Assembly (NCBI RefSeq): GCF_001020565.1
Contig: NZ_LDAS01000001.1
Coordinates: 472,402 to 536,401, forward strand
Length of the DNA: 64,000 bases
Direction of reading: 5' to 3'
Source of the DNA: Maribacter thermophilus
Lineage (GTDB): Bacteria; Bacteroidota; Bacteroidia; Flavobacteriales; Flavobacteriaceae
Below the pieces are notes generated by a model, which did not search any database, was not told the DNA's origin, and saw nothing but the letters and a program-made list of their open reading frames with translations. Of the stretch, positions 1 through 64,000 are shown in pieces; position 1 is the first letter of the stretch; every line of letters starts with the position of its first letter. The position numbers and the translations under genes are program-made.

Positions 1-194
1 TTCACGCCGTCAAGTTCCCTATCATCCTTTACATCAAAAACTATATTGTACTCTAAAGAGGTATCCGGTTGGGCGGCAACATCTTTGAACTGTTTTATTC
101 TGCCATATCCTTCAATTATCGGTGTGGTCCATTCTTGGGCGTATATCATGCCGTTTATCATGCATAATAAGGCTATTGTAATTACGTTGCGCAT
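1..194 (-). CDS. Secreted DsrE-like protein, partial (C-terminal part beyond window edge)
   Basis: The minus strand reads an ATG at 194-192 followed by an open frame to the window edge. It encodes a signal peptide ending in Ala-Gln and then EWTTPIIEGYGRIKQFKDVA, followed by QPD, YNIVFD and DGV. These track closely with the complete DsrE-like protein at 17962-18501 (EWTNPVIKNYGKIKYYKDVA, QPD, YKIVFN, DGV), so the two are paralogues. About 64 codons are visible. The conserved cysteine of the family lies in the missing part, so activity cannot be judged. It is divergent from the TsdA-like cytochrome at 382, as expected for a thiosulfate module. The family fold is known from DsrE/TusD sulfur carriers; a periplasmic sulfur-binding role is inference. 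Confidence 0.8.
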   Translation of the reverse strand, partial: MRNVITIALLCMINGMIYAQEWTTPIIEGYGRIKQFKDVAAQPDTSLEYNIVFDVKDDRELDGV

Positions 195-318
195 ATCTAG
201 TTTTGATTAATTGGTTTTTATCAGATAGAGGTAAAGTTAAAGGAATATTGCTATTCCATGCTGTGTTTTCATAAAAGTAAGGGAGAATTGTAAATCTGTG
301 GCCATTATTGTCGTTATT

Positions 319-348
319 ATTAGGTCAAATTTTTAAATTGAACCTAAT
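319..348. promoter_or_regulatory. Inverted repeat between divergent DsrE-like and tsdA-like genes
   Basis: ATTAGGT at 319-325 is mirrored by ACCTAAT at 342-348, and the AT-rich spacer continues the near-symmetry (CAAATTT / AAATTG). It is the most ordered element in the 187 bp between the two divergent genes, so an operator for both is plausible. It does not resemble the GTnAC-N4-GTnAC operators found further right, which suggests separate control. No regulator can be assigned. Confidence 0.4.
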
Positions 349-381
349 TTAATTCGCTTAAAAGAAGACAACAATTTGGTT

Positions 382-1416
382 ATGGAAGAGATAAGGCTCC
401 TTGCACGTAGGTTATTAGTTCTCTTCATATCAATGTTGGCTTTGATCGTTGTTCTCTTTATTCTATTATTGACCTATAAGCCCTCTAAGAATATACATTC
501 TCCAATAATACCTGAAGATACAAAGGTTGCGGAATGGCGACCCAAAAATGTACTAGCCGAATTAAATAATATGCCTTCGGATGTTAAGATGGGATATTTT
601 TTGGTTGCTGAGACCTCTAATTATATGGGGCCTTCTGCAAAGGATTCTACGATGAGGTTTGCAGGAAACAATTTGGCGTGTACCAATTGTCATTTGCAAA
701 ACGGTACACAGGCAGGATCTGCTTCATGGGTAGGGGTTATAGATCGTTTTCCCCAATTTGGCGGACGCGCCAATAAAACAGGAACGATCGAGGAGCGTAT
801 AAATGGCTGTATGGAACGCAGTATGAACGGAAAAATGCTTCCAGAAGATTCTGAAGAGATAAAGGCGATCGTTGCCTATATGACATGGTTGGGCGAAGAT
901 TTGCCAAAGGATAAGGAAAAGGAGTTTAAAGGGTATGGGGCCCTAAATATCCCTAATAAGGTGGTAGATCTTAAAAAGGGCGAAGAGGTATTTGAAAAAG
1001 AGTGCACATTATGTCATGGGGCCGATGGCCAAGGTATTAGATATACAGATGCTTCCAAAGGCTACCAATACCCACCTTTATGGGGAAATGACAGTTATAA
1101 TGACGGGGCGGGAATGTATAGGGTAATAGCGGCAGCACAGTTTATAAAAAGTAATATGCCCTTTGGACAAGCTACTTGGAAAAATCCAAAATTGACCGAC
1201 GAGGAAGCCTATAATGTGGCGGGCTATATCAATAGTTTCAGTAGACCCCATAAATCCAATACCGAAGATGATTATCCAGACAAGAAATTAAAGCCCGTTT
1301 CTACCCCCTATGGTCCTTGGGCAGATGATTTTTCGGCAGCACAACATAAATATGGTCCGTTTCAACCAATAATGGAATTCTATAAAAAGCAGTATAATAT
1401 CATTAAAACAAAATAA
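382..1416 (+). CDS. tsdA: TsdA-like diheme thiosulfate dehydrogenase (copy 1), membrane-anchored
   Basis: This 344-residue cytochrome c has an N-terminal membrane anchor (about residues 8-32) and two haem sites, CTNCH at 100-104 and CTLCH at 208-212. Between them lies RINGCMERSMNGK, the TsdA signature whose cysteine (here Cys143) is the unusual axial ligand of the catalytic haem in characterised TsdA enzymes. The NMPFG segment near Met259 is the likely distal ligand region of haem 2. The family oxidises two thiosulfates to tetrathionate, or runs in reverse, in the periplasm. I chose the ATG at 382; a TTG six bases upstream is also in frame. A porin-like gene begins 2 bp downstream. Copy 2 at 18570 has nearly the same length and motifs. 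Direction of the reaction cannot be read from sequence. Confidence 0.85.
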   Translation: MEEIRLLARRLLVLFISMLALIVVLFILLLTYKPSKNIHSPIIPEDTKVAEWRPKNVLAELNNMPSDVKMGYFLVAETSNYMGPSAKDSTMRFAGNNLACTNCHLQNGTQAGSASWVGVIDRFPQFGGRANKTGTIEERINGCMERSMNGKMLPEDSEEIKAIVAYMTWLGEDLPKDKEKEFKGYGALNIPNKVVDLKKGEEVFEKECTLCHGADGQGIRYTDASKGYQYPPLWGNDSYNDGAGMYRVIAAAQFIKSNMPFGQATWKNPKLTDEEAYNVAGYINSFSRPHKSNTEDDYPDKKLKPVSTPYGPWADDFSAAQHKYGPFQPIMEFYKKQYNIIKTK

Positions 1417-1418
1417 AC

Positions 1419-2762
1419 TTGATACGAAACTTGTTTTTTCTATGGTGGTTACTGCCCTTTATCGTTTTTTCACAGGCTTCGGAAGAGCCTGTTAGTAAGA
1501 GCAAATTATCGGGACAATGGAGAACCTATTATATGACAACCTTTAATAAAAGCAGTTTAAAAGATTTTAATGCGCTTGCCACAGGCGGAAATATTAAATA
1601 TCGATTTCTACTAAATAAGAAATTTCAATTTGGTGCTGCCTTATATAATTCTACAAATTTGGGAGTTCAAGACCTAACCGTTGCAGATGCCTCGACGGGC
1701 AAGATAAGTAGGTACGAAGAAGGTTTGTATGATAGGTTGGATCTTTCTAACGATGCTGTTTTTCTACTAGGGGAGCTGTATGTTAAATACAAATTGCCGA
1801 ATCATGAATTTACGGTGGGGCGCATGAAAATAAATACCCCTTTGATCAATCCCCAAGATGGAAGAATGATCCCTACTTTGGTTCAAGGGGTATGGTACAA
1901 ACAGAATGTAAAGAAAGAGTTCTTTTTTCAGGCCGGGGTAGTAAACCGGATTGCCCCACGATCCACAGGTAAGTTCTTTACTATTGGGGAAAGCATCGGA
2001 ACTTACCCCGTAGGTAGAAATAGAGATGGTAACGATAACGAATATGCCAATAATACAGATTCTGATTTTATAGTATTGCTCAATGCCAATATGAAGGTTT
2101 TGAAAGCGGTTCAGATGGATGTTTGGAACTATTACGTTGATAATATATACAATAGTCTATATATTAGACCTAGTTATTCGATAACTCCGAAAATAGTTGT
2201 TGATCTTGAATGGTTACACCAGAACAGGGTGGGCAATGGGGGTAATACCATAGAATCGCGTCGTTATTTTGACCAAAATTCCTCGGATATATTCGGGGTG
2301 CGATTAAATTATAAATGGAAAAAATCTATGATTTCTATCTCCTATGATAAAATAATGCCGCATGGGCAGTTTATTTCGCCACGCGAATGGGGAAGAGAAG
2401 ATCTTTTTAGTTTTCAAAAAAGGGAAAGAAGCGAGGGCTCTGCCAATAATGACGCCCTGGTTCTTAATTTCAAGACCAACTTTCTAGTGTGCAAAGACCA
2501 AATGGGCCTTACATCCATTTTAAGTGTAGGAAGGCATTGGAAACCAGAGGTGACCAATGCGGATTTAAACAAATATGCCGTGCCCGATTACACCCATATC
2601 AATCTGGACCTTTTCTTTAATTTTAAAAGCATAAAGCATTTAAAGCCAGAGCTATTGTTGACTTCAAAGCTTGCAAACGGCGATATCCCCGACAACCCTA
2701 ATTTTTATATTAATAAGACCGATATGTTTCATATAGATCTTATCTTAAATTACAACTTTTAA
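1419..2762 (+). CDS. Outer-membrane beta-barrel, OprD/porin-like
   Basis: This is a 447-residue protein with a signal peptide (residues 1-19, ending FSQA) and alternating hydrophobic/polar strands through a C-terminal LNYNF, the aromatic ending usual for outer-membrane barrels. Motifs such as FTVGRMKINTPLINPQDGRM resemble OprD-type porins. The only start giving a full signal peptide is TTG at 1419, two bases after the tsdA-like stop codon, so the two genes are almost certainly co-transcribed. A role in letting thiosulfate, tetrathionate or another anion across the outer membrane is inferred from that pairing. Family assignment is moderate and the substrate is unknown. Confidence 0.7.
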   Translation: MIRNLFFLWWLLPFIVFSQASEEPVSKSKLSGQWRTYYMTTFNKSSLKDFNALATGGNIKYRFLLNKKFQFGAALYNSTNLGVQDLTVADASTGKISRYEEGLYDRLDLSNDAVFLLGELYVKYKLPNHEFTVGRMKINTPLINPQDGRMIPTLVQGVWYKQNVKKEFFFQAGVVNRIAPRSTGKFFTIGESIGTYPVGRNRDGNDNEYANNTDSDFIVLLNANMKVLKAVQMDVWNYYVDNIYNSLYIRPSYSITPKIVVDLEWLHQNRVGNGGNTIESRRYFDQNSSDIFGVRLNYKWKKSMISISYDKIMPHGQFISPREWGREDLFSFQKRERSEGSANNDALVLNFKTNFLVCKDQMGLTSILSVGRHWKPEVTNADLNKYAVPDYTHINLDLFFNFKSIKHLKPELLLTSKLANGDIPDNPNFYINKTDMFHIDLILNYNF

Positions 2763-2787
2763 CAGATTCCTGTAATTTCTAGATACA

Positions 2788-4095
2788 TTAAACGTCTTTG
2801 CCTTTCATCATTTTGTTCCAATAAAGATAGGGCAGTCCATATTTCTTGAGCATCCATAATCGCCAATGTTCTTTTGATGAATCTGAAATGAGCATTCGTT
2901 TCAATTTAGGGTCGGGAGTAAAGTTATTGTTGTAATCGAACTCCGCGAGTACCATTTTACCATAGTCGGTTACCAACGGACAAGAAGAATAGCCATTATA
3001 TGACTTGTTGCCCAATTTATGGTGCTTTATCAACAGGTCAATATTGTCCACAACAATAGGTACCTGTTTTCTTATGGCCGCCCCGGTCTTCGCGGTGGGG
3101 AGGGCAGCTACATCCCCGAGACCAAAAACATTTGGAAATTTATTGTGTTGCATTGTCTGGTGGTTAACGTCTAACCATCCGGCCTCGTTCACTAAAACGG
3201 AGTCTCTGACAAATTTAGGGGCTACCGAAGGGGGGGCGGTGTGTAACATATCGTAATGTATGCCATACCGGTCTCCATCTACCGTTACTTTAACATCTTT
3301 ATAATTATATTGGAAAGAATCGTCTAGTCGGTCTTCATCGTCTTCTCCAGCCATTACTACACAACCACCTGCCGTGATGTCTTTTCCAAGTTTATACCAT
3401 GCAATTTGTTTGTCGGCATCTACGGCCACCAATTTATGGTAAAACCTTAGATTAATATCTTTTCTATCAACCACCTGCATTAAAGTTTTGGCGATTTTCT
3501 TAACACCGAAAATGACAGTGCCACTCGTGGCGAACACGACTTCCGTTTTTTTGCGGACACCACTTTTTCTAAAGTAGCTTTCGGCCAAATACATTATTTT
3601 TTGGGGTGCTCCACCACATTTTATGGGGGTTGTGGGCTGTGTAAAAAGGGCGGTGCCGCCTTTAAAGTTTTTTATAACGTTCCAAGTATGCTTAGGGTTT
3701 GTGTAGTTGCTACAGACAACGCCTTTATCCATTGCTTCACCTAAACCTGGCACCAAACTAAAATCATAGGCCAAACCGGGTACTACTACCAAATAGTCAT
3801 AAGTGATGTCGCCTTTGTTAGCAGTATGTACCAAGTTTTTGTCGGGGTCAAAACCCGTGGCCCTATCCTTGATCCAGGTAGCTCCCTTGGGCATTACAGA
3901 AGACATGGGTCTAGCTGTTTTTTCAAAATTATAAGCCCCTGCACCGACCAAGGTCCAAGCGGGTTGATAGTAATGCGTATCTGCCGGTTCGATTATGGCA
4001 ACATCTTTTGCCTTTTTTTGTTTTATTAGTTGAGATGCGACCATGATGCCGGCCGTACCACCGCCAATAATTAAAATTTGATGATGTGTGCTCAT
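2788..4095 (-). CDS. sqr: Sulfide:quinone oxidoreductase (type II, SQRDL-like)
   Basis: This 435-residue FAD protein oxidises sulfide and passes electrons to quinone, leaving sulfane sulfur as persulfide. It begins with a Rossmann motif GGGTAG (11-16). It carries TPIKCGGAPQK with Cys160, matching the catalytic-cysteine segment of mitochondrial-type SQR, another cysteine at 128, and one in SSCPLV near residue 373. NVFGLGDVAALPTAKTGAA is the usual C-terminal FAD contact. It has no signal peptide; the family binds the inner face of a membrane. It stands alone on the minus strand with its own promoter, and a palindrome 54 bp upstream (4149-4164) links it to the dioxygenase, rhodanese and exporter genes to the right. 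Confidence in the family is high. Confidence 0.92.
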   Translation of the reverse strand: MSTHHQILIIGGGTAGIMVASQLIKQKKAKDVAIIEPADTHYYQPAWTLVGAGAYNFEKTARPMSSVMPKGATWIKDRATGFDPDKNLVHTANKGDITYDYLVVVPGLAYDFSLVPGLGEAMDKGVVCSNYTNPKHTWNVIKNFKGGTALFTQPTTPIKCGGAPQKIMYLAESYFRKSGVRKKTEVVFATSGTVIFGVKKIAKTLMQVVDRKDINLRFYHKLVAVDADKQIAWYKLGKDITAGGCVVMAGEDDEDRLDDSFQYNYKDVKVTVDGDRYGIHYDMLHTAPPSVAPKFVRDSVLVNEAGWLDVNHQTMQHNKFPNVFGLGDVAALPTAKTGAAIRKQVPIVVDNIDLLIKHHKLGNKSYNGYSSCPLVTDYGKMVLAEFDYNNNFTPDPKLKRMLISDSSKEHWRLWMLKKYGLPYLYWNKMMKGKDV

Positions 4096-4119
4096 TGTAT
4101 TAATTTTTTATCAATCTTA

Positions 4120-4164
4120 TAAATTTAGATGTAAAAATTTATTAATACTGTAACTTTTGTTACA
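4120..4164 (-). promoter_or_regulatory. sqr promoter with Crp/Fnr-type operator (regulon site 1)
   Basis: A perfect palindrome TGTAAC-TTTT-GTTACA lies at 4149-4164. Its centre is 29.5 bp upstream of the first base of TAAATTTA (4127-4120 on the minus strand), a near match to the TAnnTTTG -7 element. The predicted transcript starts about 4114, some 20 bases before the sqr ATG. Confidence 0.8.
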
Positions 4165-4240
4165 TAAGCTTTTATTGTGAAAACGGTCTGCCTATGTGTA
4201 AATAAGCAGACCGTAGTGCGTTTTATCTTTAAAGAGAATA

Positions 4241-4447
4241 TTACTCTTTGCTTTTATCGGATTTTATACCGAATACCGAATAGAGAGGACAAAAGCCGAT
4301 AAAACTGGTAAACAAAAATATAGCGGATAGCGCTATGAGTATATTGCCTAATGTTCCGTCGATTATTTTTAAGTAATATAGACTTATTACGACCAAGGCA
4401 ACGATAATTCTAATGGTGCGGTCGGTACCGCTCATGTTTTTTTTCAT
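4241..4447 (-). CDS. DUF2892 (YgaP-like) small membrane protein
   Basis: This 68-residue protein begins KKNMSGTDRTIRI and has two hydrophobic segments (about 13-28 and 33-52) ending in GFCPLYSVFGI. That layout and the CPLY motif are typical of DUF2892, the membrane domain often fused or adjacent to rhodaneses (as in YgaP). Its position beside sqr and a row of rhodaneses fits a sulfur-handling role. It has no palindromic operator, only a single GTTAC half upstream. The biochemical function of the domain is not established. Confidence 0.8.
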   Translation of the reverse strand: MKKNMSGTDRTIRIIVALVVISLYYLKIIDGTLGNILIALSAIFLFTSFIGFCPLYSVFGIKSDKSKE

Positions 4448-4631
4448 AGTAAATGGTTATTTATAAATTCAATCATTATGTTCATTACAGTTACCGCCCC
4501 GTATAGTCAGAACAAGTAATTAAAAACAACGTTCTTGTATAGAAAAGATTTTTTAAAGGTAGGTAACTGATATATAGTAGAATATGATAAATGTTAGGAA
4601 ACCAATCTATTGTTTTTAAGAGTTTTGGATT

Positions 4632-4675
4632 GTAACAATTGTTACTCTATAATTTAAAGTGAAAGGGTAACTTTG
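4632..4675 (+). promoter_or_regulatory. Promoter of fatty-acid hydroxylase gene with Crp/Fnr-type operator (regulon site 2)
   Basis: GTAAC-AATT-GTTAC is a perfect palindrome at 4632-4645. A consensus -7 element TAACTTTG lies at 4668-4675. Centre-to-element distance is 29.5 bp, identical to the other six sites. The gene starts at 4694, so the leader is about 13 bases. Confidence 0.8.
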
Positions 4676-4693
4676 ATTTTTAATTTAATTTGA

Positions 4694-5575
4694 ATGAAAG
4701 AGTATATAGACGCATTTATAAATGCTTTTTTAGGAACGGTTCAATGGACTTGGAAATCTATTTTGTTTGAGGTGCCCTGGTACACAAATTACTTTTGGGG
4801 CCTAATCGCAATTTCGTTGTTCGTATGGTTTTTAGAAATTTTGTTTCCATGGCGTAAAGAACAGGGGGTATTCAGAAAAGATTTTTGGTTGGATGCGTTT
4901 TATATGTTCTTCAATTTTTTCTTGTTTGCCATCGTAATTAGCGGGTTTTATAAGGTATTGCAAGTTCTTTTTAACGATATGGGCATTACGGCCAAAAGTT
5001 TGTCCATAGTGGATATTTCGGGGTGGCCAATGGGACTTCAGTTATTGGTGTTTTTTATAGTATTGGATTTTGTACAATGGTTTACCCATGTACTTCTACA
5101 CCGATATCCTGTTCTTTGGAGGTTTCACCAGGTACACCACAGTGTAAAGGAAATGGGTTTTGCTGCCCATTTAAGATATCACTGGATGGAAAACATTCTT
5201 TATAAACCCTTAAAGACCTTTGGTGTCATGATTTTAGGTGGGTTTGAACCCGAGCAAGCGTATATTGTTCATTTTATGGCCATTGCCATAGGTCATTTCA
5301 ACCATTCGAATATCAAGATAACATGGGGGCCATTAAAATATATATTAAATAATCCTGTAATGCACCTGTACCACCATGCCTATGATTTGCCAGAAGGCAA
5401 TACCCATGGTGTCAATTTCGGAATAAGCCTTAGTTTATGGGATTATATATTTAAAACGAACTATGTACCGGAAGATAGTGGAACTATACAATTAGGATAT
5501 CCTGGTGACGAGGAATTGCCCAAAGATTTTTTCGGACAACTGGTTTACGGGTTCAGAAAGAACAAAAAGAAATGA
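4694..5575 (+). CDS. Sterol desaturase / fatty-acid hydroxylase superfamily membrane enzyme
   Basis: This is a 293-residue multi-span membrane protein with the di-iron histidine clusters of the superfamily: HVLLHR, FHQVHH, HFNHSN and HLYHHAY, spread over about residues 130-230. Four or so hydrophobic segments (around 25-45, 70-95, 110-130 and 165-195) place the histidines on the cytoplasmic face. Members hydroxylate or desaturate lipids using O2; the substrate here is unknown. It is transcribed alone on the plus strand, yet shares the exact operator and promoter geometry of the sulfide genes, so a lipid change during sulfide exposure is an inference worth testing. An inverted repeat overlapping its stop codon may be the terminator. 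Confidence 0.8.
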   Translation: MKEYIDAFINAFLGTVQWTWKSILFEVPWYTNYFWGLIAISLFVWFLEILFPWRKEQGVFRKDFWLDAFYMFFNFFLFAIVISGFYKVLQVLFNDMGITAKSLSIVDISGWPMGLQLLVFFIVLDFVQWFTHVLLHRYPVLWRFHQVHHSVKEMGFAAHLRYHWMENILYKPLKTFGVMILGGFEPEQAYIVHFMAIAIGHFNHSNIKITWGPLKYILNNPVMHLYHHAYDLPEGNTHGVNFGISLSLWDYIFKTNYVPEDSGTIQLGYPGDEELPKDFFGQLVYGFRKNKKK

Positions 5576-5603
5576 CCGAGACTAAATAGGTTCCGGTCAT
5601 TTC
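5570..5603 (+). terminator. Hairpin overlapping the hydroxylase stop codon
   Basis: AAATGACCG (about 5570) pairs with CGGTCATTT (about 5595) across a 16-base loop. The stop codon TGA sits inside the first arm. The T-tract after it is weak, so terminator function is moderate. Confidence 0.45.
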
Positions 5604-5680
5604 TTTGAAAGTTGATAACGACTAGGGTAGGGGGCATTTTTAATATATCCTACCCTTTTGTGATTGTCTTTATAAGGGTT

Positions 5681-6304
5681 TTACTTTTCAAAAGTAATGG
5701 ACCAAATTCCGCGCACTTCGTTCGCAGAATACCCAGTGGCCAAATCGTTCGGATACAGTTGTTGCAACGAAGTCATTACCTCTGGTTGTATATCGCTGTT
5801 TGGTTTTCCATGGCATTGCAGGCACATGGCATTGGTGATCAACGGAGCGTAAAACTTGACAACATCGCCTTCTTCTTCCACAATAGGACTGTATTCTTTA
5901 CCTTCGGCAATACTACTTTTAAAATACGCTATATGTTCCAGTTCTTTTGCATTGGCCTTATTATTTGGGTTCCTAGGCTTGTCTGAAACCCTTTTTATAA
6001 CGGCATGGTGAACCGTAGCCATACTATCGGTAATGGGATAGGCTTGTATATTACAGAACTTTACGGCTCCCAAGGTACCTTTCTCTTGAATGGCCGCAAT
6101 TAGGTTTTTCCCCAATTGTTTCTGTGTGCTAGTGGCATATTTCATACCTATTTCTTGGTAGTTTACACTATCGCTGTTATCCACATTGCTATCGTGCAGT
6201 GTTTGTTGGTCTTCAACGGGCGACTCATCGAGCTGTTTTTTTTCAACGTTTTTACAACTGGCAAGTATCAAAACGATTACGGCTATTTTTAGAATATTTT
6301 TCAT
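5681..6304 (-). CDS. DUF3365 haem-domain lipoprotein
   Basis: The 207-residue protein starts at the ATG at 6304, giving a lipoprotein signal with lipobox LASC (Cys near residue 17). The C-terminal half has the DUF3365 (Tll0287-like) layout: KFCNIQAYPIT, RVSDKPRNPNN, and a single haem site MCLQCHGKP. The domain is found in membrane haem sensors and as stand-alone periplasmic cytochromes. A longer frame upstream exists but would overlap the preceding gene and hide the lipobox. The start codon overlaps the stop of the metal-binding gene by one base (TAATG), implying coupled translation. Its role in the sulfur island is unknown; a redox or sulfide/NO-sensing cytochrome is possible. Confidence 0.8.
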   Translation of the reverse strand: MKNILKIAVIVLILASCKNVEKKQLDESPVEDQQTLHDSNVDNSDSVNYQEIGMKYATSTQKQLGKNLIAAIQEKGTLGAVKFCNIQAYPITDSMATVHHAVIKRVSDKPRNPNNKANAKELEHIAYFKSSIAEGKEYSPIVEEEGDVVKFYAPLITNAMCLQCHGKPNSDIQPEVMTSLQQLYPNDLATGYSANEVRGIWSITFEK

Positions 6305-6573
6305 TATTTCGAAATTTTTCCGGTTGCACAACTTACAAAAGATTTGGCCTTGGTAAAAACCGTGTTTTCGGCATCTACCGATGGGTATCCAATATCTTTT
6401 AATCTTTCTTTTACCAATAGGGCATCTTCTGGTTCGTTACAGTCGAACGAAACCACAGAAGAGTTAACATCAACGGTCACATCCGAAATATTGGGTACTG
6501 TTGCCAATTTGGTAATGATAGTACTAGCGCATCCGCCACATTTTAAATTTTGAACAATAATGGATGTTTTCAT
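6304..6573 (-). CDS. Heavy-metal-associated (HMA) domain protein
   Basis: An 89-residue cytoplasmic protein with a ferredoxin-like HMA fold: an N-terminal strand, the metal site CGGC at Cys12-Cys15, and a DIGYPS turn near residue 65. Such proteins carry Cu(I) or another soft metal to a P-type ATPase, but no ATPase is adjacent. Instead the stop codon overlaps the start of the DUF3365 cytochrome (TAATG), which suggests they act together. An extra cysteine in a short C-terminal tail is not part of the domain. Confidence 0.82.
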   Translation of the reverse strand: MKTSIIVQNLKCGGCASTIITKLATVPNISDVTVDVNSSVVSFDCNEPEDALLVKERLKDIGYPSVDAENTVFTKAKSFVSCATGKISK

Positions 6574-6635
6574 AGTGTATGTTTAAATGCTGTTAATAAT
6601 CTTATACGTTTAATTGAATGCTACAAAATAGTGGC

Positions 6636-6983
6636 TTATTGGTTTCTTTGCCAAGCCATATACCCTCCTTTTAAATCTGTTAGAGAGGTAAAACCCATTT
6701 TTTCTAACATATACGCAGCTTTTCGGCTTCGGTTGCCTGATCGACAATAAAGATATATAGGTTCCTCTTTATTTAATTTACTAAAGAATTTTTGAAATGC
6801 CGTTCTGTTAAAGAAATCAACGTTGACCGCATTTTTTATGTGACCGGAATTATACTCCCCAGAGGTTCGTACATCTACCAATCGTACTTTCTTGTTTTTA
6901 ATTTCATTTTGAAACTCTTCTGCGTTCAGAATATTGATATTTTCTGACGATTTTGATTTAAAAAGGGATGAAAAAAATGACAT
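6636..6983 (-). CDS. Single-domain rhodanese (cytoplasmic)
   Basis: A 115-residue rhodanese-like protein with the full set of landmarks: RLVDVRTSGEYNSGHIKNAVNV and the active loop CRSGNRS with Cys80. It would carry or transfer sulfane sulfur as a cysteine persulfide. An amphipathic N-terminus (SFFSSLFKSKSS) could bind a membrane but is not a signal peptide. It lies between the HMA operon and the peroxiredoxin on the same strand, 62 bases upstream of the HMA gene. A strong hairpin at 7020-7056 separates it from the peroxiredoxin. No palindromic operator was seen in front of it. Confidence 0.88.
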   Translation of the reverse strand: MSFFSSLFKSKSSENINILNAEEFQNEIKNKKVRLVDVRTSGEYNSGHIKNAVNVDFFNRTAFQKFFSKLNKEEPIYLYCRSGNRSRKAAYMLEKMGFTSLTDLKGGYMAWQRNQ

Positions 6984-7019
6984 ATGTATATTATGTTAAG
7001 TGAAAAAATAACTTAAAAA

Positions 7020-7056
7020 AAGAAAACGGCCCAGTTTAAAAAGACCGTTTTCTTCC
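7020..7056 (-). terminator. Rho-independent terminator of peroxiredoxin gene
   Basis: On the minus strand AAGAAAACGG pairs with CCGTTTTCTT and is followed by a run of T. It lies 24-60 bases past the peroxiredoxin stop codon. Confidence 0.75.
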
Positions 7057-7080
7057 ATAACCAACCAAATAAAAACAATT

Positions 7081-7743
7081 CTAATTTAAGTTTTTCTTTG
7101 CCAGATACCAGTCTACCTTCTCTACAGTATCATCGGCCAATCTTGCATTTAGCTCATCTAAGGTTTTAGGTGGCGAAACAATTACTTTATCGCCCTTTTT
7201 CCAATCTAAAGGCATCGCAACCTTATACTTGTCAGACGTTTGAAGAGCTTCTAGCGCCCTTAGAATTTCATCCATATTACGACCTACGTTAAGTGGGTAG
7301 TACATAATGAGTCTTATTTTTTTATCGGGGTCTATAAAGAAGACCGCCCTAACTGCAGAGGTTTCGCTTTCGTTTGGTTGCAACATACCGTATAACTTGG
7401 ATATTTTCATGTCCAAATCAGCGATAATAGGAAAATCAAAATATACCCCGGTATTCTCGCGAACGTTTTGTACCCATCCCAAATGTGCATGTACACTGTC
7501 TATGCTGAGCCCTAGGAGCTCGGTGTTCAAAGCATCAAACTCTGGTTTTCTGGTGGCAAAACCACTCATCTCTGTTGTACATACCGGCGTAAAATCTGCC
7601 GGATGTGAAAACATTACAATCCATTTATCCTTGGCATAATCCGATAATTTTATTTTACCCTTGGTAGTATTGGCCACAAAATCGGGAGCCTTGTCTCCAA
7701 TTCTTGGCATTACTGTTACTTCATTGTTATCTAGTGTTTCCAT
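7081..7743 (-). CDS. 1-Cys peroxiredoxin (Prx6-type)
   Basis: This 220-residue AhpC/TSA protein has HPADFTPVCTTEM with the peroxidatic Cys55, and no second cysteine anywhere, so it is a strict 1-Cys enzyme. The C-terminal extension (PLDWKKGDKVIVSPP) is typical of Prx6. The family reduces peroxides; reaction with persulfides is known for some peroxiredoxins, but no claim is made here. Its promoter carries the same operator and spacing as sqr, so it belongs to the sulfide regulon rather than to the OxyR/Dps pair at 54-55 kb. It is probably monocistronic, with a terminator on each side. Confidence 0.9.
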   Translation of the reverse strand: METLDNNEVTVMPRIGDKAPDFVANTTKGKIKLSDYAKDKWIVMFSHPADFTPVCTTEMSGFATRKPEFDALNTELLGLSIDSVHAHLGWVQNVRENTGVYFDFPIIADLDMKISKLYGMLQPNESETSAVRAVFFIDPDKKIRLIMYYPLNVGRNMDEILRALEALQTSDKYKVAMPLDWKKGDKVIVSPPKTLDELNARLADDTVEKVDWYLAKKNLN

Positions 7744-7763
7744 ATTGTTTATGTTTTATACCA

Positions 7764-7807
7764 TAAAGATACCTGTCTTTACACTTAAGCACAGTAACTT
7801 AGGTTAC
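7764..7807 (-). promoter_or_regulatory. Peroxiredoxin promoter with Crp/Fnr-type operator (regulon site 3)
   Basis: GTAAC-TTAG-GTTAC occupies 7794-7807. The -7 element is TATCTTTA (7771-7764, minus strand). Centre-to-element distance is 29.5 bp. Predicted start is about 7758, some 15 bases before the ATG. Confidence 0.8.
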
Positions 7808-7830
7808 ATAACGTGTTAAAGAAAACCCAT

Positions 7831-7860
7831 AAAAAAAGGCCCTATATAGGGCCTTTTTTT
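7831..7860 (-). terminator. Terminator of the MBL-rhodanese / rhodanese operon
   Basis: A 30-base nearly perfect palindrome: seven A, GGCCCTATATAGGGCC, seven T. It follows the rhodanese lipoprotein stop codon at 7904. It could work in both directions. Confidence 0.85.
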
Positions 7861-7903
7861 ATAATACTAGAGTTTAGTTTGTGCTAACGAATTTTAATGG
7901 GAG

Positions 7904-8281
7904 CTATTTGTTTTTGGCATTCCATTCGGTGTAGCCACCAGCGTAATCGTAAATGGCCTTAAAACCTAATTCTTTTAATATTTGGCTTGCCTTGTTACTT
8001 CTACCTCCCACTTTGCAATAAACATAAACAGGTTTTTCCTTGTCTAATGACTGCACCTTTTTGTTAAAGGTTTCGGCGTCCAAAACATTTATGTTTATGG
8101 CGTCATCTATATGCCCCGCATTATATTCTTCGGGAGTTCTTACATCCACCAATTGAACATCTTTACCTATAGCTTCCGATTTCAATGTTTCTATATCGAT
8201 AATTTGTACTTGTTTATCGCTTTGCGAATGGCAAGAGGAAATTACTGTTATTAAGAAAAGTAGTATTGCAATGTTTCTCAT
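7904..8281 (-). CDS. Rhodanese-domain lipoprotein (periplasmic)
   Basis: The start at 8281 gives a 125-residue protein with a lipoprotein signal (AILLFLITVISSC, lipid-bearing Cys17). A complete rhodanese domain follows, with QLVDVRTPEEYNAGHIDDAI and active loop CKVGGRS (Cys89). A longer frame begins 93 bases upstream but masks the signal peptide. It would be a membrane-tethered sulfane-sulfur carrier outside the cytoplasm, complementing the cytoplasmic rhodanese genes at 6636 and 8384. It is the last gene of the transcript that begins with the MBL-rhodanese fusion at 10133; 102 bases separate it from the preceding gene. Confidence 0.87.
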   Translation of the reverse strand: MRNIAILLFLITVISSCHSQSDKQVQIIDIETLKSEAIGKDVQLVDVRTPEEYNAGHIDDAININVLDAETFNKKVQSLDKEKPVYVYCKVGGRSNKASQILKELGFKAIYDYAGGYTEWNAKNK

Positions 8282-8383
8282 TTCAAAAGTGTTTTTATGA
8301 ATAGTGTTGTTTAAAGAGAAAAACCGGTTTTTTGTGAAACTGGATAAAAGATATGTACTCTTTATACAATTCACTTGTTAAAA

Positions 8384-8707
8384 TTAATCAATATCAGGAA
8401 TAACGGTTTTCCCTTGCCATTCCAACATACCTCCCAATAGGTTGTATGTATTGGCAATACCAGTTGCTTCCAACAGGTGGCAAGCTCTAAGGCTTCTTTG
8501 CCCACTTCGGCAATACACGTAATAGTTCTTGGTTTTATCCAAGTTCTTGGCAGCCTCTTCAAATTTTGCAGGATCCATGACATTTATCAATAAGGCATTT
8601 TCTTGAACACCTTCCATCCATTCATTTGGTGTTCTAACGTCGATTACAACGGCATTTTCATCCTTTTCTATGAGTGATTGCCACTCGTTCTGATCTACAT
8701 TTTTCAT
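8384..8707 (-). CDS. Single-domain rhodanese (cytoplasmic)
   Basis: A 107-residue protein, essentially one rhodanese domain: VVIDVRTPNEWMEGV, then active loop CRSGQRS with Cys66, then LLGGMLEWQ. No signal peptide. It begins 16 bases after the MBL-rhodanese fusion, so it is in the same transcript. It most likely accepts persulfide sulfur from the fusion protein or from SQR products. Three separate single-domain rhodaneses within 2.1 kb, plus two fusions, is a dense cluster. Confidence 0.88.
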   Translation of the reverse strand: MKNVDQNEWQSLIEKDENAVVIDVRTPNEWMEGVQENALLINVMDPAKFEEAAKNLDKTKNYYVYCRSGQRSLRACHLLEATGIANTYNLLGGMLEWQGKTVIPDID

Positions 8708-8723
8708 TTATAACAATTGTTTT

Positions 8724-10133
8724 TTATAGAGTAGACGGACAAACGTAATTAGAAACCGGAATACCGGATTCTTTTATTTCCTTGAATCCACCTGTAACGT
8801 CTATTAGATTATGTATTCCTCTACTTTTTAAGATAGAGCTTGCGATCATACTTCTATATCCGCCGGCGCAATGCACATAAAAGGGTTTGTTTTCGGGAAA
8901 CTCCGATAAATGGTCGTTCAAGAAATCTAGAGGGGTATTATGTGCAGTTAATACATGTTCCGATAAGTATTCGCTTGGTTTTCTAACATCGAATACTATC
9001 GCATTTTCTTGTTCTATGGCATCTTTAAGCTCTTCTGAATTTACCTGGCTTACTGTATCGTATTCCATTGATGCTTTTTTCCAGGCATCGAATCCACCTT
9101 TTAAGTATCCTAAGGTATTATCGAAACCAACTCTTGATAGTCTTGTAACGGCTTCTTCTTCCAGACCATTTGGGGTTACCAATAAAATAGGTTGTTGTAC
9201 ATCGGCGATCAAAGCACCTACCCAAGGGGCAAAGCTACCATCCAATCCTATAAAGATAGAGCGGGGTATATGGCCTTTTGCATAATCGTCTTGATGTCTA
9301 ACATCTAACACAATGGCGCCGGTCTCATTGGCCGCAGCTTCAAATTCTTTGGGAGAAAGGGCTCTGGTACCACGTTCTAATACCGTTTTTATATCCTCGT
9401 ACCCCTCTTTGTTCATTTTTACGTTCAACGGAAAATACTGTGGTGGAGGCAGTAATCCTTCTATTACTTCCTCGATAAATTCGTCTTTGGTCATATCTGC
9501 CCTTAAGGCATAGTTCATTTTTTTCTGGTTGCCCAAGGTATCCACCGTTTCTTTCATCATATTTTTTCCGCAGGCGGAACCGGCTCCATGGGCCGGATAT
9601 ACGATTACATCATCTGCCAAGGGCATTATTTTTTCCCTAAGGCTGTCATATAAATAACCGGCAAGGTCTCTCTCTGTTAATTCCCCCATTTTTTGTGCAA
9701 GGTCGGGTCTACCTACATCACCTAAGAAAAGTGTATCTCCACTAAATATAGCGTAGTCTTTTCCATTTTCATCTTTCAACAAATAGGTGGTGCTTTCCAT
9801 GGTATGGCCAGGGGTATGTAAAACCTTAATGGTAAGGTCCCCTAATTTAAACTCCTGGTTGTCTTCGGCAATAATAGCATCGAAAGAAGGATTGGCGTTT
9901 GGGCCATATATAATGGGAGCTCCCGTTTCTTTTGCCAACGTAACATGACCACTTACAAAATCTGCATGAAAATGTGTCTCAAAAATATATTTGATCTTGG
10001 CATCGTCTAACTTGGCTCTTTTAATATAGGGGTGTACTTCGCGTAAAGGATCGATTATGGCAACTTCACCTTTGCTCTCTATATAATAGGCACCTTGTGC
10101 AAGACAACCTGTATAAATTTGTTCAACTTTCAT
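8724..10133 (-). CDS. MBL-fold / double rhodanese fusion, persulfide dioxygenase-like (copy 1)
   Basis: This 469-residue protein has an N-terminal metallo-beta-lactamase domain (about 1-240) with THFHADFVSGH (53-63), HTPGH (106-110) and an Asp near 133, the ETHE1-type mononuclear iron set. The aromatic at residue 59 replaces the histidine of true di-zinc hydrolases. Two rhodanese domains follow. The first (about 260-355) lacks the catalytic cysteine: its loop reads TPNGLEEEA. The second has CAGGYRS with Cys422. Enzymes of this family oxidise glutathione or other persulfides to sulfite using O2. It heads an operon with two rhodaneses and has a regulon-type promoter. Copy 2 lies immediately upstream in tandem. 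Confidence 0.88.
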   Translation of the reverse strand: MKVEQIYTGCLAQGAYYIESKGEVAIIDPLREVHPYIKRAKLDDAKIKYIFETHFHADFVSGHVTLAKETGAPIIYGPNANPSFDAIIAEDNQEFKLGDLTIKVLHTPGHTMESTTYLLKDENGKDYAIFSGDTLFLGDVGRPDLAQKMGELTERDLAGYLYDSLREKIMPLADDVIVYPAHGAGSACGKNMMKETVDTLGNQKKMNYALRADMTKDEFIEEVIEGLLPPPQYFPLNVKMNKEGYEDIKTVLERGTRALSPKEFEAAANETGAIVLDVRHQDDYAKGHIPRSIFIGLDGSFAPWVGALIADVQQPILLVTPNGLEEEAVTRLSRVGFDNTLGYLKGGFDAWKKASMEYDTVSQVNSEELKDAIEQENAIVFDVRKPSEYLSEHVLTAHNTPLDFLNDHLSEFPENKPFYVHCAGGYRSMIASSILKSRGIHNLIDVTGGFKEIKESGIPVSNYVCPSTL

Positions 10134-10157
10134 TAGGACACATTTTTAATTACAACA

Positions 10158-10201
10158 CAAAATTACGAATTGCAATTAACTAAAACGGTAACAATGGTTA
10201 C
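10158..10201 (-). promoter_or_regulatory. Promoter of MBL-rhodanese copy 1 with Crp/Fnr-type operator (regulon site 4)
   Basis: GTAAC-AATG-GTTAC lies at 10188-10201. The -7 element is TAATTTTG (10165-10158, minus strand), a full consensus match. Centre-to-element distance is 29.5 bp; predicted start about 10152. Confidence 0.82.
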
Positions 10202-10218
10202 ATTGCTTATAAACAAGA

Positions 10219-10243
10219 ACGCCCTGTAGGTTTTACAGGGCGC
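10219..10243 (-). terminator. Hairpin downstream of MBL-rhodanese copy 2
   Basis: CGCCCTGTA pairs with TACAGGGCG across a short loop, 21 bases past the copy 2 stop codon. No long T-tract follows on the minus strand, so it may be a weak terminator. Confidence 0.55.
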
Positions 10244-10263
10244 TAAAATTGTTGTTTTAAAGA

Positions 10264-11679
10264 TTATAACAATGTAGTCGGACAAACGTATTCCGATTTG
10301 GGAGTGTCTGTTTTAGAGATGTCGTCAAAACCACCTATAACATCCGCAAAGTCGGACCAACCCCTCTGTTTTAAAATAGAGGCGGCGATCATACTACGGT
10401 ACCCACCGGCACAATGCAAGATAAAGGTCCTGTCTTTTGGAAACTGGGCCAAATGCTTGTTGATTTCGTTAAGAGGCACATTAATGGCCCCTATAATATG
10501 TTCAGAATCAAATTCACTTTTCTTACGTACATCGATAATCAATGGTTGTTCGCTTTTTATGGCTTTTTCTAGGTCTTCTGCGGTAATACGGTCGGTAGTT
10601 TCAAAGTCTTTTCCAGATGATTTCCAAGATTGGAAACCTCCTTTTAAATATCCTACGGTACCGTCATAGCCTACTCTAGATAAACGCGTAATCGCCTCTT
10701 GCTCTTTACCTGGATAGGTAATCAATAATATTTCTTGTTTTACATCGGGAATCATTTCACCTACCCATTGCGCAAAATTGCCATCGAGTCCAATATTAAT
10801 ACTGTTGGGGACAAAACCTTTGGCAAAATCGGAAGCATCACGGGTGTCCAACATTAAAGCTCCTGTTTCGTTTGCGACTACTTCAAATTCGTCCGGCCTA
10901 AGGGCTTTGGTTGCCCTATCCATTATTTTGTCTAAACTTTCATATCCTTTAATATTCATGAGAACATTTTGGGGAAAGTACCCTGGTGGAGTCGTAAGGC
11001 CTGTCAAAAGTTCTTTAATGAACTCTTCTTTAGTCATATCGGCCCTTAGGGCATAATTTACTTTTTTCTGATGGCCAAGCGTATCGGTCGTTTCCTTGCT
11101 CATCATTTTACCACAGGCAGAACCTGCTCCATGGTTTGGATAGACTATTAAATCATCGCTCAAGGGCATAATTTTATTTCGTAGTGAATCATATAAGTGT
11201 GCCGCAAGCTTTTCTTGGGTCAGTTCGGATACTACGTGCTGTGCAAGATCTGGTCTTCCAACATCCCCGATAAATAAGGTATCGCCTGTAATGATACCAT
11301 GCTCTTTGCCATTTTCATCTATGAGCAAATAGGTGGTACTTTCCATAGTGTGCCCCGGTGTATGAATGGCCTTGACCTTATAATCGCCGACTTCAAATAT
11401 TTGACCGTCTTGGGCGATAGTGGCTTCGTATGCAGGTTTTGCACCCGGACCAAAAACAATTTCGGCACCGGCCTTTTTTCTTAAATCTAAATGGCCGCTT
11501 ACAAAATCGGCATGAAAATGTGTTTCAAAAACATATTTTATCTCGGCATTATCTATTTGGGCTCTATCAATATATGGCTGTACTTCCCTTAATGGGTCAA
11601 ATACTGCTGCTTCACCTTTACTTTCAATATAATAGGCCGCATGTGCCAAACATCCTGTATAAATCTGTTCTACTTTCAT
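10264..11679 (-). CDS. MBL-fold / double rhodanese fusion, persulfide dioxygenase-like (copy 2)
   Basis: A 471-residue tandem paralogue of the gene at 8724, with the same domain order and many identical segments (KVEQIYTGCLA, THFHADFVSGH, HTPGHTMESTTYLL). The first rhodanese domain again lacks a catalytic cysteine (loop TYPGKEQEA), and the second carries CAGGYRS with Cys423. The shared loss shows that the first domain was degenerate before the duplication. It has its own promoter with a variant operator (GTGAC half-sites), so the two copies can be tuned separately. Division of labour, for example over substrate or oxygen level, is not visible in the sequence. Confidence 0.88.
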   Translation of the reverse strand: MKVEQIYTGCLAHAAYYIESKGEAAVFDPLREVQPYIDRAQIDNAEIKYVFETHFHADFVSGHLDLRKKAGAEIVFGPGAKPAYEATIAQDGQIFEVGDYKVKAIHTPGHTMESTTYLLIDENGKEHGIITGDTLFIGDVGRPDLAQHVVSELTQEKLAAHLYDSLRNKIMPLSDDLIVYPNHGAGSACGKMMSKETTDTLGHQKKVNYALRADMTKEEFIKELLTGLTTPPGYFPQNVLMNIKGYESLDKIMDRATKALRPDEFEVVANETGALMLDTRDASDFAKGFVPNSINIGLDGNFAQWVGEMIPDVKQEILLITYPGKEQEAITRLSRVGYDGTVGYLKGGFQSWKSSGKDFETTDRITAEDLEKAIKSEQPLIIDVRKKSEFDSEHIIGAINVPLNEINKHLAQFPKDRTFILHCAGGYRSMIAASILKQRGWSDFADVIGGFDDISKTDTPKSEYVCPTTLL

Positions 11680-11704
11680 AATTGTTCGTTTAAGGTTTAT
11701 GGGC

Positions 11705-11749
11705 TAAAATTACTTATAGAAGAACTGTAATTCTGTGACTTATGTCACA
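11705..11749 (-). promoter_or_regulatory. Promoter of MBL-rhodanese copy 2 with Crp/Fnr-type operator (regulon site 5)
   Basis: The operator is TGTGAC-TTAT-GTCACA at 11734-11749, a perfect palindrome with G in place of A in each half compared with the other sites. The -7 element is TAATTTTA (11712-11705, minus). Centre-to-element distance is 29.5 bp. Confidence 0.78.
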
Positions 11750-11826
11750 TAAGGTTGTTAAAATTGTATAAAAAACAAGAGAAACAGAATGTTGTTTATG
11801 TAGAAAGTATGGATTTGGAAATGTAT

Positions 11827-12639
11827 TTATCGTTCTACAAAAAATTCCATATAAAATATAAAGGCCGCCATTACCAGTATAAAATAACCAAAGCCTTTTT
11901 TTAGTTTATTACCGTCTATGAAGTTACCTATATAGCTGCCAATAAAGATTCCTATTAGGGAAAGACTGGTAAAAAGGCCTAAAAATTGCCAGTCGATATC
12001 CATGGTAAGGGCATCTCCCAAAAAGAATCCCATTAATGATTTAATGGCGATTATTATCAACGAAGTACCTACGGCCACTTTCATTTCTACATTGGCAAGA
12101 ATTACCAATGCGGGAATGATCAAAAATCCCCCTCCGGCACCGATCATACCGGTAATGCCACCGACCATTAAACCTTCGGCCAAGATCAAAGGGTAGTTAT
12201 ATTTGACCTTGCCACTGGTTTTGTTTTTAATCTCTTTTTTTGTTTTTAGCATAGAAAACGCCGCAGGTATCATTAACACGGCAAAAAGTCCGAACATGGC
12301 CATACGTCGGGTAAATTCAAAGTCGCCTAGGTTAAAAAGAGTATCGGGAAGTATGGGAATAACATAGTGCCGTACAATGGTAACCCCTATAATTGCAGGG
12401 ATGCCGAAAACAACGGCAGTACGCCAGTCTACATAACCTTTTAGGTGTTGTTTCCAACCACCGACCAAGGCACTGGTTCCTACAATAAAAAGGGAATATG
12501 CCGTGGCGGCCTTTTCGTTTATGGAGAATAGGTAAGCAAGTACAGGTACCGCCAGTATGGATCCCCCACCACCTATGAGGCCTAATGATATTCCAATGAT
12601 CAGTGCGCTTATGTAACCAAATATCTCTATAACTTCCAT
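11827..12639 (-). CDS. TauE/SafE (TSUP) family anion exporter, probable sulfite exporter
   Basis: A 270-residue membrane protein with about eight hydrophobic segments in two similar halves. The glycine-rich repeats GLIGGGGSILAVPVL (near 22) and GMIGAGGGFLIIPALV (near 160) are the paired TSUP signature. Members move sulfite, sulfoacetate, taurine-derived sulfur or related anions across the inner membrane. Its placement between two persulfide dioxygenase-like fusions and the Crp/Fnr gene, and its regulon-type promoter, make removal of sulfite made by those enzymes the best guess. Confidence 0.87.
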   Translation of the reverse strand: MEVIEIFGYISALIIGISLGLIGGGGSILAVPVLAYLFSINEKAATAYSLFIVGTSALVGGWKQHLKGYVDWRTAVVFGIPAIIGVTIVRHYVIPILPDTLFNLGDFEFTRRMAMFGLFAVLMIPAAFSMLKTKKEIKNKTSGKVKYNYPLILAEGLMVGGITGMIGAGGGFLIIPALVILANVEMKVAVGTSLIIIAIKSLMGFFLGDALTMDIDWQFLGLFTSLSLIGIFIGSYIGNFIDGNKLKKGFGYFILVMAAFIFYMEFFVER

Positions 12640-12661
12640 GCCGTTTTACTTTGATACAGTA

Positions 12662-12705
12662 CAAAGCTATTTGGCCTACAGAAGCTAGGCAGTAACAATG
12701 GTTAC
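12662..12705 (-). promoter_or_regulatory. TauE/SafE promoter with Crp/Fnr-type operator (regulon site 6)
   Basis: GTAAC-AATG-GTTAC is at 12692-12705 and the -7 element TAGCTTTG at 12669-12662 (minus strand). Centre-to-element distance is 29.5 bp. It sits just past the stop codon of the Crp/Fnr gene. Confidence 0.82.
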
Positions 12706-12712
12706 ATAGTAT

Positions 12713-13345
12713 TTATAAATCTAATATTTTAATATGGTTTCGGTGTAGTTCTATTTTGCCCATTTGCTCCAATTTTTTCAGTAATCTAGAGATGACCACT
12801 CTAGAGGTATGTAGGTCATAGGCAATTTCTTGATGGGTATTTTGAATGGTGTCCTCTTTGTTGATGCGCGCTTTTTCTTTAAGGTATCCGATCAGGCGCA
12901 TATCCATTTTGTCAAAGGCGATACTATCTAAGGTGGTCAACAGTTCGTTTAAGCGGTTATGGTAACTGTTGAAAATAAAATTACGCCAAGATTTGTATTT
13001 AGCTGTCCATTCTTCCATTTTTTGAACAGGCACCATGATGAGTTTGGTATCCGTTTCGGCGATGGCCCTGATCTCACTTTTGGCATCGCCCATACAGCAG
13101 GTGAGCGTCATAGAACAGGTGTCTCCCTGCTCTAGGTAGTAAAGCAACAGTTCATCACCATCATTGTCTTCGCGAAGCACCTTAATGGCTCCCGAAATTA
13201 ATAAGGGCATGCCTTTAATATATTCGCCAATGTCCATTAATTTGTAGCCTTCCGGAATTTCTTTGTATGTGCCTACCTGAATTATTTCATTGATAAGTGC
13301 CTCCTCGAAAATATGACCATAACTTGCTTTTAGCTCTTGTATCAT
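12713..13345 (-). CDS. Crp/Fnr-family transcriptional regulator
   Basis: A 210-residue regulator with an N-terminal cyclic-nucleotide-type beta-barrel (about 20-120), a dimerisation helix, and a C-terminal winged helix (HQEIAYDLHTSRVVISRLLKKLEQ, about 170-193). It lacks the four-cysteine iron-sulfur pattern of Fnr, but has three cysteines close together (77, 83 and 84) in the effector domain. It overlaps the DUF983 gene by four bases, and that pair is headed by a regulon-type operator, so it probably controls its own synthesis. The matching palindromes in six other promoters of the island make it the likely activator. The signal is unknown; reactive sulfur acting on the cysteine group is a hypothesis. 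Confidence 0.9.
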   Translation of the reverse strand: MIQELKASYGHIFEEALINEIIQVGTYKEIPEGYKLMDIGEYIKGMPLLISGAIKVLREDNDGDELLLYYLEQGDTCSMTLTCCMGDAKSEIRAIAETDTKLIMVPVQKMEEWTAKYKSWRNFIFNSYHNRLNELLTTLDSIAFDKMDMRLIGYLKEKARINKEDTIQNTHQEIAYDLHTSRVVISRLLKKLEQMGKIELHRNHIKILDL

Positions 13346-13746
13346 TTTATTTGTTGTGACTTAACTTTTTCCGCTATTTTTTTATCATACTTAAAAAAGA
13401 AGTTTGCCCAAATAATTTTTGATACGGCAGCGATCCAAGGCATGGTCAATATCAATGTTATAACGATCAAGCCAAAAAGACCGGCAATGGACAGATCTAA
13501 CCTAAAAATAAGGGTTAGCACATATACAGCCACCGCTACTGCCACACCTACTGCATATGAAACATACATACTACCGGTATAAAAACTTGGTTCAATGCTA
13601 TATTTTAATCCACATTTGGGGCAACGCTCCTTTACCTTGTTAAAGTTACTTAATTTATAGGGATTTGCTTCTAAAAATGCGCCTTCATGACATCTGGGAC
13701 ATTTGATGAATATAATACTGTATAATTTAGAGCCTTTGCCGAACAT
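13342..13746 (-). CDS. DUF983 membrane protein
   Basis: A 134-residue protein with two CxxC-like pairs at the N-terminus (KCPRCHEG and RCPKCGLKY) and two hydrophobic segments (about 57-79 and 85-110). This zinc-ribbon plus two-helix layout is DUF983, common in Bacteroidota and alphaproteobacteria and without a firm function. It is the first gene of a two-gene operon with the Crp/Fnr regulator, whose start codon it overlaps by four bases. That makes its level follow the regulator's. Confidence 0.85.
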   Translation of the reverse strand: MFGKGSKLYSIIFIKCPRCHEGAFLEANPYKLSNFNKVKERCPKCGLKYSIEPSFYTGSMYVSYAVGVAVAVAVYVLTLIFRLDLSIAGLFGLIVITLILTMPWIAAVSKIIWANFFFKYDKKIAEKVKSQQIK

Positions 13747-13762
13747 ATTTAAAATTTTATTT

Positions 13763-13806
13763 CAAAAGTAAGGGAAGGCAGGTCTAGTATTAGTAACAAA
13801 TGTTAC
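13763..13806 (-). promoter_or_regulatory. DUF983-crp operon promoter with Crp/Fnr-type operator (regulon site 7)
   Basis: GTAAC-AAAT-GTTAC at 13793-13806, -7 element TACTTTTG (13770-13763, minus strand), centre-to-element distance 29.5 bp. This predicts positive autoregulation of the Crp/Fnr gene. Confidence 0.82.
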
Positions 13807-13890
13807 AAAAGACCAAAACGGTATGTGTGAAATAATAGCGGTTTTTGTGTGGTAGTCATGCGAATCTTGTTTTTAGGTGTTTAAAAGGGT

Positions 13891-14418
13891 TTAAACCGTT
13901 TTGCATATAGAGCAATTGGGCTCTCCCGTTAACAAGCCATTTTTATCAAATTCATATTTGCAACATTCATTAAAGTTCTGTTTCAAGATATCTTTGGCCC
14001 TTCGTATTCTTGCTTTTACATTGGCCAAGCTTATATCTAAAATTTTTGCAGCCTCTTTTTGTTTGTACCCTTTTATGTAAACCAGTTCTATAACCTCTTC
14101 ATATATAGGAGGAAGATCGTTGATGAATTTATCAAAACAACAGATGTCTTGGTAGTCATGTTTGTCGACCTTTTGTACAACAGAGGTTTCATCGGTGTAT
14201 ACCGATTCTTTGTTTATGTAATTAATTATCTCGTTTCTGGCAATCTGAAAGACCCAGGCCTTTATTTTATCTTCATCTTTAAGATTGGGAAGATTTTTAT
14301 GGATTTTTAAGAAGGTGTTTTGAAAAATATCATTGGTAACGGTTTTGTTCTTTATCTTTTTTAGAATAAAGAAGTATAGTTCGTCTTTATGATGGTCCCA
14401 TATGCTTTGCGTTTTCAT
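13891..14418 (-). CDS. sigZ: RNA polymerase sigma factor, SigZ-like ECF type
   Basis: A 175-residue ECF sigma factor. Region 2 runs from about residue 10 to 75 (DIFQNTFLKIHKNLPNL, KAWVFQIARNEIINY) and region 4 from about 95 to 150 (ELVYIKGYKQKEAAKIL, NVKARIRRAKDIL). The tail has a cysteine pair and a later CxxC (CCKYEFDKNGLL, then CSICK), as in SigZ proteins. These could bind a metal or sense oxidation. No anti-sigma gene is adjacent. Immediately upstream on the same strand is a 14-cysteine peptide gene, separated by a terminator, so read-through may link them. Targets are unknown. Confidence 0.85.
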   Translation of the reverse strand: MKTQSIWDHHKDELYFFILKKIKNKTVTNDIFQNTFLKIHKNLPNLKDEDKIKAWVFQIARNEIINYINKESVYTDETSVVQKVDKHDYQDICCFDKFINDLPPIYEEVIELVYIKGYKQKEAAKILDISLANVKARIRRAKDILKQNFNECCKYEFDKNGLLTGEPNCSICKTV

Positions 14419-14429
14419 AACTTAAAATT

Positions 14430-14460
14430 AAAAAAAAGGCCAGTATCAAAACTGGCCTTC
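14430..14460 (-). terminator. Terminator between cysteine-rich peptide gene and sigma factor gene
   Basis: On the minus strand AAGGCCAGT and ACTGGCCTT form a perfect 9-bp stem with a six-base loop, followed by eight T. It lies 8-38 bases past the peptide's stop codon and just before the sigma factor start. Confidence 0.88.
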
Positions 14461-14467
14461 AATAGAT

Positions 14468-14581
14468 TTAACAGCAACTACATTTATCACATTCACATTT
14501 GGCACAATTACAGTTGTTTTCCAGGCAATTTTTACAATTGCATTTTGTGCAGTCACAGTTTGTGCATTTACAATTATTCAT
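14468..14581 (-). CDS. Cysteine-rich metallothionein-like peptide (37 aa, 14 Cys)
   Basis: The minus strand from ATG at 14581-14579 to TAA at 14470-14468 encodes 37 residues beginning MNNCKCTNCDCTKCNCKNC. Fourteen residues are cysteine (4, 6, 9, 11, 14, 16, 19, 24, 26, 29, 31, 34, 36, 37), arranged as repeated CxC and CxxC steps. There are no aromatic residues and few hydrophobic ones. That composition is what small metal-thiolate proteins (metallothioneins) look like, but I recognise no named family. A strong terminator directly follows, which supports a real transcript. It lies between a DUF1275 gene and the SigZ-like factor, beside the sulfide core. Binding of Cu, Zn or Cd, or of sulfane sulfur, is inference. 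Confidence 0.72.
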   Translation of the reverse strand: MNNCKCTNCDCTKCNCKNCLENNCNCAKCECDKCSCC

Positions 14582-14694
14582 ATGGATATAATTTTAACGT
14601 TTGTTAAGTAGACTCGAAAACATTAAAAAAGATACATGAATTTCTGTTTTTTTACAGAATGTAAAGGTCCTATAGGTGTTTTCCGCTATTCATC

Positions 14695-15450
14695 TTAATT
14701 CTCAAACTGATGCACGGTTTTACGTTGGGTGTATTTTCTTTTGGTTTTGATGACTTTGTATCTAAAATCATCATAAAACAAACTTGCAAGCAATATGAGC
14801 GCCCCTATGATTAGGGTGTTCAATTTAATATTCGCTTCAGAATAGAAAAAACCGCCTACCAATCCACCGGCAAAAAAGAACGCAATAATAAAAATACGCA
14901 GTTTAATATTCGATTTAAGTTTTTCTCTTTGCAAACGTAGCTTTTTAAAAAAGAGTTGGGAAATATCGATACCCAAATCGGTAAAAAGACCAGTTAAGTG
15001 TGTTGTTCTGACTACGGCATTAGAAATTTTGGTAACAAAAGAGTTTTGTAGGCCCATAGCGAAAAGTAGTAAGCAAATAATCAGGTTGGCCGATTCTATG
15101 ATAAGTAGATTGCTTAGAACCCCGATAGATATTAAAATTAAGGATTCCAATATGGTAGGTATTACAAAAACGTTGAGCCTTTTGTTTTCTTTATATTTCT
15201 CTATTAGTAGACTTGATGTAAAAGAACCGATCAAGAAAGAGAAAATATAGAGAAAATAAACAGTGCCTTTCCAAAACTCAAAATTGGCAACGTCATATAT
15301 AAATAGGGCAAAGTGGCCCGTTACATTGGTCGTTAATTGATTAAAGGCCAAAAATCCTGTTACGTTAACGATTCCGGCAACAAAAGATAATACGGTAGCA
15401 ATACGAAGATTGTGTTCTAAAGTTCTGCTCTTACCTTGATGTCTAAACAT
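14695..15450 (-). CDS. DUF1275 (YoaK) family membrane protein
   Basis: Starting at the internal ATG at 15450 (MFRHQGKSRTLEHN) the protein has 251 residues; a longer form from 15489 adds 13 residues. Six hydrophobic segments are visible. The family motif ATVLSFVAGIVNVTGFLAF followed by TTNVTGHFA marks DUF1275/YoaK. MGLQNSFVTKISNAVVRTTHLTGLFTDLG is the family's second conserved block. It is probably a transporter or channel, but no substrate is known. It shares strand with the cysteine-rich peptide gene. Confidence 0.85.
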   Translation of the reverse strand: MFRHQGKSRTLEHNLRIATVLSFVAGIVNVTGFLAFNQLTTNVTGHFALFIYDVANFEFWKGTVYFLYIFSFLIGSFTSSLLIEKYKENKRLNVFVIPTILESLILISIGVLSNLLIIESANLIICLLLFAMGLQNSFVTKISNAVVRTTHLTGLFTDLGIDISQLFFKKLRLQREKLKSNIKLRIFIIAFFFAGGLVGGFFYSEANIKLNTLIIGALILLASLFYDDFRYKVIKTKRKYTQRKTVHQFEN

Positions 15451-15677
15451 GCGATAGCATTTAATGCGATTTTTTAAAATCGGAAACAAAGGTACGTATA
15501 AGCAAAAAGATTTTGGCTTCTAGAACAATAAGTTGTTTATATGAAGTTATAATTTTGCTGCAGGAATGTAAATAGCCATAGGAGCCATAGGTCGGTATGT
15601 TAGAATTTATAGTGTTTATATGCTAATGCTTTGTATTTAGATCTCTATATCGAGTTTTAGTATTAATTTTGCTTATA

Positions 15678-16577
15678 ATGTTTGACTATAGAATACGTGT
15701 CTTTTTTACCGTGGCCAATAGGTTGTCCTTTTCCAGGGCGGCTGAGGAGCTCCATATTACCCAACCGGCAATAACAAGACATATTAGGCAGATCGAAGAT
15801 CATTTTGGTCAAAAATTGTTTGAAAGAAAGGGTAACAGCATAGCACTTACGGAAGCAGGCAACTTGTTGTATAACCATTCAAAGAGGATCTTGCAAGAGT
15901 ATAAGGAATTGGAGTTTGACATGAACGCCTTGGTCGATAGAACAGAGGGTATTCTACGTATTGCCGCCAGTACCACTGTTGCACAATATGTGTTGCCAGT
16001 GGTCTTGGCCAAATTTCATAGACAGTACCCCAAGGTTAAAGTAAGCTTGATCAGTGCCAACACGGAAGATGTTGAAAAAGCAGTGCTTGAATCTAATGCG
16101 GAGCTGGGCTTTATCGAGGGGCGTTCAAAGAATCGTGAATTGGCCTACCAACCTTTTTTAAAGGATGAAATTGTTCCTGTGGTGGGGGCAGGGCACCCTT
16201 TGTTCAATGCAAATACGATTGTTCCCCAAGACTTGAAAACCCAGCCCTTGGTGCTCAGGGAAGAGGGTTCGGGAACCTTAGAAATAATTCTTCAAGAATT
16301 GAGAAAGGTAGGTATTGTTTACAATGACCTTACTGTTGAAATGCGCTTGGGTAGCTCTGAAAGCATCAAATCGTACCTAGGTGATGACCGCAGTATGGCT
16401 TTTCTTAGTGTTAATACGATATTAAAGGAACTGAAGTCGGGGGAATTGGGCATTGTAGATGTTACCGGACTCTCTTTGGAACGCGACTTTTATTATATCT
16501 TTAAACAAGGGCACCATTCGGCACTTTCCAATTTATTTCTCGATTTTATACGATATCATTATAACATATTGTTATAA
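15678..16577 (+). CDS. LysR-type transcriptional regulator (YeiE/CysL-like)
   Basis: A 299-residue LysR regulator starting at ATG 15678; a TTG nine bases upstream is less likely. The winged helix (about 1-60) has FSRAAEELHITQPAITRHIRQIEDHFGQKLFERKG. The effector domain begins near residue 90 (LRIAASTTVAQYVLPVVLAKFHRQYP). The sequence looks closest to the YeiE/CysL/CbbR branch, which often controls sulfur or carbon assimilation genes and YeiH exporters. It is co-directional with the SBP-DsrE-tsdA module that begins 371 bp downstream, making that module a likely target. A YeiH-type gene is found at 27.9 kb. Confidence 0.85.
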   Translation: MFDYRIRVFFTVANRLSFSRAAEELHITQPAITRHIRQIEDHFGQKLFERKGNSIALTEAGNLLYNHSKRILQEYKELEFDMNALVDRTEGILRIAASTTVAQYVLPVVLAKFHRQYPKVKVSLISANTEDVEKAVLESNAELGFIEGRSKNRELAYQPFLKDEIVPVVGAGHPLFNANTIVPQDLKTQPLVLREEGSGTLEIILQELRKVGIVYNDLTVEMRLGSSESIKSYLGDDRSMAFLSVNTILKELKSGELGIVDVTGLSLERDFYYIFKQGHHSALSNLFLDFIRYHYNILL

Positions 16578-16948
16578 TATATGCTTTTTTATCATTTGTT
16601 TGCCCAGACAAGCACTGCTACTTTTACATCGAATAATAACAATGTATTTGATGGATGCAATGATACGACTCACAGAACAAATAGCGATTAAATTATACTT
16701 ATTTGCACTTTTCTCGTGCAGTGGGTCCATTTCTAGTATCTAGGGGCTTTGGCGCCATCCTTTAAATACCTATTCTCATTATGCTGCCTATGGGTCGGGC
16801 AGCGTCATAACTGATTTAAGATTCTTTTTTGACCAGGTCTTTGTAGACGCCCGAATGGTTTGGGTGTGTATGGGGGAGGCATGATTGTTCTTGGTCCTAA
16901 GGGAAATCAATTACCGATTTAATGTTGAAAAATTAAAACCATCTAAAA
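16578..16948 (+). promoter_or_regulatory. 371-bp gap: promoter and long structured leader of the SBP-DsrE-tsdA module
   Basis: A good promoter, TTTG at 16595-16598 and TACTTTTA at 16619-16626 with a 20-base spacer, starts just after the LysR stop codon. It predicts a leader of about 317 bases before the ATG at 16949. Inside are a stem GCTGCC/GGCAGC (about 16783-16803), a GC-rich GGCGCC, and a second G-rich stretch near 16870. No known riboswitch was recognised. A 33-codon frame (16642-16743) could be a leader peptide. Confidence 0.5.
16642..16743 (+). CDS. Possible leader peptide (33 aa), uncertain
   Basis: A short frame begins about ten bases after the predicted transcription start (ATG at 16642) and ends at TAG 16743. 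It encodes MYLMDAMIRLTEQ, then a hydrophobic part ending FSCSGSISSI. It lacks family matches I can recognise. It could be translated as an upstream peptide controlling the module, or be chance. Confidence 0.25.
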   Translation: MYLMDAMIRLTEQIAIKLYLFALFSCSGSISSI

Positions 16949-17935
16949 ATGAAAACAATGAATTGTAGAAAAAAAGGAAAAGGAAAAATGATCAGGACTC
17001 TCCGTTTTGTTCTGGGTCTGTGTGGGTTAGTGTTGTTGGGGGAGGTTGTGCATGCCCAGGTTTCAAAACCCTATAATCACAGATATGACCCGCCATGGGA
17101 TAATGTGGTACAGGAAGGAACACCATTTACGATCTACGGTATTGATAATGCCCCCGATTTTCATGGGGATATAAATAATCCGGATTTGGTGGTATTTTTT
17201 GCGGGCAACCAATACATGGTAGTGCCCGAACTACTGGATGCTTTTAAAACCGAATATCCCAAGTACAAAAGGATATTTGCAGAGACCATTCCACCGGGCA
17301 TAGAAGAACGCCAGGTGAAGTCAGGTGTTCTAGTGCTAGGTAATATGCGTATTCAATTAAAACCGGATGTGATAACAGCCGGTAAGGGAAGTATTGAAAA
17401 AAACGAGGCACTCGGATGGTTTTCGCGAACCGAAGCCTATGCCAAAAATCGATTGGCCATTATGGTGAGCAAGGGCAACCCAAAGAATATTAATAGTTTA
17501 CAGGATTTAGGAAGGTCCGATGTGAATGTAAGCATGCCTAATCCCGAATGGGAAGGAATAGGAAGGCGCATCACCAAAGCTTATGAAAATGTGGGGGGAG
17601 AGGCCTTGAAAACTAAGATTATGAAGGAGAAAGTAGGCGAAGGCACTACCTATCTTACTACAATTCACCACCGTGAGACCCCCTTATCAATAATGTACAA
17701 CAGATCGGATGCCGGACCGGTGTGGTACAGTGAGGCGTTTTATCATTCTCAATTAACCGACCATCCCTTGGAAATGGTCACCATACCGAACGATGTCAAT
17801 GTCGGGGCCACCTATGTAGTGGGACAAATGAAAAATGCCCAGCATCCGGAAGCGGCAAAGGACTTTATAGAATTTCTCACCTCCGATAAGGGGCAGGCGA
17901 TTTATAAAAAATACGGATTCATCACCGTAAAATAA
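16949..17935 (+). CDS. Periplasmic substrate-binding protein of sulfate/molybdate type, no ABC partner
   Basis: A 328-residue secreted protein with a signal peptide ending VVHAQ (about residue 37); an internal ATG at 16988 would give a shorter n-region. The mature part has the type II periplasmic-binding layout: VVFFAGNQYMVVPELLDAFK near the start, PDVITAGKGSIEKNEALGWF in the hinge, and AAKDFIEFLTSDKGQAIYKKYGF at the end, a common ending of ModA/sulfate-binding proteins. No permease or ATPase gene is nearby. It is followed after 26 bases by a secreted DsrE-like protein and then a TsdA-like enzyme. It may deliver thiosulfate or another oxyanion to that enzyme. Ligand is unknown. Confidence 0.72.
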   Translation: MKTMNCRKKGKGKMIRTLRFVLGLCGLVLLGEVVHAQVSKPYNHRYDPPWDNVVQEGTPFTIYGIDNAPDFHGDINNPDLVVFFAGNQYMVVPELLDAFKTEYPKYKRIFAETIPPGIEERQVKSGVLVLGNMRIQLKPDVITAGKGSIEKNEALGWFSRTEAYAKNRLAIMVSKGNPKNINSLQDLGRSDVNVSMPNPEWEGIGRRITKAYENVGGEALKTKIMKEKVGEGTTYLTTIHHRETPLSIMYNRSDAGPVWYSEAFYHSQLTDHPLEMVTIPNDVNVGATYVVGQMKNAQHPEAAKDFIEFLTSDKGQAIYKKYGFITVK

Positions 17936-17961
17936 TAGAGAACGATATAAAAGAAAAAACA

Positions 17962-18501
17962 ATGCAAAAGATCAAAGCGATTATCTATATATGCTTGCTG
18001 TCAATCGTTGGCAATAAAGCAATAGCCCAAGAATGGACAAACCCAGTAATCAAGAATTACGGGAAGATCAAATATTATAAGGATGTCGCCATGCAGCCAG
18101 ACAGACATATGGACTATAAAATTGTGTTCAATATTACCACGGACAAGGAAATAGACGGGGTAAATGCCGGCTTATGGAAGATGGCCCGCACTATCAACCT
18201 TCTAAGGGCCGGAGGGGTAAAGGAGAAGAATATTCATTTGGTAGGGGTTATACATGGTGGGGCCACGCCTACGGTTCTTACCAATGAAGCCTATCAAAAA
18301 ATCAAAGGAAGACCCAACCCCAATCTCGATATTCTTAAGGTACTCAAAGAGCACGGAGTGCAGCTTCATGTTTGCGGACAAGCGGTGGCCAAGGCCAATA
18401 TCGATCCGGATACCGAGATAAATAAATACATCACCTTTAGTCTTTCTGCACTCATAGATATCCCCACTTTTCAGCTTAAGGGCTATGCTTTGATGCCCTA
18501 A
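17962..18501 (+). CDS. Secreted DsrE-like sulfur-relay protein
   Basis: A 179-residue protein with a signal peptide (cleavage about residue 22, after AIA). The DsrE/TusD-like fold is suggested by alternating strands and helices, with IHLVGVIHGGATPTVL and HGVQLHVCGQAVAKANID; Cys138 in the latter sits where DsrE-type proteins place their persulfide-carrying cysteine. It lies between the binding protein and the TsdA-like cytochrome, 68 bases before the latter. A paralogue is cut by the left window edge, next to tsdA copy 1, so the pairing occurs twice. Unlike cytoplasmic Tus/Dsr proteins, both are exported. Carrying sulfur in the periplasm is inference. Confidence 0.78.
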   Translation: MQKIKAIIYICLLSIVGNKAIAQEWTNPVIKNYGKIKYYKDVAMQPDRHMDYKIVFNITTDKEIDGVNAGLWKMARTINLLRAGGVKEKNIHLVGVIHGGATPTVLTNEAYQKIKGRPNPNLDILKVLKEHGVQLHVCGQAVAKANIDPDTEINKYITFSLSALIDIPTFQLKGYALMP

Positions 18502-18569
18502 CTATCGGTAGCACTGTTGTTTCAGATGCAGTGAGGTGTAATAGATTATAAACGTGAAATTTTAATCAA

Positions 18570-19610
18570 GTGGAAAATTTTAGAAATCAAATAAGAAGGT
18601 TGATTTATGGTGTGCTTGCACTTTCTTCGGCCATACTTGTGGTGATCGTGGGGTTAATTGTATATGTGACCCATCCAGAGGTTTTTAACACTAAAGAGCT
18701 GGCCGTCGAAACAGCATCGGAATGGCGACCAAAGGATCCAATCAAGGAAATGGCAATAGCAAACATGCCCGATGATGTAAAGTATGGCTACGATCTGTTG
18801 ACCGAGACGCCCAAGTTTCTCGGGCCTGAAGTGGCCGATTCCGAAATGCGGTCTACCGGTAACAATTTGGCCTGTAAAAATTGCCATTTAAAAACGGGAA
18901 CACAGGTAGGGGCTGCTTCCTGGATCGGTGTTACCCAGCGCTTTCCTTCCTTTCGCGGACGATCCAATAGCATTGGTACTATTGAGGATCGAATCAATGG
19001 GTGTTTTGAGCGTAGCATGAACGGTAAAAAGTTACCGGTGGATTCCAAGGAAATGCAGGCCATGAAGGCCTATATGGAATGGCTGGGCGAAGATATGCCC
19101 GAAGAACGGATAAAGGAATACAAGGGGTTTGTATCCTTGAAAATACCCGCCGAGGCCGTGGACCTGGAACAAGGAAAGAGCATCTATACTATGGAATGTG
19201 CCCTTTGTCATGGTGCAAACGGACAAGGGGTAAAGTTCCCCGACGGCACTATGGGGTATCAATATCCTCCTTTATGGGGGCAAGATAGTTATAACGATGG
19301 GGCAGGGATGCACAGGGTACTTACGGCCGCACAATTTATTAAGGCCAATATGCCTTTTGGCCAAGCTACCAAAGACAGGCCTAAATTGACGGATGAGGAG
19401 GCTTACCACGTTGCGGGATATATCAATAATTTTATGCGTCCAGAAAAAAGGAATAAAACAAAGGATTTTCCTGACCGAAAGTTAAAGCCCGTTTCTACTC
19501 CTTATGGTCCTTGGGACGATAATTTCTCGGCAGAGCAACATAAATTTGGGCCTTTTCCTCCTATAATTGCCTACTATAAGAACAAATACAACATTAAAAA
19601 GACAAAATAA
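18570..19610 (+). CDS. tsdA: TsdA-like diheme thiosulfate dehydrogenase (copy 2), membrane-anchored
   Basis: This 346-residue protein matches copy 1 motif for motif: membrane anchor about 12-33, haem site CKNCH (102-106), RINGCFERSMNGK with Cys145 as the expected axial ligand, haem site CALCH (210-214), and KANMPFGQATKD. The conserved C-terminal extension (KLKPVSTPYGPW, then QHKFGPFPPI) is shared with copy 1. The start is GTG at 18570; an in-frame stop lies 15 bases upstream and no ATG precedes the membrane segment. It is the third gene of the SBP-DsrE-tsdA unit. Oxidation of thiosulfate to tetrathionate is the family reaction. Confidence 0.86.
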   Translation: MENFRNQIRRLIYGVLALSSAILVVIVGLIVYVTHPEVFNTKELAVETASEWRPKDPIKEMAIANMPDDVKYGYDLLTETPKFLGPEVADSEMRSTGNNLACKNCHLKTGTQVGAASWIGVTQRFPSFRGRSNSIGTIEDRINGCFERSMNGKKLPVDSKEMQAMKAYMEWLGEDMPEERIKEYKGFVSLKIPAEAVDLEQGKSIYTMECALCHGANGQGVKFPDGTMGYQYPPLWGQDSYNDGAGMHRVLTAAQFIKANMPFGQATKDRPKLTDEEAYHVAGYINNFMRPEKRNKTKDFPDRKLKPVSTPYGPWDDNFSAEQHKFGPFPPIIAYYKNKYNIKKTK

Positions 19611-19660
19611 TGGTAAAAGTCTAGGTCATATAATAAGGATATTTGTCTTTATTTTGGGCG

Positions 19661-19697
19661 AAAAAAAGGGGAAAGCTTAGCTTTCCCCTTTTTTTAT
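19661..19697. terminator. Strong bidirectional terminator after tsdA copy 2
   Basis: GGGGAAAGCT and AGCTTTCCCC form a perfect 10-bp stem flanked by seven A and nine T. It closes the SBP-DsrE-tsdA unit, 51 bases past its stop codon. Confidence 0.9.
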
Positions 19698-19872
19698 AAA
19701 GAATAGATTCAATTTTAGACAAGTGTTGTACCATAAATTTTATAGGTGCCAAGCCCATGATCTGTTCTAAAAATAAGATAGATGTAAGCACTCGCGGATA
19801 CGGCACCTGTTTTAAATAAAAAGTTAGGCCGAATCCGATTATGCTTACATGTATGTGCTATTAATAAGAACT

Positions 19873-20355
19873 TTATTTACTTGTTTTTAACACATTGTTA
19901 ATCAATGTATTCCATTTTTTAATAGATTCTAGTTCTCCACTTATTTGGTAATTTACATCTACGTTGTAAAACTCAAAAACAGTGTTGGTTTTATTATCGT
20001 CAATAGGGCTAAAATTCAAGTGTAGTTGCTCTATTATTTTCCCGTTTTTTGAAGTAGACTTGCCTATATTGGCTATTTTACAACTTTTGATTGTGGATAG
20101 ATCTACAAATTGCTGCTTACTGAGGTCTTTTTTCTTAAAAACAAAGAAAACAAAATTCTTGGCTTTGTCTATACCAATGGCATAGAAACCGCAAATATCA
20201 AACTCGGTTATTTCACAATTTTGTTGTTTAGCTAAATCTTTGAGAGAAACCAACAATTGTTTTTCTTTTTTCTTTTTTCCTCTAATTGTTAAAACAAAAG
20301 GTATTGCGCATATTACAATGCATATTAGACCTATTATGGTCGTTCCTAAATCCAT
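19873..20355 (-). CDS. Hypothetical protein with one N-terminal membrane helix
   Basis: This 160-residue protein has a single hydrophobic segment (about 6-25), then a lysine-rich stretch and a soluble domain rich in beta strands (FYAIGIDKAKNFVFFVFKKKD, then VDLSTIKSCKIANIG). I do not recognise a family. The soluble part resembles small PH-like or 'photosystem assembly' type domains seen in many Bacteroidota orphan proteins, but this is only an impression. It is transcribed toward the terminator at 19661-19697 and is 115 bases away from the next minus-strand gene. Confidence 0.6.
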   Translation of the reverse strand: MDLGTTIIGLICIVICAIPFVLTIRGKKKKEKQLLVSLKDLAKQQNCEITEFDICGFYAIGIDKAKNFVFFVFKKKDLSKQQFVDLSTIKSCKIANIGKSTSKNGKIIEQLHLNFSPIDDNKTNTVFEFYNVDVNYQISGELESIKKWNTLINNVLKTSK

Positions 20356-20470
20356 TTTTATAATATTTTAATTTTTTGGTATACTGAATTTTGTACAAGG
20401 CGATTTTGTCCTTGCATTTATTTATAAGTTGAAGAGACTACGAAAATCGGTAGTTCTTAAGAGAAGAGGA

Positions 20471-20842
20471 TTACCAAAAATTATGGAAAGGAAAAATAAG
20501 ATCGGACTTTCTATGTCGGATCAAGAGGGTTTTAAAGTGGCTTTTGTATTGCTTGAATAAGGCACTAAAAAGTACTTCACCATAAGAGGAAATTATCCAA
20601 AAGCCTTTATATGATAAATTAAAATCGGGCGAAGGATATTCCGTAAGACCAGAAAACAAGACTTCTGATTGTTCTGTATGGGGGTTAAGAACCTTAAATG
20701 TGGTTAGGTATTCTTTTTGTCCGTTTTTATGGGGAACAATACGTTTATTATAGTCCGGTAGTATGTTTATGGTAGTGTAAATACCAAAACAATAGACTGT
20801 AAAAAGTAAAAGGGCCTTTAATATTTGATATGGACTTTTCAT
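20471..20842 (-). CDS. Hypothetical membrane protein downstream of K+/H+ antiporter
   Basis: A 123-residue protein with an N-terminal hydrophobic helix (about 8-29) and no recognised domain. The rest has PHKNGQKEYLTTFKVLNPHTEQ and a hydrophobic stretch FWIISSYGEVLFSALF. Its start codon is one base after the stop of the antiporter gene, so it is co-translated with it. A role as an accessory or partner of the antiporter follows from that alone. Confidence 0.55.
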   Translation of the reverse strand: MKSPYQILKALLLFTVYCFGIYTTINILPDYNKRIVPHKNGQKEYLTTFKVLNPHTEQSEVLFSGLTEYPSPDFNLSYKGFWIISSYGEVLFSALFKQYKSHFKTLLIRHRKSDLIFPFHNFW

Positions 20843-20843
20843 A

Positions 20844-22316
20844 TTATACTACGCTACTTTTAGCGAGCACTTCGTTTACTTCATTTAAACTGTCCTCATT
20901 ATCCAATAAAACTACCAATATATCGTTGGCTTCGATGACCGTGGATCCCCCTGGCCTAACAAATTTTGTATCTCGCTTGATCATAACAATAAATGCGGAT
21001 TGCGGAAAATGTAAATCTATGATTCGTTTGCCAACGGCAAAACTATCGGGAGCAACTGATATTTCTTCCATTTCCGACTTTGGTAAATTCAGTATGTACC
21101 TATCACTTCCGGTAATAGGTTTTACTTCTTCAGGTAAGGCCACATTAAGCCATTTAGAAAAAATGGATAAAGTTGTACCCTGTATCAAAACAGAAGTGAC
21201 GGAAATAAAGAATACGATATTGAAAATAATATGTGCTTTATCTATTCCTGCCAATAGGGGATAGGTTGCAAAAACAATTGGGACCGCCCCACGTAAACCT
21301 ACCCATGATATATAAACCCTTCGCCTGAGTTTCATTTTAAAAAACATAAGACTTAGAAAAACACCAACAGGACGGGCAACGATAATCAGAAATAATGAAA
21401 TTAACAGACCAATGCCCATGTAAGGTATAATCTGAGAAGGAAAAACCAGTAGGCCCAATGTTAAAAACAGTACGATCTGCATTAACCAGGCCATTCCGTC
21501 AAACATTTTAAGGATGGTAGATTTATGTATTAAATCTTGATTTCCCAGATAAACAGCACAGATGTAAATAGCCAAAAATCCGTTTCCTCCAACGAAGTCT
21601 GTGGCAGAGAACGTAATAAACATAAGGGAGATAACTAAAACAGGGTAAAGTCCCTCAAACCCAAGTTTAATATTGTTTATGGTTATTTTGCTCAGTTTTC
21701 CAAAAGCAAAACCGGCCAGGCCCCCTAAAATCATTTGCTTTAAAAACATAGGGATGATAGATACAATACTTTGGTCTTGATGAATGACCAGGGTTAAAAA
21801 AGCCAGCGTTAAAACATAGGCCATAGGGTCGTTACTTCCACTCTCCAATTCCAGTGTTGGTCTAAGATTGCTTTTTAAGGCTAAATTTTTTGATCTTAAT
21901 ATAGAAAATACAGCAGCAGCATCGGTAGACGAAACAATAGAACCCAATAACATGCTTTCATAAATGGTAAAGTCGGTAACAAACCAAACGAAGGTGCCAA
22001 GGGAAAGAGCGGTAAGCAAAACACCAAGGGTAGACAATACCAACCCTTCTCTAAGAATAGGTTTTACCGCGTTCCAATTGGTATCCAATCCACCGGAAAA
22101 CAATATAAAATTAAGAGAAACAATACCAATGAACTGTGCAAGTTTAGGGTCGTCAAAGACAATTCCACCAATGCCGTCGGAGCCTGCCAGCATTCCAATG
22201 GCCAAAAACAGAATTAAGGTCGGAACCCCAAATTTATAGGAGGTCTTGCCCACGACGATACTTATAAAAAGTAATAGGGAGCCTACTAATAGAATATTTT
22301 CAATGGTTAAATCCAA
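20844..22316 (-). CDS. K+/H+ antiporter, NhaP2/CvrA-like, with RCK-C domain
   Basis: A 490-residue CPA1 transporter with about 12 membrane segments (residues 1-395) and a C-terminal TrkA-C/RCK-C domain (about 405-485: EISVAPDSFAVGKRIIDLHF, NDILVVLLDNEDSL). The conserved blocks are FGVPTLILFLAIGMLAGSDG near the N-terminus, SSTDAAAVFSILR and LELESGSNDPMAY. This matches NhaP2/YcgO antiporters, which exchange K+ or Na+ for protons and are gated by a cytoplasmic ligand domain. The length is a little shorter than the Escherichia coli protein because the second C-terminal domain is absent. A small membrane protein follows one base downstream. Confidence 0.88.
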   Translation of the reverse strand: MDLTIENILLVGSLLLFISIVVGKTSYKFGVPTLILFLAIGMLAGSDGIGGIVFDDPKLAQFIGIVSLNFILFSGGLDTNWNAVKPILREGLVLSTLGVLLTALSLGTFVWFVTDFTIYESMLLGSIVSSTDAAAVFSILRSKNLALKSNLRPTLELESGSNDPMAYVLTLAFLTLVIHQDQSIVSIIPMFLKQMILGGLAGFAFGKLSKITINNIKLGFEGLYPVLVISLMFITFSATDFVGGNGFLAIYICAVYLGNQDLIHKSTILKMFDGMAWLMQIVLFLTLGLLVFPSQIIPYMGIGLLISLFLIIVARPVGVFLSLMFFKMKLRRRVYISWVGLRGAVPIVFATYPLLAGIDKAHIIFNIVFFISVTSVLIQGTTLSIFSKWLNVALPEEVKPITGSDRYILNLPKSEMEEISVAPDSFAVGKRIIDLHFPQSAFIVMIKRDTKFVRPGGSTVIEANDILVVLLDNEDSLNEVNEVLAKSSVV

Positions 22317-22913
22317 ATTCTCTCTCTGTCTTTTAATTTAAAAGAGACAAATTTAGGTGTTTTATCACTTTTAACAATTAAACCGATTGTTATTAGTTTT
22401 ATAAAAAGAGGTAATATTAAAGTAGTTATCTTCCGTATTATTTAATTGGTGAAATAAATCTCTGCCGTAATGTTGAAAAGGCAGTATGGTTGTGCCAATT
22501 ATTTTAACTCGTAATCGTTTTCTAAATGAGCTATTATGACTTTTTCTATGAATCATGGAGGGTTTTAAAAGTTAAAAACAGTTAATTTACGGGATAGTGA
22601 ATTCTGTGGCTGAAGGCAACGGTACAAGGAGGTACAGGCCTATTTCAATGTGGTAGATGAAAAAATACAATTAGAATTATGGCTGGGTTTTTAGGTGTGG
22701 CTCAATTATTTGAGTACATTTGTAACCAATTCATGAAACAAAAAATTGTTTTGTGAACAAGATTAAAATAGTAAAAATACCCTACTTTTTAGTAGTTCTT
22801 CGTTAAGCAATTTTCTTTAAGACTTTACTTCAACGTTTCAATTTGATCACAAGATCAAATATCATTTTTACCCTTTTTTCGAAGTAATTTTTGTTTAACT
22901 AATTTCTTTTCAC
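22317..22913 (+). promoter_or_regulatory. 597-bp gap upstream of desaturase, with palindrome at 22841-22860
   Basis: No convincing gene is seen. A -7 like TACATTTG lies at 22714-22721, though without a clear -33 partner. The sharpest element is ATTTGATC-ACAA-GATCAAAT, a perfect 8-bp inverted repeat at 22841-22860, followed by a T-rich stretch. It could be an operator for lipid-responsive control of the desaturase, or an attenuator. The left half (22317-22650) probably holds the antiporter promoter. Confidence 0.5.
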
Positions 22914-24017
22914 ATTAAAACATTAAGATTCTCCAAATCAGTTAGTTCTGATTTTTCAAAGACATTGAAGCTTCGCGTATCCGAATATTCCAAGACCGCC
23001 CAAAAAAGTAGGTACGGTAACAAACGCATGGTTATAAAGACCATTTTTATGCTCTTGTTGTTTTTTACACCATTGGCATTTATCATTTTCTCATCCATTA
23101 CAAGCGTTCCCTTATTGTTCGGATTGTACATCCTAAGTGGATTGGGTATGGCGGGTATCGGCATGGGCATCATGCACGATGCCATACACGGATCTTATTC
23201 AAAAAATAAGATTGTTAATAAACTTATGGGCTATACCATAAATTTAATTGGGGCCAATGATAAGGTATGGCGGTTACAGCACAATGTGCTGCACCACAGT
23301 TTTACCAACATCGAAGAACACGACGATGATATAAACGCCCCATTCTTTCTTCGGTTTTCGCCCCATGCAAAAAGAAACAAACTGCACAGGTACCAACATT
23401 GGTATGCGTGGTTCTTTTACGGCTTGTCGACGATTTCGTGGGTCACTTCCAAAGATTTTATCAGGTACAAGAGGTATTATAAATTAGGACTGATCAAGGA
23501 CCGCAAGACCTATATAAAAGGTTTGTTCAAGATCGCGGCTTGGAAAGTGGTGTATTATTCCTATGCCCTGGTATTGCCGATCGTTTTAACGGCTTTTGCC
23601 CCATGGACGGTAGTATTGGCCTTTTTGGCAATGCACTTTGTAACCGGGTTAAGTATATCCTTGGTCTTTCAAACGGCCCATGTATCTCCTGACGCCGCTT
23701 TTCCGCTACCGGATGAAAACGGAAACTTAGATTCTGGTCGCTTGGCACATCAGTTGGAGACGACCTGTAATTTTGCTCAAAAAAGCGTGGTCCTGTCTTG
23801 GTTGATAGGGGGGCTCACGCATCAGATAGAGCATCACCTTTTTCCGAACATATCACATGTTCATTATAGAAAAATAGCCCCGATCGTAAAACGGACGGCG
23901 GAGGAATTCGGATTGCCCTATCACACCAATGGCTCTTTTTTAACAGCGGTAATCAAGCATTTTCAAATGCTCAAAGACTTGGGACGCACGGATATTATTC
24001 CCGTCCAAAGCACTTAA
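22914..24017 (+). CDS. Fatty-acid desaturase (acyl-CoA type), probable ATT start
   Basis: A membrane desaturase with histidine boxes HDAIHGS, HHSFTN and HQIEHH plus a fourth, HVHYRKIA, in the expected order; the hydrophobic segments are around 40-60, 65-85, 160-180 and 210-235. It inserts a double bond into an acyl chain using O2 and a reductant. The usual family N-terminus MKTIRFSKT is visible as (I)KTLRFSKSVSSDFSKTLKLR beginning at 22914, but the first codon is ATT. In that frame no ATG, GTG or TTG occurs between the stop at 22896 and a TTG at 22965, which would drop the conserved N-terminus. I therefore place the start at 22914 (367 residues). It may instead be a sequence error. Confidence 0.82.
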   Translation: MKTLRFSKSVSSDFSKTLKLRVSEYSKTAQKSRYGNKRMVIKTIFMLLLFFTPLAFIIFSSITSVPLLFGLYILSGLGMAGIGMGIMHDAIHGSYSKNKIVNKLMGYTINLIGANDKVWRLQHNVLHHSFTNIEEHDDDINAPFFLRFSPHAKRNKLHRYQHWYAWFFYGLSTISWVTSKDFIRYKRYYKLGLIKDRKTYIKGLFKIAAWKVVYYSYALVLPIVLTAFAPWTVVLAFLAMHFVTGLSISLVFQTAHVSPDAAFPLPDENGNLDSGRLAHQLETTCNFAQKSVVLSWLIGGLTHQIEHHLFPNISHVHYRKIAPIVKRTAEEFGLPYHTNGSFLTAVIKHFQMLKDLGRTDIIPVQST

Positions 24018-24144
24018 AACAATATAAAACATGGATAGCTACATCCAACGGAATGGGTAGGTAACATAGGTGTTAGCCTTAATGTAGGCCCGCACATTCG
24101 CCAATGAATAGCAGATAAATTTTAAAAATTAATATATTACAATT

Positions 24145-24336
24145 ATGCAAGAAGGAACAGTAAAGTTTTTTAACAATGACAAAGGTTTTGGTTTTATAAC
24201 ACCGACCGATTCAAATGAAGATATTTTCGTACACGTATCGGGCCTTATCGATGAAATCGAGGAGAACGACCAAGTACGCTACGAAACGCAACAAGGCCAA
24301 AAAGGTCTGAACGCCGTTAAGGTAGAGCTGGTTTAA
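24145..24336 (+). CDS. Cold-shock domain protein (CspA family)
   Basis: A 63-residue single cold-shock domain with the RNA-binding motifs GFGFI (18-22) and DIFVHVS (29-35). It binds single-stranded nucleic acid and acts as an RNA chaperone. The length is typical. It has a roughly 127-base gap upstream after the desaturase, as expected for a long cold-responsive leader, and a strong terminator just downstream. Membrane desaturase and cold-shock protein side by side suggests cold adaptation, but co-transcription is not shown. Confidence 0.93.
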
Positions 24337-24355
24337 ACTCAGATGAAATAGATAC

Positions 24356-24384
24356 AAAAAGAGCGGCTTATGGCCGCTCTTTTT
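24356..24384 (+). terminator. Terminator after cold-shock gene
   Basis: AAAAAGAGCGGC pairs with GCCGCTCTTTTT across a TTATG loop, 20 bases after the cold-shock stop codon. It may also end the convergent dehydrogenase transcript. Confidence 0.9.
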
Positions 24385-24423
24385 ATTTTCAGGGATGTTC
24401 GTCCGTATCTTGAAAAGATGAAC

Positions 24424-25908
24424 TTATATCATGGTTTCCATATATTTTTTAACATCGGCATCCTTGTAAATTTTCCCTACCATATTTACATATGATTGTG
24501 CAAAACGCTCGTTTTTTGCAAGGTTTCCAAAAAGGGACTCTTGCTTAATAAAGGCCAAGGGATCCGTTGCGGTTTGCTTTGCGGCTTGGTGAAGCTCCTC
24601 TTGCATGGCATCGATAATCTCCAGTGGCTGCCCGTTCTTATCGGTCTGTTTGTCGCTGTAATAGCACCAAGCGGCAATGATCAGGCTTATAAACTCGATG
24701 CTTCTTTCCGCCGATAGATTCTCTTGAAGGGTCTCAAACAAGAACTTGGGCAATTTGGCAGAACTTTCAGAACAGATACGGCTTAGACTATCCTTTATAT
24801 TGGGGTTGGCAAAACGCTCCTGTAGGCTATCCTTGTAGGCGTTAAGGTCGATTCCCTTTACCTCGTCGAGAGTAGGGGTGGCCTCACGGTCCATAAAGGT
24901 TCTTAAATAGGTAACGAAGGTCGGGTCTTCCATACAGGCATTAATGGTAGGGTGGCCGTGTAAGGCTCCCAATATGCCCAAGACCGAATGGCCTGCGTTC
25001 AATAAACGAAGTTTCATTTTTTCGTAGGGCTTTACATCGGGTACAAATTGTACACCAACCTTTTCAAATTCAGGTCGACCGTTCGAAAAATTGTCCTCTA
25101 CCACCCATTGTATAAAGGGTTCACAGGTTACGGGCCATTCGTCCTTAATACCGTAATTCTCTTCGAGATAGGCGATATCCGCGGCCGTGGTCACCGGTGT
25201 TATACGATCCACCATACTATTGGGAAAACAAACTTCGCGTTCGATCCAGTCGGCCAAGGCGGTGTCTTGTCTTTTGGCAAAGGCAAGCAACATTTTACGG
25301 GCCATATCGCCATTGTGCTGAATATTGTCGCAAGACATTAGGGTGAATGCCGGCAGGTTTTTATCACGTCGTTTTTTTAGGGAGGCGGTTAAAAATCCGT
25401 AAACCGTCTTAGGGGTGTCCGGATGTTCTAGGTCGTGCTGGATATCTCGGTTTTCAAAGTCGAATTCTCCCGTAGATGGATTAAAATTATAGCCGCCCTC
25501 GGTAATGGTGAGGGAAACAATTTTTGTGGCGGGGTCCGCCATACGGTCGATTACTTTTTTGGCATCGTCGACACCTAGTAAAAAATCGCATATAGAACCT
25601 ATGACCTTGGGTGCTACCTTGCCATCGGGGTGCTTTACGATCAAGGTGTAAAGTCCGTTTTGCTTGGTCAGCACGTCGTATATTTTGCGGTCGCCTTCCC
25701 TTAGGCCGATACCACAGATGCCCCATTCGGGTGCGCCGTATTTTTCTTGAAGGGCATTGGTGTAAAAGGCTTGGTGCGAACGATGGAAACCGCCCACGCC
25801 AATATGCACCATGCCCGATATCAGGTTGTTTCTATCATAGGAAGGACAAGGAATGCGTCCTGCCAATTCCGCTACGTTCTTTTGTTCCAGAGTTAGGGTG
25901 TTTTTCAT
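24424..25908 (-). CDS. Mannitol-2-dehydrogenase-family polyol dehydrogenase
   Basis: A 494-residue long-chain polyol dehydrogenase. The N-terminal NAD-binding part has VHIGVGGFHRSHQAFY (31-46). The catalytic set Lys-x5-Asn-x2-His of mannitol 2-dehydrogenase is present in KLRLLNAGHSVLG (about 290-302). Members interconvert mannitol/fructose, arabinitol/xylulose, or sugar-acid pairs; the length and motif favour mannitol or arabinitol. Its start codon overlaps the stop of the upstream permease gene by one base (TAATG). Mannitol is abundant in brown algae, which fits a marine flavobacterium, but the substrate cannot be fixed from sequence. Confidence 0.85.
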   Translation of the reverse strand: MKNTLTLEQKNVAELAGRIPCPSYDRNNLISGMVHIGVGGFHRSHQAFYTNALQEKYGAPEWGICGIGLREGDRKIYDVLTKQNGLYTLIVKHPDGKVAPKVIGSICDFLLGVDDAKKVIDRMADPATKIVSLTITEGGYNFNPSTGEFDFENRDIQHDLEHPDTPKTVYGFLTASLKKRRDKNLPAFTLMSCDNIQHNGDMARKMLLAFAKRQDTALADWIEREVCFPNSMVDRITPVTTAADIAYLEENYGIKDEWPVTCEPFIQWVVEDNFSNGRPEFEKVGVQFVPDVKPYEKMKLRLLNAGHSVLGILGALHGHPTINACMEDPTFVTYLRTFMDREATPTLDEVKGIDLNAYKDSLQERFANPNIKDSLSRICSESSAKLPKFLFETLQENLSAERSIEFISLIIAAWCYYSDKQTDKNGQPLEIIDAMQEELHQAAKQTATDPLAFIKQESLFGNLAKNERFAQSYVNMVGKIYKDADVKKYMETMI

Positions 25909-27629
25909 TACAATGCTGCTTTTTTTTGTTTTCCGCGTTTAAGGGCCCAATAGGCTGTTATAAAATAGAGTAGGGTGCAGATAAATGCGTATTTGTAAAA
26001 TACCTCGCGATTTTCCACATAAAATGTCTCGTCAGAACTGCCAAATAGCGTAATGGCGGCCAAAATTAGGGTAATTACCAAGGTAATGAGCGAGATGACC
26101 TGTAGTGTCCGTGTAAGAAAGGAATTGTCCTTTACGGTCAAGGGTTGCGATTTAGCCTTGTGTTCATGAAATTTTTCAATGTTCTGGAGACGTATTTCCT
26201 CTTTTTTCTGGGCTTCTGGATAGGCTTTCTTGGCTCCATATCTTCCCGCCATAAGGGTATAGACAAGGATCGTAAATATCCATGTGGGAATAAACAGGTA
26301 AAAGAAAGACATCACATTAAAGGCGTTGAGGCCAAAACCAAACAAGAGTCCTAATGCCCATGAGGCTACTGCCGGGGTGCTAAAAGTCAGTTGGCTGTAC
26401 GAAGACCAATAGCGGGTATAACCTATTCTAGGGAATATCTGGTGTTCGGCAAATACGATGGCCCCTACGGGAACGACCAATAGGCCGGCATAGGTAAGTA
26501 GCGGTAGTATTTGTGAAAAAACAAAGGGGAAACATGCGATGACAACGGTTATCAGTCCTACCACTATGGTGGTTTTCTTTCTCGAGTGGCTATGGAAAAT
26601 AGCTTGTGCCGCCAAGCCTGCGCGGTACAGGTTGGTGATAGCGGTCGTCCACCCGGCCACTATGACGATGACGAAGCCCGACCAGCCCAAGGCGTAATAG
26701 GCGACATCTCCCGGATCTAGTTCCACGATAGATTTCCCTATGATTACTGCTGCACCGGCCCCCATGATACCTGCTGCGATCCAGGCAACGTAGTGCCCGA
26801 ACATCATTCCCGTACTGGTCGATAGGCCATAAATTTTCTTTTTGGCAAAACGTAAAAGCGCCATGTCTATAAGCCCAAAATGGGTAATCGTATTGGCGGC
26901 CCAGGCAAAGCCGATGACCTCTATGAGGCCTATACCGGGCTCACCGTTGCTGTCAAGTCCCGTCCAAATGGACTGGTCGCCCAGGGCAATAAAATCGTTC
27001 CATCCGGCAGGTAGCGTTTTCCCCAGAACGTCCAATGAGAGGGCGGGCAAGAGTACCATGGCGCCGCTAGTGAACATAACAAAGAGCCAAGGGGCGCATA
27101 TACCCGAAAACTCCGAAACGGCATTAAAGCCGTAGATGGCGATGGAGACTACGACGGCACCCACACAAAAGACAATCAATACAAACCAGAGGTTGGTAGG
27201 GTACCAGTTTAATTGGGCCGGGACGTCAAAAGCAAAACGCACCGCCGTGGCCGATACGGTGATCATGGCGGCGGAAATGACCGAAAATATAATTACATTG
27301 GCCCAATTATAAAGCTTGGTCATAGAGTCGCCGGCAATTTTGTTCAGGTAAGTATAGAGACTAAGCCTAGTGTCTACGGCAATGGGCGAGGTAATAAATG
27401 TCCAGCTTAGAACGGCCAAGATATTACCGATCAACAGGCCCAAGAGAATATCCATGGTTTTGGCTCCGAGTGCAACAAATGTAGCCCCTATGACAAATTC
27501 GGTAGCTGCTACGTGCTCTGCGGCATACAATCCGGCAAAATGGGTCCAATCGTGCAGTTTATGTTTGGCGACGGGTAGTTGCTCTTCGTTTAAATCTTCA
27601 AACTGTTGATAATCTGTAGTAGTATCCAT
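25908..27629 (-). CDS. NCS1-family permease (purine-cytosine permease-like)
   Basis: A 573-residue transporter with about 12-14 membrane segments starting near residue 40. The N-terminal block EHVAATEFVIGATFVALGAK, the motif FAWAANTITHFGLIDMAL near the middle and the long cytoplasmic C-terminal section are those of NCS1 permeases, which typically take up cytosine, purines, allantoin or hydantoins with H+ or Na+. It is translationally coupled to a polyol dehydrogenase, which is an unexpected partner for a nucleobase transporter. A sugar alcohol or related substrate is possible. No other gene belongs to the unit. Confidence 0.8.
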   Translation of the reverse strand: MDTTTDYQQFEDLNEEQLPVAKHKLHDWTHFAGLYAAEHVAATEFVIGATFVALGAKTMDILLGLLIGNILAVLSWTFITSPIAVDTRLSLYTYLNKIAGDSMTKLYNWANVIIFSVISAAMITVSATAVRFAFDVPAQLNWYPTNLWFVLIVFCVGAVVVSIAIYGFNAVSEFSGICAPWLFVMFTSGAMVLLPALSLDVLGKTLPAGWNDFIALGDQSIWTGLDSNGEPGIGLIEVIGFAWAANTITHFGLIDMALLRFAKKKIYGLSTSTGMMFGHYVAWIAAGIMGAGAAVIIGKSIVELDPGDVAYYALGWSGFVIVIVAGWTTAITNLYRAGLAAQAIFHSHSRKKTTIVVGLITVVIACFPFVFSQILPLLTYAGLLVVPVGAIVFAEHQIFPRIGYTRYWSSYSQLTFSTPAVASWALGLLFGFGLNAFNVMSFFYLFIPTWIFTILVYTLMAGRYGAKKAYPEAQKKEEIRLQNIEKFHEHKAKSQPLTVKDNSFLTRTLQVISLITLVITLILAAITLFGSSDETFYVENREVFYKYAFICTLLYFITAYWALKRGKQKKAAL

Positions 27630-27890
27630 GAGTTAAGTTGATGTGTCGTATGGCGCCCTAAAATAGTTGATGTTAAGGTAGGGTTGCGTGCGAGTATTAA
27701 GTGATAGGGATTAGCGCCATAACTAAGTTTTTAAGTTAATCAAGTTGTAACAAGCGGGCTAATTTAGTAAAACCATATCTAACAGAAAATCTACAATTGA
27801 GATATATGTGATTTTTCTTACCGGATTGGGGCTCTTGAGACTTCTTTGGCGCCTTTTGTACTTATGATTGCCTTTGATTGCAAAAAGGGA

Positions 27891-28811
27891 CTAATAAAGG
27901 ATGAATACCAGTGAGAAAATAGAAATAAAGATCCATAAGGCCAAAGCTAACAATATGGGTTTAACTCCCGTGGCCCGTAAATCTTCGATAGAAATGGTAG
28001 AACCTACCATAAAAAGGGTTGCAACCAAAAGCCTTTTGGCTATAAATACGATTGGTCCGGTGGTTGTTTCGGGTAAAATGTGGTAACTGTTAATGGCTAT
28101 GGCACCAATAAATAACAGAATAAAATATGGAATTCTAATTTTTTTACCCTGGGTACCGAACAAGAACATAGAGAGCACCGATAGGGGTATAATCCACAAA
28201 GTTCTTGAAAGTTTTACCGTCGTAGCGATCCTAAGGGCTTCATCGCCGTATTCAATGGCCGCCCCTACGACCGAACTGGTATCGTGTATGGCTATGGCGC
28301 ACCATAGTCCGAACTGTTCTTGTGTCAATTTAAAAAAGTGACCTATTGTCGGAAAAACAAAAAGAGCAATGGAGTTTAACAGAAATACAACCCCTAGGGC
28401 AATGCTTATGATCTTGCCCTTACTTTTGATTACTGGTGAAATCGCTGCTATGGCACTTCCGCCACAAATAGCTGTACCAGAAGTGATAAGGTGGCCAAGT
28501 TTCAGGTCAAGTTTCAAAGCCCTGGTCAGTACCCAACCTAGTGATACTGTTAAAACAATGGAAGAAGCGGTCAGACCCAAGCCTTCTTTGCCGGTTTGAA
28601 AGGTTTCTTCGAGGTACATGCCGAAACCGAGACCAATGACCGAAATTTTAAGGAAATAATGAATGGCCCTATGGCAGTATTGTTTAAAGGGATTTGAAAA
28701 AATAAGGGTAAATATAAAACCCAATACTAATGCCGTAGGACTGTTTATTTTGCCTAAAAGTGCCGTGCCGATAATTAGGAGGTATGCTGTTTTTAAAAAA
28801 ATACCTTTCAT
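27891..28811 (-). CDS. YeiH/UPF0324-family membrane protein (putative sulfate exporter family)
   Basis: Beginning at the ATG at 28811 (MKGIFLKTAYLLIIGTALL) the protein has 306 residues and about ten membrane segments. The family signature GTAICGGSAIAAISPVIKSK and WCAIAIHDTSSVVGAAIEYG are clear. YeiH-type proteins are called putative sulfate exporters in databases, on indirect evidence. It lies alone on the minus strand, about 15 kb from the TauE exporter. The LysR protein at 15.7 kb is of the kind often found next to yeiH, though here they are apart. Confidence 0.85.
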   Translation of the reverse strand: MKGIFLKTAYLLIIGTALLGKINSPTALVLGFIFTLIFSNPFKQYCHRAIHYFLKISVIGLGFGMYLEETFQTGKEGLGLTASSIVLTVSLGWVLTRALKLDLKLGHLITSGTAICGGSAIAAISPVIKSKGKIISIALGVVFLLNSIALFVFPTIGHFFKLTQEQFGLWCAIAIHDTSSVVGAAIEYGDEALRIATTVKLSRTLWIIPLSVLSMFLFGTQGKKIRIPYFILLFIGAIAINSYHILPETTTGPIVFIAKRLLVATLFMVGSTISIEDLRATGVKPILLALALWIFISIFSLVFILY

Positions 28812-29013
28812 ATCAATTCGTATGATTTGATACAAAAGTACATGCCTAAAACAAGCCTTTAGCACAGTAATTTGTTATCTGATATAACCAAAAGTTATAG
28901 TGCTCCAGATTGAATTTTTATAGCATACCGTATTTTGCAAAGGCGTACTTAGCTATATAGGAACCGGTAGAAAACTAAAAATGCAAGTTTCTTTTAATAT
29001 CGCAATAATATGG

Positions 29014-29898
29014 TTAAGCAAGTTTTTCCTTAAAAAAGTCAATAGTACGTTTCCATGCTAATTCTGCAGCTTCCCGATCATATCTTGGGGTAGTATCGTT
29101 ATGAAATCCATGATTCGCATTTTTGTAGATGAAAGCCTTGTACTCCTTATTATATTTTTTTAATTCTGCTTCATAGGCGGGCCAACCTGCATTTACCCTT
29201 TTATCGAGCTCCCCGAAATGAAGCAATAAAGGAGCGTTTATTTGATCAATGTCCTCAGTTGGTTGTCCTCCGTAAAAGGGAACGGCCGCACTAAGATCAG
29301 GGACCTTAACGGCCATCATATTAGATATCCATCCGCCAAAACAAAAGCCGACGACTCCTACTTTACCATTACAATCCGGATGATTTTTCAGATATTCAAA
29401 AGCAGCTATAAAATCTTCCAACATTTCATTGCGATCTCTTTTTCGTTGTAGTTCGCGACCATCATCGTCGTTACCGGGGTAACCACCCAATGGAGTCAAC
29501 GCGTCGGGCGCAATGGATAAAAACCCGGCCAGTCCTGCTCGTCTACCTACGTCCTCTATATGTGGGTTTAGTCCTCTGTTTTCATGGACTACCACTATAC
29601 CCGGTAATTTGTCTTTGGCGTCCTTAGGTTTAGACAACAAAGCTTTTATACTACCGCCTCCTTGTGGGGAATCGTAGGTGATAAATTCAGAGCTAAGGTC
29701 GGGGTCGTCCGGTTTGATCTGTATTTTTTTGACATAATCCGGAGAAATAAAACCAAGTAGGGAAGTCACGGTTATTCCACCTACGGCATAGGTGGATAAT
29801 TTGTCTAAAAACAACCTTCTACTTACCCTGTCGTGGGCGTAGTCGTCATATAGGTCAAAAACTTCTTGTTTAATGTCTTCTTTTTTCAGTTTTTTCAT
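29014..29898 (-). CDS. Dienelactone hydrolase family protein with Tat-like leader
   Basis: From the ATG at 29898 the protein has 294 residues. An early twin-arginine stretch, SRRLFLDKLSTYAVGG (about 23-38), followed by a hydrophobic segment looks like a Tat leader, so export folded is plausible. The alpha/beta-hydrolase part has the DLH landmarks: VVHENRGLNPHIEDV, GFCFGGW with the nucleophile Cys, an Asp in the HFGELDKRV region, and HGFHND at the end, giving the Cys-Asp-His triad. Substrate unknown. It lies 10 bases downstream of the MBL-fold hydrolase. Confidence 0.85.
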   Translation of the reverse strand: MKKLKKEDIKQEVFDLYDDYAHDRVSRRLFLDKLSTYAVGGITVTSLLGFISPDYVKKIQIKPDDPDLSSEFITYDSPQGGGSIKALLSKPKDAKDKLPGIVVVHENRGLNPHIEDVGRRAGLAGFLSIAPDALTPLGGYPGNDDDGRELQRKRDRNEMLEDFIAAFEYLKNHPDCNGKVGVVGFCFGGWISNMMAVKVPDLSAAVPFYGGQPTEDIDQINAPLLLHFGELDKRVNAGWPAYEAELKKYNKEYKAFIYKNANHGFHNDTTPRYDREAAELAWKRTIDFFKEKLA

Positions 29899-29908
29899 GA
29901 TGTTATTT

Positions 29909-30769
29909 TTAGTCGGCGGATAAGTAAATAAATTCAATAATCCTGTCCGGGTTAATAAAGCCTTGTCCGTGAGTTTGGTCCCATTCCGTTGATAAACTCA
30001 TTTTTTGTGTTTCTTCTAAAGATTTACCTTCAGATCTAGCCTTTTTGACCCTTTCCCTTAAGGTGATAAGAATGTCCAAATAACTTTTCAGATCTTCTTT
30101 TGAAGAGATATTACCATGGCCGGGTATAATTTTAGTATCATCGTTTACTATATTGAGGGTCATGGAAACGTTTGATATCAATCCGTCTATATCACCTCCA
30201 TTGGCAATGTCTATATACGGATAGCGGCCACTAAAAAAGTTGTCGCCCATATGAATTACATTGTTCTCAGGAAAGTAATAATAGGTGTCCCCATCGGTGT
30301 GGGCGGGATCTACGTGCATCGCATGAATGCTTTTGTCATTTCCGAGGTATAAGGTCATTTTGTCGTTGAACGTAACAACGGGGTAGGCTTCTTTAGGTCG
30401 AGGAGTATTCCCTTCTGTCATTCTTTTTCGCACGTTCTCATGTGCGATGATCATGGCGCCGGCATTTGCCAAATTTTCGTTGCCTCCAGTATGGTCTCCG
30501 TGTACGTGGGTATTAAGCACAAAGTGGATAGGTTTATTGGTCAACGTATTAACGTGGGCCACAATTTTCTCTGTCAATGGTCCAAATTGATCATCGATAA
30601 GATAAGCGGCTTCTTCACCGATTGCAAGGCCTATATTACCACCGGAACCAAACAGTACATAGATGTCTTCGGTAATTTTTTCGGATGTAATCTGGACCTT
30701 GTTAAAATCTCTTTGAGCAGATAAGGCAGTGCTAATACATAGCAAGGTGAAGAGTATATTTTTTCTCAT
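29909..30769 (-). CDS. Secreted MBL-fold metallo-hydrolase
   Basis: Starting at 30769 (MRKNILFTLLCISTALSAQ) the mature protein is exported. The metallo-beta-lactamase motif is complete: THVHGDHTGG (around 93-102), a later DPAHTDGD, GDNFFSG and GHG, giving a two-metal site. It resembles the periplasmic 'quinoprotein relay/cyclase-like' group of MBL hydrolases rather than true beta-lactamases, but the substrate is not predictable. It precedes the Tat-type dienelactone hydrolase and follows a LytTR response regulator by 13 bases, so all may form one transcript. Confidence 0.85.
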   Translation of the reverse strand: MRKNILFTLLCISTALSAQRDFNKVQITSEKITEDIYVLFGSGGNIGLAIGEEAAYLIDDQFGPLTEKIVAHVNTLTNKPIHFVLNTHVHGDHTGGNENLANAGAMIIAHENVRKRMTEGNTPRPKEAYPVVTFNDKMTLYLGNDKSIHAMHVDPAHTDGDTYYYFPENNVIHMGDNFFSGRYPYIDIANGGDIDGLISNVSMTLNIVNDDTKIIPGHGNISSKEDLKSYLDILITLRERVKKARSEGKSLEETQKMSLSTEWDQTHGQGFINPDRIIEFIYLSAD

Positions 30770-30782
30770 AGTGTTTTTTTCT

Positions 30783-31481
30783 TTAAGGTAAAACATTTTT
30801 AATAAACCTTTCTTTGTAGGCCCGGCCAATGGGGAGATTTGTATGTTCGTTCAAACGAACATGATTGCCGGTAATCTTTTCAATTTTTGAGGTGTTTATT
30901 ATATACGACCTGTGAATTCGTATAAACGTATTTGAATTTAGATGTTTCTCCCAATATCTAAGTGGTTCTTGCGATAGAATTTTTTTGTTAGTGGTATAAA
31001 GCTCCGTGTAATCGGCATCTGATTTAATATACAGAATGTCGTTTATAGTTACTTTAATAAGTTCATAACCGGATTTCACAAATACAAAATCGCGAGTCGT
31101 AGGGGGTGGAGAGTTATTTTTATCGGTAGGTCGGTTTAGCTGAACCTTGGATACGGCCTGTACAAAACGTTCAAAAGAAAAAGGTTTTAATAAATAATCT
31201 ACAACGTTATAATCATAGCTTTCAAGAGCATACTCTGAAAATGCCGTGGTTAATATTACATGAGGCCTATTGGTTAAAGTTTTTAGAAAATCTATACCCG
31301 ATATTTTAGGTAAGTGAATATCCAGAAAAATCAAATCGATAGGTTCCGATTGTAAAAAATCCATAGCCTGTATGGCATCGGTAAAAATGCCTTTTAAGAC
31401 CAAGGTGTCCATGTCCCCAATAAATTTTTTTAGAACACGTTGTGCTGGCGGTTGATCTTCTATGATTATGCAACGTATCAA
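30783..31481 (-). CDS. LytTR-family response regulator
   Basis: A 232-residue regulator with a receiver domain (about 1-120: IIIEDQPPAQRVL, phospho-accepting Asp in LIFLDIHLPKISG near 54, TTAFSEYA, YLLKPFSFERF) and a C-terminal LytTR DNA-binding domain (about 135-230, FVKSGYELIKVTINDILYI, FIRIHRSYIINTSKI). It is four bases after the sensor kinase. It probably controls neighbouring secreted hydrolase genes or itself. No operator was identified. Confidence 0.93.
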   Translation of the reverse strand: MIRCIIIEDQPPAQRVLKKFIGDMDTLVLKGIFTDAIQAMDFLQSEPIDLIFLDIHLPKISGIDFLKTLTNRPHVILTTAFSEYALESYDYNVVDYLLKPFSFERFVQAVSKVQLNRPTDKNNSPPPTTRDFVFVKSGYELIKVTINDILYIKSDADYTELYTTNKKILSQEPLRYWEKHLNSNTFIRIHRSYIINTSKIEKITGNHVRLNEHTNLPIGRAYKERFIKNVLP

Positions 31482-31485
31482 AAGG

Positions 31486-32508
31486 TTATGTTTTTAGGTT
31501 GATTCTTAGCTTTACATGGTATAGGTTTTCTTTTGATGTAATATCTAGCTTATGGGCATTCGGATATAATATTTCCAATCGCTTTTTTACATTTTTTAAA
31601 CCAATGCCTTTGGAGAGGCTTTGGGTGTTTCCCATAGGCGAGAAAGAATTTTTGCATTCAAATTCCAAAATATTACCCTCGCAAACCTTAATGTCAATAT
31701 TAATAAATATATTTTCAGATTGGCTCGCCGTACTATGTTTAAATGCATTTTCTATAAAGACATTTAAGATAAGAGGGGCAATTTTATATTCGGGTTTAAT
31801 GTTCTGGGTATTAAAAATGACTTCTCCACGTTCTTCGATCTGCAGTTCGTTTAATTGTGTAAAACTCTTTAGGTGGTCAATTTCTTTTGGGAGGGCGACA
31901 AAATTTTCTTTACAGTCGTACAACATGTATCTGAGAACAGAGGACAACTCCAATATAATTGAAGGGGTCTTACTGGATCGCTCAATGGCATAAGAGTACA
32001 AATTATTAAGATTGTTGAAGAGGAAATGAGGATTGATCTGTGATTTAAGATATTGCAACTCGCTCTCTTGAACGGCATTTTTAAGTTCCTCTATCTGTTC
32101 TTGTTTTTTTAGGGCGTCCCAACCAAACTTAAAACCAGATAAAATGGTAAGTACAGGTATTATGTCAAAAAATACAAAATAAATGCCCGGAAAGATATCG
32201 GCTCGTTTTGTGCCAGAGTAGAATATCTTTTCTAGAGCAACCTCTTCTATTAACATTAGCGCAATAATCGTCAAGAGTACGCCCCCAAAAAACTTCCAAT
32301 GTTTTTTCTTGTAAAGAAATGATGGCATCAGGTAGTAAGATATAAAAATAGCTCCCGCGCAATAAGATCCAAAGGTCAATATCTGAGCAAGGGTAACACC
32401 CGGGTCGTTTTTATCAAAGCTATAAAAAAGAAATACCAGTGTATAGAGCACTATTTGAAATATAATCTCTTTGGTATTGAGGGATAGTGATTTTAGAGCC
32501 TTCGCCAT
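31486..32508 (-). CDS. LytS/YehU-type sensor histidine kinase
   Basis: A 340-residue kinase with about four N-terminal membrane segments (15-130). The phospho-accepting histidine lies in LKSQINPHFLFNNLNNLYSYA (near residue 160), as in the YehU family, followed by a degenerate ATP-binding part (NVFIENAFKHST, then GIGLKNVKKRLEILY). It pairs with the LytTR regulator four bases downstream. The sensed signal is unknown; there is no large periplasmic domain. Confidence 0.92.
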   Translation of the reverse strand: MAKALKSLSLNTKEIIFQIVLYTLVFLFYSFDKNDPGVTLAQILTFGSYCAGAIFISYYLMPSFLYKKKHWKFFGGVLLTIIALMLIEEVALEKIFYSGTKRADIFPGIYFVFFDIIPVLTILSGFKFGWDALKKQEQIEELKNAVQESELQYLKSQINPHFLFNNLNNLYSYAIERSSKTPSIILELSSVLRYMLYDCKENFVALPKEIDHLKSFTQLNELQIEERGEVIFNTQNIKPEYKIAPLILNVFIENAFKHSTASQSENIFINIDIKVCEGNILEFECKNSFSPMGNTQSLSKGIGLKNVKKRLEILYPNAHKLDITSKENLYHVKLRINLKT

Positions 32509-32813
32509 TTTATAAAAATAGACTTATTTCTATCAATCACTGAATAAAAACCGTTAGCGACATATTTAAACGGTCGAACACCACCGTGTACATTTCATAG
32601 GTTTCAGGGCCTATTTTTTTAGTGAAAGAATTATTGACATGTAAGATGGGGATGTTGGTGAAATTAATTCCACACCCTCTTATTTAGATTTAATAAAAAT
32701 AATTTGCACAATTGGATGTAGGCGTTTAGTTTTGCGCATATTGCTATAAACAAGTCTGATCATATAGGAATCTTTTTACTAGTATAAACCAATTTAAACG
32801 AACCGATACTTTT
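32509..32813 (+). promoter_or_regulatory. 305-bp gap: promoter of PepSY gene with Fur-like palindrome
   Basis: A consensus promoter is seen: TTTG at 32703-32706 and TAGTTTTG at 32727-32734, spacer 20. Overlapping its upstream edge, 32680-32702 forms a near palindrome with TTATTT at one end and AAATAA at the other, resembling iron-regulator boxes of flavobacteria. The PepSY gene starts at 32814, leaving a leader of about 73 bases. Confidence 0.55.
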
Positions 32814-33968
32814 ATGAAGAATTACACATTTAAGAAATTTATAAACGACCTTCATTTATGGGCCGGATTGGGTAGTGGAATCATTTTGTTTTTGGTTTGT
32901 CTGAGTGGTACCATACTTACATTCGAAGAGGAAATAAAAGCGGCATTTTCAGAAGAATTGACGATCGACTCCAATGGCAAGGATTTAATGAGCGTAGAAA
33001 CATTAAAGAAAAAGTTAGAAAAAGAAGGTGTGGTGAGCAGTGTAACCATACCCGAAGAAAAAAACGGATCATATGCCTTTTCTGTAAAATCTGATCCAAA
33101 ACAAAGAAGGGGCACTACCTTTTATGTAGACCCGTACACGGGAGATTATCAAAAGCAACAAAAATCCTCTTTGGACGGATTTTTCATGTCCATGTTCAGG
33201 TTGCACCGTTGGTTGCTGTTAGACACTAATATCGGTAGGCCTATCGTAGGAGTAGCGACCTTGATTTTTCTATTTCTATCTATCAGTGGGTTATATCTGT
33301 GGTTTCCTAAAAAACTTAAATGGAAGAATTTTAAATCTGGTTTTAAGATCAAGTTTTCTGCAAATTGGAAACGTATTAACCATGACTTGCATAACACACT
33401 GGGGTTCTATGCCTGTATTTTTTTGGTTATAATGACCTTGACAGGCCTTTGTTGGTCTTTTGAATGGTATAAAGATGCCAGTAGTGCAGTGCTCGGAGCC
33501 AAAGTTTTTGGAGCTAGGGGTGGCGGTCCAAAATTTGAATCGGCCGTAACAAAGGGGCAAAAGCAACTATCGGTCTCGGAGATCATAGAAATAACGAATA
33601 AGGAATTGGATTATAACGGGGAGATCAGACTTTCTTTTGCTACCCCAAAAAGCGGGGTTTATTCAATATCTAAAACAGGAGCTTCTTCTTTTTCTCCTGT
33701 TACCTCCGATAAATTAATATTGGATAGGGACGGAACTGTCTTGAATAAAGAGATCTTTAGCGAAAAACCACTAAATGTTCAAATAGCATCTCTGATAAAG
33801 CCTCTTCATACCGGAAATATATTCGGAACATTTTCTAAAATAATATATTTTCTGGCTTGTTTGATAGCCACTAGTCTTCCCATTACAGGAACCTTAATAT
33901 GGTGGAACAAACTTCAAAAGAAGCGCAAAAGAAAGACAAAGGTAATAAGTATGGCAAAGGCTGCTTAG
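32814..33968 (+). CDS. PepSY-associated TM-helix protein (iron-uptake type)
   Basis: A 384-residue membrane protein with four helices (about 15-36, 137-160, 195-217 and 340-365) and a large periplasmic PepSY region between the first two. LHLWAGLGSGIILFLVCLSGTILTFEEEI is the family's N-terminal block; INHDLHNTLGFYACIFLVIMTLTGLCWSF is the third-helix block. Similar proteins (for example the FoxB/FpvG-like group) act in siderophore reduction or release in the periplasm. The Fur-like palindrome ahead of it supports an iron role. The siderophore partner receptor is not adjacent. Confidence 0.83.
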   Translation: MKNYTFKKFINDLHLWAGLGSGIILFLVCLSGTILTFEEEIKAAFSEELTIDSNGKDLMSVETLKKKLEKEGVVSSVTIPEEKNGSYAFSVKSDPKQRRGTTFYVDPYTGDYQKQQKSSLDGFFMSMFRLHRWLLLDTNIGRPIVGVATLIFLFLSISGLYLWFPKKLKWKNFKSGFKIKFSANWKRINHDLHNTLGFYACIFLVIMTLTGLCWSFEWYKDASSAVLGAKVFGARGGGPKFESAVTKGQKQLSVSEIIEITNKELDYNGEIRLSFATPKSGVYSISKTGASSFSPVTSDKLILDRDGTVLNKEIFSEKPLNVQIASLIKPLHTGNIFGTFSKIIYFLACLIATSLPITGTLIWWNKLQKKRKRKTKVISMAKAA

Positions 33969-34301
33969 CACAGTTTTGTTCGGCATCCACTAATCTAAAG
34001 ATCACATGTGCTATATGTCAATTCTTAAGTCTATAGCACTGTTTTTACGGAAAAAGGTGTATCTAATTGATATTATGGATAATATATTTTGTGTTGTTCA
34101 ATAATGTATTGGTGATTTTTACGAAATCCTTTTCTGCTTCCGCGGTTTATTGTTTACAGTAGATAAAATAAGTATCATACAAAGTTTACTTTTTGTGATG
34201 TTGTACCATTATATTTTAAATAGCGCTCTAAATGCGGTATCTTTGATACATGATTTTTATAGTCTAAAAGCAATATTATTATTTAAACAACTATTTACTA
34301 A
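33969..34301 (+). promoter_or_regulatory. 333-bp gap: transketolase promoter region
   Basis: A -7 match TATCTTTG at 34238-34245 lies inside a small inverted repeat GTATC/GATAC. A clear -33 element was not found. The remainder is AT-rich and without recognised elements. Confidence 0.4.
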
Positions 34302-36335
34302 ATGAATCAAGAAATAGATCAATTAGCCGCAGATAATATTAGGGCGTTGGCCGTAGCTATGGTAGAAAAAGCAAACTCTGGCCACCCTGGTGGACCAATG
34401 GGCGGAGCTGACTATATGCATATTTTATATTCGGAATTCTTTAATTACGATCCTGCCGATATGCATTGGCCTTTCCGTGATCGTTTTTTTATGGATGCCG
34501 GTCACCTTTCTACTTTGATGTATGCCCAATACTATTTGTTAGGGAATTTTAAAAAGGATGATATTGCCAACTTTAGACAATGGGGGTCTGTAACACCCGG
34601 TCACCCGGAAGTTGATGTGGCAAGGGGAATAGAGAATACCTCTGGGCCCCTTGGTCAAGGCCACACTATGGGAGTGGGCGCGGCTATCGCAGCAAAATTC
34701 CTTCAAGCTCGTTTTGGAGATTGGATGAACCACAAAATATATGGCTTTATATCTGATGGGGGTGTACAAGAGGAGATTTCACAAGGAGCAGGGCGTATTG
34801 CCGGGCATTTAGGACTGAACAACTTTATCATGTTCTATGATGCCAATGATGTGCAGTTGTCTTCAAAGACCGATGAGGTAACCTCAGAAGATACGGCTAA
34901 GAAATATGAAGCTTGGGGCTGGAAAGTAATAACTATTGATGGTCATGATCACGATCAGATCAGAAAAGCACTTACAGAAGCCAATGCCGAAACGGAAAAA
35001 CCAACATTGATCATTGGCCATACCATCATGGGTAAAGGATGTGTTACCGCAGATGGGTCTATGTACGAAGGTTATACCGAATTGCACGGAAAACCTATCG
35101 GTGGAACCGGTGCGGACTATAAAAAAACTTTAGAGAATTTAGGTGCTGATGTAGACAATCCTTTTGATATATATACCAAGGTTGCAGAATATTATGAAGA
35201 TGTAATAGGTAGAAAAAAGACGGCGGCCCATGCAAAGAAATTGGAAATAGATGCATGGAGGGCAGAAAATGCAGAGCTTTCTGCTAAATTGGACAGTTTC
35301 TTTGATGGAAAATTACCGGAACTGGATTTTGGTTCGATCGCACAAAAAGAAGGGCAGGCGACAAGAGCGGCCTCTTCGAATGTGTTAGCATATCTAGCGG
35401 AAAATGTAGAAAATATGATCGTTTCTTCCGCAGATTTGTCCAATAGTGATAAAACAGATGGTTTCTTAAAGAAAACGACCGTACTTAAAAAAGGAGATTT
35501 TTCCGGAGCTTTTTTACAGGCAGGTGTCGCTGAGTTGACTATGGCCTCCATTGCAAATGGTATTGCATTGCACGGTGGTATTATACCGGTAGTGGCTACT
35601 TTCTTCGTTTTCTCCGATTACATGAAGCCGGCCATTCGCTTAAGTGCAATACAAGAATTGCCAGTAAAATTTGTATGGACACACGATGCGTTTAGGGTAG
35701 GGGAAGACGGACCAACACACCAGCCAATAGAACAAGAGGCACAAATTAGGCTATTGGAGAAATTAAAGAACCATAGCCATGAACAAAGTTTTGTAGCCTT
35801 GCGTCCGGCCGATTCACAAGAAACCAATGTTGCTTGGAAAATGGCAATGGAAAACCAAAAGACACCTACTGGTCTAATATTGTCCAGACAAGGTATAAAA
35901 GATATACCGGCACAATCGGGTAGTAGATATGAAGCTGCATTGGGAGCTGAAAAAGGAGGTTATTTGGTGCAAGAAACGAATGATCCCGATATTGTTTTAA
36001 TAGCAAATGGGTCTGAAGTAGCTACTTTGGTGGCTGCCGCAAAGTTATTGGAGGAAAAAGAGAATTTAAAGGTTAATATCGCATCTATACCTTCAGAAGG
36101 TATTTTTAGGCAACAACCGAAAGAATATCAAGAAAATGTAATACCAAGTAATAAACCAGTGTTTGGTTTAACTGCCGGCTTACCCGTAAACTTAGAAGGT
36201 TTGGCCGGCCCCAACGGAAAAGTTTTCGGACTTGAACATTTTGGTTACTCTGCGCCTGCAACCGTGTTGGACGAGAAGTTTGGATTTACAGGAGATCAAG
36301 TATATGGTCAGGTAATGGAGTTTTTGAAAAAGTAA
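34302..36335 (+). CDS. tkt: Transketolase
   Basis: A full-length 677-residue transketolase exchanging two-carbon units in the pentose-phosphate pathway. The thiamine-diphosphate domain contains FISDGGVQEEISQGAGRIAGH and SGHPGGPMGGADYMH near the N-terminus; the pyrimidine domain holds DGPTHQPIEQEAQIR (about 468-482); the C-terminal domain ends normally. It is followed 23 bases later by transaldolase, forming a two-gene non-oxidative pentose-phosphate unit. Confidence 0.96.
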   Translation: MNQEIDQLAADNIRALAVAMVEKANSGHPGGPMGGADYMHILYSEFFNYDPADMHWPFRDRFFMDAGHLSTLMYAQYYLLGNFKKDDIANFRQWGSVTPGHPEVDVARGIENTSGPLGQGHTMGVGAAIAAKFLQARFGDWMNHKIYGFISDGGVQEEISQGAGRIAGHLGLNNFIMFYDANDVQLSSKTDEVTSEDTAKKYEAWGWKVITIDGHDHDQIRKALTEANAETEKPTLIIGHTIMGKGCVTADGSMYEGYTELHGKPIGGTGADYKKTLENLGADVDNPFDIYTKVAEYYEDVIGRKKTAAHAKKLEIDAWRAENAELSAKLDSFFDGKLPELDFGSIAQKEGQATRAASSNVLAYLAENVENMIVSSADLSNSDKTDGFLKKTTVLKKGDFSGAFLQAGVAELTMASIANGIALHGGIIPVVATFFVFSDYMKPAIRLSAIQELPVKFVWTHDAFRVGEDGPTHQPIEQEAQIRLLEKLKNHSHEQSFVALRPADSQETNVAWKMAMENQKTPTGLILSRQGIKDIPAQSGSRYEAALGAEKGGYLVQETNDPDIVLIANGSEVATLVAAAKLLEEKENLKVNIASIPSEGIFRQQPKEYQENVIPSNKPVFGLTAGLPVNLEGLAGPNGKVFGLEHFGYSAPATVLDEKFGFTGDQVYGQVMEFLKK

Positions 36336-36358
36336 TAAACAATTAAAAAAAGAAGAAA

Positions 36359-37012
36359 ATGAAATTTTTTATAGATACAGCAAATTTAGAAGATATTAAA
36401 GAAGCCCAGGATATGGGAGTTTTGGATGGTGTTACTACAAATCCGTCCCTAATGGCAAAAGAGGGTATTACCGGGGCCGAAAATATTCTTGAGCATTATA
36501 AAAAAATATGCAGCTTGGTAGATGGTCATGTAAGTGCGGAAGTAATTTCTACCGATTTTGAAGGCATGGTGGAAGAGGGAGAAAAATTGGCAGCCCTTAA
36601 CCCACAGATTGTTGTGAAACTGCCTATGATCGCCGATGGTGTAAAAGCATGTAAGTATTTTTCTGACAAGGGTATCAAAACAAATGTAACCTTGGTGTTT
36701 TCTGCAGGCCAAGCATTATTGGCCGCTAAAGCTGGTGCTACTTATGTTTCGCCATTTATAGGTCGTTTGGATGATATTTCAACAGATGGTCTTGGACTTA
36801 TCTCCGATATCAGGTTAATTTATGACAACTACGGTTTTGAGACCGAAATATTGGCTGCTTCCGTAAGACACGTAATGCATGTGTTGGATTGTGCTAAAAT
36901 AGGAGCGGATGTAATGACCGGTCCATTGTCTGCTATTAAAGGGCTTTTAAAACATCCTCTAACCGATATAGGGTTGGCCAAGTTTTTGGAAGATTACAAA
37001 AAAGGGAACTAA
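36359..37012 (+). CDS. tal: Transaldolase / fructose-6-phosphate aldolase family
   Basis: A 217-residue short transaldolase with [16 protein letters not shown] at the start, the Schiff-base lysine in [11 protein letters not shown] (about 82-92), and [19 protein letters not shown]. The short length puts it in the TalC/FSA subfamily. Subfamily members can be transaldolase or fructose-6-phosphate aldolase; proximity to transketolase favours transaldolase. A terminator follows. Confidence 0.93.
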
Positions 37013-37031
37013 AGGTTTTCTATAGATATAT

Positions 37032-37056
37032 AAACACCTAGCTCTTGTAGTTGGGT
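37032..37056 (+). terminator. Terminator after transketolase-transaldolase unit
   Basis: AAACACC pairs with GGTGTTT around CTAGCTCTTGTAGTT and is followed by a run of T, 20 bases past the transaldolase stop codon. Confidence 0.75.
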
Positions 37057-37210
37057 GTTTTTTTATGCTTTTTTCAAACGATATAACGCTATATCCTGTT
37101 ATTGAGTGTACACTAAAAAACAATAATTTGTGAGTAATATGTAGGCACTTGATGGTTTATCGTTATTACATAATGTTTAAATTTACGAAGCAACCAAAAA
37201 TTTATGATTC

Positions 37211-38347
37211 GTGCGGTACTATTTCAAGATTTTGACATTGTTCATAATTACCTTTTTTATTCAAAATTGTAAATCGGATAAAAAAAGAACACCTGACAAA
37301 GAAGTGACACAAAAGAACACGGATGCCGTAATTCCCAAGTTTACCGAAAAGGATGTATTGGTCAATAAACCCGATAGCATAGAAACCCCTCGTGGTATGG
37401 TATGGATACCTGGAGGTAAACTCAAACAAGGGGCCGTAGACCAAGATAAGATGGCGATGGAACATGAAAAACCGGCAATAGATGTGGTAGTAGACGGATT
37501 TTTTATGGACATTACGGAAGTAACCAATGCCCAATTCGAGGAATTTATAAAAGAAACAGGATATGTTACGACCGCAGAGAGGGCTATTGATTGGGAAGAA
37601 TTAAAAAAGCAAGTGCCCGAAGGAACAGAAAAACCGCATGATTCTGTATTACAGCCTGGAGCACTTACCTTTAAAAAGGCAAAATCATCAGTGCCCAACC
37701 TATATGATTTTTCGCAATGGTGGGACTGGACAATTGGAGCGGACTGGAGACACCCCAACGGTCCTAACAGTAACATAGATGGCATGGATAATTATCCTGT
37801 AGTTCAAGTTTCTTATGAAGATGCCTTGGCCTATTGTGAATGGGCAGGTAGGCGTCTTCCAACAGAAGCAGAGTGGGAGCTGGCAGCGAGGGGAGGAAAT
37901 GAAGGAACAACGTTCTTTTGGGGAGACGATAGTGCCAAGTTGCCTAAAATGGCAAATACTTGGGAAGGAGAGTTTCCCGTTACCAATACCAAGGAGGACG
38001 GATATGAACGTAGGGCCCCAGTAAAGTCCTATCCGCCAAATGAGTACGGACTTTACGATATGGCGGGCAATGTTTGGGAATGGACCAGTGATTGGTACAA
38101 TGCCAATTATTATAAAGACGTGAAGGCCACAGGTGCCGTTTTAAAGAACCCAACAGGTGCCGTTGAGCCATTTACACCTAATAATCCCTATGCCCAAGAA
38201 AAAATAATTAAAGGAGGTTCTTTTTTGTGTAGTGCCAGCTATTGTGCTAGTTACCGTGTGTCGGCAAAAATGGGGTCCAGTATAGATTCGTCATTGGAAC
38301 ATACGGGTTTTAGAACCGTTGCCACTGTTGAATTGTTAAATAAATAA
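37211..38347 (+). CDS. Formylglycine-generating enzyme (sulfatase-maturing), lipoprotein
   Basis: A 378-residue lipoprotein (lipobox IQNC, Cys20) of the FGE/SUMF1 type. VWIPGGKLKQGA begins the domain, RRLPTEAEWELAARGG and YGLYDMAGNVWEWTSDWY are its signature, and GGSFLCSASYCASYRVSAKMG carries the two catalytic cysteines (340 and 345), as in sulfatase-activating enzymes. It would convert a sulfatase active-site cysteine to formylglycine outside the cytoplasm. The start is GTG at 37211; an in-frame stop lies three codons upstream. No sulfatase gene is in this window, but marine flavobacteria often carry many elsewhere. Confidence 0.87.
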   Translation: MRYYFKILTLFIITFFIQNCKSDKKRTPDKEVTQKNTDAVIPKFTEKDVLVNKPDSIETPRGMVWIPGGKLKQGAVDQDKMAMEHEKPAIDVVVDGFFMDITEVTNAQFEEFIKETGYVTTAERAIDWEELKKQVPEGTEKPHDSVLQPGALTFKKAKSSVPNLYDFSQWWDWTIGADWRHPNGPNSNIDGMDNYPVVQVSYEDALAYCEWAGRRLPTEAEWELAARGGNEGTTFFWGDDSAKLPKMANTWEGEFPVTNTKEDGYERRAPVKSYPPNEYGLYDMAGNVWEWTSDWYNANYYKDVKATGAVLKNPTGAVEPFTPNNPYAQEKIIKGGSFLCSASYCASYRVSAKMGSSIDSSLEHTGFRTVATVELLNK

Positions 38348-38653
38348 TATTTTTTTGTTACGCACATAATACTTCTGTTCCACCAGTGCTGACTATAAAA
38401 GGTAAAAAAACCTGTTCGATTTAAAATAGAAGTATATTGTTAAGTTGTTGGTAATTAATGCATTGTATTTGTTTTAGTGTGGAAAAAGAGGGCTGTCAAT
38501 AAAAATTAGGGGTCTTTCAGAATTATTTTCCGGGTCAGTATTTACATCTTATACCGCTTTATTTTACTGTGAAAACTTTTAATAACTTAGCTGTAAGGTT
38601 TTTATTCAAAAAACTACTTTTGTATTGGTAAGAATAGATTGAATATAAATATT
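38348..38653 (+). promoter_or_regulatory. 306-bp gap: thioredoxin reductase promoter
   Basis: The -7 match TACTTTTG at 38615-38622 is 32 bases before the trxB start. The -33 region is not clear. No other element was recognised. Confidence 0.45.
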
Positions 38654-39631
38654 ATGTCGGAAGCAATAGAGAGAATTAAAACATTGATTATAGGGTCTGG
38701 TCCTGCTGGCTATACAGCAGCTATTTATGCAGCCAGAGCCGATTTAAAACCTGTTATGTATACAGGTATGGAGCCTGGAGGTCAGTTGACCACTACTACA
38801 GAGGTAGATAACTTTCCGGGGTACCCAGAAGGTATAGACGGGCCTTCTATGATGGCTCAATTACAACAACAAGCCGAGCGTTTTGGTACAGAGGTGCGTA
38901 TCGGAATGGTGACAGCGGTTGATTTTAGTGAAAAACCTGGCGGTATTCACAAGGTTACGGTAGACAACGATAAACAGATAGAGGCAGAAACGGTAATTAT
39001 TTCTACAGGGGCCTCTGCTAAATATCTAAATATCCCCAGTGAACAAAAATTACGGGGAGGTGGTGTTTCGGCATGTGCGGTATGTGATGGCTTTTTCTAT
39101 AAAGGGCAAGATGTTGCCATAGTTGGAGCAGGTGATACGGCTGCTGAGGAAGCTTCTTATTTGGCCAATATATGTAACAAAGTGACCATGTTGGTAAGAA
39201 AAGACCACATGAGGGCATCAAAGGCAATGCAGCATAGGGTCAAAAGCCTTAAGAACATTGAGATAAAATTCAATACCGAGGTCGATGAGGTTTTAGGAGA
39301 CCAAGTGGTGGAAGGCCTTAGAATGGTGAACAACCAAACAGGGGAAAAGGAAGAGATAGCCATTACCGGTCTTTTTATAGCTATTGGGCATAAGCCGAAT
39401 ACCGATATTTTTAAGGGACAGTTAGACATGGATGAAACCGGGTATATAATCACTAAGGGAAAATCTACGAAAACAAATATTCCTGGGGTATTTGCCGCGG
39501 GAGACGCTCAAGACAAAGAGTACAGGCAGGCAATTACAGCTGCAGGTACCGGTTGTATGGCAGCTTTGGATGCCGAGCGTTATTTAGCTACAATAGACTC
39601 TATGGAAGAGACTGTAGCAGATCCAGTATAA
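38654..39631 (+). CDS. trxB: Thioredoxin reductase
   Basis: A 325-residue low-molecular-weight thioredoxin reductase: FAD motif GSGPAGYTAA near residue 14, redox pair CAVC (141 and 144), NADPH motif VGAGDTAAEEA and the C-terminal GVFAAGDAQDKEYRQAITAAG. I chose ATG at 38654 (MSEAIERIK); a TTG 15 bases upstream would add five residues. It reduces thioredoxin, relevant to persulfide and peroxide handling. It is followed by a strong terminator. Confidence 0.95.
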   Translation: MSEAIERIKTLIIGSGPAGYTAAIYAARADLKPVMYTGMEPGGQLTTTTEVDNFPGYPEGIDGPSMMAQLQQQAERFGTEVRIGMVTAVDFSEKPGGIHKVTVDNDKQIEAETVIISTGASAKYLNIPSEQKLRGGGVSACAVCDGFFYKGQDVAIVGAGDTAAEEASYLANICNKVTMLVRKDHMRASKAMQHRVKSLKNIEIKFNTEVDEVLGDQVVEGLRMVNNQTGEKEEIAITGLFIAIGHKPNTDIFKGQLDMDETGYIITKGKSTKTNIPGVFAAGDAQDKEYRQAITAAGTGCMAALDAERYLATIDSMEETVADPV

Positions 39632-39652
39632 CTATAATTTAGTTTTATATAT

Positions 39653-39680
39653 AAAAAGCGCCTTTTAAGGCGCTTTTTTT
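39653..39680. terminator. Terminator between trxB and lipocalin-like gene
   Basis: AAAAAGCGCC and GGCGCTTTTT pair around TTTTAA; symmetrical, so it can serve both the plus-strand trxB and the minus-strand gene ending at 39698. Confidence 0.88.
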
Positions 39681-39697
39681 GTTGGATAATTGTTGTC

Positions 39698-40144
39698 CTA
39701 ATCTATTCTTCTATAGTTTTCAGAGAAGGTTCTATTGCCTTCGTCATCCAATGTTATTTGACTGTAATTGTCTTTGTCCAGTATTAGTTCAAATTTGAAG
39801 ACTTGAACTGTATCTTGAATTTTCATCATTTCGGCAGAACCGTATTCCAAACGTTCCTCAAGTTCGTTTTCAGTATTTTGATAAGAGCCAAAACCAAACC
39901 ATTCGGCCGGATCATCGGGTGAGTATCTGGTCCACATAACTTTACCTTTACTGTATATTTTTATCTGTCTGTAACCATTGACATTAAAAAGCGTATCCGA
40001 TACACCAGATTCATCATAATTATATCGGTTGATAAGTTCCCAAGTTCCCTCTAAAGAGTAATTGTTCTGTAGTTTTGAAGAAGTGATACTGGTTAATGAT
40101 ACCAATAACAGCATCAAAAAAACCAATCCAAGTATTTTTTTCAT
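39698..40144 (-). CDS. Secreted lipocalin-like protein
   Basis: A 148-residue protein with a signal peptide (about 1-21) and a beta-rich body starting with YSLEGTWELINRYNYDES, the typical opening of lipocalin-like domains. It has no lipobox cysteine. The domain usually binds or protects small molecules; no ligand is apparent. It is monocistronic. Confidence 0.65.
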   Translation of the reverse strand: MKKILGLVFLMLLLVSLTSITSSKLQNNYSLEGTWELINRYNYDESGVSDTLFNVNGYRQIKIYSKGKVMWTRYSPDDPAEWFGFGSYQNTENELEERLEYGSAEMMKIQDTVQVFKFELILDKDNYSQITLDDEGNRTFSENYRRID

Positions 40145-40249
40145 GGCCTAGTTGTTTAATGATTATTAATACCATAAAAGATACAAATAAAATTGATAAT
40201 TTAATAAGAAATTAACTATTTTATTGAAGAAAATACATTACAAATGATT

Positions 40250-41305
40250 TTATAAATCATTAAGAAAACTATTCAAAACATTTGTCAGTTTTTTAATGTC
40301 TTTGGTGGAATGGCCGGCCGATATTACAATGCGGCTCATTGTTTCGGAAGTTGACTTGGGGTAGTTAAAGTTGGTTACAATTATTTTATGGTGTTCTAGG
40401 TATTTTACTAGTGCTATGTCTTGAAATGTAAAGGTTGGATGACCGCTCATATGCCTAAACTTTTTTAACAAGGTCATCTGAGACAAGAATAACTCAATAT
40501 TATTTCTTAAAAGGGCTCTTTTTTTATTGTATATCTTTTCGGCTTCCATAAAAGTTGCCATAGCGCTTGGGCTTGCGGGACTGGCACCACCATAAAAAGA
40601 AGTGTTTTCCATGGCCTCTATAGTTATTTTGTCTCCAAAAACCGCTCCTGCCTGTATGGCAAATCCTTTGCCTAAAGAACAACAGACCAAAAGCTGTTTG
40701 GGGTTTAGTGCTTTTAAGGCTTTATAGACTCCACGACCGTTTGCTCCGACGATTCCGATGCCATGAGAATCATCGGCAACTATGATCATTTCTTTAAGAG
40801 GTAAAATTTTTAGGCTTTCAAAATCGGGATAGCTTCCGCCAGAAAAGTCTATTGTATCTAAAAATAGCACCGGAGTTTTGGCATTGGGCTCGTTAAGATA
40901 ATTGCGTACCGCAATGTTTAAACTAGCATAGGTGACGTAATTCTTGACTGTGTTGCGAAACAACGCCGAATGGGTGTTGGGGGCATAAAAGGGCTTGCAA
41001 GTTTTTTTATGGATAAACTCAGAAACAAACTGTCCGGCCAAATAACCTGATGATAATGTTAGACAATCTTCACTTCCTACCAGATTTGCCAGATAACTTT
41101 CTGCCTCATCAAAAATGGTAAAGCGAACGTTGGATTTTCTGGAGGCACTGTAGTTGGTTCCGTATTGCTTTATATTCTTGATAAAAAGCTCTTGAAATTC
41201 GGAGTCGTACTGCAGCCCCAAATACGAGGTTCCACCAAAATATAAATATTGGTTTCCGTTGGTGTTTAGTACCCTTCCGGGAAAATTATCTATATAAATA
41301 GCCAT
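40250..41305 (-). CDS. Alpha-oxoamine-synthase-like PLP enzyme (KBL/BioF-type)
   Basis: A 351-residue fold-type I aminotransferase: ADDSHGIGIVG holds the PLP Asp/His pair (about 175-185), CSLGKGFAIQAGAVFG has the Schiff-base lysine, and SFYGGASPASPSAMATF follows. The family condenses an amino acid with an acyl-CoA (BioF, Kbl, serine palmitoyltransferase); this protein is shorter than those at about 390 residues, so the substrate is uncertain. Its start codon overlaps the stop of the dipeptide epimerase gene (TAATG), so the two are translated together, suggesting a joint step on an amino-acid or peptide product. Confidence 0.78.
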   Translation of the reverse strand: MAIYIDNFPGRVLNTNGNQYLYFGGTSYLGLQYDSEFQELFIKNIKQYGTNYSASRKSNVRFTIFDEAESYLANLVGSEDCLTLSSGYLAGQFVSEFIHKKTCKPFYAPNTHSALFRNTVKNYVTYASLNIAVRNYLNEPNAKTPVLFLDTIDFSGGSYPDFESLKILPLKEMIIVADDSHGIGIVGANGRGVYKALKALNPKQLLVCCSLGKGFAIQAGAVFGDKITIEAMENTSFYGGASPASPSAMATFMEAEKIYNKKRALLRNNIELFLSQMTLLKKFRHMSGHPTFTFQDIALVKYLEHHKIIVTNFNYPKSTSETMSRIVISAGHSTKDIKKLTNVLNSFLNDL

Positions 41306-42315
41306 TAAATCATTGTTATGCCGCTACCTGCCAATGTCGGAAACACGACTTGTCCGTCGGCTTTGATCTCTACCCCTTGGGCTATATCCTCTTTTAAGAG
41401 TAGTGCACCGTCCATATCTACATAATCCAGTTGTGGTAATAGTTGTGCAATGGCAGAAATACCTACGGTAGATTCTGTCATGCAACCTACCATTACTTTT
41501 AAACCTAATTCTTTGCCTTTTTTTATCATGCGTAGGGCAGGGGTGAGGCCCCCACATTTAGTCAGTTTTATGTTGATACCATTAAAGTGCAACGCACATT
41601 TTTCTACATCGCCTTCTATTATACAACTTTCATCGGCAATTACCGGAAGCACACTATGATGTGTTACCAGCTCCATGCCTTCCCAATCGTCCGCTTTTAA
41701 GGGCTGCTCTAAAAACTCTACTCCCAAATCTTTTAAAAGTGGTGCATTTTGTATGGTTTCTTTTGCGGTCCATGCACAATTGGCATCGATTCTAAAAATG
41801 GCATCCGTATGTTCTCTCAGTTTTTTTACAATGGCAACATCGTCGTCAGTTCCTAATTTTATTTTATATATGGGCCAGGGCATTTCCGTCATTTTCGATA
41901 CCATTTCATCTATCGGTGCTATACCAATAGTGTAGTTTGTAGTAGGGTAATGATCGGTATTGGTATCCCACAGTTCATATAAGGGTTTACCTTTTATTTT
42001 TCCATAAAGATCATGGGCCGCCAGATCCAGTGCACAAATGGCAAAGTTTGTTAGCCCCTTAGAACACAAAAAGGCATGGAATTCTTCGGGTATGGTAAAA
42101 TGGAAATTCTCGATTTCTTTTCTGATAGATTCTATTTCGGTCATCATGCTCTGTACCGTAATCTTGTAATACGGGTTAGAGGTGGCCTCGCCATAACCGG
42201 TATGCCCATTTAACGAAAGACTTACGATCAAAGAGTCTTGAAAATCATGGGATTCCCTTGAAATACTAAAGGTATGCTTTAGGGGGAGTATGTATTTTTT
42301 AAGGTGTATTTTCAT
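41305..42315 (-). CDS. L-Ala-D/L-Glu-type dipeptide epimerase (enolase superfamily)
   Basis: A 336-residue enolase-superfamily enzyme with the muconate-lactonizing fold, beginning at 42315 (MKIHLKKYILPLKHTF). The acid/base lysine is in IYKIKLGTD, metal ligands Asp/Glu/Asp appear as IDANCAW, EFLEQPL and ADESC, and the second lysine is in NIKLTKCGG, as in dipeptide epimerases. VGCMTESTVGI is the specificity loop. It would epimerise an L-Ala-L/D-Glu or related dipeptide from murein turnover. It is translationally coupled to the PLP enzyme. Confidence 0.86.
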   Translation of the reverse strand: MKIHLKKYILPLKHTFSISRESHDFQDSLIVSLSLNGHTGYGEATSNPYYKITVQSMMTEIESIRKEIENFHFTIPEEFHAFLCSKGLTNFAICALDLAAHDLYGKIKGKPLYELWDTNTDHYPTTNYTIGIAPIDEMVSKMTEMPWPIYKIKLGTDDDVAIVKKLREHTDAIFRIDANCAWTAKETIQNAPLLKDLGVEFLEQPLKADDWEGMELVTHHSVLPVIADESCIIEGDVEKCALHFNGINIKLTKCGGLTPALRMIKKGKELGLKVMVGCMTESTVGISAIAQLLPQLDYVDMDGALLLKEDIAQGVEIKADGQVVFPTLAGSGITMI

Positions 42316-42352
42316 AATACTAAGATAGGGATAAGCCATGTACCTAAAAATG

Positions 42353-42380
42353 AAAACCCATTGAAATTTCAATGGGTTTT
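42353..42380 (-). terminator. Terminator after DUF2807 operon
   Basis: AAAACCCATTGAAA followed directly by TTTCAATGGGTTTT, a perfect 28-base palindrome, 28 bases past the DUF2807 stop codon. Confidence 0.8.
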
Positions 42381-42407
42381 ATAGATCAGTTGTTCTAATA
42401 GCTAACT

Positions 42408-43139
42408 CTAATATTTATGGACACTGCCCGAAACTGATTTATTCTTTTTTACCGTAGCCCCTCCGGAATAGGAAATATTGGCACCACTACTGGCGTCGGC
42501 GGTAAGAAGATCCGATACGTTTACATTAATGTTGGCACCGCTACTACCCTCTGCCCTACATTCTTTTGAAAGTAGGTTTTTGGCATTGATATTGGCACCG
42601 CTGCTTCCATCTACATAAACTTCTCTGGCCTTGCCGGCTATTTCTATGTTGGCTCCACTACTGGCATCAATGTCGATTTGGTCCGCTGTTACCTCTAAAT
42701 TTAATATAGAGCCACTACTGGAGTCAATATTGATATCGTCTCCTTTTACCATGTTTTGGGTGGTTAAATGTGCTCCACTACTACTTTTTAACGATTTTAC
42801 GTCGGGTAAAGAAACAAACACCTTTTTTGTGGCCCTTCCGATATTTTCTACGGCATGTATCTTAAGCTTTCCGTTTTCTATATCGGTACCTATTAAATCG
42901 ATTATATTTTCGTCGGCCTCTACGGTAATACTAAAATTATCGTCTTGGGTCACATAAACGTCCAGGCCTTCAGAAGCATGTATGGTGGTAAAGTCATCGG
43001 TGACTTCTCTGGTTTCCTCTACGACGGTTCCATTACCGGTTTTACCCGATCCAAAATCGCCGAAGTTAATGTCAAAACCGCACGATGATAAAAAGAGCGC
43101 AAGAAAAAGTGCAATGGTAATTCTAATTAGTGTTGTCAT
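42408..43139 (-). CDS. DUF2807 (GIN) lipoprotein with SSGANI repeats
   Basis: A 243-residue lipoprotein (lipobox LSSC, Cys20 approximately) with the GIN/DUF2807 beta-helix. SSGANI occurs four times in the second half, roughly every 20 residues, alternating with other SSG turns, which is the coil repeat of the helix. The family is described as putative adhesin or envelope-stress associated. It is the last gene of the block that contains PspC, PadR and DUF4870 proteins on the same strand. Confidence 0.87.
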   Translation of the reverse strand: MTTLIRITIALFLALFLSSCGFDINFGDFGSGKTGNGTVVEETREVTDDFTTIHASEGLDVYVTQDDNFSITVEADENIIDLIGTDIENGKLKIHAVENIGRATKKVFVSLPDVKSLKSSSGAHLTTQNMVKGDDINIDSSSGSILNLEVTADQIDIDASSGANIEIAGKAREVYVDGSSGANINAKNLLSKECRAEGSSGANINVNVSDLLTADASSGANISYSGGATVKKNKSVSGSVHKY

Positions 43140-43272
43140 GATCGTTTGTTTTTAGATTGATTGTTTTTTTGAATGATGTAAAGATGTTGGTCGTAAGAGA
43201 TTTTTCAAAATCCTTACGGACGAACTGTTGAATTTTATTACCGAGTTGCAATAAATACAACCATCTGTTCTA

Positions 43273-45084
43273 TTAGTTTATTTTTTGGTTATCGATATCC
43301 GATGAATCAATGTTCACCGACCCTTTGTTTGAATCTATATTGATGTCTACCTGTTCTTCATCATTGTCCTTGGCCTTGATACGAACCCCGTCCTCGTCTA
43401 TTTTCATTTTAAAGGATTCTCCATTCTCATCATTGAATTTTATGTCCACGCCTTGCCCGTTGATGCGGATGCGATTATTGCCCTCGTCTTCTTCGTCGTC
43501 CATTTCTTCTGGGCAATCGAGACAGGTAAGCTCATTGTCATCCGTCATTTTCCAGGTATACGGATCCAAATAGTCCATGTCGTTATCGGTATCGGCCCTC
43601 ATGACCCAACTACGTCCATCTCCTTTGTCGTATGTAAGAATGGTGCCTACGGGAACAAAAAGGTTTACACGTACTTCTTGGTCGTTAAATTTGGTATGTC
43701 CGGGAGTTTCCAGAAAATTGTTCAACTCTATGCTATTGCCCTCTACTTTGTAATGGTACGCAATTTGCTCAGCGGTTTCTTTTGCTCTGATAAAAGATGG
43801 TCCGTTGGCTTCTTTTCTGATCTCGATACGAAAAATGGAGTCTTTGGATTTTCTTATACGAAACCTAACATCTTCCGAAACCAGCAATTTATCACCATTG
43901 TCATCATGGGTAATCATCATATTGCCCATATGAATTTTGTTGTCCCTTCCGTGATTATGGGTGGCCAAACTAATACGTAAGGTATCCGATGGATTTTGAA
44001 TCATAATTTCTTTCTCTATGGTAGCACTGCCCGAATACGCATGTGATGCCGCTTCCCTTATGCCGAATACTATCAATAGTATCAATGAAATCAACCACAG
44101 TCCCAATAAGCTGAACTTGGCTATGTTGCCTATTGATTTTAAATTGGTGACCAAGATTTTTAAACCTAGATAGAGTAGAAAGAAGAAAGGAATACCTACC
44201 ACAAAGAATGCCAATAAAGAAACCAACCAAATGGGTAGGTTGCTAGAGTTGACTACATGGTAAAAATCAATACCGGGAACATGCACCATATCTAATATAC
44301 CTACAGAAATCAATCCTATAAAAAGCCCTATTAGGGTAGAGGCGCCTATAATGATCAATAATATGCCTATTAGCTTTCCAAAGATCCTGAAGAAGAACAT
44401 TATAATGTCTCCAATGGTATCAAAAAACGTTTTCCCTCCTTTTTTGACGGTATTGCCCACTTTTTCATAGTCAACACTTTTTACACGATCCGCAACGTCA
44501 TCAAAACCCTCTTTAACTTTACGTTCAATATTGCTTATGTTGACTGCTTCTCCTCTCATATCCAATTTCTGAGCCGTGGTAACGGCTTCGGGGATCAAGA
44601 TCCAAAGAAGGCCGTATAAGAGAATGAACGATCCTGCGGACCCAATGGTCAAAAAGATCCAAAGCAAACGAATCCAAATAGGGTCTATGCCCAAATAATG
44701 GGCCAGTCCGGCAGAAACACCGGCCACGTATTTATGGTCTATATCTCGGTATAGTTTTTTCACCCTATTTGGGGAAGACTTGGCTTTTTTAGATTTGGGT
44801 TCGTCCTCAAAAATATCTTCGTCCACCATATAATCTTCTGGCTGTCCCATGATGGCAATAACCTCGTCTACTTCTTTTTGGGTAATTACCTGTCTTTCGT
44901 TTTCTAATTTCTCGTAGAAAAGCTCGGCAATTCTAGCTTCTATATCGGCTAATATTTCATCGCTTCCCGGGGTATCGGCAAAGGAGCGCCTAATAGATTC
45001 TAGATACCTGCGCATTTTATTGTATGCATCTTCATCTATGTGGAAGAGCATATTGGCTAAATTTATATTTACGGTCTTGTTCAT
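43273..45084 (-). CDS. PspC-domain envelope-stress protein
   Basis: A 603-residue protein with an N-terminal region similar to a small helical domain (EIDEIMQ-type, about 1-90), the PspC domain (LYRDIDHKYVAGVSAGLAHYLGIDP, about 105-180), further membrane helices (about 225-345), and a long acidic C-terminal region rich in Asp/Asn (about 385-603) that resembles DUF2807-like beta repeats. PspC domains take part in envelope-stress regulation. It overlaps none but follows PadR by four bases, so they form one operon. Confidence 0.85.
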   Translation of the reverse strand: MNKTVNINLANMLFHIDEDAYNKMRRYLESIRRSFADTPGSDEILADIEARIAELFYEKLENERQVITQKEVDEVIAIMGQPEDYMVDEDIFEDEPKSKKAKSSPNRVKKLYRDIDHKYVAGVSAGLAHYLGIDPIWIRLLWIFLTIGSAGSFILLYGLLWILIPEAVTTAQKLDMRGEAVNISNIERKVKEGFDDVADRVKSVDYEKVGNTVKKGGKTFFDTIGDIIMFFFRIFGKLIGILLIIIGASTLIGLFIGLISVGILDMVHVPGIDFYHVVNSSNLPIWLVSLLAFFVVGIPFFFLLYLGLKILVTNLKSIGNIAKFSLLGLWLISLILLIVFGIREAASHAYSGSATIEKEIMIQNPSDTLRISLATHNHGRDNKIHMGNMMITHDDNGDKLLVSEDVRFRIRKSKDSIFRIEIRKEANGPSFIRAKETAEQIAYHYKVEGNSIELNNFLETPGHTKFNDQEVRVNLFVPVGTILTYDKGDGRSWVMRADTDNDMDYLDPYTWKMTDDNELTCLDCPEEMDDEEDEGNNRIRINGQGVDIKFNDENGESFKMKIDEDGVRIKAKDNDEEQVDINIDSNKGSVNIDSSDIDNQKIN

Positions 45085-45088
45085 TTTC

Positions 45089-45424
45089 TTAGTTGTTTTT
45101 TGTGTTGGTAACCAGATCGGTGGCTTTTCTTAATTCGTCCCAAGTGGTGTCCAGCTCTTTTAGAAAAAGTTTGCCGGTCTCGGTCAGGGTATAGTATTTT
45201 CGTGGTGGTCCGGATGTGGACTCTTCCCAACGATAGTTTAGCAGGCCCGCATTTTTTAATCTTGTTAATAGCGGATAAATGGTACCTTCTACCACCAGCA
45301 TTTTAGCGTCTTTTAGCGTATCTAAAATTTCGGAGGCATACTTGTCCTGTCCGTTAAGGATGGACAATATGCAGTATTCCAAAACTCCTTTACGCATTTG
45401 CGCTTTTGTATTTTCTACGTTCAT
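45089..45424 (-). CDS. PadR-family transcriptional regulator
   Basis: From the ATG at 45424 the protein has 111 residues: RKGVLEYCILSILNGQDKYASEIL in the first helix pair, VVEGTIYPLLTRLKNAGLL and the wing STSGPPRKYYTLTETGKLFL. These are the PadR hallmarks. It is four bases upstream of the PspC gene and likely represses its own operon; a longer frame upstream is not needed. No operator was pinned down. Confidence 0.92.
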   Translation of the reverse strand: MNVENTKAQMRKGVLEYCILSILNGQDKYASEILDTLKDAKMLVVEGTIYPLLTRLKNAGLLNYRWEESTSGPPRKYYTLTETGKLFLKELDTTWDELRKATDLVTNTKNN

Positions 45425-45594
45425 AATGTCTTTTTTCTTTTTATGCAGTCCCAGCTCCTGTGGGTATTGCGCCTTCTTTTCTGTACTGGTCTGCATGTGT
45501 TAACCGTTCGTTTTTTGATTGATGAATAAACATCCTTTTTTGATTTGATTGATAAATAGACTCCGAAGGGTGTGATGAAGACCCTGATTATTTT

Positions 45595-46047
45595 TTAGTG
45601 TAAACTGACTACCCTGCTCATTACCCAGTTGGTATCGTTTTTTTTCCAGATAACAATAAACTTGCTAGGTTCAGATATGGCATTGGGTTCTTGGTTGTTG
45701 TGAAATTGATGCATGCCTATCTGTACTGCCCCAAAATTCTTGATAGGGTGTACCTCTACACTTTCCTCTAACAAAGTTCTTGTTACTTTTCCGCATATAT
45801 TATTTTCTATACTTTTTAAAAGCTCGGTTTTATCGGTTGCTAACCCGCCCATGTCATGATAAAACTCAAGGTCTTCGTCATAGAACTGTTTTTGGGTTTC
45901 CATATCACAGTTGTTATAGGCCGTAAAATAGGTTTTGTCCAGCTCCATAATAGTTTTGTACAGTTCTGAATCTGTAGGGGCTTGTGCTTGTACCAGACTC
46001 GAAAAAAATGCCACGATCGTGAATATTATAATTTTTAATAGTGTCAT
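45595..46047 (-). CDS. DUF4440 / SnoaL-like NTF2 protein, secreted
   Basis: A 150-residue protein with a signal peptide (cleavage about 21, VQAQA) and an NTF2-like domain: ELDKTYFTAYNNCDMETQKQFYDEDLEFYHDMGG, then FGAVQIGMHQFHN and FIVIWKKNDTNWVMSRVVSLH. Such domains act as small ligand-binding or catalytic cones; no function can be given. The start codon overlaps the stop of the DUF4870 gene by one base (TAATG). Confidence 0.82.
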   Translation of the reverse strand: MTLLKIIIFTIVAFFSSLVQAQAPTDSELYKTIMELDKTYFTAYNNCDMETQKQFYDEDLEFYHDMGGLATDKTELLKSIENNICGKVTRTLLEESVEVHPIKNFGAVQIGMHQFHNNQEPNAISEPSKFIVIWKKNDTNWVMSRVVSLH

Positions 46048-46529
46048 TATTTTATGAATTTGATGGTTATGGGGTATTCGAACGTTTGTCCGTCGTTTGT
46101 TCTAATAGTGGCCAAAATGGTATAAACTATATTGACCACAAATAAGGCCCCTTGCAACAAACCTGTAATGCCTATCGGCAAAAGCCAGGTACCGAACCTA
46201 AAATCATCACTGTCAAAATGAATGTTTAGATTGTTGAAATTGTTTAGTCTTAAAAACCCAAAATGTTCAAAGTCAAAAATATTGGGAAAAAAACCGAAAA
46301 AGAACGGAATACTTATAAGTCCCAATATAATAGAGTAGAGCAACAGGCTTATCTGAAAATTTAAAGCTTGTTTTCCATTATGGTCCACAAACTCATACTC
46401 TTTCTTGTTTGCCGTCCATAATACCAACGGAACGATGAAGTTTCCGAACGGAATAAAAAATTTAGAAAACGTACTCGCATGTATAAGTGCGGAGAGATTT
46501 CTTTCGTGTTTGGTTACTGTTTCTGTCAT
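46047..46529 (-). CDS. DUF4870 membrane protein
   Basis: A 160-residue protein with about three hydrophobic segments (30-45, 60-85, 120-145). HASTFSKFFIPFGNFIVPLVLW and DHNGKQALNFQISLLLYSI are the DUF4870 signature. Function is unknown; the gene often lies with PspC/PadR operons in this group. It is coupled to the DUF4440 gene. Confidence 0.85.
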   Translation of the reverse strand: MTETVTKHERNLSALIHASTFSKFFIPFGNFIVPLVLWTANKKEYEFVDHNGKQALNFQISLLLYSIILGLISIPFFFGFFPNIFDFEHFGFLRLNNFNNLNIHFDSDDFRFGTWLLPIGITGLLQGALFVVNIVYTILATIRTNDGQTFEYPITIKFIK

Positions 46530-46723
46530 GGTTCGTTCTTTGCTGATGATTGATTGATGTGTTACTATGTTTAGACCAAATATGTTGATAACATAATAAC
46601 TTACAATGCAAATATATATCTAAAAGAAGGTACTATGCAACACATAGTACTAAAAATTAACATATTATTAACATTTTAAGATGTGGTTTTTTATCAATAC
46701 TTTTAGCTAAAATAAGAGTAGCT

Positions 46724-47179
46724 ATGCCTATAAACATTGGTAAATTCAATACGTTTATGTTTTTTAAGTTGCCTTCTGCATGGTGGTGCGGGGTACGTTT
46801 GCGATATATGGATAAAGAGAAGGCAATAGTGTCCGTTAAGTATAAATGGTTTAATCAAAATCCGTTTAATTCTATGTTTTGGGCCGTTCAAGGTATGGCT
46901 GCCGAACTTACGACAGGGGCAATGATGATGGACCAAATAAAGGAAACGGGTAAAAGAATCTCGATGTTGGTGGCCAATAACAAAGCCAATTTTTCAAAGA
47001 AGGCTACAGGTAAGATTACCTTTACCTGTGAGGACGGTCATTTAATAAAAGAAGCTTTGGATAAGACCATTGCTACCGGTGAAGGACAGACCATATGGAT
47101 GAAATCTATTGGGGTAAACGAAGATGGGGTAGTGGTAAGTACTTTTGATTTTGAGTGGACCGTTCGGTTAAAAAGTTAA
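46724..47179 (+). CDS. DUF4442 (hot-dog fold, thioesterase-like)
   Basis: A 151-residue protein with the DUF4442 motif set (FKLPSAWWCGVRL near the start, FNSMFWAVQGMAAELTTGAM in the middle). The family has the hot-dog fold of acyl-CoA thioesterases, so an acyl-CoA or acyl-carrier substrate is likely. It is divergent from the DUF4870 operon, with about 195 bases between. Confidence 0.82.
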   Translation: MPINIGKFNTFMFFKLPSAWWCGVRLRYMDKEKAIVSVKYKWFNQNPFNSMFWAVQGMAAELTTGAMMMDQIKETGKRISMLVANNKANFSKKATGKITFTCEDGHLIKEALDKTIATGEGQTIWMKSIGVNEDGVVVSTFDFEWTVRLKS

Positions 47180-47418
47180 ACATAAGGTCTTCGTATATTT
47201 TACAATACTTCATGTGTTGATTACAGCCTGCCTTACAAATTAAGGTTATGTTAAGGTTGATACAAAAAAAGTGGTTGGTAGATAAAACAGCTGTTTTGCT
47301 CTACACAGTTCTACGAGATATCTATTATGATTGATTCTACTATAGATTTTAAACACTTTTACGGTGTTTAGAACAAATTGGTTTGTTCTAAAAACAACTA
47401 ATAAAGTAGGATTATAAT

Positions 47419-48309
47419 ATGAAAAGAGCTTTGATTGTTTTAACGTTGATGATAGGTGGTGTGATTTATGCCCAAGAAACGGATGATGTCTACATGAACA
47501 CGGAATTTCTTCCCACGGCAGATGTTGGCAGTTTTGTAAAATTGGAAGCCGGAATTTCTATTCCACTTTTAAATACCAGTAAAGACAGGCTTTCTGTAGG
47601 GGGGTACTTTCAAAATAATAGTTTAAACTATGAGGATAAAAATGTTCCTTTCGAAACGGATGACATTGAAACATTCAATGCCTTTGGGTTAAAATTCAAT
47701 TATCAAAGAAGTTTATCCAATAATTGGGCCATTAATTTCATGGGAGGGTCACAGATTTCTTCCAATTTTGATGAAAGTGAAATTGGGTCCGATGATATAT
47801 TTTTTAATGCATTGGTCACGGTAGATAAATTTAATGAGGAAAATAATACCCAATGGACCTTTGGTGCAACGTATGATATAAATTATGGTCTATATTATCC
47901 AATACCTATAGTAACTTATACCAAAAGAATAAGCGATGCATGGGCCTATAAATTAGGTGTACCCGATAGCCGGGTAAAATGGACCTTGTCCGATCATCAT
48001 AATTTTGAGGGTTTTGCCACCTTAACCGGGTTTACGGGTAATATAAACGACGAAATAGAAATTTATAAAGAAGATTATGAGGGAACGTTGAGGCAAACCA
48101 CCGTTTTATTGGGATTAGGTTATAACTATACATTTTGGGACAATTTTAAAGCAACCGTTAATGGTGGATATTCGGTATACAACCATATGCAGGTTCAAGA
48201 TTATGACCATGAAGAAATATATGATTTTGATATCTCCAACAGCCTTTATATAAGTGCAGGCATTAAATATACTTTTGATAACAAAACCAAGATAAAGAGT
48301 GTTCACTAA
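47419..48309 (+). CDS. DUF6268-type outer-membrane protein
   Basis: A 296-residue secreted protein (signal peptide 1-18, ending YAQ) with beta-barrel style alternation and a C-terminal strand SLYISAGIKYTFDN. It resembles DUF6268 outer-membrane barrels of Bacteroidota. No ligand known. It is monocistronic with about 240 bases upstream. Confidence 0.72.
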   Translation: MKRALIVLTLMIGGVIYAQETDDVYMNTEFLPTADVGSFVKLEAGISIPLLNTSKDRLSVGGYFQNNSLNYEDKNVPFETDDIETFNAFGLKFNYQRSLSNNWAINFMGGSQISSNFDESEIGSDDIFFNALVTVDKFNEENNTQWTFGATYDINYGLYYPIPIVTYTKRISDAWAYKLGVPDSRVKWTLSDHHNFEGFATLTGFTGNINDEIEIYKEDYEGTLRQTTVLLGLGYNYTFWDNFKATVNGGYSVYNHMQVQDYDHEEIYDFDISNSLYISAGIKYTFDNKTKIKSVH

Positions 48310-48459
48310 TTGCTATGGTATATACACGAGCATAGATGTATAGGGCAATAGCCTTTCTGTTCGTATCTTTTTTTGCATTTTAATAAAGCAAAGTAATTTT
48401 TGTAACAAAAATTATCATTTTGCTACTGATGTTGTAAACCTTAAAAACATCGATCAAAA

Positions 48460-49257
48460 ATGAATGCACACGAAATAGACTACGAGATTTACGGAGAAGA
48501 AATGCAATATGTAGAAATAGAGCTAGACCCACAAGAGGCGGTTGTGGCCGAGGCGGGTAGCTTTATGATGATGGACACCGATATAAAAATGAATACTATT
48601 TTCGGTGATGGAAGCAACCAGGACAATAGCGTTCTAGGAAAAATATTCTCTGCAGGAAAAAGAATGTTGACGGGGGAAAGCCTTTTTATGACCGCTTTTT
48701 TAAATATAGGTCAGGGTAAAAAGAAAGTAAGTTTTGCTTCCCCTTATCCCGGTAAAATACTTCCCATAGACCTCTCGGAAATAGGAGGTAGGTTCATTTG
48801 TCAAAAAGATGCCTTTCTATGTGCGGCAAAAGGAGTTTCCGTAGGTATCGAATTTTCTAAAAGATTGGGGAGAGGGCTCTTTGGTGGCGAAGGCTTTATC
48901 ATGCAAAAATTGGAAGGTGACGGTATGTCCTTCGTACATGCCGGAGGTACACTGGCGAAAAAGACCTTGGCTCCGGGTGAGGTTTTAAAGGTAGATACAG
49001 GCTGTATCGTAGGCTTTACCAAAGATGTAGATTATGATATTGAGTTTGTTGGGGGTATTAAAAATACAATTTTCGGAGGTGAAGGACTGTTCTTTGCAAC
49101 CTTAAGGGGTCCAGGTACGGTATATATCCAATCATTGCCATTTAGTAGATTGGCGGGTAGGGTTTTGGCTTCGATACCAAGAGGCGGTAAAGATAAGGGA
49201 GAAGGTAGTATACTAGGAACTTTGGGTGATATTGTTGGTGGTGATAATAGGTTTTAG
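48460..49257 (+). CDS. TIGR00266/AIM24-family protein
   Basis: A 265-residue protein with the characteristic beta-repeat motifs: [36 protein letters not shown], and [20 protein letters not shown]. It has no signal peptide. The family is conserved from bacteria to mitochondria (AIM24), with unknown biochemistry. A DUF2461 gene follows after about 50 bases. Confidence 0.9.
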
Positions 49258-49310
49258 TGTATAGATTATCTTTTTTTGCATCAAAATGATAATAGCAAGT
49301 ATAGTATTTG

Positions 49311-49970
49311 ATGCCTATGAACTTTAAGAACCAAATCGAATTTCTAAAGCAACTACAGAAAAACAATTCGAAAGATTGGATGGACGCCAATCGAAAATGG
49401 TACCTACAAGTACGTGATGAGTACATAGATTGGTTAAATAGTATGAATATTAGACTTTCATCTATCGATGATGACTATTATGATACGCCGGGCAAAAAGG
49501 GAATCAACAGGATCAATAACAACCTTATGTTCCATCCTAATAAACCTGTTTATAAAGATCATTTTGGAGCAGGTTTTGATAAAAGGCCAAAAACGGCGGA
49601 TTTCTATTTTGAACTGGGAATAGAGCGATGCATTTTTGCAGGCGGACTTTGGCGATCAGAACCAAAAGTATTAAGGAGTGTACGAGATGCTATCGATTAT
49701 GATGGAGAAAATCTTGAGAAAATATTAAATAAAAAGTCCTTCAAAAATCGTTTTGGAGGACTTTATAAAGATGTTAAACTAACGAACGCACCAAAAGGGT
49801 TTGCAAAAGACCACAGGCATATAGAGCTGCTAAAAAATAAAACTTTTGCGGTAGCCCAAGAGTTTTCGACAGAGGAAACCTTTAAAAACAATTTTGAAGA
49901 TATGCTAGTGGAGGCCTATCTAGAAATGTTGCCCTTTAGGCGCTATTTAAACAAAGCTATCAGCGTATAG
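49311..49970 (+). CDS. DUF2461 protein
   Basis: A roughly 219-residue protein of the DUF2461 family: FLKQLQKNNSKDWMDANRKWY at the start, INRINNNLMFHPNKPVYKDHFG, then YFELGIERCIFAGGLWRSEPKVLRSVRDAI. Start ATG may be 49311 or 49317. Function unknown. Its stop codon abuts the convergent M81 peptidase gene without a gap. Confidence 0.87.
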   Translation: MPMNFKNQIEFLKQLQKNNSKDWMDANRKWYLQVRDEYIDWLNSMNIRLSSIDDDYYDTPGKKGINRINNNLMFHPNKPVYKDHFGAGFDKRPKTADFYFELGIERCIFAGGLWRSEPKVLRSVRDAIDYDGENLEKILNKKSFKNRFGGLYKDVKLTNAPKGFAKDHRHIELLKNKTFAVAQEFSTEETFKNNFEDMLVEAYLEMLPFRRYLNKAISV

Positions 49971-51542
49971 CTAGTTGTCGGAGTCCGAAGCGGGAATCAA
50001 CTTAGCACTTAAGTCTGGGGTTTCCATATCCTTGTCCAAAGGAAACATAGGTCTTTTGATATTTTTATAGCCAAGACGTTCGAGGTCTTGATCAACCCCA
50101 CCTGGAGTCAAGGCCATTATCCAATCTCCTCGCATATCATATAATTCAGGAACCAAATACCCTATTTTGACTACGACGATAGCGGTTTCTGTAGGTTTAA
50201 GCCCCAAATCGGTGAAGTCGCTCTTATAATGGTATGGCTTTCGTTTTTTGGTAACTATAACATGTACACTGCCTATTTTTACAACGACCTCTACCTCCGC
50301 ATCACGATCCCCTTCCTTAATGGCTTCAATGGTTCCCGTTAAAAGTAATGGCGGGGCAAATCTATCGTCCACCGCGGCACCTGCCAAGGCACTTATATCA
50401 CCACCAACACCTATTTCCAAGGCTTTTTCAACAAGTTCTGGGCCTGGTATGGAAGCATAGATCAATGATGGTCCGTTATCAGTTTTAAATTCAGGGCGAG
50501 CCAAAATCTCACGCAGCGTCCATGTAACATCACCGGCACCACCAGCCGTAGGGTTATCACCCATATCACTGATCATAAACGGCTTTTTATCACTACTAAG
50601 CGCCATTTTTAGGCTTTCGTCCAATGTGGCCACGGGGGCAACAAACTCAAACTCGTTGCGAACATCCCAAAAAGCCTTGGCTAGTTTCTCGGCTCCAGAA
50701 GTCACCTTTTCCTTATCATCTCCTGTAACCATTACCACAGCATGGTTTCTAGGTTCGTCGGCCCATGCATAGCCGATCCATATGGCAGCATCTATGATCC
50801 CGTCTTGATCGGCAACTTCGGGTACTTTGGCATATAGACTTTTTCCTGGTTCTATACGTGTACTGGTTTTTTCGCCAGGTAATAAAATAGGTACGGGTAT
50901 CCAAGCTTTGTAGGCAGGTTTGCCCTTACCACTTTCCAATCGTTCCAATAGGTTAATTATGGAACGCTCTTTTGATTCCAGTGCATCCTCATGTGGTGCC
51001 ATACGATAACAAGTGATCAAATCGCTATGTTTGGCCAAAGTTTCGGAAACATTACCATGTAGGTCCATAGAGGTGGAGACAACAACATCGGGGCCGATCA
51101 CTTCTCGGATCCGTGTAATAAGATCCCCTTCGGCATCTTCCAACCCAACTACGCTCATAGCACCGTGTATATCAAAAAAGAGTCCGTCATAAGGCCCGTT
51201 TTCCTCAAGCATTTTTAAAGTTTTCTGAACCATTGATTCGTAGGCTTCGCGGGTTACGATACCCCCTGGCAAAGACTTGCCCAATAGGGTAGGTATCCAA
51301 TCGGCTCGCTTTCTTATATCACTGCCTTCATCAAAAAAGTGATACTTGCCAAAAATAGAATCCCCAATTCTGGCATGAAAAGCCTCTTCGCCGGTTTGTG
51401 CAGGTGAAAAGGTACTGGATTCTATACCCAGTCCGGCGATAGCAATTCTAGGAAGTTTGTTTTGGGTATCACTGTTTTTTCTCTCGTCTTTGCAGCTGAA
51501 AATCGATAAAACAAGAAGAAGTAAAGGAATGTATTTTTTCAT
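49971..51542 (-). CDS. M81-family metallopeptidase (MlrC-like), lipoprotein
   Basis: A 523-residue lipoprotein (lipobox IFSC, Cys17). The N-terminal DUF1485/M81 domain has RIAIAGLGIESSTFSPAQTG, FFDIHGAMSV and MDLHGNVS, with His/Asp candidates for zinc binding, and a C-terminal MlrC-type domain (about 310-510, DMGDNPTAGGAGDVTW). Relatives hydrolyse linear microcystin, but most have unknown substrates. It lies in the periplasm or on the outer face of a membrane. It is monocistronic. Confidence 0.83.
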   Translation of the reverse strand: MKKYIPLLLLVLSIFSCKDERKNSDTQNKLPRIAIAGLGIESSTFSPAQTGEEAFHARIGDSIFGKYHFFDEGSDIRKRADWIPTLLGKSLPGGIVTREAYESMVQKTLKMLEENGPYDGLFFDIHGAMSVVGLEDAEGDLITRIREVIGPDVVVSTSMDLHGNVSETLAKHSDLITCYRMAPHEDALESKERSIINLLERLESGKGKPAYKAWIPVPILLPGEKTSTRIEPGKSLYAKVPEVADQDGIIDAAIWIGYAWADEPRNHAVVMVTGDDKEKVTSGAEKLAKAFWDVRNEFEFVAPVATLDESLKMALSSDKKPFMISDMGDNPTAGGAGDVTWTLREILARPEFKTDNGPSLIYASIPGPELVEKALEIGVGGDISALAGAAVDDRFAPPLLLTGTIEAIKEGDRDAEVEVVVKIGSVHVIVTKKRKPYHYKSDFTDLGLKPTETAIVVVKIGYLVPELYDMRGDWIMALTPGGVDQDLERLGYKNIKRPMFPLDKDMETPDLSAKLIPASDSDN

Positions 51543-51705
51543 TTTTGGTTGTATTGGTTCTTTAAAAATACTATTATTTTCTTATTGTTATAAAGGTGGT
51601 TGGTTGCCATTTTTTTCATTAATGATATATTTGATCATTGAATTCTAATATCGAAGAAATACTGTAGAGTAGAACGGAAATAGGTTTTCTATTTAAAAAT
51701 TACAT

Positions 51706-52287
51706 ATGCCCAATAGTAAAGTAAGAAATATAAAAAAGGAACTGTTGTCCGATAATTGGTACACCTTAAACAAGTTTACCTTTGAATATCAAAAGGATGA
51801 CGGTACATGGGAAAAGCAAAGTAGAGAGGCCTACGACCGAGGTAATGGTGCTGCGATATTACTTTATAATTCGAAAAAGGGAACTGTGGTGTTGACCAGG
51901 CAATTTCGAATGCCCACTTATGTAAACGGCAATGATGATGGAATGATGATAGAGGTCTGTGCCGGCCTTTTGGACGGTGATGCACCCGAAGATTGTATTA
52001 AAAAGGAAATTGAGGAGGAGACCGGATATAAAATTGAAAACGTTCAACGTGTTTTTGAAACATACATGTCTCCAGGATCTGTTACCGAAATACTATATTT
52101 GTTCGTTGGGGCTTATGAGGATCAAATGAAAGTAGGAGAAGGCGGTGGTGCAGATCATGAAACAGAGAACATAGAGGTAATGGAAATTACGTTCAAAGAA
52201 GCATTGGAGAAAGTAAAAACAGGCGAAATCCGTGACGCTAAGACCATAATACTTTTGCAATATGCCCAAATTAATGGCCTATTGTAA
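51706..52287 (+). CDS. nudK: GDP-mannose pyrophosphatase, NudK
   Basis: A 193-residue Nudix hydrolase closely resembling Escherichia coli NudK: LSDNWYTLNKFTFEYQK, AYDRGNGAAILLYN, VVLTRQFRMPTYVNGN, and a Nudix box GLLDGDAPEDCIKKEIEEET (99-118 approximately) with a lysine in place of arginine. Family reaction: GDP-mannose to GMP and mannose-1-phosphate. The C-terminal GEIRDAKTIILLQY is also conserved. No neighbours are linked. Confidence 0.92.
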   Translation: MPNSKVRNIKKELLSDNWYTLNKFTFEYQKDDGTWEKQSREAYDRGNGAAILLYNSKKGTVVLTRQFRMPTYVNGNDDGMMIEVCAGLLDGDAPEDCIKKEIEEETGYKIENVQRVFETYMSPGSVTEILYLFVGAYEDQMKVGEGGGADHETENIEVMEITFKEALEKVKTGEIRDAKTIILLQYAQINGLL

Positions 52288-52309
52288 TTAGGAATAGATC
52301 ATTATATGC

Positions 52310-53578
52310 TTAATATCCTGTTCTTAACTGTTCCATAATGTTGAGCATTCTATTTTTAAGGTCAGAGGAAGAATTTCTAAAATTATTGTTCATAAAGCTA
52401 AAAATCAGAATCTTTCCCGATTCGGTTTTTAAATAACCGCTTAGACAATAGATATTGCTCATGCTGCCGGTCTTTGCGAACATATATGGGTGGCCCGTTT
52501 CACTATGCCAGTTTTTAAAAGGATTAGATGTATCGATGGCCGGAAAAATATTAAAAAGTCTATCTGTAGAAACTTCTTTATAGAGTTTGTTCAATACATA
52601 GACCATTGATTGTGGTGTAAACAAATTATATCTAGAAAGTCCCGAGCCGTCTACCCATCGTGGTTCTTGGGGCAACATTTTAAGGTCATTTTCCAATATA
52701 TAGTTTCTGGCGTTTTTACTATTAAGGGTATCCGTTAAGATACCAGAGGAAAGCATTAACAATTGCTCTGCGATAAAATTATCGCTTTCGTGCATCAATC
52801 TAACATAAAGAGAATCGGCATGTATGCCGTAGAGTGTTTTTTTATTGCCTTCGGGCATGTTCGTTACAGTAACAATAGGTTTTTTAAGGATATGCTCTAA
52901 AATGGCCGTAGTGGTAGTAGTTTTAGTTATAAAAGGTATTTCCAACGTATCTTTTCTATTGCTATTAAAATAAAAGAGATTCCGATGTATTTCCCTGTTG
53001 TGAAGGTTGGTCATATTTATGACGCTATCCGCAAAATAATTCGGAGATATGGTATGTTGGGGATTCTCGTATAGCAATACGACATTTCCATAAACGGGAA
53101 AACCGTTACGCTCGGCCGCATAGTACCACTCATAGTCGTCCCATGACCACCCTGGGCCCATTGGGGTATCTAGAAAATTATCTGGGTAAAAAGCAAGATT
53201 GTTTTCGTGTTTTAGAAATTTAAAAGCTGTGCTGTCCTTTAAATAGGGATGCAAAAAAGATGGGTCGCCCGTACCTTCAAAAAAAAGGGTATCGTTGTGT
53301 TCAAGATAGTTAAGGGCGGGTATATTTTGTGGTAGTGTTTTAAGGGCGGTATATAGGGTAAAGATTTTGGTATTACTGGCGGGAATGAAATAATGGTCAC
53401 TGTTATGGCTGTACAAAGTATCACTAGAAATAGGGTCTATTACCAATAACCCCGTAAACTGATTTTTAAAAAAAGAAGATTGAAATGAGCGGTCAATTGC
53501 CTTAACGCTTTTCTTTCGTAGCCCGGCGCAGCTAATTGTGACGGATATAATAATTAGGATTATTATTTTATTTTTCAT
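52310..53578 (-). CDS. PBP4-type D-alanyl-D-alanine carboxypeptidase, lipoprotein
   Basis: A 422-residue lipoprotein (lipobox TISC, Cys17) with the three penicillin-binding motifs: SxxK at Ser68-Lys71 (PASNTKIFTLY), SDN in HESDNFIAEQLL, and KTG in AKTGSMSNIY. It belongs to the S13/PBP4 class that trims or cleaves peptidoglycan cross-links in the periplasm. The usual domain insertions appear shortened. It is a single gene. Confidence 0.9.
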   Translation of the reverse strand: MKNKIIILIIISVTISCAGLRKKSVKAIDRSFQSSFFKNQFTGLLVIDPISSDTLYSHNSDHYFIPASNTKIFTLYTALKTLPQNIPALNYLEHNDTLFFEGTGDPSFLHPYLKDSTAFKFLKHENNLAFYPDNFLDTPMGPGWSWDDYEWYYAAERNGFPVYGNVVLLYENPQHTISPNYFADSVINMTNLHNREIHRNLFYFNSNRKDTLEIPFITKTTTTTAILEHILKKPIVTVTNMPEGNKKTLYGIHADSLYVRLMHESDNFIAEQLLMLSSGILTDTLNSKNARNYILENDLKMLPQEPRWVDGSGLSRYNLFTPQSMVYVLNKLYKEVSTDRLFNIFPAIDTSNPFKNWHSETGHPYMFAKTGSMSNIYCLSGYLKTESGKILIFSFMNNNFRNSSSDLKNRMLNIMEQLRTGY

Positions 53579-53766
53579 TTAACAATTTGTGTATGTTATG
53601 ATAAATCAGGTAATTATAATTTTTTTGTATTTTTAAAAAGGTAATAGTCAGTACTTTATGATGTAAACGAGTTTAACATATTTACATTGATTTTAACTTT
53701 TTACCTACAATATTATTAGATCATTTCGGTTTAAATTTACAGAACAACTAATTAAAAACGCGCTAC

Positions 53767-53964
53767 ATGGCTAGAACAATGTTAGAGTATAGTAAAACTG
53801 TACTTAAGAAGGTTAGTTTTGATGCTAAATTATTTTATAAGGAATTGAAAAAAGCACTTGTAAGATTACTGCCCGAAGAGGTGGAGGAATTAAAAATCTG
53901 GTTAGAGACTTTTGTAATAGATAAACCAGAGCTACAAAAAAGTTTAATCTACATAAAAGAATAA
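53767..53964 (+). CDS. Small conserved flavobacterial protein
   Basis: A 65-residue basic/acidic helical protein: ARTMLEYSKTVLKKVSFDAKLFYKELKKA followed by LLPEEVEELKIWLETFV. Short proteins of this pattern are widely conserved in Bacteroidota but uncharacterised; I have no function to give. It has its own promoter space and a terminator four bases after the stop codon. Confidence 0.78.
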   Translation: MARTMLEYSKTVLKKVSFDAKLFYKELKKALVRLLPEEVEELKIWLETFVIDKPELQKSLIYIKE

Positions 53965-53967
53965 TAT

Positions 53968-53992
53968 AAAAGCCACTTACTAAGTGGCTTTT
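53968..53992 (+). terminator. Terminator after the 65-residue protein
   Basis: AAAAGCCACTTA pairs with TAAGTGGCTTTT around a single C, directly after the stop codon. Confidence 0.9.
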
Positions 53993-54053
53993 ATTATTTA
54001 AAGAACGGTTTTGTCCGTATATAGAATCCCGTAATTAACGGAGCAGTATGTTT

Positions 54054-54992
54054 TTATTTGCTCAAAGGGCTGATTATTTTTACATCCTGAAAAGCAATGG
54101 CGCCCCTTACTACAGCCGAAATAACTTCTCTAAGAGCTTCTGTAATTTGTATTTTCAGCTCTTTTTTATGGTAAATGAGACTAACTTCCCTTGCTGGTGA
54201 TGGGTCTACAAAATATTTTAAGTTTTGTTTTCTCTTGTCTTCGAGTTCCAATGTGTTCAGAAAGGGAAGCAAGGTCATTCCCAGCCCTTCGTCTGATAAA
54301 TTTATCAAGGTTTCGAAACTGCCACTTTGCAATTGAAAATTGTCTTCCCCAGATTTTCTGGAAGATTTGCAAAGGTTCAACACGCCATCCCTAAAGCAAT
54401 GCCCATCTTGAAGCAAAAGAATGTCAGAGGTGTCCAAATCATCGGTTTTTAGTTTTGAAGCGGAACTCAAACGATGATTTTGTGGCACGTAGCCCACAAA
54501 AGGTTCGTAGTAAAGAGGCCGTTCTTTTAAAAAATCGACTTCTAAAGGGGTTGCAGCTATGGCGGCATCTAAATGTCCATCTTCCAGATTTTCAATGAGT
54601 CGCTCCGTATTTTGTTCTTTTATGATAAGGTTTACCTTGGGGTATTTGTTAATAAAGGTCTTTAAGAACATTGGTAAAAGCGTTGGCATAATCGTAGGGA
54701 TGATGCCCAAGGTAAAGTCTCCGCCAATGTATCCTTTTTCTTGATCTACAATGTCTTTGATCCTATTGGCCTCATTAACGATGTTTTTGGCCTGGTCTAC
54801 AATTTTTTTCCCTACTTCTGTAACGGTAATCGGTTTTTTTCCACGATCAAATATCTGTATATCTAGCTCATCCTCAAGTTTTTGAACCTGCATACTTAAA
54901 GTAGGCTGTGTTACAAAACTCTTTTCTGCGGCCAAGGTAAAATTTTGGTGTTCGGCCACCGCTAATACATATCTTAATTGTGTAATGGTCAT
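54054..54992 (-). CDS. oxyR: OxyR peroxide-sensing regulator
   Basis: A 312-residue LysR regulator (winged helix 1-60, ITQLRYVLAVAEHQNFTLAAEKSFVTQPTLSMQVQ). The two redox cysteines stand at 199 and 208 in DGHCFRDGVLNLCKS, the exact OxyR positions of the Escherichia coli protein. It forms a disulfide with peroxide and then activates defence genes. It is divergent from dps with about 130 bases between, a classic OxyR target arrangement. Confidence 0.95.
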   Translation of the reverse strand: MTITQLRYVLAVAEHQNFTLAAEKSFVTQPTLSMQVQKLEDELDIQIFDRGKKPITVTEVGKKIVDQAKNIVNEANRIKDIVDQEKGYIGGDFTLGIIPTIMPTLLPMFLKTFINKYPKVNLIIKEQNTERLIENLEDGHLDAAIAATPLEVDFLKERPLYYEPFVGYVPQNHRLSSASKLKTDDLDTSDILLLQDGHCFRDGVLNLCKSSRKSGEDNFQLQSGSFETLINLSDEGLGMTLLPFLNTLELEDKRKQNLKYFVDPSPAREVSLIYHKKELKIQITEALREVISAVVRGAIAFQDVKIISPLSK

Positions 54993-55124
54993 GTTAATAA
55001 TTTTGGGCTATAAAGGTATTAAACCTATCAATTAAGTTTATGATAAACATCATATTTATTCAATACTTTTATACCCAAATTAAGTTGTAATAATAAGTTT
55101 AACCATAAATAATAAAAACAGAAT

Positions 55125-55604
55125 ATGAAACTCAACAGTATAGGGTTAGATGCAGAAAAGTCTAAGATGTTGGCCAAGGATTTAAACATACTTTTGGCCA
55201 ATTTTCAGAGGTACTATCAAAATTTAAGAGGTATTCATTGGAATATTAAGGGAAAACGCTTTTTTGACCTTCATGTAAAGTTTGAAGAGTTGTATAACGA
55301 CGCAAACCTTAAGGTAGATGAAATTGCAGAGCGTATTTTAACTCTAGGTGGAGTACCGTTACACACGTTTGAAGATTATATTGAAAATTCTTCTGTGCCC
55401 GTGGGCAAAAACATAACCAAAGATGATGATGCGATACGATTGATCGTAGATTCTTTAACAGAATTGTTATTGATAGAAAGGGGTATTCTAAATGCTTCGG
55501 ACGAGGCAAATGATGAAGGCACCAATTCTATGATGAGCGATTTTATTTCTGAGCAGGAAAAAACGGTTTGGATGATGAAAGCTTGGTTGGCGGAAGAAAT
55601 ATAG
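55125..55604 (+). CDS. dps: Dps-family DNA-protection ferritin
   Basis: A 159-residue Dps: LNILLANFQRYYQNLRGIHW, then KGKRFFDLHVKFEELYNDANLKVDEIAER, carrying the ferroxidase His/Asp/Glu residues at the dimer interface. It stores iron and shields DNA from peroxide. It is divergent from oxyR and followed by a strong terminator. Confidence 0.95.
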   Translation: MKLNSIGLDAEKSKMLAKDLNILLANFQRYYQNLRGIHWNIKGKRFFDLHVKFEELYNDANLKVDEIAERILTLGGVPLHTFEDYIENSSVPVGKNITKDDDAIRLIVDSLTELLLIERGILNASDEANDEGTNSMMSDFISEQEKTVWMMKAWLAEEI

Positions 55605-55620
55605 TAGTGTCCACTCCATA

Positions 55621-55653
55621 AAAAAAGACCTTCGATCGAAGGTCTTTTTTTTT
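55621..55653. terminator. Terminator between dps and DUF2141 gene
   Basis: AAGACCTTCG and CGAAGGTCTT pair around AT, flanked by A and T tracts; it can serve both convergent genes. Confidence 0.9.
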
Positions 55654-55670
55654 ATAAAATTTTGATGATT

Positions 55671-56087
55671 TTAAAATCTGAAGCGTAAAGCAAGGTCTTT
55701 ATCGGCGACCTTGAATTTTGCGCTCTCAAAAGTTGGTGGCCCATATGACATTTCGCCAGATGTAGCATAGCTCTCCTTGGGCATACCATTGGATTCAAAG
55801 TCCATTCTGTTGTTTTCGTTTTCGTCGTGCATCAACATTAATGCAAAAGTCCCTGGTTTAACATCAGAAAAAACAAGGGTAACCTCTCCTGTAGTGGCAT
55901 CAACACTTGTATTCATAATACCGGGACCTTTCATAAAGGTTTCCGAAGTGTGTAAAGAGCCAATTACCTTTCCTTGGTCAGAAAGTATGTTCTCTATGGT
56001 CACTTTCACGGTAACTCCTTTATTGTCTTGGGCCCTTAAAGCGAAAGTGGCCAATGTAAAAACTAAAATAAGTACTAATCTTTTCAT
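55671..56087 (-). CDS. DUF2141 secreted protein
   Basis: From ATG at 56087 (MKRLVLILVFTLATFALRAQ) a 138-residue exported protein. VTIENILSDQGKVIGSLHTSE, then MLMHDENENNRMDFESNGMPKE and YGPPTFESAKF are the DUF2141 landmarks, a beta-sandwich domain of unknown role. It is divergent from the TonB receptor gene by about 215 bases, and the two may be related in function. Confidence 0.88.
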   Translation of the reverse strand: MKRLVLILVFTLATFALRAQDNKGVTVKVTIENILSDQGKVIGSLHTSETFMKGPGIMNTSVDATTGEVTLVFSDVKPGTFALMLMHDENENNRMDFESNGMPKESYATSGEMSYGPPTFESAKFKVADKDLALRFRF

Positions 56088-56303
56088 GTGCGTGGTTTTA
56101 AAAGTTATTTGATATTTCAAATGTCTACCATTAGTACTGCTTCATAAAAACAGAATCTCTCAACTGTTGTTTTTTGTGAGTGAACTGTAAGCTGAAAATT
56201 GTCTTTCAATTCAGTGTTCATAATCTACGGTTCGGTAAAAACAATTGGTTTAGGTTGTTAATTAAGAACAGTTTTGTGGTGTAAAATCGACAACAACGAA
56301 CGT

Positions 56304-58463
56304 ATGAAAACTGTAGCGACCTTATTTCTTTTATGTATAAGCTCTATTACCATGGGGCAGACCATAATATCTGGCAAGGTGAGAGATGTAAAAGGCAACC
56401 CCATAGAAGGTGCCAATGTATATTTAGAGGGCACTTATGACGGAGCGTCTACAGATGTTAAGGGGAATTTTTCTTTTGAAACAACAGAAACGGGTACCCA
56501 AAACCTAATTGTTTCTATGGTCTCTTTTGAAACCTATTCTCAAGTAGGTGACCTCTCTTATCTTAAGGATTTGGATATAACCTTACATGAGGCTATAAAC
56601 CAGTTGAACGGGGTTACTTTAACGGCCGGTAGCTTTAAGGCAGGCGATAATTCGAAGGCTTCGGTTTTAAAACCATTGGATATAGTGACCACAGCGGGTG
56701 CTGCAGGTGATTTTGTGGCCGCCTTACAAACATTGCCCGGAACGTCTACGGTAAACGAAGATGGAAGATTGTTCGTAAGGGGAGGTGCCGCAGGGGAGAC
56801 ACAGGTGTTTATAGATGGTTTAAGGGTGTTTCAACCCTTTAGCGCTACGGCGAACAACATACCTACAAGGGGAAGATTCTCACCTTTTCTTTTTAAGGGC
56901 ATCACATTTAGTACAGGAGGTTATTCTGCAGAATACGGTCAGGCCCTTTCCAGTGTTCTGTTATTGAATACCACCGACATTCCAGATCAAGAAAAAACCG
57001 ATATTTCCATTATGTCCGTCGGGGGTGGCATAGGCCATACCAAGATATGGGGCAAAGAGTCTTTAAGTATCAATACTTCGTATATAAACCTTTCTCCATA
57101 TCAATCATTGGTGCCAGCCAACCAAGATGTACGGTGGAACAAGCCCTATGAATCAATTTCTGGGGAGGCCGTTTTTAGAAGTATGGGAGACAAGAGTATG
57201 TTTAAACTTTACTCGGGTTTTAACCATGCCAATATGGATATTGAACAAGAAGATATCAACTATGAGGAATATGTGCCTTTTCAATTAAAAAACAACAACC
57301 TTTACGTGAATACATCGTATAGGCATTTTTTGGAAAATGAATGGACCATTACCTCTGGAGCCAGTATCTCTATGGATAAGAATGATATCGGGATATTGGA
57401 TGATACGGTCGATTCGAAAGAAACGGCAACTCATATAAAGACGAAGGTGGGCAAGAATTTTACCAGTAGGTTTCAATTAAATTTTGGGGCGGAATATTTT
57501 TTCAATAACTATGATGAATCCTTTAAGGAAGAAATAGGTTCTGAATACATTTATGGGTATCAAGATAATTTACTGGCGGCTTTTGTAGAATCGGATATTT
57601 TCTTCAGTAATAAATTTGCAATGAAAATAGGGGGCAGGTTGGAAAACAGTAATCTTTTGGATCAGGTTACCTTGGCACCAAGGATGTCACTGGCCTACAA
57701 GAGTGGAGAAAAAGGGCAATTTTCTTTGGCATACGGCGATTATTACCAAAATCCTTGGACAGAGTATTTAAAATTTAATCAAGACCTAAAGGCAGAAAAA
57801 ACATCGCACTATATTTTAAACTATCAATACTTGGGCAATGGCAAGACCTTTAGGGCGGAGGCCTATTATAAAACATACAATAACTTGGTAAAGTTTAATA
57901 CCCAATTGCCTCAATTTGATTCTGAATATTCGAATGCCGGTAGTGGATATGCTTCGGGACTTGATATTTTCTGGAGAGATAACAAGAGCATAAAGAATCT
58001 TGATTATTGGATTTCGTATTCTTTTTTGGATACAGAAAGGGACTATAGAAATTTTACCCAAAAAGCAACACCTACTTTTGCGCCCAAACACAGTTTTTCT
58101 TTGGTAACCAAATATTGGTTGGAAGATTGGCGGTCTCAAATTGGGTTTTCATATAATTATGGGTCCGGTAGACCGTATGATAACCCCAATACGACGGCTT
58201 TTATGAACGAGAAAACAAAGGCATACAATAATTTGAGCATTAACTGGGCCTATTTGGTCTCCCCACAAAAAATCTTGTATTTATCGGTTAGTAATGCGGC
58301 AGGTTTTAACAATATAAACGGGTATCAATACGCGGACACTCCAAACGACCTTGGGCGTTACGATCGTAGGGCCATACGGCCTACGGCAGACACTTTTTTC
58401 TTTGTTGGTTTCTTTTGGACCATTAGTCAAGATAAAAAAAGCAATCAATTGGACAATCTGTAA
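56304..58463 (+). CDS. TonB-dependent receptor with carboxypeptidase-like N-domain
   Basis: A 719-residue outer-membrane receptor starting at ATG 56304 (MKTVATLFLLCISS, signal to about 19). A CarboxypepD-like domain (ISGKVRDVKGNPIEGANVYL, about 20-105) is followed by the plug (about 130-240, with VFIDGLRVFQPFSATANNIP) and a 22-strand barrel ending in FFWTIS near the C-terminus. Length is short for a SusC and no SusD follows, so it is probably a siderophore, metal or small-molecule receptor. Ligand unknown. No iron box was seen upstream. Confidence 0.85.
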   Translation: MKTVATLFLLCISSITMGQTIISGKVRDVKGNPIEGANVYLEGTYDGASTDVKGNFSFETTETGTQNLIVSMVSFETYSQVGDLSYLKDLDITLHEAINQLNGVTLTAGSFKAGDNSKASVLKPLDIVTTAGAAGDFVAALQTLPGTSTVNEDGRLFVRGGAAGETQVFIDGLRVFQPFSATANNIPTRGRFSPFLFKGITFSTGGYSAEYGQALSSVLLLNTTDIPDQEKTDISIMSVGGGIGHTKIWGKESLSINTSYINLSPYQSLVPANQDVRWNKPYESISGEAVFRSMGDKSMFKLYSGFNHANMDIEQEDINYEEYVPFQLKNNNLYVNTSYRHFLENEWTITSGASISMDKNDIGILDDTVDSKETATHIKTKVGKNFTSRFQLNFGAEYFFNNYDESFKEEIGSEYIYGYQDNLLAAFVESDIFFSNKFAMKIGGRLENSNLLDQVTLAPRMSLAYKSGEKGQFSLAYGDYYQNPWTEYLKFNQDLKAEKTSHYILNYQYLGNGKTFRAEAYYKTYNNLVKFNTQLPQFDSEYSNAGSGYASGLDIFWRDNKSIKNLDYWISYSFLDTERDYRNFTQKATPTFAPKHSFSLVTKYWLEDWRSQIGFSYNYGSGRPYDNPNTTAFMNEKTKAYNNLSINWAYLVSPQKILYLSVSNAAGFNNINGYQYADTPNDLGRYDRRAIRPTADTFFFVGFFWTISQDKKSNQLDNL

Positions 58464-58495
58464 ATCAAATTTTCACGGTCATTAGCAGGTGCATA

Positions 58496-59893
58496 CTAAT
58501 TATCTGAAGTATACATTTTGTCTTGATCATGGGTATTGGTGTGTCTGGCGAACCATTTGGCAATTACATTTTCAGCAGGTTTAAAACGTGGAGAAAAATC
58601 GAGGTCTGTCTCTGCACTTTCCCTAGTAGTTCTCGTATGCCATTGCCAGATATAAACACCAGCAAACCATGGTTTGTTCCAGTTTTTTTTAAACATAGCT
58701 TCATAGGCCAACTGTTGTGTCATGTCAGATTTTTTTTCTGACAATTTGCTGAAGTACGAAGTCCATTCCCATGGTTTTATAGTGGCGTCTGGAGTACTTT
58801 TATAACCAACCTCGGTAAAGAGAATAGGTTTTTCATATTTTTTATGTACGTTTTCTAAGGCTTCCAAATGCTTGTCCCATCCTTTTTCAATAGCTTCCAA
58901 AGAGGGGTTTTCTTCTTTGGTGAGTGGAAAATAGGCCTGAATGCCAATATAATCTAGTTGGTCCCAAAAAGTAATATGCTCGTATTCATCGTGCCAATTG
59001 GCGGCATAGGTTAGTTTACCGTCATAGATTTCCCTAATTTCCTTGATCAATAGCTCCCATTTTTCGGGTTGGTTTTTAATGGAGGTCTTTAGCTCTGTTC
59101 CAATACAAAACAATTCTGCTTTAGTATCCTGTGCCATCTTCGCGTAACGTAACATATGAACACGGTACGAGTTAAACCAAGTATCCCACTCCTTTTTGTT
59201 GGATAAGGAGATGTTGGAACGCCATCCATTTCGTAACCATAAATGGGGCTTTAGGTGAACCCGAAGGTTTTTAGAATGTAAGTCGTTGATCGCCCGTATC
59301 ATATTAGAGTCTCGCCGAGAATAAGTTTCAAGGTTGTTAGGAGCCCTTACGTGATCACTGTTTTCATCTTTTTGGTCAATAAAAGGTATTACCGCAACCC
59401 ACTCAACATTGTTTTTGATGAGGTCGTTTATGGCTTCCGAATTATCATCGGACCATCCAAAAACACTTATACCTCGCTGTTTGTTATCTTTTTCATAAAG
59501 GTCTTTCGCATAACCGGTTTTGTTTATGACACTGGTATCCCAATCATAATGGTGCCATTCTCTTGCATTTATAAAAACGATGGTCTTAAAACCTACGAAC
59601 AGCATTAGTAACGGAAGGCAACATCGGTATAAAAATTGTTTTATGGCTGTGCTGCGTCCTTTGTTTTTTGAAACTTTAATGAAATGTTTGATGGTTAAAA
59701 AAAGGGAATAGACCAACATGAACAATACATGGAAACCTAGAAGAAAATTGGGGTTGGAAGCCATTTCAAAAAAGAACAAAGCACTGTCGACGATACTGCG
59801 TTCCCTTCTGGAAAAAAGAATGGTAAGCACCATAAAAACCACTACCCAAAGTGATATGTATATCAGTGCTAAATTCTTGACCCTCTTTTTCAA
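58496..59893 (-). CDS. GH113-like glycoside hydrolase, membrane-anchored
   Basis: A 465-residue protein with three N-terminal hydrophobic helices (about 8-30, 50-70, 88-107) and a TIM barrel. FGWSDDNSEAINDLIKNNVEW opens the barrel; acid/base glutamate is likely in FCIGTELKT and the nucleophile in LFTEVGYKS, the arrangement of GH113 mannanases. The active domain faces outward. Substrate could be mannan or a related beta-glycan; the anchor is unusual for a secreted degrader. It is 10 bases downstream of paiB. Confidence 0.78.
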   Translation of the reverse strand: MKKRVKNLALIYISLWVVVFMVLTILFSRRERSIVDSALFFFEMASNPNFLLGFHVLFMLVYSLFLTIKHFIKVSKNKGRSTAIKQFLYRCCLPLLMLFVGFKTIVFINAREWHHYDWDTSVINKTGYAKDLYEKDNKQRGISVFGWSDDNSEAINDLIKNNVEWVAVIPFIDQKDENSDHVRAPNNLETYSRRDSNMIRAINDLHSKNLRVHLKPHLWLRNGWRSNISLSNKKEWDTWFNSYRVHMLRYAKMAQDTKAELFCIGTELKTSIKNQPEKWELLIKEIREIYDGKLTYAANWHDEYEHITFWDQLDYIGIQAYFPLTKEENPSLEAIEKGWDKHLEALENVHKKYEKPILFTEVGYKSTPDATIKPWEWTSYFSKLSEKKSDMTQQLAYEAMFKKNWNKPWFAGVYIWQWHTRTTRESAETDLDFSPRFKPAENVIAKWFARHTNTHDQDKMYTSDN

Positions 59894-59902
59894 TCTACGT
59901 AT

Positions 59903-60511
59903 TTAATTATGTTTGTTCCCCATCTTATCGGCAATGGCTTTGGCATTAAAATCTCGCTGTTTTAACTCGGTAATTATTTGTGAATGGTCCTCTTCTCGTC
60001 CTTGAGACAATTTGTAGGTGGCCTGTATATCGGTAATATTAATTTGAAACCCTACGACCCCCTTAATTTGTTTCATGGTCTTTTCGGAGAGGTTGTGTAT
60101 GGATACGGGGTTTTCGGAATCTTTTTCGTATTTGTCCACCAGCTTGTGCATAGACGCCAAAACAGCCTCTTCCTCTAAAATTTGTATCGTGCCGTATACA
60201 TGTACCGCTATATAGTTCCAAGTTGGTACTTCTTCTTCATGGTACCACGAAGAGGATATATAACTATGCGGACCATTAAAAATACAGAGCACCTGACTCT
60301 CATTTTCAAATGACCGCCATTGTGGGTTTGCTCTTGAGATATGGCTTATGAGTACATCGTTGCCATTCTCGTCCACATCCAATTCTAGCGGTATATGGGT
60401 AGCCCATGGTTTATTGTCTACCTGATTTATTAGAATACCAAAACTGTTATGTTTTATAAAGTCTTTTACCTCTGATAAATCCTCGTTTTTGTAATGGTTG
60501 GGTATATACAT
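59903..60511 (-). CDS. PaiB-family FMN-binding protein
   Basis: A 202-residue PaiB-type FMN-binding protein: FGILINQVDNKPWATHIPLELD, HISRANPQWRSFENESQVLCIFNGPHSYISSSWY, VPTWNYIAVHVYG, then GVVGFQINI near the end. PaiB is linked to regulation in Bacillus, but most members are plain flavin-reductase-fold proteins. It lies directly upstream of the GH113-like gene. Confidence 0.9.
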   Translation of the reverse strand: MYIPNHYKNEDLSEVKDFIKHNSFGILINQVDNKPWATHIPLELDVDENGNDVLISHISRANPQWRSFENESQVLCIFNGPHSYISSSWYHEEEVPTWNYIAVHVYGTIQILEEEAVLASMHKLVDKYEKDSENPVSIHNLSEKTMKQIKGVVGFQINITDIQATYKLSQGREEDHSQIITELKQRDFNAKAIADKMGNKHN

Positions 60512-60606
60512 AGTATAAAAGTAACCAAAACATCGATTCGTAAAACGATCTTTCTTTAAGTGATGGGTTTTAAGGCAATAAACGTGTTAAAGCCTTCTTT
60601 TAAAAG

Positions 60607-60640
60607 AAAAGCCCCATACATTTTATTGCATGGGGCTTTT
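60607..60640 (-). terminator. Terminator after endonuclease-family gene
   Basis: AAAAGCCCCAT and ATGGGGCTTTT form an 11-bp stem, 31 bases past the stop codon at 60671. Confidence 0.88.
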
Positions 60641-60670
60641 GGGCTTTTTATTTGAAAGAGCGTTAAAAGA

Positions 60671-61510
60671 TCAATCTATGGTCAAATGTGCCATTACCGG
60701 TAAATGATCAGAGATATGTTTGTTGTTCTCCATGCGATCATCGATATGTTGGTAACTGTTTACTTCAAAATTCTGAACAAAAATATAATCGATTCTTTCG
60801 TCCAGAATTTTATTATGGTCAAAACCGCTAAAGGTACCTGTAGGACCATAAAAGGCTTTTTTTGTTGCCGTCTGCCCATCCGTCAACTCTTTTTTAAGAA
60901 ATTGGATCGGTTTTGTTTCTGGAGTGCGGTTCAAATCGCCCATGAGCACTACGGGCAAGTTATCTTTATTGATCTCCTTAATTTTTAAAGCAATCAATTC
61001 GGCCGATTTTTCACGTGCCAAAACACCTTTATGGTCAAAATGTGTGTTAAATACCCAAAAACGTTTTTTGGAGCCCACTTCTTCGAATAGGCCATAGGTA
61101 CAGATACGTTCTAGAGCGGCATCCCAACCAATAGAAACTTTATCGGGCGTTTCGGAGAGCCAAAAAGTATTGTCTTTTAAAAGCTTAAGGTTGTCCGCAT
61201 TAAATAGAATAGGGGAGTATTCGCCTTTTTTCTTTCCGTCTTCTCTCCCCACACCTATGGCTTTGTATTGGGACAAACTTTCATCCAAATAAACTAATTG
61301 CCTTTCCAGTACTTCTTGCATGCCTATGATATCGGGGCTATAGAATTTTAGTAACCTAACCATATCCCCTTTTCTGTCGTTCCAATTGTTAACGGTGTCG
61401 TTAACATTGTCATATTTAATGTTATAGGTCAACACTTTTACCGTTTGGCAGTAACTGTTGGATACAACGAGGAGTATCGTTAACGATAAAATAATTTTAA
61501 ATCTTGACAT
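60671..61510 (-). CDS. Endonuclease/exonuclease/phosphatase-family protein, secreted
   Basis: From ATG 61510 a 279-residue protein with a signal peptide (cleavage about 21). The EEP motifs follow in order: VLTYNIKYDNVND, IIGMQEVLERQ, VFNTHFDHKG, VLMGDLNRTPE and ISDHLPVMAHL, giving the metal and catalytic His/Asp set. It hydrolyses phosphodiesters or phosphate monoesters outside the cytoplasm. It begins five bases after the S9 peptidase gene; a start 15 bases earlier would overlap that gene. Confidence 0.9.
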   Translation of the reverse strand: MSRFKIILSLTILLVVSNSYCQTVKVLTYNIKYDNVNDTVNNWNDRKGDMVRLLKFYSPDIIGMQEVLERQLVYLDESLSQYKAIGVGREDGKKKGEYSPILFNADNLKLLKDNTFWLSETPDKVSIGWDAALERICTYGLFEEVGSKKRFWVFNTHFDHKGVLAREKSAELIALKIKEINKDNLPVVLMGDLNRTPETKPIQFLKKELTDGQTATKKAFYGPTGTFSGFDHNKILDERIDYIFVQNFEVNSYQHIDDRMENNKHISDHLPVMAHLTID

Positions 61511-61514
61511 AAGC

Positions 61515-63542
61515 TTATTTCTCATCTTTATGTTTATCGAACCAAGCTAAAACACTGGCGATTTTCGCGACCAAATTGCTTGGCCTGTTGGCAATGCCAT
61601 GACCAGATCCTGGAATACGGACCATAGCGGCCTCTACGCCTTCTAATTTCAAGGCGGTGTAGAATTGTTCGGATTCTGAAATGGGTGTTCGGTAATCCTC
61701 CTCACCTGTTAACAACATAGTAGGCGTGGTAACGTTACCGACATAGGATAAGGGAGAGCGTTTAAAATAACTTTCTGGATCTTCCCAAGGTTTTTTGCCG
61801 AACCAGTATTTGTAGAAGAAAGCAGGGTTGTCGGCATACAGCACAAAGCTGGTCCAGTTAATCACCGGTTTGGCCACAACGGCCGCTTTAAACCTATCTG
61901 TTTTGCCCACTATCCAAGCAGTTAGTACGCCGCCGCCGCTACCACCGGTAACGAATAGATTATTGGTATCCACATATCCTTTTTTTATAACCGCATCCAC
62001 TCCACTCATCAAATCGTCATAATCGTGGTTCGGATAGTCGTGATGTATCAAGTTTCCAAATTCGGAACCATAGCTGGTGCTTCCCCTTGGGTTGGCATAT
62101 AATACTACATAACCGGCTGCTGCGTAAGCTTGTATTTCTGCACTGTAAACAGAACCGTAACTGGTAAAGGGGCCGCCGTGTATTTCTAGGATAAACGGAT
62201 ATTTTTTGTTGGGTTCAAAATTGGGAGGCGTTACGATCCACCCTTGTATTTTTCGCTGGTCAAAAGAAGACTCCCACCAAATTTCCTCCACTTTGCCCAA
62301 GTTTTTATGGGAAAAGAGATCGTCGTTAACGAAGGTTAATCTTTTGGTTCCCTTTTTATCCGCTACGGCCAGATCCGATGGATGCTGTGTACTGCCAAGT
62401 GTCAGGGCAAACCTGTTGTTTTTTGAGACTGAGAAATCGGCGGCGTTATAGGGTCTTCCTAAAGATAGTCCGCCCAAGCCTTCGGCGATGGTCGTTACCT
62501 TGCCATCTAAGGTAATGTGTCCTATTTTGGTGTCCCCTTTATCATCGTACTGAAAATAGAGCCCTTTGCCATCGGAGGCCCAATGTACATTGGCAATACC
62601 TCTATCAAAGTCCCCCGAAAGCAATTTAGAGTTTGTACCATCGGTATTCATTACATAAAGCTCCGCCATTTGATAACCCAAGAATTTATCGTCATTTCCG
62701 GTATATGCAATCTGTTTGCCATTGGGTGAAAGTACGGGGTTGTTATCCGGGCCAAAACGGGTGGTTAAGGGGGTGACGGTATTTGTGTCAAGGTCTAAAC
62801 GATAAATTTCGCTATTAGCCGGCTCAAAAGCTTCTTCGGGGTTAAAATTAGCCGAAAAATACAGGCTCTTATTGTCTTTTGACCATATGGGAGCACCATG
62901 GTTAAAAGGCTCGGAGGTAAGTTGCCTGGGTGTACCACCATCTATGGATAATGTGAACAATTGATTGTGGCCCGATTTCAGGTAGCCTTGGCCATCGCCC
63001 CTATATTTTAATTTGTCTATATAGGTAGGTGGGGTGTTCCATTTGGCACCTTCGGGTTTTTGGGGCATTTTTATGAGCGACTGCTCTTTTTCGGGAACGA
63101 ACATGGTAAAGGCCAAATAACGGTCATCGTGCGACCAACTTACGGCACCCGGTGCCTTAGGGGTGTTCGTTAATGGAGCTACTTCCTTCGTATCCATCCA
63201 CATAATGTAAAGTTTCATTTTATTGTCCGCCATGTTCGACTTAAAAATGATTTTCTTACCATCGTGTGACCATCTTGGGTAAAAGTCGTTATGGTTGCCA
63301 GTGGTCAATGGTCTGTTTTCCGAACCATCGTAATTAACGATCCATAGGTTGGAGAGGTTCTTGTCGGTCATAATGTCCTTAAAGTTTCTCACATAAATAA
63401 TCTTACTGCCATCTGGCGAAATTTGTGGGTCTGATACATACTCCATGTTAAAAATATCGGTAAGCTCAAGATGTGATGAAACTTGTGCCATGGTAGATAC
63501 CGAAAACAGTAGAAAAAACAGCGTTTTGATAAAAATTTTCAT
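61515..63542 (-). CDS. S9-family serine peptidase (DPP/acylaminoacyl-peptidase-like)
   Basis: From ATG 63542 a 675-residue secreted peptidase: signal peptide (MKIFIKTLFFLLFSVSTMAQ), an N-terminal beta-propeller (about 30-400, with repeated PxxSPDG-type blades such as SPNGKQIAYTGND and SHDDRYLAFTM), and an alpha/beta-hydrolase (about 420-675) with nucleophile in TGGSGGGVLTAWIVG, a catalytic Asp near LLTGEEDYRTP and His in GSGHGIANR. It trims N-terminal dipeptides or acyl-amino acids in the periplasm. It is probably co-transcribed with the endonuclease-family gene. Confidence 0.93.
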   Translation of the reverse strand: MKIFIKTLFFLLFSVSTMAQVSSHLELTDIFNMEYVSDPQISPDGSKIIYVRNFKDIMTDKNLSNLWIVNYDGSENRPLTTGNHNDFYPRWSHDGKKIIFKSNMADNKMKLYIMWMDTKEVAPLTNTPKAPGAVSWSHDDRYLAFTMFVPEKEQSLIKMPQKPEGAKWNTPPTYIDKLKYRGDGQGYLKSGHNQLFTLSIDGGTPRQLTSEPFNHGAPIWSKDNKSLYFSANFNPEEAFEPANSEIYRLDLDTNTVTPLTTRFGPDNNPVLSPNGKQIAYTGNDDKFLGYQMAELYVMNTDGTNSKLLSGDFDRGIANVHWASDGKGLYFQYDDKGDTKIGHITLDGKVTTIAEGLGGLSLGRPYNAADFSVSKNNRFALTLGSTQHPSDLAVADKKGTKRLTFVNDDLFSHKNLGKVEEIWWESSFDQRKIQGWIVTPPNFEPNKKYPFILEIHGGPFTSYGSVYSAEIQAYAAAGYVVLYANPRGSTSYGSEFGNLIHHDYPNHDYDDLMSGVDAVIKKGYVDTNNLFVTGGSGGGVLTAWIVGKTDRFKAAVVAKPVINWTSFVLYADNPAFFYKYWFGKKPWEDPESYFKRSPLSYVGNVTTPTMLLTGEEDYRTPISESEQFYTALKLEGVEAAMVRIPGSGHGIANRPSNLVAKIASVLAWFDKHKDEK

Positions 63543-63681
63543 AATGCTCAATTAGGTTAGAAATAGAAGTTATGAAGATAACGATTATGTATAAAATATG
63601 TAAGTATATAAGATGGTAAAGGGGTAGGTATTTAATAGTTTATAACCAAAGTGTTTTTGTTGCTTTTTGTATTTTCACCAA

Positions 63682-64000
63682 ATGGATAAAAGGGGCTATT
63701 TACACCAAGTTCATCCGGTACTTCCAGTTTGGGACGTAATAGAGGCATTAAATTTTTATGTAAACCGGTTGGGGTTCAGGATCGCCTTTGCCGATGACCC
63801 TAAAAAACCCAAGTATGCCGGTGTTATAAAAGATGCCGTGGAGATACATTTGCAATGGCATGATGCCAAAGAGTGGGATGCTGAAATTGACCGACCTATG
63901 TTGAGGATCGTCACCCAGAACATAGAATCCCTGTATCGGGAGTATGGAGAAAGAGAGGTTTTTAATCCTCACACTTTACTAAGGGAAACAGCTTGGGGTA
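63682..64000 (+). CDS. VOC (glyoxalase/bleomycin-resistance) protein, partial
   Basis: An open frame from ATG 63682 to the right window edge encodes about 106 residues. It has VHPVLPVWDVIEALNFYVNRLG (the opening of a VOC domain, with a metal-ligand histidine at 12), AVEIHLQWHDAKEWDAE and RPMLRIVTQNIESLYREYG, typical of one VOC half. It has no signal peptide. The C-terminal end lies outside. It is divergent from the S9 peptidase gene. Confidence 0.85.
   Translation, partial: MDKRGYLHQVHPVLPVWDVIEALNFYVNRLGFRIAFADDPKKPKYAGVIKDAVEIHLQWHDAKEWDAEIDRPMLRIVTQNIESLYREYGEREVFNPHTLLRETAWG

Follow-up and report, generated by a model that had tools for sequence, protein, structure and literature searches.

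A predicted class II operator shared by sulfide-defence genes and a Crp/Fnr-family regulator in Maribacter thermophilus

Seven palindromes in a cluster of sulfur-related genes of Maribacter thermophilus are likely to be operators of a Crp/Fnr-family protein encoded in the same cluster, from which a sulfur-defence regulon would be switched on by class II activation. The operator, its spacing, its conservation and the gene content can all be read in the DNA of the window (the whole 64,000-nucleotide stretch analysed) and of its relatives. In the proposed mechanism a Crp/Fnr dimer would bind sigma-A promoters at TGTAAC-N4-GTTAC, with the site centre at -41.5, and would activate them as a class II activator, like NtcA or CRP, and the regulon would be a defence set against sulfide and reactive sulfur. 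Co-induction of sulfide-detoxifying genes in this way, with one regulator, one DNA signal and one fixed distance, seems to be shared by marine relatives of Maribacter, and the arrangement recurs in many related species. A listing-level scan of the open-access literature found no Crp/Fnr sulfide regulon of Bacteroidota and no sulfide-responsive regulator described for this large marine bacterial group, for whose sulfide defence a predicted operator, a promoter geometry and a regulator are now proposed.

Palindromes, spacing and promoter geometry

The first-pass annotation had placed seven palindromes upstream of sulfide genes, and all were found in a scan of the window (Table 1). Each has the form GTRAC-N4-GTYAC over a 14-bp core, six of them belonging to minus-strand genes and one, at 4632, to a plus-strand gene. 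The spans first given as 4149-4164 and 11734-11749 are the cores 4150-4163 and 11735-11748 with one further base on each side. On the gene strand a TAnnTTTR octamer starts exactly 22 nt past the palindrome in 7/7 cases (29.5 from the centre to the first base), and the identical 29.5-bp spacing from centre to -7 element that had been claimed for both strands was thus exact throughout. The number of GTNAC-N4-GTNAC palindromes in the window was eight, against a mean of 0.43 in shuffles (maximum 3 in 100 shuffles). The eighth, at 29470, has other arms (GTTAC-N4-GTAAC) and is without a -7 box. Genome-wide, 34 bare palindromes were present in 4.05 Mb, seven of these inside the 9.7 kb described here.

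Table 1. Predicted operators, -7 boxes and genes of the cluster
Feature	Position	Strand	Basis
Sulfide:quinone oxidoreductase (SQR)-like protein	2788..4095	-	NCBIfam SQR_III_seleno 2.4e-66, 224 bits, below model cut-off 525
-7 box TAAATTTA, sqr promoter	4120..4127	-	sequence
Predicted operator before sqr	4150..4163	-	matrix 32.8
Predicted operator before fatty-acid hydroxylase	4632..4645	+	matrix 31.9 on +
-7 box TAACTTTG, fatty-acid hydroxylase promoter	4668..4675	+	sequence
Fatty-acid hydroxylase family protein	4694..5575	+	Pfam
Tll0287-like, same-strand ORF after peroxiredoxin	5681..6304	-	NCBIfam/Pfam, ORFs
HMA protein, same-strand ORF after peroxiredoxin	6304..6573	-	NCBIfam/Pfam, ORFs
Rhodanese-like, same-strand ORF after peroxiredoxin	6636..6983	-	by eye, ORFs
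Peroxiredoxin	7081..7743	-	NCBIfam/Pfam
-7 box TATCTTTA, peroxiredoxin promoter	7764..7771	-	sequence
Predicted operator before peroxiredoxin	7794..7807	-	matrix 36.1
MBL-rhodanese fusion 2	8724..10133	-	Pfam
-7 box TAATTTTG, MBL-rhodanese 2 promoter	10158..10165	-	sequence
Predicted operator before MBL-rhodanese 2	10188..10201	-	matrix 36.0
MBL-rhodanese fusion 1	10264..11679	-	Pfam Lactamase_B + Rhodanese
-7 box TAATTTTA, MBL-rhodanese 1 promoter	11705..11712	-	sequence
Predicted operator (GTGAC...GTCAC) before MBL-rhodanese 1	11735..11748	-	matrix 30.3
TauE/SafE exporter family protein	11827..12639	-	Pfam
-7 box TAGCTTTG, tauE/safE promoter	12662..12669	-	sequence
Predicted operator before tauE/safE	12692..12705	-	matrix 34.9
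Crp/Fnr-family regulator, 210 aa	12713..13345	-	Pfam HTH_Crp_2 + cNMP_binding; CRP/FNR fold
DUF983 protein, overlaps crp start	13342..13746	-	Pfam
-7 box TACTTTTG, DUF983-crp promoter	13763..13770	-	sequence
Predicted operator before DUF983-crp	13793..13806	-	matrix 29.9

The TAnnTTTR octamer has a frequency of 0.0017 per position per strand, and the chance of seven palindromes sharing one of 60 offsets is ~2.5e-18, a rough value that assumes independence. Together with the 22-nt spike in 80 loci of relatives (see below), this estimate bears out the earlier statement that the spacing is very unlikely to be accidental, and a chance origin was rejected. A matrix covering site, spacer and -7 box, with a training set that includes the near-identical relative L032, gave the seven sites scores of 29.9-36.1. 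The reverse strands of two of the palindromes scored 15.5 and 0.1, the next match in the window scored -3.1, and the best score in ten 20-kb random sequences was 8.0. The reverse-strand match of 15.5 belongs to the operator at 4632 and faces a DUF2892-like gene (4241-4447).

In Flavobacterium psychrophilum the sigma-A -7 box has been mapped at -12 to -5 (PMC9723704), which puts the palindrome centre at -41.5. By analogy with that mapping, and with the 29.5-bp spacing in 7/7 cases, the predicted class II activator geometry holds for the seven sites as first suggested.

Conservation and gene content in relatives

The first-pass annotation had suggested a search of related genomes for the palindrome close to a -7 box. 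The 80 Crp-orthologue loci examined (identity 64-99%) contain 273 GTRAC-N4-GTYAC palindromes; TAnnTTTR stood at 22 nt from 218 of them, compared with 0-7 at each other distance. When the scan was repeated free of any prescribed arm, 114 perfect-arm palindromes lay 22 nt from TAnnTTTG, whereas 29 other distances had 0-13 each; the arm was GTAAC in 98 of the 114. Sites were present in 75/80 loci, 295 altogether, while in the five loci without a site a search for 12 other genes of the cluster, from SQR to DUF983, gave no match. Locus L089, one of those five, stops at crp. A site of autoregulatory type, up to 1.3 kb upstream of crp and on the crp strand, was seen in 31/80 loci; the autoregulation proposed from the site before DUF983-crp is not general. 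The fixed base-pair register should make the regulon readable in further genomes of the group. Counts of bare palindromes in 296 genomes did not separate genomes with the regulator from those without it: averages taken by hand were 6.5 in 23 V-type genomes and 3.7 in 13 E-type genomes of the same family, and G080, a genome without a close Crp, had 13.

The seven palindromes as first described are real, but the predicted regulon is not confined to the cluster, and further candidate members lie elsewhere in the genome. The cluster part would comprise SQR, the MBL-rhodanese fusions, rhodaneses, TauE and peroxiredoxin. MBL-rhodanese fusion 1 is taken to be of the persulfide dioxygenase-rhodanese type, and fusion 2 is perhaps co-transcribed with rhodanese-like ORFs at 8384-8707 and 7904-8281, as judged by eye from ORF spacing. 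Outside the cluster the predicted regulon includes Dps, an efflux operon and an SQR-like flavoprotein, and probably also cytochrome bd. An ArsR promoter at C1:3600436 (matrix 24.7) was excluded, its arms forming a direct repeat.

In the relatives' loci, the genes that follow 236 spaced sites mostly belong to sulfur-related families. With groups named by their representatives, the largest is MBL/rhodanese (94/236, a single-linkage cluster), followed by TauE with 30; SQR-like, SulP, molybdopterin oxidoreductase and YeeE-type transporter genes also occur, and no hcp was recognized among these groups. Matches over 70% of length to the MBL-rhodanese fusions were given by 65 downstream genes, and to the window SQR by 11, vs 18 in the SQR cluster. 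The earlier label of a 'sulfide' regulon fits this sulfur-related gene content, from which the signal itself is predicted.

The Crp/Fnr protein as reader of the sites

The Crp/Fnr protein of the cluster, named at the outset as the candidate regulator, is very probably the reader of the sites, and there is a strong case that it would bind them; linkage, a unique helix, a trend between helix and half-site, and the lack of sites in the scored promoters of genomes without a close Crp all support it. Its recognition helix is TSRVVISR (R182, V183, R187), and the R-V...SR pattern occurs in this protein only among the seven cNMP-binding proteins of its genome. Sites were found in 0/8 target-gene promoters of genomes without a close Crp (three of 11 such genomes, G125, G249 and G319, yielded no scorable promoter) vs 20/31 in genomes with a V-type Crp. 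Half-site position 3 was A in 30/40 V-type cases vs 12/34 E-type cases, counts that ignore shared ancestry; as a trend, Glu-helix homologues would lean towards GTGAC half-sites, which offers a direct test of operator choice. Among MBL genes of V-type genomes, 11/31 had no site within 300 bp. In G300, which has no close Crp, a stretch beside a Dps homologue reached 20.0 but had no proper -7 box (L292), and in G319, which is 64% complete and in which no close Crp was found either, a perfect palindrome lies 3' of an MBL gene and TATCTTCG is 23 nt from it.

The genome encodes seven cNMP_binding proteins, and another Crp/Fnr paralogue, for example the FNR-like protein at C1:2456781, might read the sites instead. 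This is very improbable: four of the others have a different helix (VESCIRI, PESLIRT, PESLSRV, DTSLSRI), two are left, a CBS/DUF294 protein and an acyltransferase lacking a Crp HTH over the part examined, and the paralogues were rejected as readers on these grounds. A SigZ-like ECF sigma factor gene (13891-14418) adjoins the cluster, and since AAC can be the end of an ECF -35 element, GTAAC could be the -35 element of this sigma factor. The likelihood of this is close to nil, given two symmetric arms placed 22 nt from a sigma-A type -7 box, and SigZ was rejected as reader with its gene in 1/80 loci and sites present in 74 loci without it.

If the Crp/Fnr protein of the cluster is the reader, it could still act differently from the activator proposed here. 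Some CRP/FNR proteins act as repressors, and NtcA represses some promoters from boxes downstream of -35 (PMC3898017); the unliganded protein could likewise repress and be released by the signal. That is improbable, since a single base-pair register in 218 cases, centred at -41.5, is what one would expect if RNA polymerase were contacted, and the -33 element is only partly retained (G in 56% of 216 promoters). Activation rather than repression can be predicted with good confidence. The same Crp might also bind but sense oxygen or redox state, peroxide or nitric oxide, in which case the sulfur genes would belong to a broader redox response. A redox regulon would also suit Dps, peroxiredoxin and cytochrome bd, and HcpR2, whose predicted motif is the same, is linked to nitrogen-oxide metabolism (PMC1274295). 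Against this, which is unlikely though less so than repression, MBL/rhodanese and TauE lead the downstream genes and further sulfur-type families are present; HcpR is also absent among the PDB sequence matches listed, which is weak evidence.

Cysteine cluster, signal and known systems

Reactive sulfur is favoured as the signal with moderate confidence, perhaps sensed via C77, C83 and C84. The effector domain carries C77-x5-C83-C84, and by tally R182, V183, R187 and all three cysteines are retained in 80/80 orthologues. A first structure model (mean pLDDT 69.5) could not be used for residues 71-91; in a second, usable one (mean 87.6), C83/C84 were placed in a short effector-domain helix, within a block (81-90) still at pLDDT 66. 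A homologue group ('LGG') that has a V-type helix and lacks C83/C84 has sites at 6/10 MBL genes, and G107, a V-type genome with a site, also lacks the pair, so the CC pair is dispensable for site use. The cysteine cluster lends itself to a direct test of sensing.

The persulfide- or sulfide-responsive regulators CstR, SqrR/BigR and FisR control sulfide-oxidation and persulfide genes and belong to other protein families than CRP/FNR, whereas the regulator predicted here is of the CRP/FNR family and its site has class II placement. A tentative but serious possibility is that a Bacteroidota CRP/FNR lineage turned its cyclic-nucleotide cassette into a C-x5-CC cluster by which it directly senses persulfides derived from sulfide and turns on a single class II regulon, as a counterpart of the CstR/SqrR/FisR circuits. 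CstR, SqrR and BigR are named in PMC9774590.

The protein falls within the CRP/FNR superfamily (Pfam PF00027 and PF13545 both exceed the cut-off; Foldseek pairs it with 3dv8, Thermus CAP and CRP). By NCBIfam it is an orthologue neither of CRP (48.5 bits, cut-off 266) nor of NtcA (NtcA_cyano 37.9 bits, cut-off 244.95), and it differs from FNR in its GTAAC rather than TTGAT-type half-site, in Val rather than Glu in the helix, and in lacking the N-terminal Fe-S Cys set, with no Cys ahead of C77. NtcA shares the CRP fold and an R-V...R recognition helix. NtcA binds GTAN8TAC centred about -41.5, one site lying 22 nt from a -10 box (PMC3898017); the GTAAC/GTTAC arms fit this motif, and the predicted class II centre agrees with that of NtcA. 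The two are nevertheless distant in sequence (phmmer 1.1e-8) with different targets, and while NtcA responds to 2-oxoglutarate, the aligned segment of the window protein contains cysteines and reads C-S-M-T-L-T-C-C. For HcpR2, which carries Pro in place of Glu181, the motif GTAACnnnnGTTAC has been predicted (PMC1274295), the same as the window operators; its main target is hcp, and at the position of its Pro the window protein has Val, as do 80/80 orthologues, rather than the Pro, Ser or Gln of HcpR/HcpR2. The best PDB match in both sequence and fold was 3dv8, a Crp/Fnr protein of Eubacterium rectale titled only 'putative transcriptional regulator', whose helix carries Glu (HREVITR) and whose cysteines align with C77 and C83.

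Operator, register and promoter form

Seven copies of the palindrome GTRAC-N4-GTYAC were found within 4150–13806 of the window. In all seven, a TAnnTTTR octamer (the -7 box, of sigma-A type) lay 22 nt downstream, on the strand of the following gene and 16–25 nt from its start codon, confirming the single fixed spacing described in the first-pass annotation. The looser pattern GTNAC-N4-GTNAC matched eight times in the window against a shuffle mean of 0.43, the eighth match having different arms and no -7 box, and 34 times in the whole genome.

The palindrome and spacing search in relatives proposed earlier was performed on 80 loci, the top-ranked of 167 in named genomes, fetched with the window's Crp, and all 80 were counted. 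GTRAC-N4-GTYAC occurred 273 times in these loci (1.496 Mb); as controls, four patterns with different arms and two with different gaps gave 0–9 each. The distance to TAnnTTTR on either strand was 22 in 218 cases, with 0–7 cases at every other distance from 0 to 59. The window excess over shuffled sequence and the recurrence of the spike at 22 in relatives bear out the claim that shared spacing is unlikely by chance. An arm-free scan of the same loci gave 114 perfect-arm palindromes 22 from TAnnTTTG, 98 of them GTAAC, and 0–13 at each of 29 other distances. Perfect palindromes of ATGAT (6) and ATGAC (3) also lay exactly 22 nt before TAnnTTTG and are perhaps sites of another CRP/FNR protein.

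In the 216 unique aligned promoters, the core was preceded by T in 90%, half-site position 3 was A in 95% and 91%, the place of the -33 element was G in 56%, and no column between core and -7 box exceeded 70%. In the Tenacibaculum locus L100, the octamer at the usual 22 nt from each of seven palindromes was TAnnTTAG, so the register holds even when the -7 box is altered. In this metagenome-assembled genome, GTAACATTTGTTAC is repeated seven times ahead of crp (L100:8548-9713), the last five copies ~214 bp apart with near-identical sequence after each; judged by its sequence, this is a repeated promoter array.

A 47-column matrix built from these promoters scored the seven window sites at 29.9–36.1; as L032, with a 99% identical Crp, was among the training loci, the test is only partly independent. 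The reverse strands of palindromes 4632 and 7794 scored 15.5 and 0.1, the next window score was -3.1, and the top score in ten random 20-kb sequences was 8.0. The reverse strand of palindrome 4632-4645 faces a DUF2892-like gene (4241-4447), and the site may be a two-way promoter. Altogether, 295 sites scored at least 18, with at least one in 75 of the 80 Crp-orthologue loci, the retention alongside the regulator that had been expected. The five loci with no site at that threshold (L075, L089, L101, L104 and L105) had no match to any other cluster gene, from SQR to DUF983; L101 and L105 gave weak LysR matches only, and the L089 stretch ends at crp.

Genes downstream of the operator

Spaced sites numbered 242 across the window, the 80 relatives' loci and three further stretches of the genome, and 236 of them had an ORF of at least 55 aa within 400 nt. 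Single-linkage groups of these, each named from one member with Pfam names, were MBL/rhodanese (94), TauE (30), DUF983 (19), sulfide:quinone oxidoreductase (SQR)-like (18), peroxiredoxin, SulP, Crp itself and outer-membrane efflux protein (10 each), DUF2892/YgaP-TM (8), molybdopterin oxidoreductase (7), fatty-acid hydroxylase, Tll0287-like and cytochrome bd subunit I (4 each), YeeE-type transporter (3), HMA (2) and three singletons. Over 70% of length, 65 downstream proteins matched the MBL-rhodanese fusions and 11 the window SQR.

Elsewhere in the genome, 26 palindromes lie outside the window, three with TAnnTTTR at exactly 22 (see table). The site before the ArsR gene was not counted in the regulon because its arms are asymmetric.

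Regulon-type sites of the M. thermophilus genome outside the window (C1, own-genome coordinates)
Position	Site	Score	Following gene(s)	Remark
C1:348764	spaced palindrome		Dps	
C1:2503316	spaced palindrome		outer-membrane efflux protein, then HlyD gene, then apparent RND gene	
C1:2505358	one-mismatch site	20.7	Pyr_redox_2 flavoprotein, read as SQR-like	adjoins efflux genes
C1:2511967	GTAACCCAGGTTAC		cytochrome bd subunits I and II	-7 box at 21
C1:3600436	spaced palindrome		ArsR gene	arms not symmetric

Across the genus (26 genomes), a site was present at 8/8 Dps homologues with 65–100% identity. More distant homologues scored at least 18 in 7/17 loci, one of them (20.0, no proper -7 box) from G300, a genome without a close Crp. 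Cytochrome bd loci reached 18 in 15/21, anywhere in the stretch and not necessarily before cyd.

The regulator and its operators

The gene at 12713-13345 (-) encodes a CRP/FNR protein by Pfam domains and fold match, and its R-V...S-R helix and C77, C83 and C84 were kept in 80/80 orthologues. It is one of seven cNMP-binding proteins in its genome; four others have different recognition helices, and the remaining two, a CBS/DUF294 protein and an acyltransferase, had no Crp HTH in the portion examined.

Operator presence was compared with regulator type in 296 Bacteroidota genomes, which may overlap with the 80 loci; an MBL-rhodanese match reaching E 1e-100 was found in 70 and a Crp match reaching 1e-3 in 153. 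For each MBL gene whose start fell within the fetched stretch, 300 bp upstream were scored, at least 8 being taken as a site. By our own assignment of groups, sites preceded 20/31 MBL genes in genomes with Val at recognition-helix position 183 (V-type), 17/36 with Glu (E-type), 6/10 in the V-helix group without C83/C84 (LGG), 1/6 in other genomes and 0/8 in genomes without a Crp match at 1e-20 or better (V-type vs no-Crp, Fisher p 0.0012, uncorrected for ancestry). Of the 11 genomes on the no-Crp list, G125, G249 and G319 contributed no promoter that could be scored. In G319 (64% complete), the 3' side of the MBL gene carries a perfect palindrome, with TATCTTCG 23 nt from it. Half-site position 3 was A in 30/40 V-type vs 12/34 E-type cases (p 0.0009, also uncorrected for ancestry, with a matrix trained on V-type sites). 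Within the genus, 24/26 genomes had a Crp match at 1e-20 or better, G315 by a 52-residue fragment only; G300 (99% complete) had none, and kept one MBL-rhodanese gene with no site there. The sole R-V...SR helix among the genome's cNMP-binding proteins, together with the 0/8 count, favours the proposed Crp/Fnr protein as the probable reader.

In alignment, NtcA, like the window's Crp, has R-V...R in its recognition helix. Its site is described as GTAN8TAC centred at about -41.5, and at one gene the -10 box is given as lying 22 nt away (PMC3898017). Rodionov and co-workers correlate residues 180 and 181 with bases and predict the motif GTAACnnnnGTTAC for HcpR2 proteins with Glu181 replaced (PMC1274295). 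Since the palindrome centre lies 29.5 bp upstream of the first base of the -7 box, and the F. psychrophilum box is placed at -12 to -5 (PMC9723704), the centre would fall at -41.5, in agreement with the suggested class II geometry.

The layout expected for autoregulation, also suggested earlier, is not general: the window is of the type with a site upstream of crp, via DUF983, but only 31/80 loci had one in crp orientation at up to 1.3 kb before the gene. A SigZ-like ECF sigma gene (13891-14418) adjoins the cluster and was found in only 1/80 relatives' loci.

Proposed mechanism and signal

Operator, register, conservation and gene set are demonstrated at the level of sequence. A dimer of the window's Crp at -41.5 would contact RNA polymerase and activate transcription; the targets suggest that the signal would be sulfide, or persulfides made from it by SQR. 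Persulfides are substrates of persulfide dioxygenases. C77, C83 and C84 lie in a segment that aligns with the effector-pocket region of NtcA and CRP, and C83/C84 sit in a short helix of the predicted structure, which makes a thiol sensor an attractive model. Against it, the LGG group and genome G107, without C83/C84, have similar sites.

The open-access literature searched yielded no account of a sulfide regulon under a CRP/FNR protein. A term search of a 2022 review on how bacteria sense reactive sulfur gave no FNR, Bacteroid- or Flavobact-, and Crp in two reference titles only (PMC9774590). The fold and promoter type are familiar, the regulon is new and the signal possibly so.

A second sulfide-type cluster lies ~2 Mb away (C1:2503316-2511980, locus L027), where efflux genes, SQR-like flavoprotein and cytochrome bd each have a regulon-type site, that of bd at a spacing of 21. 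Locus L030 contains two alike promoter-like blocks (C1:3600436 and 3603294) with GTGAC-N4-GTGAC direct-repeat arms, one preceding the ArsR gene.
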